From Terriglobia bacterium (GTDB taxonomy: Bacteria > Acidobacteriota > Terriglobia > Acidiferrales > UBA7541), in assembly GCA_020072805.1 (NCBI GenBank), contig JAIQGC010000050.1, forward strand, positions 1 to 40,394: a stretch of DNA of 40,394 bases. Direction: 5' to 3'. Under the pieces are notes generated by a model that had not been told where the DNA came from, did no database searches, and was given only the letters and a program-made list of their open reading frames with translations. The position numbers and the translations under genes were made by a program. Each line of letters begins with the position of its first letter. The first letter of the stretch is position 1. This document shows positions 1 to 40,394 of this stretch, piece after piece.

Positions 1-1
1 C

Positions 2-103
2 AAGGTCTATAATGTGTTTGATCTCCTTGGATTCCCCATTCTGTATGAGATTTACAAGGATGAAAAGGAAGCAATCGGCAGATTCAAGGATGGAAAGAAG
101 TAG
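2..103 (+). CDS. C-terminal end of a STAS-domain protein (anti-sigma factor antagonist-like), partial
   Basis: Only the last 33 codons are in the window, ending at the TAG at 101-103. The peptide begins KVYNVFDLLGF and has the pattern of the last helix of STAS domains (a VFDLLGF-type helix, then a DEKEAIGRF-type segment). STAS proteins are usually anti-anti-sigma factors that bind RsbW-type kinases; that role is family knowledge, since the phosphorylated Ser region is off the edge. The stretch is visibly richer in A/T than what follows. Its stop codon directly abuts an internal piece of truB with no intergenic space, which is abnormal and suggests an artificial or recombination junction. The short length keeps confidence moderate. 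Confidence 0.5.
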   Translation, partial: KVYNVFDLLGFPILYEIYKDEKEAIGRFKDGKK

Positions 104-553
104 TCGGGAACCTACATCCGCTCGCTGGCGCAGGAGATGGGGGAAAAACTGGGCTGCGGCGCGCATCTTGCGGAAATCCGCCGCACCGCCGTCGGGGAAT
201 TTTCCATCGACCAGGCCATCTCCCTCGAAGAGCTGGCCCAGGACGCCCAGGCCGGCCGCCTGGCTTCCCGGGTCATTCCCCTCGAAGGCCTGCTGCAGAA
301 TTTTCCGCGCATCAACGTTTTGCCGGTGGTGGAAAAACGCGTGCGCAATGGCGGCCGCTTTGATGTCACTCTTTCCCAGATTCAGCCCGGCCGCGTCCAG
401 TTCGTTCCCGGCGCGACCGCGCAGCTCGATGGCGGCGAAGCGCAGCCCCCGCGCCTGCGGGTCTTCAGCCAGCAGGAGAAGCTGCTGGCCATCGCCGAAG
501 CCGTCGTCTTGCGCACCTACCAGCCCATCGTCGTCTTCGACCCGCTCCCCTGA
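104..553 (+). pseudogene. truB: tRNA pseudouridine(55) synthase TruB, C-terminal fragment lacking its start
   Basis: The open frame from 104 begins [19 protein letters not shown], the conserved TruB segment after the catalytic core (GTYIRSLA, then [12 protein letters not shown]). It continues through the C-terminal RNA-binding region to TGA at 551-553, about 149 residues. TruB isomerises U55 in the T-loop of tRNAs. A full enzyme is about 300 residues, so the N-terminal half, including the catalytic Asp, is missing. No upstream start fits: an in-frame TAG belonging to the STAS fragment lies immediately before. The first internal ATG at 137 is not a plausible native start. Either the contig edge is chimeric or a real deletion has joined two genes. 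Confidence 0.75.
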
Positions 554-568
554 GCGTTCCTATGAATT

Positions 569-668
569 TGTCATTCTGAGTCCCGGCGCCTTTACCGGGA
601 CGAAGAATCTCAATCAAGCGCGTAGAAAGAATTATAGGTTGAGATCCTTCGCTCCGCTCAGGATGACA
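569..668. repeat. Nested palindromic intergenic repeat between truB and the secretin gene
   Basis: The outer arms TGTCATTCTGAG (569-580) and CTCAGGATGACA (657-668) are inverted repeats with one mismatch. The inner arms CGAAGAATCTCAA (601-613) and TTGAGATCCTTCG (639-651) are also inverted with one mismatch. A further small hairpin, TCCCGG/CCGGGA, spans 581-600. The element fills the gap between two convergent genes. From memory, sequences of the type GAGATCCTTCGCTCCGCTCAGGATGACA recur in acidobacterial intergenic regions, but that needs a genome search. It could also act as a transcription terminator for either flanking gene. Confidence 0.7.
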
Positions 669-695
669 GCTTTCAGTGATTTATATTGCGCTTGC

Positions 696-3308
696 TTACG
701 GCTCCACCGGCGGCCCCGCCGGCACTTTTTCCGCTCCGCCGCGGCCCGCATAAATCGGGCGCGCGCCCTTCTCCGGCAGACGCAGCCGCCGCGGCGTCAC
801 CAGGATCAGCATCTGCGTCTCGCTCGTTTGTTTGGCGTGCGAGCCCACGGTTGCCGCGCCGGGAAAGCCCGGCAGCCCGCTCAGCGCGCGCATCTCTTCG
901 CGGTCGAGCAGCCCGCCGATCAGCGTCGTCTCGTTTTCCTTGAGCCGCGCCGTCTGGCTCAGCGTGCGGTTGGAGAGAATGGGAATGCCGTTGACGCTTT
1001 GCCCCGATAGCGCGCGGATTTCCAGTTCCAGTTGCAGGGTCACTTCTCCCCGCGGGTGCATGACCGGCGTGGCTTTCAGCTTCAGCCCCAGGTCCACGAA
1101 TTCCGATCCCGGATACGGCTGCGGAGAAAGCCCGGCTCCCGCCGCGTTTCCCCCGAAGCTCACCGGATCGAACTCCAGCGAAACCGCGTTGGCCGTCCGC
1201 TCCACGATGGCGGCGTCCGGCCTGCCATCCCCGTTGAAATCCGCGGCAACCAGCGCCACCGGCCCCGCCGCCGTGGGCAGTCCGAAGCGCGGCGCGAACA
1301 GGCCGCTGCCCAGCCCCAGGTAAATGCTGATGCTGTCCGCGCCCTGATTGGTCAGCACCAGGTCCGCAATGCCGTCCATGTTCACGTCCGCCACGGCCAC
1401 GCCCGAAGGCGTGGTGGACGCCGCCAGCGGAGAGCCGAGCGCTGCCGCGAATGTTCCATCGCCTTTGTTCAGCAGGACGCTCACCGTGTTGTCCGTCTGG
1501 TTCACCACCGCCAGGTCCGCGCGCCCGTCTCCGTTCAGGTCGCCCGCTGCCAGCGCCGCCGGACCCGCGCCCACGCTCAGCGGAGAACCGGGCGCGGTCG
1601 TAAACGTTCCGTCTCCGTTTCCGTTGAGCACCGTTACGTTGTTCGTCGCCCGGTTGACCACCGCCAGATCCAGTTTTCCGTCCCCGTTAAAATCCGCGGC
1701 CACCAGCGCCCCCGGCGTTTGCTGGCCCGTCCCCAGCGCAATGGGCGATTCTGGCGCCGCCGTGAATCCCCCCGCGCCGTCTCCCAGAAAAATCGAAATG
1801 GTGTTGTCCGCGGAATTGCTCACCGCAAAATCGATCTTTCCGTCTCCGTTGAAATCTCCGGTGACGATTCCGGCGGGCCCGCCTCCCGCCGCGAGGGGAG
1901 AAGAAGGCGCCGCCGAAAATGTTCCGTCGCCCTTGCCCAGCAGGATGGTGACGTTGCCGCTGGTCTGATTGGCCACCAGCAGATCGAGCAGGCCGTCGCC
2001 ATTAACGTCGGCGGCCGCGATGGCCGCCGGCCCGCTCTGTCCCGCGCCCAGCGCGATGGGCGAACCCGTCGGCGCGGTGAAATTGCCGTTGCCCTGATTG
2101 AGCAGGATGCTGATCGAATTGTCGCCGCTATTTACCACCGCCAAGTCCCGCTGCCCGTCGTGGTTGAAGTCCGCGGCCACCAGCGCCACCGGCGCCTGCC
2201 CCACGGGAAAATCGCTGCGCGGAAGCAGCCCGCTTCCAATCACGGGCGTTCCGCTTCCCGTGCCCGTGCTCGCGGAATACTGCAGGAGCGTCACCGGATA
2301 GCGCTCGCCCACGAAAAAACTGGCCGGCTTGCCGTCCTGCGCCCGTAGCAGTATGCGCCTCCCGCTATTCACCAGCGTCAGCGCTTCGGAAAACTCCGCC
2401 GCCGCCCCCGGCATCGTTCCCAGGATCGTGCTCCGGCCTCCGCCGAAGGCGATCAGCGGCGGCAGCAGCGCCCCCGCGCCGATCTGCCCGCTGCTCAATA
2501 ACGATGCGATTTGCCCCGCAGAGCCGCCCAGCGCTCCCTGGGCGCCGAAGATTTTCTGCAACAGCCCGATCAGCGTCTCCAGATCCGTGGCCTTCTGCAA
2601 GGCGCTCAGGTCGCTTGGGCTGAGCGCGATCAACTGCGCCGTCGTCGGCGGGGTCACGCCCAGCTTGCGCGCCTCGGCCGCGTCCACTTCGAGCAGTTCG
2701 ATCTCCAGCAGCAGTTCGCCGCGCGGCTGCTCGATCTGCCGGATCAAGTCCCCGGCCATGCCCACGACTCCCGGCGTGTCCCGGATGGTGACCGTACGGT
2801 TGCGCGAGTCCAGCAACACCCTCGTCGCCCCGGTCATCTCCCGCACAATTCGCTGGATCTCGGTCATTTCCTCGGGGGCCACCGCCGCGGGCAGCAGGAA
2901 CGTCTGCTCGATGGTCAGTTCATACTCCTTGCGCTTGGCCGGCGTGTCCGAGGCCACGAAAAACGTGTCCGCGCTCACCGCCCGCAAGAACGTTCCCGTC
3001 TGCATGGCCAGCAGCCGCGCCGCCGTCGGAAAATCCACCTCCGGAATATGCAGCTTCACGCGCCGCTCGGTCAGCTCGGGATCGAAGCGCGCCTTCAGTC
3101 CATAGGCCGCCGCCACCTGCTCATAGGCGGCCGTGGTCGTTCCGCGCAGCTCAAAACCGTGCTTGCCCGCTTGTGGCCGCAATTGTGGGCTGCCTTCGGC
3201 CAGGCGCGCCTCGCTGCTGGGTGGCGTCTGGGCCGGCGTCCGGGCAGAGCCCGCCAGAGCCGCCAGGAGCAGAGCGGTCCGCATCGCGAATTTGCAGGCG
3301 CAATTCAT
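696..3308 (-). CDS. Orphan secretin-family protein with seven VCBS/FG-GAP repeats inserted in the secretin domain
   Basis: 870 residues. A signal peptide occupies about residues 1-27 (hydrophobic TALLLAALAG). An STN/N0-like domain follows at about 50-120 and an N1-like domain (secretin_N fold) at about 130-200. The secretin domain starts at about 198 (LLLEIELLEVD) and runs to about 345. Seven VCBS/FG-GAP repeats follow, each with a calcium-loop core such as DFNGDGKLD. The secretin domain then resumes at about 734 with VDLGLKLKATP and ends near LILVTPRRLRL. Secretins form outer-membrane gated channels for type II/III secretion and type IV pili. No pilus or secretion gene is nearby, so the partner is unknown. 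The inserted repeats are predicted to fold as a separate propeller-like or adhesin-like module. The start ATG at 3308 is the only good one before the signal peptide. Confidence 0.85.
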   Translation of the reverse strand: MNCACKFAMRTALLLAALAGSARTPAQTPPSSEARLAEGSPQLRPQAGKHGFELRGTTTAAYEQVAAAYGLKARFDPELTERRVKLHIPEVDFPTAARLLAMQTGTFLRAVSADTFFVASDTPAKRKEYELTIEQTFLLPAAVAPEEMTEIQRIVREMTGATRVLLDSRNRTVTIRDTPGVVGMAGDLIRQIEQPRGELLLEIELLEVDAAEARKLGVTPPTTAQLIALSPSDLSALQKATDLETLIGLLQKIFGAQGALGGSAGQIASLLSSGQIGAGALLPPLIAFGGGRSTILGTMPGAAAEFSEALTLVNSGRRILLRAQDGKPASFFVGERYPVTLLQYSASTGTGSGTPVIGSGLLPRSDFPVGQAPVALVAADFNHDGQRDLAVVNSGDNSISILLNQGNGNFTAPTGSPIALGAGQSGPAAIAAADVNGDGLLDLLVANQTSGNVTILLGKGDGTFSAAPSSPLAAGGGPAGIVTGDFNGDGKIDFAVSNSADNTISIFLGDGAGGFTAAPESPIALGTGQQTPGALVAADFNGDGKLDLAVVNRATNNVTVLNGNGDGTFTTAPGSPLSVGAGPAALAAGDLNGDGRADLAVVNQTDNTVSVLLNKGDGTFAAALGSPLAASTTPSGVAVADVNMDGIADLVLTNQGADSISIYLGLGSGLFAPRFGLPTAAGPVALVAADFNGDGRPDAAIVERTANAVSLEFDPVSFGGNAAGAGLSPQPYPGSEFVDLGLKLKATPVMHPRGEVTLQLELEIRALSGQSVNGIPILSNRTLSQTARLKENETTLIGGLLDREEMRALSGLPGFPGAATVGSHAKQTSETQMLILVTPRRLRLPEKGARPIYAGRGGAEKVPAGPPVEP

Positions 3309-3489
3309 CGCTCTTGATTGTAGAGGCAGGACGCCCCGGCGGGAATGGCAAGTTTTTGGCGAGCGGGATGCGCGGGGCGGCCAACAACATCCCCCCCGTT
3401 CCTACCCCACGCCCAGATGCGGATTGGGGGGATTCCACTTGTCCGCTGTGCGCGTTATTTTACAGCGGAAGGAGTATCATACTTTCGCT

Positions 3490-4638
3490 ATGGCCGAAAC
3501 CAAGCATCCTTATACTCTTCAGACTCTCAGCATTCACTCCGGCCGCCCAGTGGAGCCAGCCACCGGCGCTGTCTCGCTACCCATTTACACCTCCACGACC
3601 TATGTGCGGGATGCGGATGGAGGATTCTCGCGCGAGTATGCGTACATTCGCGATGGCAATCCGAATCGCAATTCCATCGAAGATTGCCTGATGGCCCTTG
3701 AAGGCGGGGAGCAAGCCGTCGCTTTCAGTTCCGGTATGGCGGCAGCCTTTGCTGTTTTCCAGGCCCTTGCGCCGAAAGACCATGTCATCCTGCACCGCGA
3801 TATGTATTTCGGAGTCCGGGAAGTCATACGAGGAGTATTTGCCCGCTGGGGATTGGAACACACCGTTGTCGATATGCGGGACATCCGTCAAATTCGCGAA
3901 GCTTGCCGTCCCGAGACAAAATTACTCTGGCTGGAGACGCCTTCGAATCCATTGATCGAAATTGTTGAAATTCAGCCCGCCGCCGAGATCGCTCATGAAA
4001 TCGGAGCCAAGCTGGCCTGCGAGAACACCTTCGCGACCCCGGTGCTGCAAAATCCATTGGCGTTGGGAGCCGACCTCGTTGTGCACTCCATGACGAAGTA
4101 TCTCTCGGGCCACAGCGATGCCATGGGCGGCATGGTCGTCCTGAAGTCCAATAGTGAATTCGGGCAGAGAATCAAGGATTATCAAATGAACGGAGGAGCT
4201 GTCCTGGCGCCGTTTGATTGCTGGCTGATTCTGCGTGGTATTCAGACCCTTGTTCCCCGGATGCGTCTCCATTGCGAAAACGCTCGTCGAATTGCGAACT
4301 TTCTCTCCACGCATAGGGCGGTAGCTGCGGTTCACTATCCAGGCCTTGCGAATGACCCTGGGCATACCATTGCAAGCCGCCAGATGCGCGACTTTGGCGG
4401 AATGCTGGCTTTCGAGATCCTTGGCGGGCGGAAGGAGGCTCTTGCACTAGCGTCGCGGCTGAAACTTATCGTGCGAGCAACCAGCCTCGGCGGAACGCAC
4501 TCGCTCATCGAGCATCGAGCCTCGATCGAAGGTGAGCAAACGCGGGCTCCGGAATCGTTGCTCCGGCTCTCGGTTGGGCTGGAAGATGCGAATGATCTAA
4601 TTCAGGATCTCGACCATGCATTAAGCACGGGCCTGTGA
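3490..4638 (+). CDS. Cys/Met metabolism PLP-dependent enzyme (cystathionine gamma-synthase/lyase family)
   Basis: 382 residues, the usual length for this fold-type I family, which makes or breaks C-S bonds in cystathionine, homocysteine or methionine. Visible motifs are Y52-x-R54 before GNPNR (phosphate contact from the neighbouring subunit), SSGMAA at about 80-85, LETPSNP at about 148-154, and the Schiff-base Lys K203 in HSMTKYLSGHSD. At the position of the Asp that pairs with the PLP ring nitrogen (normally DNTFATP, 25 residues before the Lys) this protein has Glu (ENTFATP, E178). The exact reaction cannot be assigned. GGAG at about 3470 lies about 15 nt before the chosen ATG, a little far. 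The gene stands alone and its third-position GC is lower than its neighbours', so transfer is possible. Confidence 0.88.
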   Translation: MAETKHPYTLQTLSIHSGRPVEPATGAVSLPIYTSTTYVRDADGGFSREYAYIRDGNPNRNSIEDCLMALEGGEQAVAFSSGMAAAFAVFQALAPKDHVILHRDMYFGVREVIRGVFARWGLEHTVVDMRDIRQIREACRPETKLLWLETPSNPLIEIVEIQPAAEIAHEIGAKLACENTFATPVLQNPLALGADLVVHSMTKYLSGHSDAMGGMVVLKSNSEFGQRIKDYQMNGGAVLAPFDCWLILRGIQTLVPRMRLHCENARRIANFLSTHRAVAAVHYPGLANDPGHTIASRQMRDFGGMLAFEILGGRKEALALASRLKLIVRATSLGGTHSLIEHRASIEGEQTRAPESLLRLSVGLEDANDLIQDLDHALSTGL

Positions 4639-4821
4639 GGCGATGGTTACCGAGTGACGGCGAACTTGGAAGTGATTCCGTTTGCGTGGTGAGGCGGTTG
4701 ACCGGACCAGTGGAATAGCAACCCCACGCAGGGAAGCGGTAACTTTTGCGGGTATTGTTGGTTCACTGCCTTGCCCTGTTCTCGCGTTACCTGTTCCCCC
4801 GTTGCCTGTTTCTCCCTGGTC

Positions 4822-4850
4822 TTGACGGTGGTAGCTCCGGAGCGTACACT
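4822..4850 (+). promoter_or_regulatory. Candidate sigma70-type promoter of the iron-import operon
   Basis: TTGACG (4822-4827) and TACACT (4845-4850) are separated by 17 bp, upstream of the FTR1-DUF2318 start at 4890. The rest of the 250-bp gap from 4639 holds nothing else I recognise. Confidence 0.5.
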
Positions 4851-4859
4851 GAAATAGAC

Positions 4860-4883
4860 AGTTGCAACTGATGTGCAACTGAT
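4860..4883. promoter_or_regulatory. Possible operator: palindrome plus direct repeat before the iron operon
   Basis: AGTTGCAACT (4860-4869) is a perfect 10-bp palindrome. TGCAACTGAT occurs twice (4863-4872 and 4874-4883) with an 11-bp period, about one helical turn. It lies just downstream of the predicted transcription start, where a repressor would block the operon. No known iron-box consensus matches. Confidence 0.35.
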
Positions 4884-4889
4884 AGACCC

Positions 4890-6158
4890 ATGTTTTCCGC
4901 CTTTCTCATCGCCCTGCGCGAGGGTGTCGAAGCCGCTCTCGTCGTCGGCATCATCCTGGTCTACCTCGCGCGCACCGGCCGCGCCGGCTTGGCCCGCTAC
5001 GTCTGGTTCGGGGTTGCCGCCGCTTCCACGCTCAGCCTGGCCGTGGTCCTGGCGCTGGAAAAATGGCGCATCACCCAGGACGGCTTCGAAGGTTTCCTCA
5101 TGCTGGTCGCCGCCTTCTTCGTCGTCACCGTCATCGTGTGGATGAATCGCGTCGCCCGTCACCTCAAAAAAGAGATCGAATCGCGGGTGGAATCCTACGC
5201 CGGGCGCGCCGCGGGCTTCGGCCTCCTGCTCTTTGTCTTCTTCATGGTTCTCCGCGAAGGCGTCGAGATGGCTCTGATTCTTCGCGCCGTCGAAGTCTCC
5301 TCCGAAGGCCTGCAAACCTGGATCGGCACGCTTTCCGGGATCGCCGCGGCCGTGGCCGTGGGCCTGTTTTTCTTCAAGGGTTCGCTGCGCGTTCCGCTGC
5401 ACCGTTTCTTCGCCGTCACCAGCGCCATCCTCATCCTGGTCGCCCTGCAGTTGGCCCTCACTGGCCTGCATGAACTCAGCGAAGCGCGCTGGCTTCCCTC
5501 CAGCAAAGGCGAAATGGCCTTGATCGGCCCCATCGTCCGCAATGATCTTTTCTTTTTCGTGTTTATTCTCGGCGCCGCCGCCCTGCTGGTCTTCCGCGAA
5601 TGGATGACCCTCGCCCACGCCGTTCCTCCTTCCGCTCCACAGCAGGAGCCGCCTCTCAATGACGCCGAGCGCCGCCGTCTGGAATGGGAGCGCCGCCGCC
5701 AGCGCCGCTGGATGATGGCCGCCGCGCTCGCGTGCCTCGTCGTTCTCCTCGCGCTTACCGCCGACTTTATTTACGCTCGCGCCGCCTCCGCTCCTCCTCA
5801 GGCGCGTCCCATGGAAGCTGTCAACGGCCAGGTGCGCATCCCGCTCTCCGAAGTGCAGGACTCCAATCTGCATCTCTTCTCCGTGAAAGTGAACGGCGCC
5901 TCCCTGCGCTTTCTGGTGATTCGCAAGCCCAACGGCTGGGGCACGGCGCTGGACGCCTGCCGCATCTGCGGCGCTGCCGGTTATCATCAGGACGGCCAGA
6001 ACGTCATCTGCCGCCATTGCGCTTCGGCCATCTATATTCCCTCGATCGGAGATCAGGGCGGCTGCAACCCCATTGGTGTACCCTATCGAGTGGACGGGGC
6101 GGATCTGGTTCTCGACGTTTCCGCTCTTGCCCAAGCCTGGACCGAGGTGCCCAAGTAA
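4890..6158 (+). CDS. FTR1-family iron permease fused to a C-terminal DUF2318 domain
   Basis: 422 residues. The N-terminal half is an FTR1/EfeU-type permease with about seven membrane segments and both diagnostic iron-binding REGxE motifs, R10-E14 in the first helix and R122-E126. A further membrane segment at about 270-292 leads into a C-terminal DUF2318 domain on the far side of the membrane, with cysteines C357/C360, C374/C377 and C392 (GGCNP). FTR1 proteins import iron; DUF2318 proteins occur in the same operons and are thought to handle metal or electrons. In the Campylobacter p19 locus these are separate genes, and here they are fused. It is first in an operon with two FtsX-type permeases and an ATPase. 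The ATG at 4890 gives the standard FTR1 N-terminus. Confidence 0.92.
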   Translation: MFSAFLIALREGVEAALVVGIILVYLARTGRAGLARYVWFGVAAASTLSLAVVLALEKWRITQDGFEGFLMLVAAFFVVTVIVWMNRVARHLKKEIESRVESYAGRAAGFGLLLFVFFMVLREGVEMALILRAVEVSSEGLQTWIGTLSGIAAAVAVGLFFFKGSLRVPLHRFFAVTSAILILVALQLALTGLHELSEARWLPSSKGEMALIGPIVRNDLFFFVFILGAAALLVFREWMTLAHAVPPSAPQQEPPLNDAERRRLEWERRRQRRWMMAAALACLVVLLALTADFIYARAASAPPQARPMEAVNGQVRIPLSEVQDSNLHLFSVKVNGASLRFLVIRKPNGWGTALDACRICGAAGYHQDGQNVICRHCASAIYIPSIGDQGGCNPIGVPYRVDGADLVLDVSALAQAWTEVPK

Positions 6159-6186
6159 GCGCCCTGCAGCCCGCGCCCCTTTCGCC

Positions 6187-7488
6187 ATGTTCCTCCGTCT
6201 CGTTGCCGACTCCTTCTCCCGCCGCGTCAGCCGCAAGCTGCTCACCGCTGGCGCGCTCGCTCTGGGCATGGCCGTGGCCACCGCTGCGTTGAGCGTCTCG
6301 CTGGATGTCGGCGACCGCCTGGCCTTCGAATTTCGCAGCCTGGGCGCCAACCTTTTCGTTACTCCGCACGCCGATTCGCTCCCCTTGGAAATCGGCGGCG
6401 TGGACTACCGCCCGGCCAACGCCGGCGCGGATCTTCCCGAAGCCTCGCTCCCCAAGCTCAAGACCATTTTCTGGCATAACAACATCGTCGGCTTCGCTCC
6501 TCTGCTCGATCTCCCCGTCGAAGCCTGGTCCGCTGCACTAAAAACTCCTCCGCCCACCGGCGGCGCTCCGCGCGCCACGCTCATCGGCACCTGGTCCCGT
6601 CATCCTCTGGCCATTCCCGACGGGGGCACGTTCGTCACCGGCGTGGAAAAGACCAATCCCTGGTGGAACGTCGAAGGCCACTGGTTCGCCGAGGACATGC
6701 ACGAATGTGTCGTCGGTGTGGCCTTCGCCCGGCGCGCGGCTCTGCGCATCGGCGATACCGTGGTTCTCCGCGCCGACGGGCAGACTATTTCCCTCACGGT
6801 TTCCGGACTGCTGACCACCGGCGGTCCGGAGGACGAAGCCATCGTGGCTCCGCTTTCCTATGCCCAGCAACTCGCCGGCCGCCCCGGAACTTTTCGCCGC
6901 CTCTACATCAGCGCCATTACCAAGCCCGAGGACGCATTTGGCCGCCGCGACCCCTCCGGTATGACTCCCGCGGAATTCGACCGCTGGTTCTGCACTCCCT
7001 ACATCTCCTCGATCGCCCTGCAAATCGAGCAGGCGCTCCCCGGCACCGACGCCCGCGTCATTCGCCGCGTGGCCGAGGGCGAAGGCCGCATCCTCACTCG
7101 CGTTCGCGTGCTCCTCTGGCTGGTGGCTGCCGCGGCTCTGCTGGCCGCGTCGCTCGCCGTGGGCGCCACCTCCGCTGCCACCATCATCGAGAGGCGCACA
7201 GAGATCGCCCTCATGAAAGCCCTGGGCGCCGGTTCCCCCATGGTCAAAAGCCTTTTTGCCGCCGAGCAGATTCTGCTCGCCGCGGTTGGCGGCGGCGCCG
7301 GCTACGCCATCGGCATTCTCCTCGCGCGTTTTCTCGGGCAGATTGTTTTCGGCGCCTCTCCCGCGCCCAGCCTGCTGGTTCTGGCCGTGGTCCTGGCTCT
7401 CGCCATTTTCGTCACCCTCGCGGGCAGCTTCTTTTCCATGCGGCGCGCCGCCCGTTATGAACCCGCGCCCATCCTGCGAGGCGAATGA
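6187..7488 (+). CDS. FtsX/MacB-type ABC transporter permease (first of two)
   Basis: 433 residues with MacB/FtsX topology: one membrane helix near residues 18-38, a large extracytoplasmic domain, then three helices in the last third, ending RYEPAPILRGE as typical of the family. It starts 28 bp after the FTR1-DUF2318 gene and overlaps the next permease by 4 nt (ATGA). By analogy with the Cj1658-1663 and FetMP-FetABCDEF systems it should pair with the second permease and the ATPase as a transporter or energiser linked to FTR1-dependent iron uptake. The role is inferred from context; the substrate is not visible in the sequence. The ATG at 6187 is chosen because the N-terminal helix follows directly. 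Confidence 0.88.
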   Translation: MFLRLVADSFSRRVSRKLLTAGALALGMAVATAALSVSLDVGDRLAFEFRSLGANLFVTPHADSLPLEIGGVDYRPANAGADLPEASLPKLKTIFWHNNIVGFAPLLDLPVEAWSAALKTPPPTGGAPRATLIGTWSRHPLAIPDGGTFVTGVEKTNPWWNVEGHWFAEDMHECVVGVAFARRAALRIGDTVVLRADGQTISLTVSGLLTTGGPEDEAIVAPLSYAQQLAGRPGTFRRLYISAITKPEDAFGRRDPSGMTPAEFDRWFCTPYISSIALQIEQALPGTDARVIRRVAEGEGRILTRVRVLLWLVAAAALLAASLAVGATSAATIIERRTEIALMKALGAGSPMVKSLFAAEQILLAAVGGGAGYAIGILLARFLGQIVFGASPAPSLLVLAVVLALAIFVTLAGSFFSMRRAARYEPAPILRGE

Positions 7489-8648
7489 TGTTCTGGCGCC
7501 TCATTCACAGGCTCCTGCAGGCCAACCGCGGCCGCCTGGTCACCGTCCTGCTCGCCCTGGGCGCCGGCGCCGCCATCACCGCCGCGCTGCTCAATCTTCG
7601 CGTGGACGCGGACGCCCGCCTCACGCGCGAATTCCGCTCCTTCGGCGCGAATGTGGTCATCGCTCCTCCGCCCGCCGGGCTCGGCTCTGCGCAATCCCCG
7701 CAAACCGCCACCCTCGATGAATCCGTTCTCCAGCGCGTCCCGGCGCAGTTTGCCGGCGCTCCCGTGGCCGCCGTCCCTTTTCTCTATCTCGTCGCGGAGG
7801 TTTCCAATCCCGCTGCCGCTCTGCACACCGTGGTCCCCGCCGTCGTCGCCGGCACTCATCTTCCCGGACTTGCGCAAGTGGGCCCCGGCTGGCGTTTCGA
7901 TCCGCCGTCTTCTTCTTCGTCGCAATCGGTCCGCTGTTTGGTGGGCGCCCGCGTCGCTTCTCAATTCGCCGTGCGCCCCGGTGCGACGCTCCTCCTGCAA
8001 TTCGCCGGAAGGGAAGAGCGCTGCGTCATGGACGGCATCCTCTCCGCCGGCGGCGCGGAGGACAATCAGATCTTCGTGGACCTCGCCGCGGCGCAGCGCC
8101 TTGCCGCGCAGCCCGGCCGCGTCAGCCTGGTGCAGTTGAGCGTCACCGGCAATCCCCGCGCCATCGAATCGTTTCTCGCCGCGCTCTCCGTTGCTCTCCC
8201 GCAGGCTGCCGTGCGCGGCGTCCGCCAGTTCTCCGACGCCGAAGCCCGGCTCTACGAACGCATCCGCGGCCTGCTCTCCGCCACCGTGGCCATTATCCTT
8301 GTCCTAACCGCTCTTTGCGTCATGGCCGCCATGACCAACGCCGCCATGGAGCGCCAGCACGACGTCGGCCTGATGAAAGCGCTGGGCGGGCCGCTCTCGC
8401 GCATCCTGCACCTCTTCCTCGCCGAAGCCGCCCTTCTCGGTCTCGCCGGCGGCATCCTCGGCGCCGCCGTGGGCATGCTGCTTTCCATAGGGCTCGGCTC
8501 GGCCGTCTTCGGCGTGGCGGCGCAGCCGCGCTGGATTGTGTATCCTGTTACTGTTTTCCTGACGGTCGCCGTCGCCGTGGCCGGCGCTTTTCCGCTGCGG
8601 CGTCTCGCGTCGGTCCGTCCCGCCGTTATTTTTCGGGGAGAGGCATGA
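7485..8648 (+). CDS. FtsX/MacB-type ABC transporter permease (second of two)
   Basis: 387 residues, similar in layout to the preceding gene: an N-terminal membrane helix (residues 15-35), an extracytoplasmic domain, then three C-terminal helices, with the family ending RLASVRPAVIFRGEA. The conserved GLMKALGG coupling segment follows the first of these three helices, where these permeases touch their ATPase. The start overlaps the previous stop and its own stop overlaps the ATPase start (ATGA at both ends), so the three are translationally coupled. ATG codons at 7485 and 7488 are both possible starts. Two different permeases suggest a heterodimeric membrane unit. Confidence 0.88.
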   Translation: MMFWRLIHRLLQANRGRLVTVLLALGAGAAITAALLNLRVDADARLTREFRSFGANVVIAPPPAGLGSAQSPQTATLDESVLQRVPAQFAGAPVAAVPFLYLVAEVSNPAAALHTVVPAVVAGTHLPGLAQVGPGWRFDPPSSSSSQSVRCLVGARVASQFAVRPGATLLLQFAGREERCVMDGILSAGGAEDNQIFVDLAAAQRLAAQPGRVSLVQLSVTGNPRAIESFLAALSVALPQAAVRGVRQFSDAEARLYERIRGLLSATVAIILVLTALCVMAAMTNAAMERQHDVGLMKALGGPLSRILHLFLAEAALLGLAGGILGAAVGMLLSIGLGSAVFGVAAQPRWIVYPVTVFLTVAVAVAGAFPLRRLASVRPAVIFRGEA

Positions 8649-9730
8649 GCGTCCAGGTGCAGATCGAATCGCTCGTCAAGCAATACGGCGCGCTGCGCGC
8701 CCTCGACGGCCTCTCCTTCAGCGTCGACGCCGGCGAATGGATTGCCCTGATGGGCCCTTCCGGCTCCGGCAAGACCACCCTCGTCAATATCCTCGGCGGC
8801 CTGGACACGCCCACCTCCGGCCGCGTCCTCGTCGACCACCTGGAAGTCTCCCGGCTCTCCGAATCCGAACTCGTCCGCTACCGCGCCGAAAAAGTCGGCT
8901 TCGTCTTCCAGCAGTTCCACCTCGTTCCCTACCTCACCGCCGTAGAAAACGTCATGCTCGCCCAGTATTTTCACAGCGTCACCGACGAGCCGCAGGCTGG
9001 CGAAGCCCTCCGCCGCGTCGGCCTGGGCGACCGCCTCGCCCATCTCCCCGCGCAGCTTTCCGGCGGCGAACAGCAGCGCGTGGCCATCGCCCGCGCCCTC
9101 ATCAACCAGCCGCGCATCATCCTGGCCGACGAGCCCACCGGCAATCTCGATGAAGCCAACGAAAAAATCGTCATGGAGATTTTCCGCGAGCTGCACAGCG
9201 CCGGCCACACCATTCTCATGGTCACGCACGATTCCCTGATCGCCCGCGAAGCCGACCGCCGCGTCGAGCTGGCTCACGGCCGGCTCCAGCAGATCTCCGC
9301 CGTCTCCGCCGAAGATCAGATGCGCTTCGACCATCTCCTCGAGCAGATCTGGATCTGCGGCGAAGAGGGCACCACTGCCAGCGTCGAGCGCATCCGCACT
9401 CCCGGCTCGGTGGATCCCGTCAAGACCCTGGCCCGCCTCGTGGATTTAAAACTCGTCGAACTCCACGGCCGCGACGTTCAGCTCACCGACCTGGGCAGCC
9501 ACCGCGCCCGCGACGTCATCCGCCGCCACCGCCTCGCCGAGCGCCTCTTCCGGGACACCTTCGCCATCAGCGATTCCGAAGCGCACACCCAGGCCTGCGA
9601 ATTCGAACACATCATCAGCCCCGAACTTGACGAGCGCATCTGCTCCTTCCTCGGCCACCCTACCTCCTGCCCCCATGGCAATCCCATTCCTCCGGGCGCT
9701 TGTTGCTCCGGAAAATCCGGCCCCAAATAG
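8645..9730 (+). CDS. ABC transporter ATPase fused to a C-terminal DtxR/IdeR-like iron-sensing module
   Basis: 361 residues. Residues 1-220 are a complete MacB/LolD-type ATPase: Walker A GPSGSGKTT (37-45), Q-loop near 89, signature LSGGEQQ (138-144), Walker B and DEPTGNLD (158-169), H-loop H195. Residues 226-350 align along their length with DtxR/IdeR iron-dependent repressors: a winged-helix-like part (FDHLLEQIW to VQLTDLG), then the metal-binding/dimerisation domain. H295, E299, H314, C318, E321 and H322 fall at the DtxR positions H79, E83, H98, C102, E105 and H106, followed by the typical GNPIP. The recognition-helix region is about three residues shorter than in DtxR, so DNA binding is doubtful. 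The tail adds a CC pair. The simplest reading is an iron importer ATPase with its own metal sensor. Confidence 0.9.
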   Translation: MSVQVQIESLVKQYGALRALDGLSFSVDAGEWIALMGPSGSGKTTLVNILGGLDTPTSGRVLVDHLEVSRLSESELVRYRAEKVGFVFQQFHLVPYLTAVENVMLAQYFHSVTDEPQAGEALRRVGLGDRLAHLPAQLSGGEQQRVAIARALINQPRIILADEPTGNLDEANEKIVMEIFRELHSAGHTILMVTHDSLIAREADRRVELAHGRLQQISAVSAEDQMRFDHLLEQIWICGEEGTTASVERIRTPGSVDPVKTLARLVDLKLVELHGRDVQLTDLGSHRARDVIRRHRLAERLFRDTFAISDSEAHTQACEFEHIISPELDERICSFLGHPTSCPHGNPIPPGACCSGKSGPK

Positions 9731-9744
9731 GAAATCCGCTCCCC

Positions 9745-10122
9745 ATGCCCATTCCCCTCGATATCCGAAAAAAGCCCGCTGACGTCAAAATTCACGTATC
9801 CTCCGGCGCCGGCGTGGACATCACCTGGGCCGATGCCCACTCCAGCCACTTCGATTTCGCCTACCTGCGCGATGAATGCCCTTGCGCCGCCTGCAACGAC
9901 GAGCGCCAGAAAAAAATCGCTTTCGCCGCTCCTTCCTCCTCGCCTCTGCTGCCCATTTTCAAGCCCAAGCCCCGCGCCACCTCCGTCGTTCCCGTGGGCA
10001 ATTACGCCATCCAGATTTTTTTCTCCGACGGCCACTCCTCCGGCATCTTCAGCTACGACCATCTCCGCACCATCTGCCCCTGTCCCGATTGCGCCCGCTC
10101 CTTCCGCTCCCCGGCTCCCTGA
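9745..10122 (+). CDS. DUF971 domain protein
   Basis: 125 residues. It shows the DUF971 (gamma-butyrobetaine hydroxylase-like N-terminal) pattern: a tryptophan-led strand (ITWADAHSSHF), LRDECPCAAC, FSDGHSSGIFSYDHLRTICPCPDC. DUF971 proteins are found alone or beside Fe-S assembly ATPases (Mrp/ApbC) and are suspected to have a role in Fe-S or metal metabolism. The two CxxC-like clusters (CPCAAC and CPCPDC) could hold a metal. It starts 14 bp after the ATPase-DtxR stop and is almost certainly in the same operon, which supports an iron-related job. Confidence 0.85.
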   Translation: MPIPLDIRKKPADVKIHVSSGAGVDITWADAHSSHFDFAYLRDECPCAACNDERQKKIAFAAPSSSPLLPIFKPKPRATSVVPVGNYAIQIFFSDGHSSGIFSYDHLRTICPCPDCARSFRSPAP

Positions 10123-10214
10123 CGCCGGGCGCTCTCTCGATTGCCTCCCGCCTTGCTTTGTGGAATCCTCTGCATGGCTTTCCATGGATTTCCCAATTTC
10201 CGACGAGGTGGCTC

Positions 10215-11063
10215 ATGCCCTGCGATCCCGAAGTCCTCAAGAATGTTCCCTTGTTTGCCTTGCTGGATAATGAGGAGATCGCTGTCCTCGCCGCCCAGGT
10301 CGAACTCCGCCAATTCGCCGCCCGCCAGCGCATCTACAAAATGGGCGAACCTGGCGGCCGCGCCTATGTGGTTGTCTCCGGCCGCGTTCGCGTCACCACC
10401 CTCGACGAGGACCAGCAGGAGGTTATCGTGGACGAAACCATTCCGGGCGAATTCTTCGGCTTCGCCTCCATGCTCGAGAGCTCCTCCCACCAGACTTCCG
10501 CCGTCGCTCTGGAAGACACCCTGTGCATCGAAGTGGATCGCGACGACATCACTACCCTTCTCGCGCGCAAGCCCCACGCTGGGATGGACCTCCTCACCAC
10601 ACTGGGCCGCCAGATTCATGCCGCACAGCATCTGGTCCGCCTGCGCGCCTCCCGCAATCCCAATCTGCTCATCGAAACTCGCGCCACCCTCGGCGAGCGT
10701 GTCGCCGACGCCGTCGCCCGTCTCGGCGGCTCCTGGTCCTTCATCATCGCTTTTGGAATTCTTCTGGTCGCCTATATCGCCACCAACGTCCGCATGCATT
10801 CCGCTGCTTGGGACCCCTACCCCTTCATCCTTCTCAATCTCTTCCTCTCCATGTTGGCCGCCGTTCAGGCGCCCGTCATCATGATGAGCCAGAACCGCCA
10901 GGACGAAAAAGACCGTCTCCGCGGCGAACTTGATTTCGACGTCAACCGCCGCGCCGAATCCGAAATCCAAGGCCTCTCCCGCAAACTCCACTTCCTCGCC
11001 GAGCAGGTCTCCGACCTCCAAGACCTCATCCGCGACTCCCTCTCCTCCGGCCGCCCCAGCTGA
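10215..11063 (+). CDS. Cyclic nucleotide-binding domain protein with DUF1003 membrane domain
   Basis: 282 residues. Residues 1-130 form a CRP-like cNMP-binding beta-roll (PLFALLDNEE, GEPGGRAYVVVSGRVRV, PGEFFG). DUF1003 follows, with two membrane helices at about 175-195 and 205-225 (GSWSFIIAFGI and PYPFILLNLFLSMLAA) and the conserved MMSQNRQ. A coiled-coil-like tail ends the protein. There is no helix-turn-helix, so it is a membrane-linked sensor and not a CRP-type regulator. The ligand is unknown; the domain may bind a nucleotide or serve as a docking module. It lies 92 bp after DUF971 and probably closes the operon. The ATG at 10215 puts the beta-roll at the very N-terminus. Confidence 0.85.
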   Translation: MPCDPEVLKNVPLFALLDNEEIAVLAAQVELRQFAARQRIYKMGEPGGRAYVVVSGRVRVTTLDEDQQEVIVDETIPGEFFGFASMLESSSHQTSAVALEDTLCIEVDRDDITTLLARKPHAGMDLLTTLGRQIHAAQHLVRLRASRNPNLLIETRATLGERVADAVARLGGSWSFIIAFGILLVAYIATNVRMHSAAWDPYPFILLNLFLSMLAAVQAPVIMMSQNRQDEKDRLRGELDFDVNRRAESEIQGLSRKLHFLAEQVSDLQDLIRDSLSSGRPS

Positions 11064-11137
11064 AGCTCCTCGCGCAAGCGCCGGCGCGGGCACAAGCCGC
11101 TTCTTTGTTTTTCCGAGGGCCGCGCCGCTTTTTCTTT

Positions 11138-11173
11138 GTGACTGCAGTCACGTCTCCTTGTGACGCAAGTCAC
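11138..11173. promoter_or_regulatory. Tandem CRP/FNR-type palindromes upstream of the multihaem cytochrome
   Basis: GTGACTGCAGTCAC (11138-11151) is a perfect 14-bp palindrome. GTGACGCAAGTCAC (11160-11173) has the same GTGA-N6-TCAC arms. The centres are 22 bp apart, two turns of B-DNA, so two dimers would bind the same face. The arms match the CRP/FNR superfamily pattern. The pair lies 65 bp upstream of the cytochrome start. Confidence 0.65.
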
Positions 11174-11237
11174 CTTGCCCCGGCCTGCCTTGGCGTTACT
11201 TTCATTGCACTCCATTTCTGTTTTTAGGGGACTGCGC

Positions 11238-13316
11238 ATGCAATCAAAAGAGTTTCTGGCTGGTCGTGTCCAGGCAGGCTGGTCGGCCCTGTTGTCCAGA
11301 GTTGCCGCCGCCATCCTTCTCTTCGAGCTTCTCTCCGGCCTGGCCGTCACCTTCGGCCCTTTTCATCCCGCCGTGGAATGGAGCCTGCTCGCCCACACCC
11401 TCCTCGGCGTTCTCACTCTCGCGCCGCTGGTCTGGTATCTCGCCCGCCACTGGAAGGTCTATTCCGACCAGGCTCTTTCGGACGTCCTCCTGCTCGGCTA
11501 CGTCGGCCTGGCCGCACTGGCCATCTGTCTGCTCTCCGGCCTCCTGCTCACCGCGCAGGCCCTGCTCGGCATCCGCACCTCCCCCGCATGGCGCTACGTC
11601 CACCTGATTTCCACTCTCCTCACGCTGGCCGCCACTGTTCCGCATATCGCCATCGCCTGGTGGCGCCGGCGCAGGACCGAAGCCGTCCGCGGCGCACCGC
11701 GATGGCTCAGCACCGCGGCTGCCGGTACCCTGGCCGGGCTCCTCCTTATTGCCGCTCTCACCCTGGCCTACTCCGGAACCAAATATCGCAACGAATTTCC
11801 CGCTGGCTACACGTTCCCCCTGGGAAAAGATCGTCCCTTCGCCCCCAGCCTCGCGCAGACCTCCACCAACGGCGCTTTCGATCCCCGCTCGCTGGCCGGC
11901 TCGGAAACCTGCGGCGCCAGCGGCTGTCACAATGAGATTTACGCCGAATGGAAAACCAGCGCGCATCGTTACTCCGCCATGGACCCCATCTTCCAGGGCA
12001 TTCAAACCGTCATGGCCAAACAGAACGGTCCGGAATCCACACGCTACTGCGGCGGCTGTCACGACCCCATCTCTCTGTTCTCCGGCACCAAGAACATCCT
12101 GGTCGAAAATCTCACCGGGCAGCTTGGCTACAACGAAGGCGTCTCCTGCGTCGCCTGCCATTCCATTCAGAAAACGGATATCCGCGGCAACGCCAATTAC
12201 ACCATCAACCAGCCCTCCGAATATCTCTGGCAGTGGAGTCCCGCGCGCTCTCTCGCTTCCGTCGCGCGCAATTTTCTCATTCGCTCCTGGCCCGGCCCGC
12301 ACAACCGCCTCAGCAAGCGCATGTTCAAGAAGCCCGAATACTGCGCCGCCTGCCATAAACAGTTCATCGACCAGGAAGTCAATCGCGTCGGCTGGGTCCA
12401 GCTCCAGAATCAGTATGACAACTGGGCGGCCAGCCACTGGAACAAGAAGGGCGACGCCCGCGCCACCGTCGAATGCCGCGAATGCCACATGCCTCTGGTT
12501 GATTCCCACGACCCCGCCGCCGGCGACACCGCCGACTACAATCGCACCGCCGATGACCACAAACATCGCAGCCACCGCTTCCTCGCCGCCAATAACTTTG
12601 TCCCTGCCCTCCTGCATCTCGAGGGCGCCGAAGAGCAGCAGCGCCTGACCGTTCGCTGGCTCCAGGGGCAAATTGAAATTCCGGAAATTCGCAATAAATG
12701 GGCCGAAGGCCCGGTCGTTAAAATTCGCATCGAGGCTCCGCCCTCGGCCGCTCCCGGACAAAAATTTCCCGTGCGCGTCGTCATCACCTCCAACAAAGTC
12801 GGCCACGACTATCCCACCGGCCCCCTGGACATGATTCAAAGCTGGGTGGAACTGACCGTCCACGACGCCAGCGGCCGCGTCCTGTTTTCTTCCGGCCAGC
12901 GCGACGCCCGCAATTTCCTCCCTCCCGGAACTTTTCTTTTCAAGGCCGAACCCGTCGACCAGTACGGCAATCTCATCGACCGCCACAATCTCTGGGAGAT
13001 GGTCGGCGTACGCTATCGCCGCTCTCTCTTCCCCGGATATTCCGACACGGTCGAATACAACGTGATGTGCCCTTCCGGCGGCCCCAGCATGCCACTTCCC
13101 GATGTTCCGTCCGGCAGTAGTTTCTCCGTTCCTACCGGTTCTTCCAGCGGCAATTTGCGCGTGGACGCCGTTCTGCAGTACCGCAAAATCGATCAATTCC
13201 TGCTCAACTACGTCCTCGGCGAAAAAGCCGGCCTCACCGCGCCCGTGGTGGATATTGCCAGCGCCTCGGCCACCGTCTGCGTGGCCCGCAACGGTCAGGC
13301 TGTCTCATGCCGTTGA
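11238..13316 (+). CDS. Membrane-anchored multihaem c-type cytochrome
   Basis: 692 residues. The N-terminal 180 residues hold four to five membrane helices resembling a small cytochrome-b-like anchor (histidines H53, H71, H122 and H136 in or near helices). The exported part carries c-haem motifs CGGCH (271-275), CVACH (304-308), CAACH (369-373) and CRECH (413-417), plus a CX4CH variant at 225-231, so four or five haems. The layout resembles cytochrome c554-type electron carriers. The last 200 residues are beta-rich and haem-free. The ATG at 11238 has AGGGGA about 6-7 nt upstream; an in-frame ATG is absent further up. It overlaps the following CRTAC1-like gene by 10 nt. A respiratory electron-transfer role is inferred; donor and acceptor are unknown. 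Confidence 0.85.
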   Translation: MQSKEFLAGRVQAGWSALLSRVAAAILLFELLSGLAVTFGPFHPAVEWSLLAHTLLGVLTLAPLVWYLARHWKVYSDQALSDVLLLGYVGLAALAICLLSGLLLTAQALLGIRTSPAWRYVHLISTLLTLAATVPHIAIAWWRRRRTEAVRGAPRWLSTAAAGTLAGLLLIAALTLAYSGTKYRNEFPAGYTFPLGKDRPFAPSLAQTSTNGAFDPRSLAGSETCGASGCHNEIYAEWKTSAHRYSAMDPIFQGIQTVMAKQNGPESTRYCGGCHDPISLFSGTKNILVENLTGQLGYNEGVSCVACHSIQKTDIRGNANYTINQPSEYLWQWSPARSLASVARNFLIRSWPGPHNRLSKRMFKKPEYCAACHKQFIDQEVNRVGWVQLQNQYDNWAASHWNKKGDARATVECRECHMPLVDSHDPAAGDTADYNRTADDHKHRSHRFLAANNFVPALLHLEGAEEQQRLTVRWLQGQIEIPEIRNKWAEGPVVKIRIEAPPSAAPGQKFPVRVVITSNKVGHDYPTGPLDMIQSWVELTVHDASGRVLFSSGQRDARNFLPPGTFLFKAEPVDQYGNLIDRHNLWEMVGVRYRRSLFPGYSDTVEYNVMCPSGGPSMPLPDVPSGSSFSVPTGSSSGNLRVDAVLQYRKIDQFLLNYVLGEKAGLTAPVVDIASASATVCVARNGQAVSCR

Positions 13317-15949
13317 ACGGCGGCTTCCGATTTTCCGCCGCGGGCTCACGCCGCCTTCGCCGTGTTGTCTGGACCGCCTCCATCCTTGCCGTCTTGATTC
13401 TCATCGGCGCCATCGTTTCCTGGCGCATTCGCCGCGAAAACGAACCCGTCGAATACGCTCCCGGCGAAGCTTCCAAAGACATCACCAGCACCATCAGCGA
13501 TCGTGGCGCGCTCGCATCCTCCTCCGCTCCACCGACCGTCCGCCATGCCGTCGCTTCCCGCGACGTTGATCCCTTGCTCGACCCCGGCCGCCCGCTCCCC
13601 TCCGGCGCTCCCGAGCCGCGCTTCACCGACGTCACTCGTTCCGCTGGTCTCTCCTCCTTCGTGCAGTTCAACGGCCCGCGCACTTCCCAGTTGCCCGAAG
13701 ACATGGGCTCCGGCCTGGCCTGGGGCGACTTCGATAACGATGGCTTCGACGACCTCTTCGTCGTCTCCGGCGGCGGCTCCCTCGACCTCCCCGACTCCCA
13801 GCTCGCGCCCTCCATCCTCTATCGCAATCTCGGCGACGGCCGTTTCGAAAAAGTTCAGGACTTTCCCGAACTGCGCATCCGCGGCATGGCCGCCGCCTGG
13901 GCCGATTACGACAACGATGGCTGGCTCGATCTCGTCGTCACCGGCTACAACACCATCCTTCTTTTTCACAACGATCACGGCCACCTCACCCAGGTAAAGG
14001 ATTTCCCCTCGCCCAAAGGTTTTTGGGCCGGCGCCTCCTGGGGCGATTACAACCGCGACGGCTATCTCGACCTTTACGTTTGCGGCTATGTGCAATACAA
14101 GCCCGGCGCCGGCAAAGCCTCCGCCAGCTCCAAACAATTCGATATCGAAGTCCCCTTTACCCTGAATCCCGCCTCCTATCCCCCGCAGCGCAATCTTCTT
14201 TTTCGCAACAATGCCGGCCATTCCTTCACCGAAGTCGCCCATCAACTCGGCGTGGACAATCCCGAAGGCCGCAGCCTCAGCGCTCTCTGGCAAGATTTTG
14301 ACGGCGATGGCTGGTCCGATCTCTATGTGGCCAACGACATCTCCGAAAACAAGCTCTATCTCAACCGCCACGGCAAATTCGCCGATTCCGGCAGAAGCGC
14401 CTGGGTCGAGGAGTATCGCGGCTCCATGGGTCTGGCCGCCGGTGATTTCGATCGCGACGGCGACGACGATCTTTTCATCTCCCACTGGATTGCCCAGGGC
14501 AACGCCCTCTACCAATCCCTCCTCTCCGAGCAGAAAAGCGCTTCCCTCGCTCCCCAGCTTCACTTCACCGATGTTGCTGCCAATCTCGGCATCGGCCAGC
14601 CCTCCATGCAGGCCATCGGCTGGGGCGCCAGCTTTGTTGATTTCGATTCCGACGGCTGGCCCGATTTAATCGTCGCCAACGGCAGCACCTTCGAGCAGAA
14701 GGGAACCGCGCCTCCGCGTCTCGCTCCCATGCCTTCCTTTCTCTTCTGGAATGCCCGCGGCGAATTTTTCCACGACCTGGCCCCCTGGAATCGTTCTTTC
14801 TCCCAGCCTCACGTTAGCCGCGGCCTGGCCGTCGCCGACTACAACAACGACGGCGCCATGGACGTGGCCATCGTGGACCAGGGCGAAGGCCTGCGCCTGC
14901 TGCGCAACGACATTCCCCAGGGCAACTGGGCCGAATTTCGCCTGCATAGCCGAGTTCCCGGCAACTCCGCGCCCGTCGGTTTCGGCGATGGCGCAACCGT
15001 CATCGCCTGGGTCGCCGGCGTTCCCCTCCGCCGCAGTGTCTCCAGTTCCTCTTACCTCTCCCAGGACTCCCGCCGCGTGCATATCGGCCTGGGCGCCGCC
15101 ACGAAGATCGATCGCCTCGAAGTTCGCTGGCCCAACGGCGCCGTGGAATTTTGGAAGGACATTGCCCCCAATCGCATCTGGGAAATTACCCAAGGCGATG
15201 CGCAAGCCAGGCCTTTCTCCCCGCATTTCCCGGGCGCCGCCCCGCTCGAAAAAGAAGCTCTCCTGCGCTTCTGGGAAAAACAGCATGCCGCCATGGACGC
15301 CATGAAGCGCGAGCACAACTGTGCAAAAGCGATTCCCCTCTTTCGCGAAGCCCTGGCCATCCATCCCGCCCACGAGGACTCGCACTATTACCTGGCCAAT
15401 TGTCTGGTCGCCTCCGCGGACGTCCCCGCCGCTATCGCCGAACTCGACTCTCTCGCCCGCCTCAATCCCCAGAGCCATCGCGCTTTTCAGCGCAAGGGCG
15501 AACTCCTCGCCGCTTCCGCCCGCTCGCGCGCACAACTCCAACTGGCCCGCCCCCCGCTATTGGCCGCTCTCGCTCTCAACCCCGAAGAAACCGGCACTCT
15601 GCTTCTGCTCGGCCAGGTGGCTCTCGGACTCGGCGATCTCGCCGAAGCCGAGCAGCGCTTCGCCCACGTCTGCCAGGCCAATCCGCATTCCGCCAGTTCC
15701 TGGTTCTTCCGCTCCTACATCGCCTGGAAGCGCCGCGATACCGCCCAGTCTTCCCTTATGCTCAAGACCGCCGGCGCGGCCCGCGCCCAGACCCCCGCGC
15801 CCGCCGGCGCCGCTCTCGAAGGCGATGTCCGCCGCCACATGTTCAGCGAATCCGGCTTCCTCAACGTCTTCGAACTCCAGTGGGACGGTTCTTCCGTTCC
15901 CTCCTCGGCCTTCCCTCCGCTCGACGCATACCTCCGCTCCCTCCGTTGA
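13307..15949 (+). CDS. CRTAC1-like VCBS/FG-GAP and ASPIC/UnbV protein with C-terminal TPRs
   Basis: 880 residues. One N-terminal membrane helix (about 18-41, RRVVWTASILAVLILIGAIV) anchors or exports the protein. Residues about 105-540 contain repeated FG-GAP/VCBS units with D-x-D-x-D-G calcium loops (DFDNDGFDD, DYDNDGWLD, DYNRDGYLD, DFDGDGWSD, DFDRDGDDD, DFDSDGWPD, DYNNDGAMD). An ASPIC/UnbV domain follows at about 545-625 (HIGLGAATKIDRLEVRWPNG), then TPRs to the end. Such proteins are abundant in Acidobacteria and Planctomycetes and their function is not settled. The ATG overlaps the cytochrome stop, so the two are translationally coupled and may act together outside the cytoplasmic membrane. 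Confidence 0.88.
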   Translation: MPLNGGFRFSAAGSRRLRRVVWTASILAVLILIGAIVSWRIRRENEPVEYAPGEASKDITSTISDRGALASSSAPPTVRHAVASRDVDPLLDPGRPLPSGAPEPRFTDVTRSAGLSSFVQFNGPRTSQLPEDMGSGLAWGDFDNDGFDDLFVVSGGGSLDLPDSQLAPSILYRNLGDGRFEKVQDFPELRIRGMAAAWADYDNDGWLDLVVTGYNTILLFHNDHGHLTQVKDFPSPKGFWAGASWGDYNRDGYLDLYVCGYVQYKPGAGKASASSKQFDIEVPFTLNPASYPPQRNLLFRNNAGHSFTEVAHQLGVDNPEGRSLSALWQDFDGDGWSDLYVANDISENKLYLNRHGKFADSGRSAWVEEYRGSMGLAAGDFDRDGDDDLFISHWIAQGNALYQSLLSEQKSASLAPQLHFTDVAANLGIGQPSMQAIGWGASFVDFDSDGWPDLIVANGSTFEQKGTAPPRLAPMPSFLFWNARGEFFHDLAPWNRSFSQPHVSRGLAVADYNNDGAMDVAIVDQGEGLRLLRNDIPQGNWAEFRLHSRVPGNSAPVGFGDGATVIAWVAGVPLRRSVSSSSYLSQDSRRVHIGLGAATKIDRLEVRWPNGAVEFWKDIAPNRIWEITQGDAQARPFSPHFPGAAPLEKEALLRFWEKQHAAMDAMKREHNCAKAIPLFREALAIHPAHEDSHYYLANCLVASADVPAAIAELDSLARLNPQSHRAFQRKGELLAASARSRAQLQLARPPLLAALALNPEETGTLLLLGQVALGLGDLAEAEQRFAHVCQANPHSASSWFFRSYIAWKRRDTAQSSLMLKTAGAARAQTPAPAGAALEGDVRRHMFSESGFLNVFELQWDGSSVPSSAFPPLDAYLRSLR

Positions 15950-16156
15950 TGTCCCTTCCTCGCGGGTTGCATCGAATTTCCAAGAAAGGCGCGCCTTTCG
16001 TTCCTCCGGCTCCTGACTCTTTGCGCCCGCTCTGCCGCCGTTTTTATTTCAATCCTTCGAATTGAAATATCTGCTTCTTTTCCTTTTCCCATCGCTGGAC
16101 AATGGCCCGTAAACATGGGAGTATTTTTAATCGCTGATACGTGAAGACCACATTCC

Positions 16157-18442
16157 ATGCCCTCTGAACCGAAGGTACCCGGAGCTGTTCCGCAGTCTGG
16201 CGTTAATGTCCCCCGCGTTATCGTTGCCACGACCGCTCTCCTTACCTTCATCTCCTTCTGGCGCGCCGCCTCCATCGTCCTGAACGACCTGGCCTCCTCG
16301 GCCTACTACGCCGGCGGTGAAGCCGAGCATTTCATCGGCAAGTCCGCGCCCTGGTTCATCCTTGCGGTCATGCTGTTTTCCTACGCTGTTCGCGCCGTCT
16401 ACGTCGAAAGCTGCAGCATGTTTGTTCGCGGCGGCGTCTATCGCGCCGTCAAGACCGCCCTCGGCGGCACCCTCGCCAAGTTTTCCGTTTCCGCCCTGAT
16501 GTTCGATTACATCCTCACCGGCCCCATCAGCGGCGTCGCCGCCGGTCAGTATCTCGCCGGACTCCTCAACGAGTCGTTCGACTATTTCCAGATTCACCTG
16601 CACCTCAACGTGAACGGCACCGCCGTATTCTTTGCCATTCTCGTCACCGTCTACTTCTGGTGGGAAAACATCAAGGGCATTCCCGAATCCAGCGAAAAAG
16701 CCCTCAAGATCATGAAGCTGGTCACCGTCATGGTGGTCATGCTCATCCTCTGGTGCGGCTTTACTCTCTACACCCGCGGCTTTCATCTCCCTCCCTTTCC
16801 CACCGCCAAGAATATTGTCCTCGGCGAAGACGCCCTCGGCTGGCTCCACGGCATCAACTTTGGCGCCCTCTTCGGCATGATGGCCATCTTCATCGGCCTG
16901 GGCCACTCCGTCCTGGCCATGAGCGGAGAGGAGTCCCTGGCCCAGGTCTACCGCGAAATCGAACACCCCAAGCTTCCCAACCTGCAAAAAGCCGGCAAGG
17001 TCATTTTCGTCTACAGCCTGTTGTTTACCTCGCTGGTCTCTTTCTTCGCCGTCATGATCATCCCCGACGGCGTGCGCCAGGGTTACCTCCAGAACCTCAT
17101 TGGCGGCCTGGCCATGAGCCTCGAAGGGCCTTTTGTCGCCCGCCTCATCTTCCATGGTTTTGTGGTTGTCGTCGGCACATTAATTCTGGCCGGGGCCGTC
17201 AATACCGCCATCGTCGGCTCCAACGGCGTGCTTAACCGCGTTTCCGAAGACGGCGTTCTCGCTGACTGGTTCCGCCAGCCCCACCGCCGTTACGCCACCT
17301 CCCACCGCATCATCAACATGGTCGTCGCCCTTCAGCTCATCACCATTCTCATCAGCGGCGGCAACGTCACGTTTCTCGCGAACCTCTACGCCTTCGGCGT
17401 CATCTGGAGCTTCGCGATGAATAGCCTCTCCGTTCTCGTTCTCCGCTACAAACATCCCGGCGAGCGCGATTACCAGGTTCCTTTCAATCTCCATCTTTTC
17501 GGCAAGGAGATTCCCGTCGGCCTCGGTCTGATCGCCCTCCTCCTTTTCACCATCGCCATTGTCAATCTATTTACCAAGCCCCATGCCACCATCTCTGGCG
17601 TGGCTTTCTCCCTCCTCCTCTTCACCGTCTTCACCCTGTCCGAGCACGCCACCCGCAGGGCCAAGGTCCGCGCCGGCACCTCGCAAGCCGCCAGCATGGA
17701 CCATTTCAATCTCGAGCAGGAAAGCGAACTCACTCCCGCTTCCGTCGGCGCGCGTCCCGGCAACATCCTGGTTCCGGTCAGCACGCTTCACTCTCTCTAT
17801 CATCTGGGCAGCGTTCTCGACCGCTTCAAGCCCGAGCGCCGCGACGTCGTCGTTCTCCACGTCCGCGTATTCCGCCGCGCCGGTTCCGGCGAACACGAAC
17901 TCGAACCGGAGCAGCTCTTCGGCAGCATCGAGCAGCACCTCTTTTCCCAGGCCCTTTCCATGGCCGAAAAGCGCGGCAAGGGCATCCGCCTCGCCGTCGT
18001 CGGCACCAACGATTTGTGGGAAGGCATCCTGCGCGCCGCGCAAAGCCTCCAGTCTTCCACCATCGTTCTCGGCACTTCCGTCAAATGGACCACCGAGGAA
18101 CAGGCCCGCCAGATCGGCGAAGGCTGGGAAAAGCTCAGCGACCCCAAGCCCCAGTTCAACCTGGAAATTCACACTCCCACCGGAGATAAGCTCTTCAAGG
18201 TCCTCGGGCCGCACGCCCCCAACCTCACCACCAACGAGGTCAACGAGCTGCATCAACTCTGGCTGCGTTTCAGCGAGGTGCTGGCCCCCGAAGAGCTGCA
18301 CCATCACGATGTCGTTCATTTTGCTCTGGATGAATTGAACCACGAACTCGATGCCGGGAAGGAAGACGACGTCGTCGCCCGCCTGCGCGCGCACATCGAG
18401 GAAAACAAGCGCAAGCGCAACCCGCCTCCCCCCGGCAGCTAA
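16157..18442 (+). CDS. APC-superfamily amino acid/cation permease with C-terminal USP-like domain
   Basis: 761 residues. Residues about 20-495 are an APC-type transporter with about twelve membrane helices; the first carries TLLTFISFWRAASIVLNDLASSAYY, where substrate-binding loops usually lie. Residues from about 530 (GNILVPVSTLHSLYHLGSVLDRF) resemble a universal-stress-protein domain: a beta strand, helix, then LAVVGTNDLWEGILRAAQ and STIVLGTSVKW. USP-like tails on transporters often bind nucleotides and regulate transport. The substrate cannot be read from the sequence. It stands alone, 207 bp after the previous gene; that gap holds no feature I can defend. A hairpin follows the stop. Confidence 0.85.
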   Translation: MPSEPKVPGAVPQSGVNVPRVIVATTALLTFISFWRAASIVLNDLASSAYYAGGEAEHFIGKSAPWFILAVMLFSYAVRAVYVESCSMFVRGGVYRAVKTALGGTLAKFSVSALMFDYILTGPISGVAAGQYLAGLLNESFDYFQIHLHLNVNGTAVFFAILVTVYFWWENIKGIPESSEKALKIMKLVTVMVVMLILWCGFTLYTRGFHLPPFPTAKNIVLGEDALGWLHGINFGALFGMMAIFIGLGHSVLAMSGEESLAQVYREIEHPKLPNLQKAGKVIFVYSLLFTSLVSFFAVMIIPDGVRQGYLQNLIGGLAMSLEGPFVARLIFHGFVVVVGTLILAGAVNTAIVGSNGVLNRVSEDGVLADWFRQPHRRYATSHRIINMVVALQLITILISGGNVTFLANLYAFGVIWSFAMNSLSVLVLRYKHPGERDYQVPFNLHLFGKEIPVGLGLIALLLFTIAIVNLFTKPHATISGVAFSLLLFTVFTLSEHATRRAKVRAGTSQAASMDHFNLEQESELTPASVGARPGNILVPVSTLHSLYHLGSVLDRFKPERRDVVVLHVRVFRRAGSGEHELEPEQLFGSIEQHLFSQALSMAEKRGKGIRLAVVGTNDLWEGILRAAQSLQSSTIVLGTSVKWTTEEQARQIGEGWEKLSDPKPQFNLEIHTPTGDKLFKVLGPHAPNLTTNEVNELHQLWLRFSEVLAPEELHHHDVVHFALDELNHELDAGKEDDVVARLRAHIEENKRKRNPPPPGS

Positions 18443-18469
18443 TCAGTTTTTTTAGGCAGGTTCTCTGTA

Positions 18470-18525
18470 GCCGCCCTTTTTAGTCGCAAGACTCAGGGCA
18501 GCAGCCGGAGAGGGCGGCCTTTTTC
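18470..18525 (+). terminator. Possible terminator after the APC permease
   Basis: GCCGCCCT (18470-18477) and AGGGCGGC (18511-18518) are perfect inverted repeats followed by CTTTTT. The 33-nt loop is longer than usual, so confidence is moderate. Confidence 0.45.
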
Positions 18526-18567
18526 GCCCGGGCCCGCTCAGGCTTCTCACTCCCCGTGAAAATGCGG

Positions 18568-19014
18568 TTAATTTCCCGCCGCAATCTGCGCCGTACAGTG
18601 CCCGCACCGACCGGCCTTCGCCGGTATAGCCATCAGGCAATAGGGGCAATCCCGCGTCGCGGGCGGTGCCGCCTCCGCCGCGGGCGGCGCCGTCCAGCGG
18701 TTCACCTGCCGCACCAGCAGAAATACCGCGAACGCCACGATCACGAAATTGATCACCGTGTTCAGGAACAGTCCGATATTCAGCGTCGCCGCTCCCGCCG
18801 CTTTGGCCGCCGCCAGCGTTTCATAGGACTTTCCACTCAAATTGATGAACAGATTCGAGAAGTCCACGTGCCCGATCAGCCGCCCCAGCGGCGGCATCAT
18901 CACGTCCTCCACGAACGAACTCACGATCTTGCCGAACGCCGCGCCGATGATGATACCCACGGCCATGTCCAATACGTTGCCCTTCATCGCAAAGGCCTTG
19001 AATTCTTTTAGCAT
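18568..19014 (-). CDS. mscL: Large-conductance mechanosensitive channel MscL with C-terminal zinc ribbon
   Basis: 148 residues. The family N-terminus ([41 protein letters not shown]) forms the pore helix TM1, and TM2 is [22 protein letters not shown]. MscL opens under membrane tension to release solutes during osmotic downshock. In place of the usual charged helical bundle, the C-terminus has a zinc-ribbon-like element with CPYC and CGHC pairs (C at about 123/126 and 137/140). GGAGG lies 7-8 nt before the ATG. It is the last gene of the reverse-strand group and is probably transcribed alone. Confidence 0.95.
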
Positions 19015-19086
19015 GGTGATTTTCCTCCTTGCCGAATTGAACTTCCCCGGGGGAAAACTTTTTTCTTGAGGTGGTGGCGCCGGCTT

Positions 19087-19467
19087 TCAGGCCGGCATCC
19101 TGCTCTTTCCCGATTTTCGCGCCGCCAGATACGCCCCGCAAACTCCCCGCAGAGCCAACAAAATCCCGGCCGCGATCAGCAGCGGCGCCACCCACGCGAA
19201 GGGAACCCGCGCAATCGCCAGCAGCAGCCCTCCCGTGAGCACCAGCGAAATCCCGCGGATTCGCTTTTCCCACTTCTGCCACCACTGCTCCGGCGCCAGC
19301 AGCGTCCGCAATCCCCACAGCATCATGGCCACGCTCAACACAGCCCATGCCGCCGAGCGCCGGTCAAACAATACGCGCCCGCTCGCCCCGATCCAGGCCA
19401 GGAACGCCCCCAGCAGCAGAAAGATCAATTCATTGGCAAATCGGAATAGACGGTCCGGCGTGAGCAT
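19087..19467 (-). CDS. Small integral membrane protein, unknown function
   Basis: 126 residues with four hydrophobic segments (LIFLLLGAFLAWIGA, AAWAVLSVAMMLWGL, GISLVLTGGLLLAIARV, WVAPLLIAAGILLALRG). I do not recognise the family. An upstream in-frame ATG at 19521 would add an arginine-rich 18-residue leader with poor coding character, so the ATG at 19467 (MLTPDRLFRF) is preferred; neither has a strong ribosome site. It lies between mscL and a cyclophilin on the same strand. Confidence 0.65.
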   Translation of the reverse strand: MLTPDRLFRFANELIFLLLGAFLAWIGASGRVLFDRRSAAWAVLSVAMMLWGLRTLLAPEQWWQKWEKRIRGISLVLTGGLLLAIARVPFAWVAPLLIAAGILLALRGVCGAYLAARKSGKSRMPA

Positions 19468-19613
19468 GGCGGTTGGCCTGGTCCCCCGTTCCCTCGCGGC
19501 GCTTCGTTCCGCGCGCCGCAAAATAAAAAAGAGAGCGGCAGGCCGGCCATCCCGGAATCCTTGCCGCCCCCCTCCGCTGATCCTTTCCGCGCGGGCTTTT
19601 CACGCCCGTCGCG

Positions 19614-20141
19614 TCAGGCGATCCGTTCGATCTTCACTTTGCTCATCACCACCGGAGTCTTCGGCCGGTCCGAGGAGTCCTTCGGCGTGTTCACAATCTT
19701 GTTCACCACGTCCATGCCTTCCACCACTTCGCCGAAAATCGCATGCTTCCCATCCAGCCACTCCGTCGGCGCCACCGTGATGAAAAACTGGCTGCCGTTG
19801 GTGTTCGGCCCGGCGTTGGCCATGGACAATTTCCCCGGCGCCGAATGCTTCAGCGACGAATTGAACTCATCCTTGAAGGTGTACCCCGGCCCGCCCCGCC
19901 CGTCTCCGCGCGGGCATCCGCCCTGAATCATGAAATTCGGAATCACCCGGTGAAAGATCAGCCCGTCGTAAAAATTGCGCTTGGCCTTCGCTCCGGTCTT
20001 CTCGTCGGTGAACTCCTTGGTTCCTTCGGCCAATCCCGTAAAGTTGGCTACCGTCTGCGGCGCTTCCTTCTCGTACAATTTGCAAACGATGTTTCCCATC
20101 GTGGTTTCGAATATCGCATAGGTTCCCGCGGGGCGTGTCAT
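19614..20141 (-). CDS. Cyclophilin-type peptidyl-prolyl cis-trans isomerase
   Basis: 175 residues covering the single cyclophilin domain: [61 protein letters not shown]. The catalytic Arg of the FHRVI motif and the FMIQGG and NGSQFF active-site segments are present. It isomerises Xaa-Pro bonds. No signal peptide is seen, so it is probably cytoplasmic. The ATG at 20141 has AAGGAG 5-6 nt upstream; a longer open frame to 20423 only overlaps the preceding TPR gene and is rejected. It sits 74 bp after that TPR gene. Confidence 0.95.
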
Positions 20142-20215
20142 GAGCTCTCCTTGGCTGCTTCCGTATCCTACCTGATATCCCGGGGCTCGTGCCACCTGCG
20201 GAGGTTGGACAGGGA

Positions 20216-21751
20216 TCAATGGGATGTTGCTTTGCCGCTGGATTCGCCTGCTGGACGCAACTGCCGCGCTCGGGCGATGGCCTTCTGCGCTTCCTGCGGC
20301 CTCCCGGCCCTTTGCAGAGCGTTGCCCAGATTGGTCCAGAGGTAATCTTCGTTGGGGGCCAGCGCGACGGCCTTGTTGTACGTCTCGGCGGCATCTTCGT
20401 AGCGGCCCAGTTTGAAGTAGCACCCGCCCAGGTTGGCCCAGGCCTTCACGTTTTCGGGCTCTCGCGCCAGGACAGCCTGGAATTCCGGCACGGCCTCTTT
20501 CCCGCGTCCGCCAAGCATCAGCGCGATGGCGTGATTCGTCTGGATGTCCGAATCGCCCGGCCGGATCTTCAGTGCGGCATCGAATTCCGCCAGCGCCAGG
20601 GATTGCTTCTGCAGCGCCGAAAGCGCCAGCCCGCGGCTGTTGTGCAAGTCCGCGTTCTCCGGATGGGCCTGCAGCGGGACATCGAGGACGCTCAATGCTC
20701 CCGCGTACTCCCCCAGGGCCAGCAGCGAGGTGCTCAGCGTCTGCGCCGTTTCGGGCGCATCGGGCCGCGCCGCCAGCGCCTCCCGTAACAGGGGCACCGC
20801 CTGCTCGTATTGCCCCTGCCGGGCCAGGACCGTTCCCAGATTGCCCGCTGGCGCGGCATCTCCGGGATTGAGCGCGTGCGCCTTCCGCATCGACTCCGCC
20901 GCTTCCGCGTTCTTTCCCAGATGCTGCTGCGCATTGCTGAGATCCATGTACACCGCCGCGGAATCGGGTTTGAGCGCCGCCGCTTTGGTGAAGGCCGCCG
21001 CGGCCTCCTCCCAGCGCTCTTTTGCAGCCAATGCGCTTCCCAGCGCCCCAAGAACTTCTCCGTCATCGCCGTTCAGCGCCGCGGCCTTCTGCAGCAGAGC
21101 CAGCGCTTCGTCGGTTTGGCCCTTCTTCTCCAGCGCAATGCCCAGATTGAGCAGCGCATCGGCCTGGCGCGGATCGCGCGCGAGCGCGGTGCGGTAGGCC
21201 TGGATGGCTTCCTCGGGATGCAGTTGGGCCTCGAGGATCGTCCCCCGCGTTGCCCAGAACTCAGCCGGCACGGACGAAGCCGGCGTCCATACCTTCATGG
21301 CCTGGTCCACCGCGGTCAGCGCTTCGGCGAATTTCTTTTCCCGGTAATACACCACCGCCAGGTTGTTCAGGGACATGGCGATGTTCGGCCGGAAGGAAAG
21401 TCCGCTGCCCGCCGACTTCTTCTCTTTTTCCACGTAGAGATTGATGGCTTTTCCGTACGCCGCTTCCGCTTCCGCATAGGTTCCCCGGTCGGTGAGCGCC
21501 TGCGCCAGCGCGAAGAACGCTTCTGGGTCGCCCGGGCGCAGCGCGGCGGCCTGTTGGAACAATGTGATAGCGGCGTTCAAATCGCCCGCTGCGTATTTCT
21601 CCCGGCCTTGTTTGAGAAGCGCATCTGCGCTTCCCGACTGTCCTGCCCGGGCCGAACCGCGCGTCGGCCCCGCAAAAGCAGCTGCCAAGAAAATCACTGC
21701 TATATACAAAGCCCCACGCCTGCGCACGCTTCCGCGCACGGAAGTCCCCAC
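20216..21751 (-). CDS. Exported TPR-repeat protein
   Basis: 511 residues. A signal peptide ([19 protein letters not shown]) is followed by about twelve TPR units from residue 45 to near the end, with the usual W/L-G-Y-A-P spacing (for example [27 protein letters not shown]). TPR arrays are protein-binding scaffolds and the partner is unknown. The GTG at 21751 is chosen because AGGAGG lies 6 nt upstream; an ATG at 21811 would add 20 non-signal-like residues. The gene just upstream is a second TPR protein of similar size, so the pair looks like a tandem duplication. Confidence 0.82.
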
Positions 21752-21876
21752 GGTGTCCTCCTGTGTATTCTTCCCGCGGACGTTGCCCGCGCGACAGGGC
21801 CACCCTAGCATATCTTGCTATTTTCTTGTAGTTAGCGTGCCGCGCTGTGCATGTCCCGGCCGCCGCCCCGCGAAAT

Positions 21877-23131
21877 CTAGGAGCCCGCCTTGTCCGGCGC
21901 GCCCCCCTTCAATCTCTGCGCTTCTTCAATCTCCTTGCGCCCTTCCTCCGCATGCCCGGCTTTCTGCAGCGCCTGCCCCAGCCGCGCATGAATCTCCGGA
22001 TTCGTGGGAGCCAGTTGAGCCGCCTTCGCCAGGGCCTCGCTGGCCTCCGCATACCGCCGCAGTTCCAGCAGGGCGATCCCCAGATTGGCCTGAGCCTTCA
22101 CGTTCCCCGGCTCCGCCTTCAGCACTTTTTCGAACTCTGGCACCGCCGCCGCGTACTGCCTCTGCATCGTCAGCATCGTCGCGTAGTTGGCCCGCGCATC
22201 GGCAAAATCCGGCCGCAGCACCAGCGCCTGCTTGAACTGCGGCCCGGCCAGCGCGAATTGCTTCTGATTCATCAGCACCATCCCGTAGGCGTTATGCAGC
22301 TCCGGATTTTTGGGATTCTTCACCAGTGCCGGCTTCACCGTCTGCGTGGCCTCCGCAAGCTTTCCCGTCACCGCATACAGCGAGGCCAGCAGCGCGCTCG
22401 CCTCCGGAAAATTCGGCCGGCTCTTCACCGCGCTCTGCGCCGCGGAAATGGCTTCCTCGTAGCGTCCCTGGACGGCCATCGCGCTCGCCAGATTGTAGAA
22501 GGACGAGGGGTCGCTTCCTTTCTGCGAGGCCGAACCCTGCAGCAGCGCTTCCGCTTCCTTTGTTCTTCCCGCCTGCGCCAGCGCCGACCCCAGATTCGTC
22601 GAAATCATCGCGTCTTCCGGCGCCATCGTATGTGCCTTCTGCAATATCTCAATCGCTTCTGGCAGCTTCTCCTTCCCCTGCCTCCGCAGCGCGTCTCCCA
22701 GCATCGCCAGCACCGCCGGCGAATTCGGCGTTGCTGCCACGCTCGCCCGCAGCGCCGCCACCGCCTCCGGCAGCCGGTTCGCGCTCACCAGCGTGCCTCC
22801 CAGCGCCGCCTGCAAATCCGCGTCCTCCGGGTGCTGCTTCGCCGCTTCCTGCAAGACCTTGATGCCCTCCGCAATCTGCCCCTTCTTCGCCAGTGCCAGC
22901 CCCAGGCTCTGCTCCGCTCCCGCATGATTCGCCGAAAGCGTCAGCGCCTTGCGGTACGCCGCAATCGCCGCATCCAGCTTCCCGCCGCTCTCCAGGATCA
23001 GCCCCCGCGTCACGTACGGCTCCGGGTTGCTCGGCCACAGCTTGATGGCCTTCTCGGCTCGCGCATCCGCTTCGCTCATCTTGTTCTGCTGGTAGAGCAC
23101 CAGACCCAGGTTGTTCAGAGCAGCGTCGCCG
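21877..23131 (-). CDS. TPR-repeat protein, C-terminal part of a frameshifted gene
   Basis: About 415 residues of nearly continuous TPRs in the -1 frame relative to the upstream piece; the first ATG in this frame is at 23100. The reading frame joins the N-terminal part (23115-23438) if one extra A is supplied in the AAAAA run on this strand (23133-23137). The sequence then reads YEKIGDAALNNLGLVLYQQ, a normal TPR. The joined protein would be 520 residues, close to the 511 of the neighbouring TPR gene. It has no ribosome site of its own, so by itself it is probably not translated. Confidence 0.75.
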
Positions 23132-23438
23132 ATTTTTCATACGCCGTTGCCGCTTCCGGCAGGTTGCCCTTGTCCGCCAGCGCCATCCCCAAATTGAAGT
23201 AAATCTGCCCGTCATTCGGGTTCGCCGTCAGCGCTTTGCGGAACGCCGCAATCGCCCCATCCAGATCCCCTTGCTGGTACAACTCCATCCCCTTATCGCC
23301 CATGGCCTTGCCCTTGCCGTTGGGCTTCACTTTCTTGACCTTGCCCTTGTGGCCCGCCAATGCCGGCGTCTGCAAGGCCAATAGCCCCGCCAGGGCCAAG
23401 AACGCCACTTTTGACACCATCCTACCTGTCCGCCGCAT
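23115..23438 (-). CDS. TPR-repeat protein, N-terminal part of a frameshifted gene (signal peptide and first TPRs)
   Basis: 107 residues: a signal peptide (MVSKVAFLALAGLLALQTPALA), a lysine/glycine-rich linker and almost two TPRs, then an abrupt TGA inside a TPR. GGAGG lies 8 nt before the ATG at 23438. The rest of the protein continues in another frame immediately downstream, so this and the 21877-23131 segment are one gene interrupted by a single-base shift in an A5 run. Confidence 0.75.
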   Translation of the reverse strand: MRRTGRMVSKVAFLALAGLLALQTPALAGHKGKVKKVKPNGKGKAMGDKGMELYQQGDLDGAIAAFRKALTANPNDGQIYFNLGMALADKGNLPEAATAYEKSATLL

Positions 23439-23465
23439 AAAGCTGCCTCCCAGAGTTTTCCTTCA

Positions 23466-23490
23466 TGGGTAGTACTAGTACATAGTACCA
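23466..23490. promoter_or_regulatory. Palindrome and TACTA repeats upstream of the TPR gene
   Basis: GTACTAGTAC (23472-23481) is a perfect palindrome. On the reverse strand three TACTA units follow each other with 1-2 nt gaps. It lies 30-50 bp upstream of the reverse-strand TPR start at 23438, a position suited to an operator. The cognate regulator is not known. Confidence 0.4.
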
Positions 23491-23636
23491 CGCCCTTTCC
23501 GGCCTTCACCGCGGGAGGGAGGGTTCCTGCTGACATTCAGTAACGGGCTGTGCTTTACTCCTCCTGTTCCCGGCAAAGTCGCCCGAACCGCCCATTTGGC
23601 GGCCCTGCGCAATTTTTCCCCCCGAGAGGAGGGCCC

Positions 23637-24311
23637 ATGTTCGTCGGACACCTAGCCGCCGGTCTTGCTGCGAAGGGCTTCGCCCCGCGCACCTCCCTCG
23701 GCACGCTTCTCGCTGCCGCCCTTCTGGCCGATCTCCTCTGGGTCGCTTTTCTCCTCGCCGGAATCGAGCACGCCCGTATCCAGCCCGGCATCACCGCCGC
23801 CAACTCGCTCGATCTTTGGGACTATCCCCTCAGCCACAGCCTGCTCACCAGCGCTCTCTGGGCAGCCCTCTTCGCCGGAATCTACTACGCTTGGCGCCGC
23901 TATACGCCCGGCGCCTGGGCCCTCTTCGCCGCCGTCCTCAGCCGCTGGCTGCTCGATTTCGCAAGCCATCGCCCGGACATGCCTCTCGCTCCCGGCATTC
24001 ACCGCTACTTCGGTCTGGGCCTCTGGAACTCCATCCCCGCTACTTACCTCGTTGAGGGTCTCCTCTGGCTCTTCGGCATTTTCCTTTACGCCCGCGCCAC
24101 TCGCGCCTCCACCCGCACCGGCGACTATGCTTTCTGGATCATGATCGTCTTGCTCACCGTCCTCTGGATCCCCAGCGTTGGCGGCCCTCCGCCCCCCAAC
24201 GTCCGCGCCATCGCCTTCGCCAATATCCCCTTCTCCCTCGTGCTCTTCGCCTGGGCCTTCTGGATCGACCGCCTTCGTCCCGCTCGCGCCCCGGTGCCGC
24301 TTGCGCCATAG
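23637..24311 (+). CDS. Polytopic membrane protein, possibly of the DUF457/metal-dependent hydrolase type
   Basis: 224 residues with about six membrane helices. It begins MFVGHLAAGL and has HSLLTSALWA and RWLLDFASHRPD; the His-rich pattern near helix ends resembles YdjM/DUF457 membrane proteins, which are putative hydrolases. That link is tentative. The ATG at 23637 is preferred over an in-frame ATG at 23550 because GAGGAGGG lies just upstream and the extension is not coding-like. It is followed after 115 bp by yifB, likely a separate unit. Confidence 0.75.
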   Translation: MFVGHLAAGLAAKGFAPRTSLGTLLAAALLADLLWVAFLLAGIEHARIQPGITAANSLDLWDYPLSHSLLTSALWAALFAGIYYAWRRYTPGAWALFAAVLSRWLLDFASHRPDMPLAPGIHRYFGLGLWNSIPATYLVEGLLWLFGIFLYARATRASTRTGDYAFWIMIVLLTVLWIPSVGGPPPPNVRAIAFANIPFSLVLFAWAFWIDRLRPARAPVPLAP

Positions 24312-24426
24312 TTATTGCTGGTAAATTGGCGACCTTCTGTTTTACCCTTGCCCGGGTAACTGCTTCCCTCGTTTTACGGTTACGCAATGGAAGAAACCGG
24401 CCGCTTTGCGGTCACGGCGTATCTCT

Positions 24427-25968
24427 ATGCTCTTCAAGACCCAGAGCGCCTCTGTCTACGGCATCGACGCCTACCTCGTCGAAGTCGAGGTGGACGTCGG
24501 CTCCGCCCGGCTGAACGACTTCAACGTCGTGGGCTTGCCCGACAACGCCGTCAAGGAAAGCCGCGAACGCATCAAATCCGCCCTGCGCAATTGCGGCTTC
24601 GAGTTTCCCTACGGCCAGGGCGTCACCATCAACCTGGCCCCCGCTGACGTGCGCAAAGAAGGTTCCGGCTTCGATCTCCCCATGGCCCTGGGCCTGGTCG
24701 GCTGCCTCGGCGGCTTCTTCGGCAAAACCCTCGGCAAGACTCTTTTCCTGGGAGAACTTTCCCTCGATGGCAGTGTCCGCCCCGTCCGCGGCGCGCTCTC
24801 CGCCGCGCTGGCCGCCCGCGAAAGCGGCATCGAGTCACTCGCCGTCCCCGAAGCCAACGCCAGGGAAGCCGCCGTCGTCGAAGGCGTCAACGTCTTCGCC
24901 GTGCGCTCGCTCCCCCAGGCCGTGGACCTCATCAACTCCCCGGAATCCTTCCAGCCTGTGCGCGTGGACGCCCGCCAGATGTTCTCCGAAGCTGAGCAGT
25001 ATGCCGTGGACATGCGCGACGTGCACGGCCAGCAGGCCGCCAAGCGTGCCCTCGAAGTCTCCTGCGCCGGCGGCCACAACATCCTCTTCCTCGGCCCTCC
25101 CGGCGCCGGCAAAACCATGCTGGCCAAGCGCATCCCCACCATCCTCCCGCCCATGTCCCTCGAGGAGGCCATCGAAACCACGCGCATCCACAGCGTCGCC
25201 GGCACCCTCGAAGACGGCCGCGGCCTCGTCGGGACGCGCCCCTTCCGCTCTCCGCACCACACCATCAGCGACGCCGGCCTCATCGGCGGCGGCGCCATCC
25301 CGCGCCCCGGCGAAGTTTCCCTCGGACACAACGGCGTCCTCTTCCTCGACGAACTCCCGGAATTCCAGCGCAACGTCCTCGAAGTCCTCCGCCAGCCCCT
25401 CGAGGACGGCCACGTCACCATCTCCCGCGCCGCCATCTCCGTCACGTTTCCCTCGCGCTTCATGCTCGCCGCGGCCATGAACCCCTGCCCCTGCGGCTAT
25501 TTCGGCGATTCCACCCGCGAATGCCACTGCACCCCGCCGCTCATTCAGCGCTACGTCTCCAAAATCTCCGGCCCTCTGCTCGACCGCATCGACATCCACA
25601 TCGAAGTCCCCGCCGTGAAATACAAGGAGTTGCGCGCACCCTCCTCCTCCGAAGACTCCGCCGCCGTGCGCAGCCGCGTCATTGAAGCGCGCTCCCGCCA
25701 GACCGCCCGCTTCCGCGGCGAAAAGAAAACCTATTGCAACGCCCAGATGCCCTCGAAAATGATCCGCAAATTCTGCGTCATCAACGACGACGGCGAAAAA
25801 CTCCTGGAAAACGCCATCACCCGCCTGGGCCTCTCCGCCCGCGCCCACGACCGCATCCTCAAAGTCGCCCGCACCATCGCCGACCTGGACTCCTCGGACG
25901 ATATTGAACCCCGCCACTTGAGCGAAGCCATTCAGTACCGCACCCTCGACCGCACCTATTGGACTTGA
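24427..25968 (+). CDS. yifB: YifB/ComM-family Mg-chelatase-like AAA+ ATPase
   Basis: 513 residues, the family's usual length. An N-terminal ChlI-like domain ([34 protein letters not shown]) precedes an AAA+ core with Walker [10 protein letters not shown] (about residue 223), Walker B-like LFLDELPEF, and a C-terminal Mg_chelatase_C region ([24 protein letters not shown]). A four-cysteine [15 protein letters not shown] element may bind metal. ComM homologues are helicases that promote branch migration during natural transformation. The ATG at 24427 gives the family N-terminus; 24406 would add seven atypical residues. Confidence 0.93.
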
Positions 25969-26065
25969 CCACCCTGCCTTAGCCCGATTTGCGCTGCCCA
26001 TTACCCCGTCTGCTAAACTTTAAGTGTGGTAAATAACGCCCACGGGCGCGCAAGGAGAAACAGAA

Positions 26066-26416
26066 ATGAGTTATCCCATTATCGTGAAAGATGAATGGCA
26101 AGAGTTACCCGATGAAAGACCGGGCGACCCCTTCTTCGCCTCGTTGTTTGACGAAAAGAAGGAGGAACTTCGAAGCCGAGTCGCAGCCGAGCACCCGGAA
26201 AAGCCAGACTGGCGTTTCACCTATGAAGTTCACGGCCCATGCACAGTAACCAGGAGTTTTGATGGAACGGGCCTAGTGTTCATTTTCGGCACGCCAAGGG
26301 GTTCGAGCGACCGCGTTGGAAAGTTTAAGGTTGTCTTGCGCAGCAATGACTTCGAGCCGCAGACGCTGGAGTTCAGTTCGAGCCTGCAAAACTTGCGTCC
26401 CGTCCAGTCGGCCTAA
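26066..26416 (+). CDS. Hypothetical protein, 116 aa
   Basis: I do not recognise this protein. It is charged and has no membrane segment or signal, with a likely beta-rich C-terminal half (WRFTYEVHGPCTVTRSFDGTGLVFIFGTP). AAGGAG lies about 8 nt before the ATG, so it is a real gene. It opens a small accessory cluster with lower GC that continues with two toxin-antitoxin pairs. Confidence 0.65.
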   Translation: MSYPIIVKDEWQELPDERPGDPFFASLFDEKKEELRSRVAAEHPEKPDWRFTYEVHGPCTVTRSFDGTGLVFIFGTPRGSSDRVGKFKVVLRSNDFEPQTLEFSSSLQNLRPVQSA

Positions 26417-26494
26417 TTCCGCGGCACCAGAACTGGCGCTGCACGGCAAACTTCGGATTGCCTGGGGGCGGTTTTTCCCTTACAGTGGAGCCGT

Positions 26495-26719
26495 ATGAGT
26501 TATTCGGACATCATCACCCTGGAGCCTGGGAAACGCAGCGGAAAGCCGTGCATCCGCGGTCTGCGCATCACCGTCTATGACGTCCTGGAATATCTCGCAA
26601 GCGGCATGACCCACCAGGACATCTTGCGGGATTTCCCCTATTTGACGGAGCAGGATATCCGCGCCTGTCTCGCCTTCGCGGCTGACCGCGAACGCAAATG
26701 GGAAATGCTAAAAGCGTGA
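26495..26719 (+). CDS. DUF433 protein, VapB45-like antitoxin
   Basis: 74 residues, typical of DUF433: DIITLEPGKRSGKPCIRGLRITVYDVLEYLASGMTHQDILRDFPYLTEQDIRACLAFAADRE. The GKPCIRGLRITVYDV and TEQDIRACLAFAADRE segments are the family hallmarks. DUF433 proteins are small winged-helix-like antitoxins, commonly paired with a DUF5615 toxin. Here the stop overlaps the start of exactly such a gene (GTGA), showing coupled translation. Confidence 0.9.
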   Translation: MSYSDIITLEPGKRSGKPCIRGLRITVYDVLEYLASGMTHQDILRDFPYLTEQDIRACLAFAADRERKWEMLKA

Positions 26720-27066
26720 AGCTTCTCCTCGACGAAAATCTTTCTGTTCGCCTGGTTGATGTGTTGGCCGATCTTTATCCAGGCGCGGTCCATGTTCATC
26801 ACTGCGGATTAGGCAGCGCGGACGACGGGGTGATCTGGGATTACGCTAGGATTAACAATTTCACCATCGTATCCAAGGACTCTGACTTTCAGGAGCGTAG
26901 TGTTCTCTCCGGCGCCCCGCCCAAAATCATTTGGCTCCGGGTGAGCAATTCCACTACCTCCGAAATCGAAAAACTACTGCGAGCCGCCTTCCCGCTAATA
27001 ATACGCTTCATCCAGCAAGATGAAGAATCCTGTCTGATCTTGGGACACCGGGAGAGCAATCCGTAG
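26716..27066 (+). CDS. DUF5615 PIN-like protein, VapC45-like toxin
   Basis: 116 residues. It starts at a GTG overlapping the DUF433 stop and begins KLLLDENLSVRLVDVLADLYPG, the standard DUF5615 N-terminus with its acidic LLLDEN. SKDSDFQERS supplies the second acidic cluster. PIN-like folds are usually Mg-dependent RNases. An ATG 18 nt upstream (26698) would add six residues inside the antitoxin gene and is not needed. It is the toxin partner of the preceding DUF433 gene. Confidence 0.87.
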   Translation: MKLLLDENLSVRLVDVLADLYPGAVHVHHCGLGSADDGVIWDYARINNFTIVSKDSDFQERSVLSGAPPKIIWLRVSNSTTSEIEKLLRAAFPLIIRFIQQDEESCLILGHRESNP

Positions 27067-27070
27067 GCGC

Positions 27071-27265
27071 GTGGTCCTCCGTAATCTGGATTTGCTCCAG
27101 GCCACCGGCCTGCAAGACTTGGCCGCGGTCCCCGGCAACCATCTGGAGGCTTTAAAGGGCGATCGCCGGGGACAGCACAGCATTCGCATCAACGACCAGT
27201 GGCGCATCTGCTTTGTTTGGCGCGTATGCGATGCCTGCGACGTCGAGATCGTGGACTACCACTAG
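27071..27265 (+). CDS. higB: HigB-type RelE-superfamily toxin, short at the N-terminus
   Basis: 64 residues from a GTG at 27071. The core matches HigB: VPGNHLEALKGDRRGQHSIRINDQWRICFVW and the ending DVEIVDYH. HigB cleaves mRNA on the ribosome. Full-length HigB is about 90 residues; here some 25 N-terminal residues are missing. The frame is open upstream only to a TGA at 27035, with no start, and overlaps the end of the DUF5615 gene. Active-site residues in the C-terminal half are kept, but the missing first helices may make it inactive or weaken it. It precedes higA by 9 bp, as is normal for this pair. Confidence 0.75.
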   Translation: MVLRNLDLLQATGLQDLAAVPGNHLEALKGDRRGQHSIRINDQWRICFVWRVCDACDVEIVDYH

Positions 27266-27274
27266 GAGCGCAAG

Positions 27275-27583
27275 ATGGCAAAAAAACTGAAGCCGGTGCA
27301 TCCCGGAGAAATTCTCCGCGAGGAGTTCATGCCCCCTCTCGGCCTGAGCATGAACAAAATGGCCATGGACCTGCGTGTCCCGGTCACGCGCATCGCCGAA
27401 ATCTGCCACGAACGCCGCGGCATTACCGCCGGCACGGCCCTGCGCCTAGCCCGCTATCTGAACACTTCCCCCGCGTTCTGGCTCAACCTGCAATCCCGCT
27501 ACGACCTGGAAGTCGCCGAAGACCGAGATTCCGCCCGCATCGCCCGCGATGTGCAGCCCCTGGAAGCGGCCCCCTCGCGTTAA
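27275..27583 (+). CDS. higA: HigA-type XRE-family antitoxin
   Basis: 102 residues with the family start KKLKPVHPGEILREEFMPPLGLSMNKMAMDL and a helix-turn-helix near 25-50 (RVPVTRIAEICHERRGIT), ending with TSPAFWLNLQSRYDLEVAE. HigA antitoxins neutralise HigB and repress their own operon. The gene follows the short higB by 9 bp with GGAG just upstream. It looks intact. Confidence 0.95.
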   Translation: MAKKLKPVHPGEILREEFMPPLGLSMNKMAMDLRVPVTRIAEICHERRGITAGTALRLARYLNTSPAFWLNLQSRYDLEVAEDRDSARIARDVQPLEAAPSR

Positions 27584-27610
27584 ATGAAATCGGCTCTTGT
27601 CTTTGATTCT

Positions 27611-27665
27611 GTAGAGGCCGGGCGGAATTCATCCCGACTCGGTCGGGAGCCCGGCTTCTCTCTAC
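27611..27665. repeat. Nested hairpin downstream of higA
   Basis: Three nested inverted repeats: GTAGAG/CTCTAC, GCCGGGC (27617-27623)/GCCCGGC (27649-27655), and CCCGAC/GTCGGG around a TCG loop (27633-27647). It is followed by a pyrimidine-rich stretch and not a clean T-run, so it may be a weak terminator or a mobile palindromic unit. The remaining sequence to 27950 is more A/T-rich around 27735-27770 and holds no gene I can defend. Confidence 0.5.
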
Positions 27666-27950
27666 TTCCTTTCAACTGTCAACTTTTAACCTTCATCTCT
27701 TGACCCTTCCTGCCGCAAGCGGCCCCTGTTTCCTTGCTTCGTATAGATATTTATATGGTTAATAATGGATTCGAGGTGACTCTCTTCGCATCCTGTTTCT
27801 TTGGTTTCGCGGGCCGTAGAATATCCCCGTAACGCTGAAATCGGACGGAAGAGATGGCGCGCCGGCGCTCGCTCCTGCCTTCGCGGCGCAGGACTTGGAG
27901 CTGGGTTCCGTTCCTTCGATTCCGCCGGGTTGGCAGGGAGGAAACCAGAA

Positions 27951-28661
27951 ATGCAAATGAGCAGGCTTTCCATGGCAGCCCTCGCCCTATTGGCGATTCC
28001 GTTCGCGGTCTCTCCCGGCCCGGGCGGCGGCGCGGTCTCCGGAAAAATCACCTTCACCGGCGTTCTTCCCAAAGCAAAGCCCATTGACATGTCCAAGGAG
28101 GCGGAATGCGTCAAGATGCACCCCAAGGGGCTCCTGACTGAAGACGCCGTTACCGGTCCCGGTAACGCCCTGCAAAATGTCGTCGTCTACATTTCCTCCG
28201 GTGTGGCGGATTCCTCCCTGGCGCCCGCCCCTGCCGTTAACTTCGATCAGAAGGGTTGCCATTACACCACCCATGTCCTCGCGGTTCGTGCGGGGGAGGA
28301 AATATCCATCTCCAACAGCGACCCTCTGTCCCACAACATTCACCCTCTCGCCAAAATCAATCGCGAATGGAACAGGATTCAGTTGCCGCATACTCCCCCG
28401 TTTTCCTACGCCTATGAAAACGAGGAGTTCATCCCCATCAAGTGCAATATTCACCCCTGGATGAAAGCCTATTTCGCCGTTCTGAAGACCAGCCACTTTG
28501 CCGTTACAGCAGCTGATGGTCTCTTCACGCTGCCTGGCCTTCCCCCCGGCAAATACACCCTCACCGCCTGGCATGAATCCTTCGGCACGCAAACCCAGGA
28601 AATCACCATCACCGACGCGCAAACTCAAACCGCCAATTTCACTTTCAAGGCGGCTCCCTGA
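27951..28661 (+). CDS. Exported cupredoxin-like protein with carboxypeptidase-regulatory-like tail
   Basis: 236 residues. A signal peptide (SRLSMAALALLAIPFAVS) is followed by a beta-sandwich with a likely type-1 copper site: H128 (SHNIH) and C165-x2-H168-x2-M171 in KCNIHPWMKAYF. The last 60 residues (FTLPGLPPGKYTLTAWHESFG) resemble a carboxypeptidase-regulatory/transthyretin-like domain. Such proteins are annotated as plastocyanin-like or methylamine-utilisation-like and probably carry electrons in the periplasm; partners are unknown. AGGGAGGAAA lies just before the ATG at 27951; the longer open frame from 27801 is not coding-like. Confidence 0.85.
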   Translation: MQMSRLSMAALALLAIPFAVSPGPGGGAVSGKITFTGVLPKAKPIDMSKEAECVKMHPKGLLTEDAVTGPGNALQNVVVYISSGVADSSLAPAPAVNFDQKGCHYTTHVLAVRAGEEISISNSDPLSHNIHPLAKINREWNRIQLPHTPPFSYAYENEEFIPIKCNIHPWMKAYFAVLKTSHFAVTAADGLFTLPGLPPGKYTLTAWHESFGTQTQEITITDAQTQTANFTFKAAP

Positions 28662-28695
28662 TGCGCAACCACTTGTAAAAAGAAGTCCTCCTGCC

Positions 28696-29310
28696 CTATT
28701 CCACCCGGCAATAGCACGAGAGAAACTGCTGCGTGGTCCCGAACGGCGTCTGATGCGTCTCCTTCGAGCTTTCCACCAGCCGGAAACGCGCCCCAAACTC
28801 CGCGTGCAGCGCCTTCGCGTCATATCTCATCACGTCCAGACCGCTGCACTTCACCGGACCCTCCGGCCCGAACGTGCTGACGATCACGTGCCCGCCGCGC
28901 TTCATCGCTCGCAGAACCTGCCGCACATAAGCCGCCCGCTGCTCCGGCGCGGTCAGAAAATGAAACACGGCGCGGTCGTGCCACACGTCGTAAGACTGCG
29001 CCGGCAGCGCCACTTCAGTCACATCCCCGGCGAGCCACAGCACGCCCTCGCCGGCGGCCCCCAGTCTTTTCCGAGCCACATCCAGCGCCGCCTGCGAAAT
29101 ATCCAGCACGGTCAAATTCTTGTAGCCGCGCTCCAGCAAATCATCCACCAGCGTGGACGCTCCGCCGCCCACATCAATAATCGCCGCCGTGCGTTCTGCC
29201 GCGGCCCGCTCGATCAGCGCCAGCGAAGTCTCCAGGTGCGGCCGGTACCAGCTCACCGCATCCGGTGCTTTCGTCCCGTATACGTTTTCCCAATGCGCTT
29301 TGCGGTCCAT
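28696..29310 (-). CDS. Class I SAM-dependent methyltransferase
   Basis: 204 residues. Motif I is IIDVGGGASTLVDDLLERGY (about 46-65), with LTVLDISQAAL, GDVTEV and YDVWHDRAVFHFL as the following SAM-binding strands. The N-terminal DRKAHWENVYGTKAPDAVSWYRPH is a pattern found in small stand-alone methyltransferases. The substrate cannot be told. The ATG at 29310 is chosen because the family alignment starts there; the upstream ATG at 29394 would add 28 unconvincing residues. It is convergent with the cupredoxin gene, 34 bp away. Confidence 0.88.
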   Translation of the reverse strand: MDRKAHWENVYGTKAPDAVSWYRPHLETSLALIERAAAERTAAIIDVGGGASTLVDDLLERGYKNLTVLDISQAALDVARKRLGAAGEGVLWLAGDVTEVALPAQSYDVWHDRAVFHFLTAPEQRAAYVRQVLRAMKRGGHVIVSTFGPEGPVKCSGLDVMRYDAKALHAEFGARFRLVESSKETHQTPFGTTQQFLSCYCRVE

Positions 29311-29499
29311 GTGTGCGCCCGCCTTTCCCGGCTCTCCAGCCGCTCTCTTGCGCTTAGAATAACAAGAATCATCTACCATGGAAGTTTCCGCCACTCCCTC
29401 GCCACGAAGCGTATTCCTTCAGGTTTCATTGACTCCGCAATCCTCCTTATGTTACCCATAAGGGTCCGTGGTGGGGCTCTTTCCGGCGGTGGGACGGGG

Positions 29500-29949
29500 A
29501 TGGATTCAATCAGCAAGCATCTTGAGGTCGAATTGCAGTCGCAGGTGGAAAGCGTCAGCCTGGCCGAGGAGATGTGTATGCGCGTCGCCGAGGCCGCCGG
29601 CTTTGGCGAAGACGAGTGCTACCGCATCGGCATGTCCGTCCGCGAAGGCGTCATCAACGCCTTTCATTACGGCAACCAGGAACGCCCCGGCAAAAAAATC
29701 TATCTCTCCGTGGACATGACCCAGGAAAAGATGATTATCCGCGTGCTCGACGAGGGCCAGGGCTTCAGCCTCCAGGACGTCCCGGACCCCCTCGCCGAAG
29801 AAAACCTCCTGAGCACTTCCGGCCGCGGAATCTTCCTCATGAAGGCCTTCATGGACGAATTTGAAGTCGCCCGCGGACGCACCGGCGGTGCCGAACTGAT
29901 CATGACCAAGCGCCTCCCCAACGGCTCCTGCAACTCCACCTCGCAGTGA
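29500..29949 (+). CDS. RsbW-like ATP-binding protein (anti-sigma regulatory factor)
   Basis: 149 residues of GHKL/HATPase_c fold: N-box REGVINAFHYGN, G1 box DEGQGF, G2 box SGRGIFLMKAFMDE. RsbW-type kinases bind a sigma factor or phosphorylate a STAS antagonist. Neither partner is encoded next to it; the only STAS remnant in the window is at the left edge, 29 kb away. The ATG at 29500 is preceded by a weak GGACGGGG; a longer frame upstream is not coding-like. Confidence 0.88.
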   Translation: MDSISKHLEVELQSQVESVSLAEEMCMRVAEAAGFGEDECYRIGMSVREGVINAFHYGNQERPGKKIYLSVDMTQEKMIIRVLDEGQGFSLQDVPDPLAEENLLSTSGRGIFLMKAFMDEFEVARGRTGGAELIMTKRLPNGSCNSTSQ

Positions 29950-30176
29950 CCGTCCAGCGGCTACCAGCCGTTACTCGCTGCCCAATCGCCCCCTGGTGCC
30001 CAGATTATTACATTTCCCTAATCTGAATCTGGACAGACGTCCCTTTTTGAGACAGAATGGCCCCGCGTTCACGGGCTGTGCGGTTCCGTAGTCCCTCGAA
30101 GACCTACGCGAGTGGTTCTTCCCGGCTTTCGGTTCGCCTGGCACGACGCTATTCCACAGGCAGAGGAGTACCGAAG

Positions 30177-30386
30177 TTGAGCAAAGAACAGGGTGTTGTA
30201 AAGTGGTTTAACGCATCAAAGGGGTATGGCTTCATTCAACGGCAGTCCGGCGAAGATGTGTTCGTGCATTTCTCCGCCATCCAGATGGAGGGATATAAAA
30301 CTCTCTCCGAAGGACAGCCGGTGGAATTCGAAGTCAAGCAAGGTCCGAAGGGATACCAGGCGGAAAACGTAACCGCAGCCAGCTAA
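30177..30386 (+). CDS. Cold-shock domain protein (CspA family)
   Basis: 69 residues: [31 protein letters not shown] holds both RNA-binding motifs (KGYGFI and VFVHF). CSPs are RNA chaperones. No ATG is available in the right place; TTG at 30177 is the start, with GAGGAG about 8-9 nt upstream, giving [10 protein letters not shown]. The 227-bp gap before it probably contains a long 5' leader, as is common for csp genes, and includes a CAGATTA/TAATCTG inverted repeat at 30001-30025. A strong terminator follows. Confidence 0.93.
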
Positions 30387-30406
30387 CGTTTTTCCTGGAA
30401 TCGAGA

Positions 30407-30439
30407 GGCTCTCCGACCCGGTCGGAGAGCCTTTTTTTT
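30407..30439 (+). terminator. Rho-independent terminator of the csp gene
   Basis: A perfect 11-bp stem GGCTCTCCGAC/GTCGGAGAGCC with a 3-nt loop (CCG), followed by eight T residues. Confidence 0.95.
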
Positions 30440-30484
30440 GTTCCCTGCTCGCGGGCGCCGGGTTTCTGGTGCACAATTTCAATC

Positions 30485-31615
30485 GTGGAGAAAAGCTTAG
30501 AAAGCGAATGGATCCGGAAGCGCGCGCGGCGTCTGGGGTTCGAGCTGTGCGGAGTGGCGCCGGCGGAGAAATTTCCGGAGCTGGACGGATTTGCGGACTG
30601 GCTGGCGCGGGGATACGGCGGGGAGATGCGCTATCTGGGGGATGCGCGGCGGGCGGATTTGCAGAGCGTGCTGCCCGGCGCAAAGAGTGTGATCGTCTGC
30701 GCGCTCAACTACAATACGCCGCTGCCCCATTCGACGCAGGCATTCGCGGAGGGCGCGGAGAACGAGCCGCGGGGATGGATTTCGCGCTATGCCTGGGGCC
30801 AGGATTATCATGCGGTGATCGGCGCGAAACTGGAGGAGCTTTGCGGGGCGCTGCGCGAGCGATTCGCCGCGCCGTTTGAAACCCGCTGGTATGTGGACAC
30901 CGGGCCGGTGCATGAGCGGGCGCTGGCGCACCATGCCGGACTGGGGTGGATCGGCAAGAACACGCTGCTGCTCAATGAAGAGGTAGGCTCCTATTTTTTC
31001 CTGGGCGTAATCCTGACCACGCTGGAATTGGCGCCGAGCCTGGAGGGGGAGGCGCCGCCGCCCGACCTGTGCGGCAATTGCCGGCTGTGTCTGGATGCCT
31101 GCCCGACCGGGGCGCTGACCGAGGCTTACGTCATGGACGCGCGCCGCTGCATCTCCTATCTCACGATCGAACTGCGCGGAGCCATTCCCGAGGAACTGCG
31201 CGCGCCGATGGGACGCCATGTGTTTGGCTGTGATATCTGCCAGGACGTTTGTCCGTACAACCGCCGCGCGCCGGTGGATGCGCTCCCGGCATTTGCGCCG
31301 CGCAGTTGGCCGAAGAAGAGCCTGCCCGCGGCAGCGCCGGACGAATCGCTTTTCCTGCCCCGGCTGGAATGGCTGGCGTCGCTCAGCGAGGAAGAGTTTC
31401 GGGAACTCTTTCGCGGGAGCCCGATTCGGCGGAGCAAGTGGCGCGGCCTGCTGCGCAATGTAGGCAATGCGCTGGGCAATGCGGGCGCGCAGGCGGATGA
31501 GGAGACGCGGGCGCGCATCCGGGCGCGGCTGGAGATGCTGGCGCAGTCCGGGGAAGAGCTGGTCGCGGACAGCGCGCGGTGGGCGCTGGGACGTTTGGGC
31601 GATATGTCGAGCTGA
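30485..31615 (+). CDS. queG: Epoxyqueuosine reductase QueG
   Basis: 376 residues, the family's typical length. QueG reduces epoxyqueuosine to queuosine in tRNA using cobalamin and two [4Fe-4S] clusters. Visible are the DUF1730 N-terminal region ([24 protein letters not shown]), the active-site part [26 protein letters not shown], and two ferredoxin-like cluster motifs [12 protein letters not shown] and [11 protein letters not shown]. The start is the GTG at 30485. Codons here use G-ending forms more than the left part of the window. It is 46 bp after the csp terminator, so it has its own promoter. Confidence 0.95.
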
Positions 31616-31674
31616 ATTTCGTGTTCGCGGCATATCCAATTCATCGCCGCGCTGCTCCCGCCCCCGGTCTGCGC

Positions 31675-31680
31675 TATAAT
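31675..31680 (+). promoter_or_regulatory. Candidate -10 box of the superoxide dismutase promoter
   Basis: A perfect TATAAT at 31675-31680, 48 bp before the ATG at 31729. No good -35 hexamer is seen at 16-18 bp upstream. Confidence 0.4.
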
Positions 31681-31728
31681 CCATGCTCGTACTGTTTCCG
31701 GCCCCTTTCCGCAAGGGAGGAGTTCCGC

Positions 31729-32484
31729 ATGGATCGTCGCGGTTTCCTGATCGGTTCCGGCATTTTAGGAGCGGGAATTCTGGGGGCGGGCGACGCCGCT
31801 GCCGGGTTGCTGCGCGCCGGAAGTTCGTGTGAATTTTCAAAAGCAGTAAATTCAGATTCGGAGGAAACACCCGTGGCTTTCGCACTACCGCCGCTGCCGT
31901 ATTCGCATGACGCACTGGAACCATACATCGACGCGCGCACCATGGAAATTCACCATGGCAAGCATCACAACGCGTATGTCACCAACCTGAACAAGGCCCT
32001 CGAAGGGCACGCCGATTTGCAGGCGAAATCGCTGGAAGACCTGCTCAAGGGCCTGGAGACGCTGCCGGAATCCATTCGCACCGCCGTGCGCAACAATGGC
32101 GGCGGGCATTGGAATCATTCGCTATTCTGGGCCCTGATGAAGAAGGGCGGCGGAGGAGAACCCAAGGGGGATCTGGCCGCGGGCATCAACGCGAGCTTTG
32201 GCTCGTTCGCCGGGTTTCAGGAAAAATTCTCGGCGGCGGGGATGGGCCGCTTCGGCTCCGGCTGGGCCTGGCTGCTGGCGAAGGACGGGAAGCTGGTGAT
32301 TGATTCCACGCCGAACCAGGACACGCCGCTCCTGCTGGGAGCCAAGGCGGTTCTCGGGCTGGACGTCTGGGAACACGCCTACTACCTGAAATACCAGAAC
32401 CTGCGCGGCGATTACATCAAGGCGTGGTGGAACGTGGTCAATTGGGACGCGGCCGCCAATCTGTTTGCCGCGGCCAGGAAATAA
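31729..32484 (+). CDS. Fe/Mn superoxide dismutase with Tat-type signal and a probable internal start
   Basis: 251 residues from the ATG at 31729, preceded by AAGGGAGG. The first 25 residues are a twin-arginine signal ([19 protein letters not shown]). The dismutase proper starts at residue 49 ([20 protein letters not shown]) and has all four metal ligands: H75, H130 (GGGHWNH), D212 and H216 (DVWEH). GGGHW and NQDTP favour manganese or cambialistic use. The enzyme converts superoxide to oxygen and peroxide. Codon 49 is a GTG with an excellent ribosome site, so a second, signal-less protein of 203 residues is probably made as well. No sodA/sodB distinction can be made safely. Confidence 0.93.
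31860..31875 (+). promoter_or_regulatory. Internal ribosome binding site and GTG start inside the superoxide dismutase gene
   Basis: GGAGG (31860-31864) lies 8 nt before an in-frame GTG (31873-31875), codon 49 of the long form. Translation from here gives the usual cytosolic N-terminus [10 protein letters not shown] without the Tat signal. Confidence 0.65.
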
Positions 32485-32513
32485 GCCCGGACAATCCGGT
32501 ACGGAATGCAAAA

Positions 32514-32544
32514 CGGCCCTTCGCTGCACTCGAGCGAAGGGCCG
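32514..32544. terminator. Hairpin between convergent superoxide dismutase and LuxR-type genes
   Basis: A perfect 12-bp stem CGGCCCTTCGCT/AGCGAAGGGCCG with a 7-nt loop. On the reverse strand it is followed by TTTT, on the forward strand by a T-rich stretch, so it can serve both genes. Confidence 0.75.
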
Positions 32545-32572
32545 AAGTTCTTTCAGGGGGCCGCGGAAGCGC

Positions 32573-33211
32573 TTAAGCCGACAAGCGGCGCTTGGGCAGG
32601 GAGACAATCTCCGCGCTGCGGTCCTTGCGCAGGGCGCTGGGAGCGGGAACGGCCACGCCGCGGGATTCGCGAGTGGCCTTGGAACTGTCCACGACGGCGG
32701 CGCCGGAGACCGGGCGGGGATCGAGATAACCGCGGGATGCGGCGCGTACGAGCTCCATGCGTCCACGCACTTTGAATTTAGCGAGCAGGGAAGAGACGTG
32801 GAATTTCACGGTGCGCTCGGAGACGTTGAGCAGGGAACCGATTTCCTTATTGGCCAGGCTACGCAGAACGCCGTCGAGGACTTCCTGCTCGCGGCGGCTC
32901 AATTGAACGGGAGTGGGCACGGAGCGGCCCGCGCGCAGCAGATTTTCGGCCTTCTCGACGATTCCGCCGAGGAGACGGCTTTCCGCCTCGACCATCACCA
33001 CATAATCTTCCGGCGTCTGTCCGCGAACCAGGCAGTGCATGGCCAGCAGGCCGGCGGCATGGTCCACGGGCAGGTTCCCGGTGTGATCGGCGGGGACATG
33101 AAAGTGGGAGACGCCCGTGCGTTTTTCGTAGAAGAAGAAGGCTTCGGGCGCGGTGCGTCCTTCGTGATTCGAGGGAAATTGCAGTTTGTTCTTCTTGCGC
33201 AGATCCTTCAC
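32573..33211 (-). CDS. LuxR-family helix-turn-helix transcriptional regulator
   Basis: 212 residues. The C-terminal GerE/LuxR domain at about 104-160 (LSRREQEVLDGVLRSLANKEIGSLLNVSERTVKFHVSSLL) has the classic E-(I/V)-A-x-x-L and T-V-K-x-H-V pattern. The N-terminal 90 residues (FPSNHEGRTAPEAFFFYEKRTG, LPVDHAAGLLAMHCLVRGQ) do not match a receiver or autoinducer domain I know. It has no histidine kinase partner nearby. The GTG at 33211 is chosen because coding character and the family-like start KDLRKKNKLQF begin there; the frame is open to 33352. The target genes are unknown. Confidence 0.8.
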   Translation of the reverse strand: MKDLRKKNKLQFPSNHEGRTAPEAFFFYEKRTGVSHFHVPADHTGNLPVDHAAGLLAMHCLVRGQTPEDYVVMVEAESRLLGGIVEKAENLLRAGRSVPTPVQLSRREQEVLDGVLRSLANKEIGSLLNVSERTVKFHVSSLLAKFKVRGRMELVRAASRGYLDPRPVSGAAVVDSSKATRESRGVAVPAPSALRKDRSAEIVSLPKRRLSA

Positions 33212-33645
33212 GGGCACCTCATCGTTGAGCCGTATCGCAGGCGCAAAACTCCGGCTTCGAAGGTTTTTTTTACAGTTCCACAGGGGAGACAGCCCGCCAG
33301 GATCCCACTCGGCTGGGTAGCGATGTTTTCTTAGCGAGACGCCCCCTAGCATCCCGGCCGCGAATCCAAGCGCCCGGGGAATACGAAAGATCGAGCGCCG
33401 AAGAATGCAGCCAGTTTTGTCAGTGCAATTCCGGGTCCATTACCTTCTTCAAGATTCCTAATGAAAACAGAGGGCTTGAAGGACTGGAGTCTATCACCTG
33501 GCCTTTTAATGCGAGCAGGAATTTCCGCCTTTCCGGAAAATATTCCCTGTGGAAATCTACTGGCTTCCCAGTTCTAATATTTCCGGTACAATGCCCCGGT
33601 TTACGCGAGGAATCGCGTCTGCGGGCGATGAAAAGGAGGATGAAG

Positions 33646-34419
33646 ATGATTCCAATATTCATGGGCCTGATGCTACTGGCGGGGTTTCGGGTGCAGTTTC
33701 CGGCGCAAGCCACTGACATGGAACAATTGTTTCTGCGGTGGGTTCATCTTGCGGCAGGAGTCACCTGGGTCGGTCTGCTCTATTTCTTTAATCTTGGTAA
33801 CGTGCCGTTACAAAAGGAGTTAGACGCGGCCACGAAGGGGAAGATCGTGCCGCTGCTGATGCCGCGAGCCTTGTGGTGGTTCCGGTGGGCTGCAGTAGTT
33901 ACAGTACTGGCCGGATTCCGCTACTTCATGATTCTGGCGCAGGACGACGCGCAAAACGCAGGTGAACCGGGACTGTTCGGGCGCTGGATGGGCGAATGGC
34001 TGGCGATTTGGGCGGTGGCCTGGCTGGCGGGCTATCTGCTGATGAAATATGCCAAGGGTCCGCTCAGCAATGGATGGATCCTGGCGATTCCGGTGAGTCT
34101 GGTGATGGGAGCGGCATCGTGGATGGTTCTGGAATGCCTGGGGCATCCGGCGGCGGGCAATCGGACGCTGGCGATTTCGGTGGGCGGAGGCATGGGCTAC
34201 CTGATGATGATGAACGTGTGGGGAGTGATCTGGAGGTGCCAGAAGAAGCTGATTGCGTGGACCAAAGCGAACGCGGAGCAGGGCACGCCGATGCCGGCGG
34301 AAGCGGCGGGACTGGCCCGGCTGGGTTTCCTGGCGTCGCGGATGAATTTCTGGCTTTCGTTTCCCATGCTGCTGTTCATGGCGGCCTCGGCGCATTTTCC
34401 GTTTCTGAGCGGAAAATAG
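33646..34419 (+). CDS. Integral membrane protein resembling the urate hydroxylase PuuD membrane domain
   Basis: 257 residues with about seven membrane helices. The pattern LRWVHLAAGVTWVGLLYFFNL, then later GHPAAGNRTLAISVGGGMGYLMMMNVWGVIW, resembles the Urate_ox_N/PuuD membrane domain; the histidines in helices suggest haem or metal ligation. The cytochrome c domain found at the end of PuuD is absent, and no purine genes are near, so urate oxidation is doubtful. The ATG at 33646 is preferred because AAGGAGG lies 6 nt upstream; ATGs at 33628 and 33640 are less well placed. The 434 bp before it hold only a TTTCCGGAAA palindrome at 33530-33539. Confidence 0.7.
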   Translation: MIPIFMGLMLLAGFRVQFPAQATDMEQLFLRWVHLAAGVTWVGLLYFFNLGNVPLQKELDAATKGKIVPLLMPRALWWFRWAAVVTVLAGFRYFMILAQDDAQNAGEPGLFGRWMGEWLAIWAVAWLAGYLLMKYAKGPLSNGWILAIPVSLVMGAASWMVLECLGHPAAGNRTLAISVGGGMGYLMMMNVWGVIWRCQKKLIAWTKANAEQGTPMPAEAAGLARLGFLASRMNFWLSFPMLLFMAASAHFPFLSGK

Positions 34420-34447
34420 AGGGCGCGGGGCCCGGGTGCGGAGAAAG

Positions 34448-35641
34448 TCAGTGGGAGAGGATGCGTGTCTGCGTGGAGGAGACGAGTTCGTAGCGGATGC
34501 CGCGCCAGAGAATCTTGCGGGTGACGGCGGAAGCCAGGAAATTGCAGAGGAAGAGGAAGGGCACGAAGGCGGCCAGGAGGGTCCAGACCCAGCCCTGATC
34601 GAGGAGCTTGGATTTCCAGGCGGGCAGAATCACGCCAACGGCCGTGACCCGCAGGACGCCGCGGATGACCGCGAGCAAAACGGGGATGGAGCCAAGCAGG
34701 GCGACATTCAGGGCGGGAAAGGAACCCAGCAATTTGGTGAAGAAGAGATCGGCGCCGGTGAACAGAGTGGCGCAATAGAGCAGGTTGACGAGGCCGGCCT
34801 GCAGCCACAGTTTGAAATCGTAGATGCGCGTCAAGAGCATTTGGCGATTCGCGAATTCGAGCAGCCCGGAAAAGCTGACGGTCGGGAACGACGGCACCAG
34901 GCATTCGGGGACGAATTGGATGCGTTTGCCGGCCTGCCGGAGCGCCACGGTCATGGAGAAATCGTCGCTGACGGCCGAGTGCCAGTAACGATCCACTCCA
35001 ATCTTATCGAAGAGGTCAAGGCGGATGGCGGTTCCCCCGCCCCAGCAGAAGTTCCTGCTGTGATCGCCGAGCATGGTAATCACCGAAGCATTCCAGGCCG
35101 AGAGCAAAGCAGCGGGCAGGCTATTGTCGCCGGGGAGAAGCAGGCGCATGGTGGTGGCGGCGCCGACTTGCGGGTCGCTCAGAGGCGCCAGAAGATGCTG
35201 CAACCAGGCGCGGCCGGGGCGGCCGTCGGAATCGGCGAAAACCACGGCTTCGAAGTCCTTGGGGAGTTGTTCGACGGCGAAGCGGAGGTTATTCACTTTT
35301 TCGCCGCAGTCCTTGGGAGGCCCGGCGATGAGGACCTGGGCCTTGTGGCGGGAACTGGCGGCGACGCGGTGCACGATAGAGGCAGCGGGGTCGGAGGCGG
35401 AGGCCAGAACGAAAAAAATCTCATAATTGGGGTAGTCGAAATCACAGAGGGCATGGAGATTCTGTTCGAGGCCGGGTTCGAGTCCCTTGCAGGGGCAGAT
35501 CAGAGCGACGCGGGGAGAATAAAAGCCGGAATGACTGATGGAGCGGCCGCGGGCATAGGCCAGCCAGCGGAGGCCGTCGTAGAGCATGAAAAGGCCCGCG
35601 GCGATCTGCAGCGCGGCGAGAAGATAGAAGATGTCTTCCAT
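34448..35641 (-). CDS. Glycosyltransferase family 2/21 protein, HpnI-like
   Basis: 397 residues. One N-terminal membrane helix (FYLLAALQIAAGLFML), a GT-A catalytic domain (VALICPCKGLEPGLEQNL, FADSDGRP as the DxD motif, SDDFSMTVALRQAG, then RQMLLTR in the place of the Q-x-x-RW motif), and three or four C-terminal helices. This layout is that of ceramide glucosyltransferase-like enzymes such as HpnI, which adds N-acetylglucosamine to bacteriohopanetetrol. The hopanoid link is inferred; no other hpn gene is in the window. The ATG at 35641 is chosen because the helix follows; the frame extends to 35719 without good support. Confidence 0.85.
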   Translation of the reverse strand: MEDIFYLLAALQIAAGLFMLYDGLRWLAYARGRSISHSGFYSPRVALICPCKGLEPGLEQNLHALCDFDYPNYEIFFVLASASDPAASIVHRVAASSRHKAQVLIAGPPKDCGEKVNNLRFAVEQLPKDFEAVVFADSDGRPGRAWLQHLLAPLSDPQVGAATTMRLLLPGDNSLPAALLSAWNASVITMLGDHSRNFCWGGGTAIRLDLFDKIGVDRYWHSAVSDDFSMTVALRQAGKRIQFVPECLVPSFPTVSFSGLLEFANRQMLLTRIYDFKLWLQAGLVNLLYCATLFTGADLFFTKLLGSFPALNVALLGSIPVLLAVIRGVLRVTAVGVILPAWKSKLLDQGWVWTLLAAFVPFLFLCNFLASAVTRKILWRGIRYELVSSTQTRILSH

Positions 35642-35730
35642 TTCAGGGTGAGCATAGCAGAGGAGCGAAGTCCGCGCACGGGAAGAGAAAACGGATAGAA
35701 TCGGGGGAGTAAACGCCACAGGGAGGAACT

Positions 35731-36075
35731 ATGACAGGACGAGTGGATTCGAGCATGGTGACCAGCGCGCTGGAGTTGCCCGGTTACCGCATTGTGCGGA
35801 ACTACGGGATTGTGCGCGGGATCGTGGTGCGCTCGAGGAGCGTGATCGGCACGCTGGGAGCGGCGCTGCAGACCATCATCGGCGGGAACATCACCATTCT
35901 TACCGAACTGTGCGAGAAGACGCGCGAGGACGCCTACGAGTTGCTGCTGCTGCACGCCGCCACGCACGGAGCGAACGCCGTGATTGGAATGCGTTATGAC
36001 GCCACCGAAGTGATGCAGGGGGTAACGGAAGTGCTGGCGTATGGGACGGCGGTGCAGGTCGAGAAGATTTCCTGA
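35731..36075 (+). CDS. YbjQ family protein (heavy-metal-binding domain, DUF74)
   Basis: 114 residues with the full YbjQ pattern: [64 protein letters not shown], ending [11 protein letters not shown]. The family forms a small pentameric fold of uncertain role, sometimes called metal-binding. GGGAGGAACT lies just before the ATG. It is divergent from the glycosyltransferase gene, 89 bp away. Confidence 0.93.
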
Positions 36076-36084
36076 CCGGGCTTT

Positions 36085-36206
36085 AGAGTGTGTGTGGTAA
36101 CTCTTGCTTTATAGGGGGTCGGAGCTTGAGCTCCGACAAAAATGCTTTCTTTTCAATGCGGCTTTAGCCGCTGAGGAACTGATTTTGCGGTTGCCACACA
36201 GGCTCT
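36085..36206. repeat. 122-bp intergenic element with terminal inverted repeats and two internal hairpins
   Basis: The left end AGAGTGTGTGTGGTAAC (36085-36101) and right end GTTGCCACACAGGCTCT (36190-36206) are inverted repeats, 14 of 17 matching. Inside are two hairpins, GTCGGAGCT/AGCTCCGAC (36119-36138) and GCGGCT/AGCCGC (36159-36172). The element fills the whole gap between two convergent genes and ends at the stop codon of the right-hand one. It resembles a MITE or REP-type unit. Confidence 0.6.
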
Positions 36207-36776
36207 TTAGCCGGCGCGCAGGACTTCTTCGGTGACCTGCAGAGCGAGGCGCTCGATCTGGGCGAGGGCGCGGCTGGAGGCGATGCGCGCCTGTTCAATG
36301 AAGGATGGGTCGAGGAGAATGGCGCAGCGGTCCACGAAGGGATGGTCGGCGGCTTCGTAGGGTTTGCGCGAGCGCTGCGCGCCCGGGCGGCGGGCCAGCA
36401 GGGATTCGCAGAGGCGCAGTTCGGACTGAAATTCCAGCGAGTCGCCCGCGCTCCATTTCTGCTGGCGGGCCATGGCCCCGAGGAAGTCACGGCGAAAGGT
36501 TTGCGGCTTGGGGAATCCCGGAGGAGCGCCGGAGCGGCGGGCCTCGCTGGTGGCTTCGGCCAGGGCGCAGGCGGTCATGGCCAGAAGGGCTTCACGCAGA
36601 AGCAGGCCGAGAAGTTCGCGGTAGCGAGTGGGATGGACCTGCAAGGTGTGGCGCAGGTGCTCGACGACGTAGGTGTCCACAAAGCGCGGAACGATGCGCT
36701 CCTGCACGAGCGCGGCGGCCAGGCGCTGCGCCAGCCTGGCAGGAATGTCCCGCGCGGATTGCTTGTCCAGAGGCAT
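36207..36776 (-). CDS. Hypothetical protein, 189 aa
   Basis: I do not recognise the family. The protein is mainly helical and rich in Arg, Ala and Leu (RLAQRLAAALVQERIVPRFVDTYVVEHLRHTLQVHPTRY), with no signal or membrane segment and no cysteine cluster. Coding character is good across the frame. It is on the same strand as lon, 114 bp downstream of it, separated by a terminator-like hairpin. Confidence 0.7.
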   Translation of the reverse strand: MPLDKQSARDIPARLAQRLAAALVQERIVPRFVDTYVVEHLRHTLQVHPTRYRELLGLLLREALLAMTACALAEATSEARRSGAPPGFPKPQTFRRDFLGAMARQQKWSAGDSLEFQSELRLCESLLARRPGAQRSRKPYEAADHPFVDRCAILLDPSFIEQARIASSRALAQIERLALQVTEEVLRAG

Positions 36777-36832
36777 GGTCCTGCGCTCATGGTATCAGGA
36801 GAAGGCGGGTATCGAGCAGCGCCCGGATAAGC

Positions 36833-36862
36833 AAAGAGGCCCTGCCGGAGCGGGGCCTCTTT
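36833..36862. terminator. Terminator-like hairpin downstream of lon
   Basis: AAAGAGGCCC (36833-36842) and GGGCCTCTTT (36853-36862) form a 10-bp stem with a 10-nt loop, 28 bp after the lon stop. The A/T ends of the stem give T-tracts in both directions. Confidence 0.75.
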
Positions 36863-36889
36863 TACCGAAAAAATCTTTAGCGTAACGGG

Positions 36890-39319
36890 TTAGTGGATCG
36901 CGCGCGGACTTTCGGCGCCGGGGGCGCGCTTTTCCTTGGGCTCGGGCTGCGGGGTGACCGGCGGCGCGGCGGTTTCCTTGGCGAGCGCGTGTTCGATCAC
37001 TTCATCGAGGGTGCGCACGTAGGTGATCTTCATGTCGCCGAGAATATCGGGCGTCAGGTCCTGAACGGCGTTGGGCTCGTTATCCGCGGGGAGCAGAACT
37101 TCGGTAATGCCCGCGCGCTTGGCGCCCAGCACTTTTTCCTTGATGCCGCCCACGGGCAGGATAACGCCGGAGAGTGTGAGTTCTCCGGTCATGGCCAGAC
37201 GCTGGCGAATGGCGCGGCCGCTGAGCAGGCTGACCAGGGCGGTGACCATGGCGGCTCCGGCGGACGGGCCATCCTTGGGCACGGCGCCGGAAGGCACGTG
37301 GATGTGGATGTCCTGCTTGCGGAAGAAGTCGGGGTCGATGCCGTAGCGTTCGCCGTTGGCGCGCACCCAGGTGAGCGCCGCGGTCATGGACTCCTGCATG
37401 ACTTCGCCGAGATGCCCGGTCATGGTGAACTGCTTGCCGCCGCGCATGCGGCTGGCTTCGATAAAGATGATATCGCCGCCGACGGGGGTCCACACGAGGC
37501 CCACGGCGACGCCGGGCTGCTTGACGCGCTCCTCGACTTCCCGTTCGGTGCGGTATTTGGCGACGCCCAGAAATTCGCGAACGACTTCGGGCGTCACGGT
37601 GAGCATGTCGGTGCGGCCTTCGGCGATGCGGCGGGCCTGCTTGCGGGTGAGCGTGGCGATTTCGCGTTCGAGGCTGCGCACGCCGGCTTCCCGCGTGTAG
37701 CTGTGGATGATTTCCTGCAAGCCTTCCAGGGTGAAGTCGAGCTGTTCGCCGACCTTGAGGCCGTGTTCGGCGGCCTGCTTGGGGATCAGGTATTTGCGGG
37801 CGATGTGAATTTTTTCCTCGCCGGTGTAGCCGGGGAGTTCGATGATCTCCATGCGGTCGCGCAGCGGCTCGGGGATGGGATCCATCCAGTTGGCGGTAGC
37901 GATGAAGAGCACCTTGGAGAGATCAAACGGGACGTCGAGATAATGATCGCGGAAGGTGGCGTTCTGCTCGGGGTCCAGGACTTCCATAAGGGCCGAAGAG
38001 GGGTCGCCGCGGAAGTCGCGGCCCAGCTTGTCCACTTCGTCCAGCATGCACACGGGGTCGTTGGTTTCGGCGCGCTTGATGCCCTGGATGATCTGTCCGG
38101 GCAGGGCGCCGATGTAGGTGCGGCGGTGGCCCCGGATTTCCGCTTCATCGTGCATGCCGCCGAGGGCGATGCGCACGAACTTGCGTCCGAGGGCGCGGGC
38201 GATGGATTTGCCGAGTGAAGTCTTGCCTACGCCAGGAGGCCCGGCGAAGCACAGGATGGGCCCCTTCATTCCCGGCTGAAGTTTTTTGACGGCCAGGTAA
38301 TCGAGGATGCGCTCTTTGACCTTTTGCAGGTCGTAGTGATCTTCGTCGAGAATCTCGTGGGCTTTGGCGATATCGATATCCGCGGCGGCCGAGGATTTGT
38401 TCCAGGGCAGCGAAGTCATCCATTCGAGATAGGTGCGCGAGACCATGTACTCGGCGCTGGCCGGAGTCATCTTGGAAAGGCGCTTGAGCTCGCGCTCGCA
38501 CTCTTTTTTGGCTTCCGCGGCCATGCCCGCTTCTTCCACTTTCTTGCGCAGTTCGTCGATTTCCTGCTGGGAATCGTCAATATCGCCCAGCTCTTTCTGG
38601 ATGGCCTTCATCTGCTCGCGGAGGAGATATTCGCGCTGGTTCTGGCTGACCTGCTCCTGCACCTGCTCCTGAATTTTGGAGCGCAGTTCGAGGACTTCCA
38701 GTTCCTTGGAAAGTTCGCGGATGAGGATTTCCAGGCGCTTGCGCACGTTGGAGGTTTCCAGGAGCTCCTGGCGCAGCAGCGTCGAGAGGGAGGGCAGGGT
38801 GCCGGCGATGAAATCGGCGAGGCGGCCGGGGTCGTCGATGTTGATGGCCACCGACTGCAGTTCGTCGGAAAGTTGCGAGGAGTGGCTGACCACTTCGCGG
38901 AAAAGATCCTGGGCCTGGCGCTGCAGAGCTTCCAGTTCGGCGTCTTTTTCGCCGAGAATGTCGGGCTCGGCCGCGATGCGCGCGCGCAGGAAGGGGCGAA
39001 AGCCGATCAACTCCTGCACCTGAATGCGCTGCACGCCCTCGAGGAAGACCACGATGTTGCCGTTGGGCATCTTGACGGTCTTGTGGACCTTGGCCAGGGT
39101 GCCCACTTTGTGCAGGTCCGCGGCCGTGGGATCTTCAATGCGGGGATCGAGTTGGGCCACGACGCCTAGAAGTTTTTCTTCGCCGGTGAGCGAATTCACC
39201 AGGGCCAGAGAGGTCTCGCGGCCCACGGTGAGGGGGAGAACGGCGCCGGGAAAAAGAACGGTATCCCGGACCGGAAGAACGGGAAGAGTTTCAGGAACAA
39301 CAACTTTTTTATCGGCCAT
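36890..39319 (-). CDS. lon: ATP-dependent protease Lon
   Basis: 809 residues, full length. An N-terminal substrate-binding LON domain (LPVLPVRDTVLFPGAVLPL), coiled-coil middle, AAA+ domain with Walker A GPPGVGKTS and Walker B VCMLDEVDKLG, and a C-terminal peptidase with the Ser in KDGPSAGAAM and the Lys in GGIKEKVLGAKRAG. Lon degrades misfolded and regulatory proteins in the cytoplasm. The ATG at 39319 (MADKKVVVPETL) has GGGGGA about 4-5 nt upstream; a TTG at 39331 is possible but weaker. A clear promoter lies about 130 bp upstream, and a hairpin terminator follows. Confidence 0.97.
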   Translation of the reverse strand: MADKKVVVPETLPVLPVRDTVLFPGAVLPLTVGRETSLALVNSLTGEEKLLGVVAQLDPRIEDPTAADLHKVGTLAKVHKTVKMPNGNIVVFLEGVQRIQVQELIGFRPFLRARIAAEPDILGEKDAELEALQRQAQDLFREVVSHSSQLSDELQSVAINIDDPGRLADFIAGTLPSLSTLLRQELLETSNVRKRLEILIRELSKELEVLELRSKIQEQVQEQVSQNQREYLLREQMKAIQKELGDIDDSQQEIDELRKKVEEAGMAAEAKKECERELKRLSKMTPASAEYMVSRTYLEWMTSLPWNKSSAAADIDIAKAHEILDEDHYDLQKVKERILDYLAVKKLQPGMKGPILCFAGPPGVGKTSLGKSIARALGRKFVRIALGGMHDEAEIRGHRRTYIGALPGQIIQGIKRAETNDPVCMLDEVDKLGRDFRGDPSSALMEVLDPEQNATFRDHYLDVPFDLSKVLFIATANWMDPIPEPLRDRMEIIELPGYTGEEKIHIARKYLIPKQAAEHGLKVGEQLDFTLEGLQEIIHSYTREAGVRSLEREIATLTRKQARRIAEGRTDMLTVTPEVVREFLGVAKYRTEREVEERVKQPGVAVGLVWTPVGGDIIFIEASRMRGGKQFTMTGHLGEVMQESMTAALTWVRANGERYGIDPDFFRKQDIHIHVPSGAVPKDGPSAGAAMVTALVSLLSGRAIRQRLAMTGELTLSGVILPVGGIKEKVLGAKRAGITEVLLPADNEPNAVQDLTPDILGDMKITYVRTLDEVIEHALAKETAAPPVTPQPEPKEKRAPGAESPRAIH

Positions 39320-39446
39320 AAAATCCCCCAACGGAACCCTTCGGGAATGCTACGACGGGCCCAAATAGAACACCAAGAGATTAGATGCGAGGCGTAGCTA
39401 AAAGGTACCGGGCAATTAGAACACCTCAATCAACAAATCTTAGTCT

Positions 39447-39474
39447 ATTATACTCATGTCTTGAAAGAGGTCAA
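39447..39474 (-). promoter_or_regulatory. Sigma70-type promoter upstream of lon
   Basis: On the reverse strand TTGACC (39469-39474) and a perfect TATAAT (39447-39452) are 16 bp apart, about 130 bp before the lon ATG, inside an A/T-rich tract (39420-39520) that stands out in this GC-rich window. The gap 39320-39593 holds no gene. Confidence 0.75.
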
Positions 39475-39593
39475 TGGTTTTTTCAGTTGTTTAAATAACT
39501 ACTGTTATTGCAATATGTTACAGGAATTTCCTGGCGGCGCCGTCCACCTACTTACCCCTTCCCAATCTCTATCCGCTCTTTCAGAATAATCCT

Positions 39594-40394
39594 TCAGTCT
39601 CCCGGTTTTCCCAGGCTTTGCCGCACCAGGCGCACGGCCTCCTCGCGACTGGTGATTTGGCCTTCGAGCTGGGCGTCTTCGAGGGCGGCAAGGACTTTGG
39701 CAAAGAGCGGTCCCGGCTTGTAGCCCAATTGCTTGAGGTCCTCGCCGGTAAGGAGGCGCTGCGGGCGGACCTGCTCGGGCGGGGTTTCTTCGAGGAAGCG
39801 GCGGACGAAGTGATAGGCCTCGAGCTGGCGATGGCTGGAGATGCAGTCGAGGCGGTGCAGTTCGAGGTGTTCGTCGAAGCGGGGCAGGCGGACGAAGCGT
39901 TTGAGCGTGGAGGGGCGCATTTGGACCACGTCCTTGAAACGCAGGTGGTTGGCCACGAGCGAGACGATCTGAGCGGTGTCGTCGCCGGAAAATTTCAGGC
40001 GCGCGCAAATCTCCGCGGCCATGAGCGCGCCGGTTTCCACGTGGCCGTCGAAGCGGATGCGGTCGCCGGTATCCGCGGCGGAGCGAAACGTGGGAGGTTT
40101 GCCGACGTCATGGAGGAGGACACCCCAGGCGAGCGTGGGGGAAGCTCCGGCGGGCAGTTCTTCCAGCATCATGCGGGTGTGAATCCAGACGTCGCCTTCG
40201 GGATGAAATTGCGGAGGCTGTTCGACGCCGGGCATGCGGGCGATTTCCGGCAGGAGCATGGGCAGCAGGGCGGCGGATTCGAGCAGTTCGAAACCGCGGC
40301 GGGCGGCGCCTTCGGTGAGCAGTTTGGTGAGTTCCTCGCGGATGCGTTCGGCGTAGACAAGGGCGATTTCGGGCGCATGGAGCTGGATGGCTTG
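39594..40394 (-). CDS. cca: CCA tRNA nucleotidyltransferase / HD-domain protein, C-terminal part (N-terminus beyond the window)
   Basis: 266 residues; the frame is open to the right edge, so the start lies outside. The visible part has the poly(A)-polymerase-type RNA-binding region (FELLESAALLPMLLPEIARM), an HD domain (GDVWIHTRMMLEELP, LLHDVGKPPTF, HVETGALMAAEICARL, VANHLRFKD), and the C-terminal tail (LLTGEDLKQLGYKPGPLFAKVLAALEDAQLEG). The tail motif is typical of the CCA-adding enzyme family that completes or repairs tRNA 3' ends. The nucleotidyltransferase head is not visible, so a related poly(A) polymerase cannot be ruled out. Confidence 0.85.
   Translation of the reverse strand, partial: QAIQLHAPEIALVYAERIREELTKLLTEGAARRGFELLESAALLPMLLPEIARMPGVEQPPQFHPEGDVWIHTRMMLEELPAGASPTLAWGVLLHDVGKPPTFRSAADTGDRIRFDGHVETGALMAAEICARLKFSGDDTAQIVSLVANHLRFKDVVQMRPSTLKRFVRLPRFDEHLELHRLDCISSHRQLEAYHFVRRFLEETPPEQVRPQRLLTGEDLKQLGYKPGPLFAKVLAALEDAQLEGQITSREEAVRLVRQSLGKPGD

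Follow-up and report, generated by a model that had tools for sequence, protein, structure and literature searches.

In the window, the whole 40,394-nucleotide stretch of DNA that was analysed, a single uninterrupted 361-aa ORF (8645-9730) encodes a MacB/LolD-type ATPase followed by a DtxR-type module, in which the metal-binding and dimerisation half is conserved and the DNA-binding half is degenerate and eroded. DtxR proteins are textbook iron-dependent repressors. On balance, we lean towards the reading that the module has been repurposed here as a built-in cytoplasmic sensor that would gate the FTR1/FtrD transporter post-translationally. New here are a Cys site in the module, a sister family of module-FeoA proteins, and a promoter palindrome that persists without the module.

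An ATPase and a DtxR-type module in one reading frame

The Pfam search of the 361-aa protein matched ABC_tran (residues 20-165, E 1.4e-35) and Fe_dep_repr_C (PF02742; residues 281-349, E 3.7e-27), while Fe_dep_repress (PF01325) gave no match; together with the ORF, the two matches confirm the initial annotation, which had described an ATPase joined in one frame to a DtxR-type module. The class nearest to the ATPase is MacB/LolD/FtsE, whose partners are FtsX-type permeases, and its score does not reach the curated cut-off of any NCBIfam model shown for this class. The AlphaFold2 model of the module (pLDDT 86.9) predicts a two-domain DtxR fold, winged helix included, with helix 2 reduced; it matched IdeR/DtxR in Foldseek with an E of about 1e-8 and aligned with DtxR in VIA-align with a best Z of 19.5 and an rmsd of 3.1 over 138 residues. 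The proposed likeness to DtxR/IdeR along the length of the module thus holds for the two-domain fold but not for the third, SH3/FeoA-like domain, which is absent: the fused modules gave no Pfam FeoA match. The features are listed in Table 1.

Table 1. Position, strand and basis of the features of the fusion protein and its operon
Feature	Position	Strand	Basis or remark
Sigma-70-like promoter TTGACG, 17 bases, TACACT	4822..4850	+	sequence inspection
21-bp palindrome AGTTGnWAnnnnnTnnCAACT, candidate operator just past the -10 box	4860..4880	.	one mismatch to pattern
FTR1 iron permease fused to FtrD-like (DUF2318) domain	4890..6158	+	Pfam FTR1 E 1.4e-35, FtrD-like E 3.9e-24
ABC permease 1 (MacB_PCD + FtsX)	6187..7488	+	Pfam
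ABC permease 2 (FtsX)	7485..8648	+	Pfam
ATPase part, MacB/LolD/FtsE type, residues 1-217	8645..9295	+	Pfam/family matches; model most similar to NBDs of MacB and LolD type
DtxR-type module, two-domain DtxR fold, residues 220-361	9302..9730	+	Pfam; AF2 model; Foldseek; VIA-align
Winged-helix half, residues 222-280	9308..9484	+	deletion of HTH turn at DtxR residue 37; helix 2 a short turn in model
H230, at DtxR M10 position	9332-9334	+	alignment
DtxR metal-site residues H295, E299, H314, C318, E321, H322	9527..9610 (first to last codon)	+	alignment
Second Cys/His site C333, H338, C342, H344, C353, C354	9641..9706 (first to last codon)	+	alignment
GBBH-like_N (DUF971) protein, directly 3' of fusion, likewise in many relatives	9745..10122	+	Pfam

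A survey of how widely the architecture is shared verified the fused gene in 54 of 101 sampled genomes. Across Acidobacteriota, 72 distinct homologous modules were collected, each sharing one ORF with the ATPase and each with a PF02742 match. A sequencing or assembly error or a missing stop at about 9310 was rejected, because no stop or frame change was present and the 72 distinct homologous ORFs are continuous. Homologues with two separate genes, the other outcome that would have spoken against the fusion, were not found: in the loci fetched, no module lay beside a separate copy of the same ATPase, and standalone modules adjoin feoB, not this ATPase. An apparent split gene (G037) was rejected since the gene is cut by two contig ends; in another genome (G025), the gene is cut by one contig end. 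No fusion was seen in the samples from outside Acidobacteriota. The module matches listed for the phyla of G393 and G391 come from open frames that, at 283 aa or less, could not accommodate the fusion; the one exception, G437 (427 aa), turned out to be an ordinary DtxR. Three further phyla (146, 149 and 148 genomes) gave no module match at E 1e-26 in searches run without a positive control. The ATPase tree contains two changes of module presence, for which two losses seem the simplest reading. Four operons retain everything except the module, and the module is therefore dispensable.

Unequal conservation of the two halves of the module

All six metal ligands that the initial annotation had assigned by comparison with DtxR are present. 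Among the fused modules (DtxR numbering), C102 and E105 are each kept in 71/72 and H106 in 70/72, and H79 (60/72) and H98 (27/72) are less conserved. The position of ligand M10 of DtxR (D8 of MntR) is occupied by H230 and, across the family, by His, Glu, Asp or Asn; with the C102, E105 and H106 residues present, the primary site is a candidate metal site judged from sequence. Two fused modules have a damaged DtxR site, L138 (C102 to L, H106 to P) and L130 (E105 to D, H106 to Q), and these count against iron gating through the module. We also recognise an additional, putative Cys/His site in the fused modules. All six of its residues are invariant in 72/72, a conservation slightly higher than that of the DtxR site (70-71/72), and the motif C-x8-CPH-x8-CC is found in 72/72 fused modules compared to 0/19 ordinary DtxR paralogues.

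The DNA-binding model PF01325 (E 0.01) matched none of the 72 fused modules but all 19 ordinary DtxR paralogues. Mean pairwise identity in the fused modules is 0.30 for the HTH half and 0.66 for the dimer half, compared to 0.81 and 0.75, respectively, in the ordinary paralogues; the HTH half of the fused modules is very variable and has insertions. All 72 show an alignment gap at DtxR residue 37. In the AlphaFold2 model, a 10-residue helix still occupies the place of the recognition helix, and helix 2 is only a 3-residue helical turn. The winged helix is therefore shortened, as had been noticed initially, but at the HTH turn and helix 2 and not at the recognition helix as such. At eight DNA-contact positions of DtxR, the fused modules keep 0 to 4 residues (59/72 keep at most 2) and the ordinary paralogues 3 to 4; with so few retained even by the paralogues, these residues are a weak discriminator. 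The Arg at contact position 47 is retained in 50/72 fused modules, and the fold aligns with DtxR over both domains; DNA binding by the module may therefore still occur.

The same module, with the HTH-turn deletion (36/38) and the Cys motif (37/39), is found in a sister family of standalone proteins. These differ from the fusion in having no ATPase, in a C-terminal FeoA domain (37/37 scanned) and in their partner FeoB, a second iron importer, whose gene they adjoin in 36/39 cases of the phylum sample. Module-FeoA proteins are also present in two other phyla. A 69-column tree gave no resolution of the order in which the standalone and fused forms arose. In Geobacteraceae, there is a fur-feoB-ideR cluster.

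The iron-uptake operon and the proposed role of the module

Of the 23 fused loci that include 4.6 kb or more of upstream sequence, all 23 have FTR1 upstream and 22 have both permeases (some genes fetched twice). The order FTR1, DUF2318, two permeases and ATPase matches the Campylobacter jejuni 1649-1654 type system as given in the available part of its description (PMC6083913). The earlier label of an iron-import operon is loose as far as the ABC part is concerned: its ATPase and its permeases belong to the MacB/LolCDE/FtsX class, and the iron permease is FTR1.

The loose promoter pattern TTGAY-15..19-TANNNT was found in 27/29 FTR1 upstream regions. The palindrome pattern was derived from the upstream regions of relatives and occurs exactly upstream of FTR1 in 20/29 operons examined, including 4/4 without the module; in the window, 0.02 matches with at most one mismatch are expected, and the observed number was reached by 1/100 shuffles. 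Because the palindrome is kept in 4/4 operons without the module, a regulator other than the module probably reads it. In one genome, a copy of the palindrome is flanked by a Fur gene and a TonB-receptor gene, and from this one locus a Fur-family protein could be guessed as the reader. The palindrome count has one flaw: in genome G003, the reversed control pattern also matches, and the exact palindrome is not at FTR1.

In the mechanism we favour, when cytosolic iron is sufficient, Fe2+ would bind at the DtxR site, a metal or Fe-S centre would form on C333/C342/C353/C354, or both. Metal loading would change the pairing of the two modules within the ATPase dimer, which would keep the nucleotide-binding domains from becoming productive, and iron uptake would halt with no transcriptional step involved, a trans-inhibition of the kind known from MetN and ModC. 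Transcription of the operon would be left to another regulator at the palindrome. This gating is supported by the fusion, the conserved operon, the conserved metal/dimer half, the eroded HTH, the Cys site, the feoB-linked sister proteins and the palindrome kept in operons that lack the module. Against it stand the alignment with DtxR over both domains, the retained Arg47, the four operons without the module, and the difference in ABC class between the importers of MetN and ModC and the MacB-type machines. Precedents may be seen, by analogy, in the C-terminal domains of MetN and ModC and in FeoC (PMC10710835).

Of the two functions suggested in the initial annotation, direct gating is the better one; a moonlighting repressor is weakened by the missing HTH family match in 72/72 and by the palindrome in module-less operons. 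A membrane-tethered or cleaved repressor, in which the iron-loaded module would bind DNA and repress its own operon and the eroded HTH would reflect a new operator or binding mode, could draw on a predicted fold largely intact apart from helix 2, on the retained Arg47, on the rare palindrome at the promoter and on the cleavage of YtgC-YtgR (PMC5599777). We consider it unlikely, given that it is the HTH half that is least conserved, the reverse of the ordinary paralogues, that few DNA-contact positions are kept, that a copy of the palindrome lies between Fur and TonB-receptor genes, and that no conserved internal Met would provide a free module. An internal start was rejected, any Met being found in 30/72 and the commonest position in 15/72 (Met only; GTG and TTG not counted).

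The Cys site, being conserved at least as well as the DtxR site, also fits a FeoC-like stability or assembly factor, in which a Cys-bound Fe-S cluster would sense iron or oxygen and decide whether the ATPase or transporter is retained or degraded, or would pass iron on, rather than switch ATP hydrolysis. FeoC with its Fe-S cluster protects FeoB from FtsH (PMC10710835), its winged helix has no shown DNA binding (PMC7762939), and the sister proteins adjoin FeoB; however, the Fe-S proposal derives from Cys conservation and spacing, and a covalent ATPase fusion fits allosteric control at least equally, so that we regard this factor as rather improbable. That the module is a relic, left when a repressor gene joined the adjacent gene and drifting since then without an important role, would agree with the two probable losses and the variable HTH half, but is very hard to reconcile with the conservation of the metal/dimerisation half and the Cys site among 72 distinct sequences from across the phylum. 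More tentatively than the gating itself, we raise the possibility that the whole DtxR-derived family gave up DNA reading and became a post-translational sensor of FeoB (as separate module-FeoA) and of FTR1/ABC (as ATPase fusion), with the Cys4/His site, perhaps holding an Fe-S cluster, as the actual sensor.

A conserved branch whose sensor is wired to transport machines, and whose DNA-reading part has decayed, would reveal how a transcription factor turns into an allosteric transporter subunit. With it, direct shut-off of iron importers can be put to the test, both in Acidobacteriota and in FeoB-linked homologues from other phyla. An iron-sensing domain on the ATPase also offers a handle on the mechanical role of the C. 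jejuni-type ABC part, a role of which no account was found in the available part of PMC6083913.

Comparison with known systems

In C. jejuni 1649-1656, a conserved operon encodes an FTR1 permease, a DUF2318 protein, two permeases and an ATPase, iron acquisition has been linked to the genes that surround the ABC part, and the cluster includes P19 and thioredoxin genes, with no DtxR module mentioned in the portion available (PMC6083913). Here, in contrast, FTR1 and FtrD form one protein, and a search of the whole genome for P19 (PF10634), whose control was positive in 1/14 genomes, gave no match. FeoC resembles the module, by the descriptions available, in its winged helix without shown DNA binding (PMC7762939), its Fe-S cluster and its post-translational control of an iron importer, in that it shields FeoB from FtsH (PMC10710835), but it is a small separate protein. 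The C2 domain of MetN and the C-terminal domain of ModC are, like the module, small C-terminal domains on an ABC ATPase; they sense the substrate and pair across the ATPase dimer, with inhibition shown (PMC10710835). The fusion is proposed to work likewise, although the domains differ, the substrate there is methionine or molybdate/tungstate, the ABC class is another one, and gating in the fusion is an inference.

With DtxR/IdeR, the fusion shares the two-domain fold, the dimerisation half and ligands H79, E83, C102, E105 and H106; it differs in having no HTH family match, a deleted HTH turn, His in place of M10, no SH3/FeoA domain, an extra Cys site and a fused ATPase. The initial annotation held that the regulator is a separate protein in known iron systems, which is contradicted by Chlamydia YtgC-YtgR, an ABC permease-DtxR fusion from which YtgR is freed by cleavage, and by permease-repressor fusions reported in 11 phyla (PMC5599777). 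It also knew of no description of the architecture; this stands for the ATPase-DtxR form, the eroded HTH and the Cys site, of which the openly licensed papers searched gave no description, but has to be qualified by the YtgC-YtgR precedent. In both, a DtxR-type regulator is covalently joined, in one gene, to part of an iron ABC transporter. In YtgC-YtgR, however, the DtxR part is attached to a membrane permease and serves as a DNA-binding repressor once cleaved off, whereas the fusion described here has an ATPase as its partner, an eroded HTH and an additional Cys site.

The fused gene and its operon

The initial annotation had an ABC-transporter ATPase joined in one frame to a DtxR-type module, and this was borne out by an uninterrupted open frame of 361 residues with Pfam domains of both kinds, ABC_tran (residues 20-165, E 1.4e-35) and the domain with which DtxR binds metal and dimerises (281-349, E 3.7e-27). 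Pfam gave no match to the DNA-binding domain of DtxR in this protein. LolD, MacB and FtsE were the nearest NCBIfam models of the ATPase part, every score falling under the model cut-off, and the module by itself matched DtxR/IdeR chains in the PDB (best E 1.3e-18). The operon genes upstream are tightly packed or overlapping. The DUF971 gene also follows the ATPase in many relatives of the same family, with or without the module, and may have an Fe-S link.

Features of the window
Feature	Coordinates	Remark
870-aa protein	696-3308	minus strand; presumably secretin-like, with many repeats resembling FG-GAP/VCBS
Sigma-70-like promoter	4822-4850	upstream of the FTR1 operon
21-bp palindrome	4860-4880	immediately past the operon's -10 box; differs from the pattern at one position
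FTR1 iron permease with a fused FtrD-like (DUF2318) domain		upstream of the ATPase-DtxR gene
MacB_PCD/FtsX permease		upstream of the ATPase-DtxR gene
FtsX permease		upstream of the ATPase-DtxR gene
ATPase-DtxR fusion	8645-9730	plus strand
DUF971 (GBBH-like_N) protein	9745-10122	directly downstream of the ATPase-DtxR gene
Cyclic-nucleotide-binding domain joined to DUF1003 in one protein	10215-11063	

The fused gene was verified by sequence in 54 of 101 genomes in a sample centred on the window, a count that takes in a gene truncated where its contig ends (G025) and another in two pieces on separate contigs (G037); in the remaining 47 its absence is unproven, some genomes being incomplete and the operon of G004 running off its contig. 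An even draw across the phylum Acidobacteriota gave 21 of 297 genomes. Once exact duplicates were removed, 72 distinct fused modules were left. Upstream sequence of 4.6 kb or more was available at 23 fused loci, some genes being sampled twice; FTR1 was present in all and both permeases in 22. As for the operons of four relatives (L048-L051), FTR1, both permeases and the ATPase are present and the module is absent; a module search in these genomes returned nothing but ordinary DtxR proteins, one of which is cut short ahead of the HTH. In an ATPase tree of 55 rows (quick method, SH-aLRT support only), these four operons lie inside the fused rows and need two changes, most simply two losses, the change count itself being blind to gain versus loss. 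In several genomes of the same class, two DtxR-type matches were also seen within about 1.2 kb of one another (G080:C60:4932-6072, and similarly in G072, G094, G100 and G092).

The DNA-reading half and the operon palindrome

As a control, ordinary DtxR paralogues of related genomes were used (19 sequences of 20 retrieved, one of them from the window's genome, G000:C116). At E 0.01, Pfam Fe_dep_repress matched 19/19 paralogues and 0/72 fused modules. Mean pairwise identity was 0.81 in the winged-helix half versus 0.75 in the dimerisation half of the paralogues, and 0.30 versus 0.66 in the fused modules; because the fused set covers a wider genome range, the contrast between halves counts rather than the absolute identities. 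In the turn ahead of the recognition helix, the residue at position 37 (numbering from an actinobacterial DtxR, L229) is missing from 72/72 fused modules and 0/19 paralogues; the stretch around this gap occurs in 12 lengths among the former and in a single length among the latter. Thus, the shortened winged helix claimed earlier stands, but its placement at the recognition helix itself does not, since the gap is in the preceding turn. In the AlphaFold2 model of the module (pLDDT 86.9, alignment of 11 rows), which has a two-domain DtxR fold including the wing, 10 residues form a helix where the recognition helix would be, and helix 2 is reduced to a turn of 3 residues. The model superposes on DtxR/IdeR across ~130 residues (Foldseek; VIA-align best Z 19.5). 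Eight DNA-contact residues of DtxR are listed in the available text of PMC7762939; of these, 0 to 4 are retained in fused modules and 3 to 4 in paralogues, an overlap that leaves the two groups only partly separated, and Arg47 is kept in 50/72 fused modules. The predicted fold and the common Arg47 speak for retained DNA binding, whose loss is probable rather than demonstrated. No description of an HTH-eroded DtxR family was found among the openly licensed papers searched. Eight fused sequences (L042, L043, L044, L045, L047, L052, L160, L164) have an insertion with the motif HxHKPFxNPCHD before the second wing strand, possibly a further metal loop; looser versions occur in L161, L163, L166 and L167.

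The palindrome pattern, derived from the same upstream regions in which it was counted, has an exact match ahead of FTR1 in 20 of the 29 operons examined. In a genome-wide search of 13 genomes, exact copies occurred once or twice per genome in eight and zero times in the window's own; in G003 the reversed control pattern matched as well. The palindrome is present in all four operons without the module. In two relatives a copy is next to a TonB-receptor gene: in G061 with a Fur-family gene on its other side, and in G062 ahead of the receptor. The simplest reading of these sites is that a separate regulator, plausibly Fur-like, would read the palindrome.

Metal sites and a standalone sister family

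The fused modules largely keep the DtxR ligands C102 (71/72), E105 (71/72), H106 (70/72), E83 (72/72) and H79 (60/72), while the H98 position is His in 27 and Glu in 31 of the 72. At the M10/D8 position they have His (40, including His230 of the window), Glu (28), Asp (3) or Asn (1). In the paralogues this position is Asp and that of C102 is Glu, a set which we take to be MntR-like. C333, H338, C342, H344, C353 and C354 are invariant in 72/72 fused modules, so this second Cys/His set is conserved at least as well as the DtxR site residues. C342 and H344 are common to both groups; C333, C353 and C354 are missing in 19/19 paralogues, and H338 is present in only 1/19. The resulting motif, C-x8-CPH-x8-CC, is found in 72/72 fused, 37/39 feoB-linked and 0/19 ordinary proteins; L138 and L130, fused modules in which the DtxR site is damaged, retain it. 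The four-cysteine spacing suggests a metal or Fe-S centre; no description of this site was found among openly licensed papers.

Queries with fused modules also retrieved standalone proteins of roughly 200-230 residues with the same module. These share the turn deletion (36/38) and have a weak PF01325 match or none (5/37, best E 6e-4); a C-terminal FeoA domain is present in 37/37, as it is in 19/19 ordinary paralogues. In the phylum sample, feoB lies on the same strand within the retrieved stretch near 36/39, two of the other three being on short contigs, and all five standalone proteins from the 101-genome sample are beside feoB; near the ordinary paralogues it was found in 0/19 within ~3 kb, a shorter view. 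In the phylum of genome G393, the module matched in 61/198 genomes at E 1e-18, the weakest of these including some ordinary DtxR proteins (G437), with feoB at 11 of the best 12 loci; in that of G391, it matched in 18/249 at 1e-26, with feoB at 9/12 loci examined. One genome, G228, has both forms. Since feoB accompanies the standalone form and the FTR1/ABC operon the fused form, the module accompanies two unrelated iron importers. Geobacteraceae reportedly have a fur-feoB-ideR cluster.

Possible roles and known systems

By analogy with other ABC ATPases, we consider it moderately probable that the module gates the transporter directly, in which case its pairing across the ATPase dimer would act in the manner of MetN and ModC. 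These ATPases stop when substrate pairs their C-terminal sensing domains across the dimer (PMC10710835, available text), and an ATPase that dimerises and ends in a DtxR dimerisation domain is topologically suited to this. The moonlighting repressor proposed in the initial annotation, here a YtgR-like role, is weakened and now unlikely: the modelled fold with its wing and recognition-position helix and the retained Arg47 speak for it, but the position-37 gap, the lack of Fe_dep_repress matches and the persistence of the palindrome in operons without the module speak against it. A role in stability or assembly appears slightly more doubtful; the Cys site and FeoB link of the module recall FeoC, which carries an Fe-S cluster and controls FeoB stability (PMC10710835, available text). 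That the module is an evolutionary relic is very improbable.

The operon resembles Campylobacter jejuni 1649-1654, sharing the gene order FTR1/DUF2318/two permeases/ATPase, which is conserved in 33 species; that system has a separate P19 gene, and its ATPase is given as a plain ATP-binding protein (PMC6083913, available text). P19 (PF10634) had no match in the window's whole genome, the control search being positive in 1 of 14 genomes. The architecture had been thought undescribed, which holds for the ATPase-DtxR form, none being found among the openly licensed papers searched, but not for DtxR-ABC fusions as such, since permease-repressor fusions (YtgC-YtgR) are reported in 11 phyla (PMC5599777, available text). 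In YtgC-YtgR the partner of DtxR is the permease, whereas in the window protein it is the ATPase.
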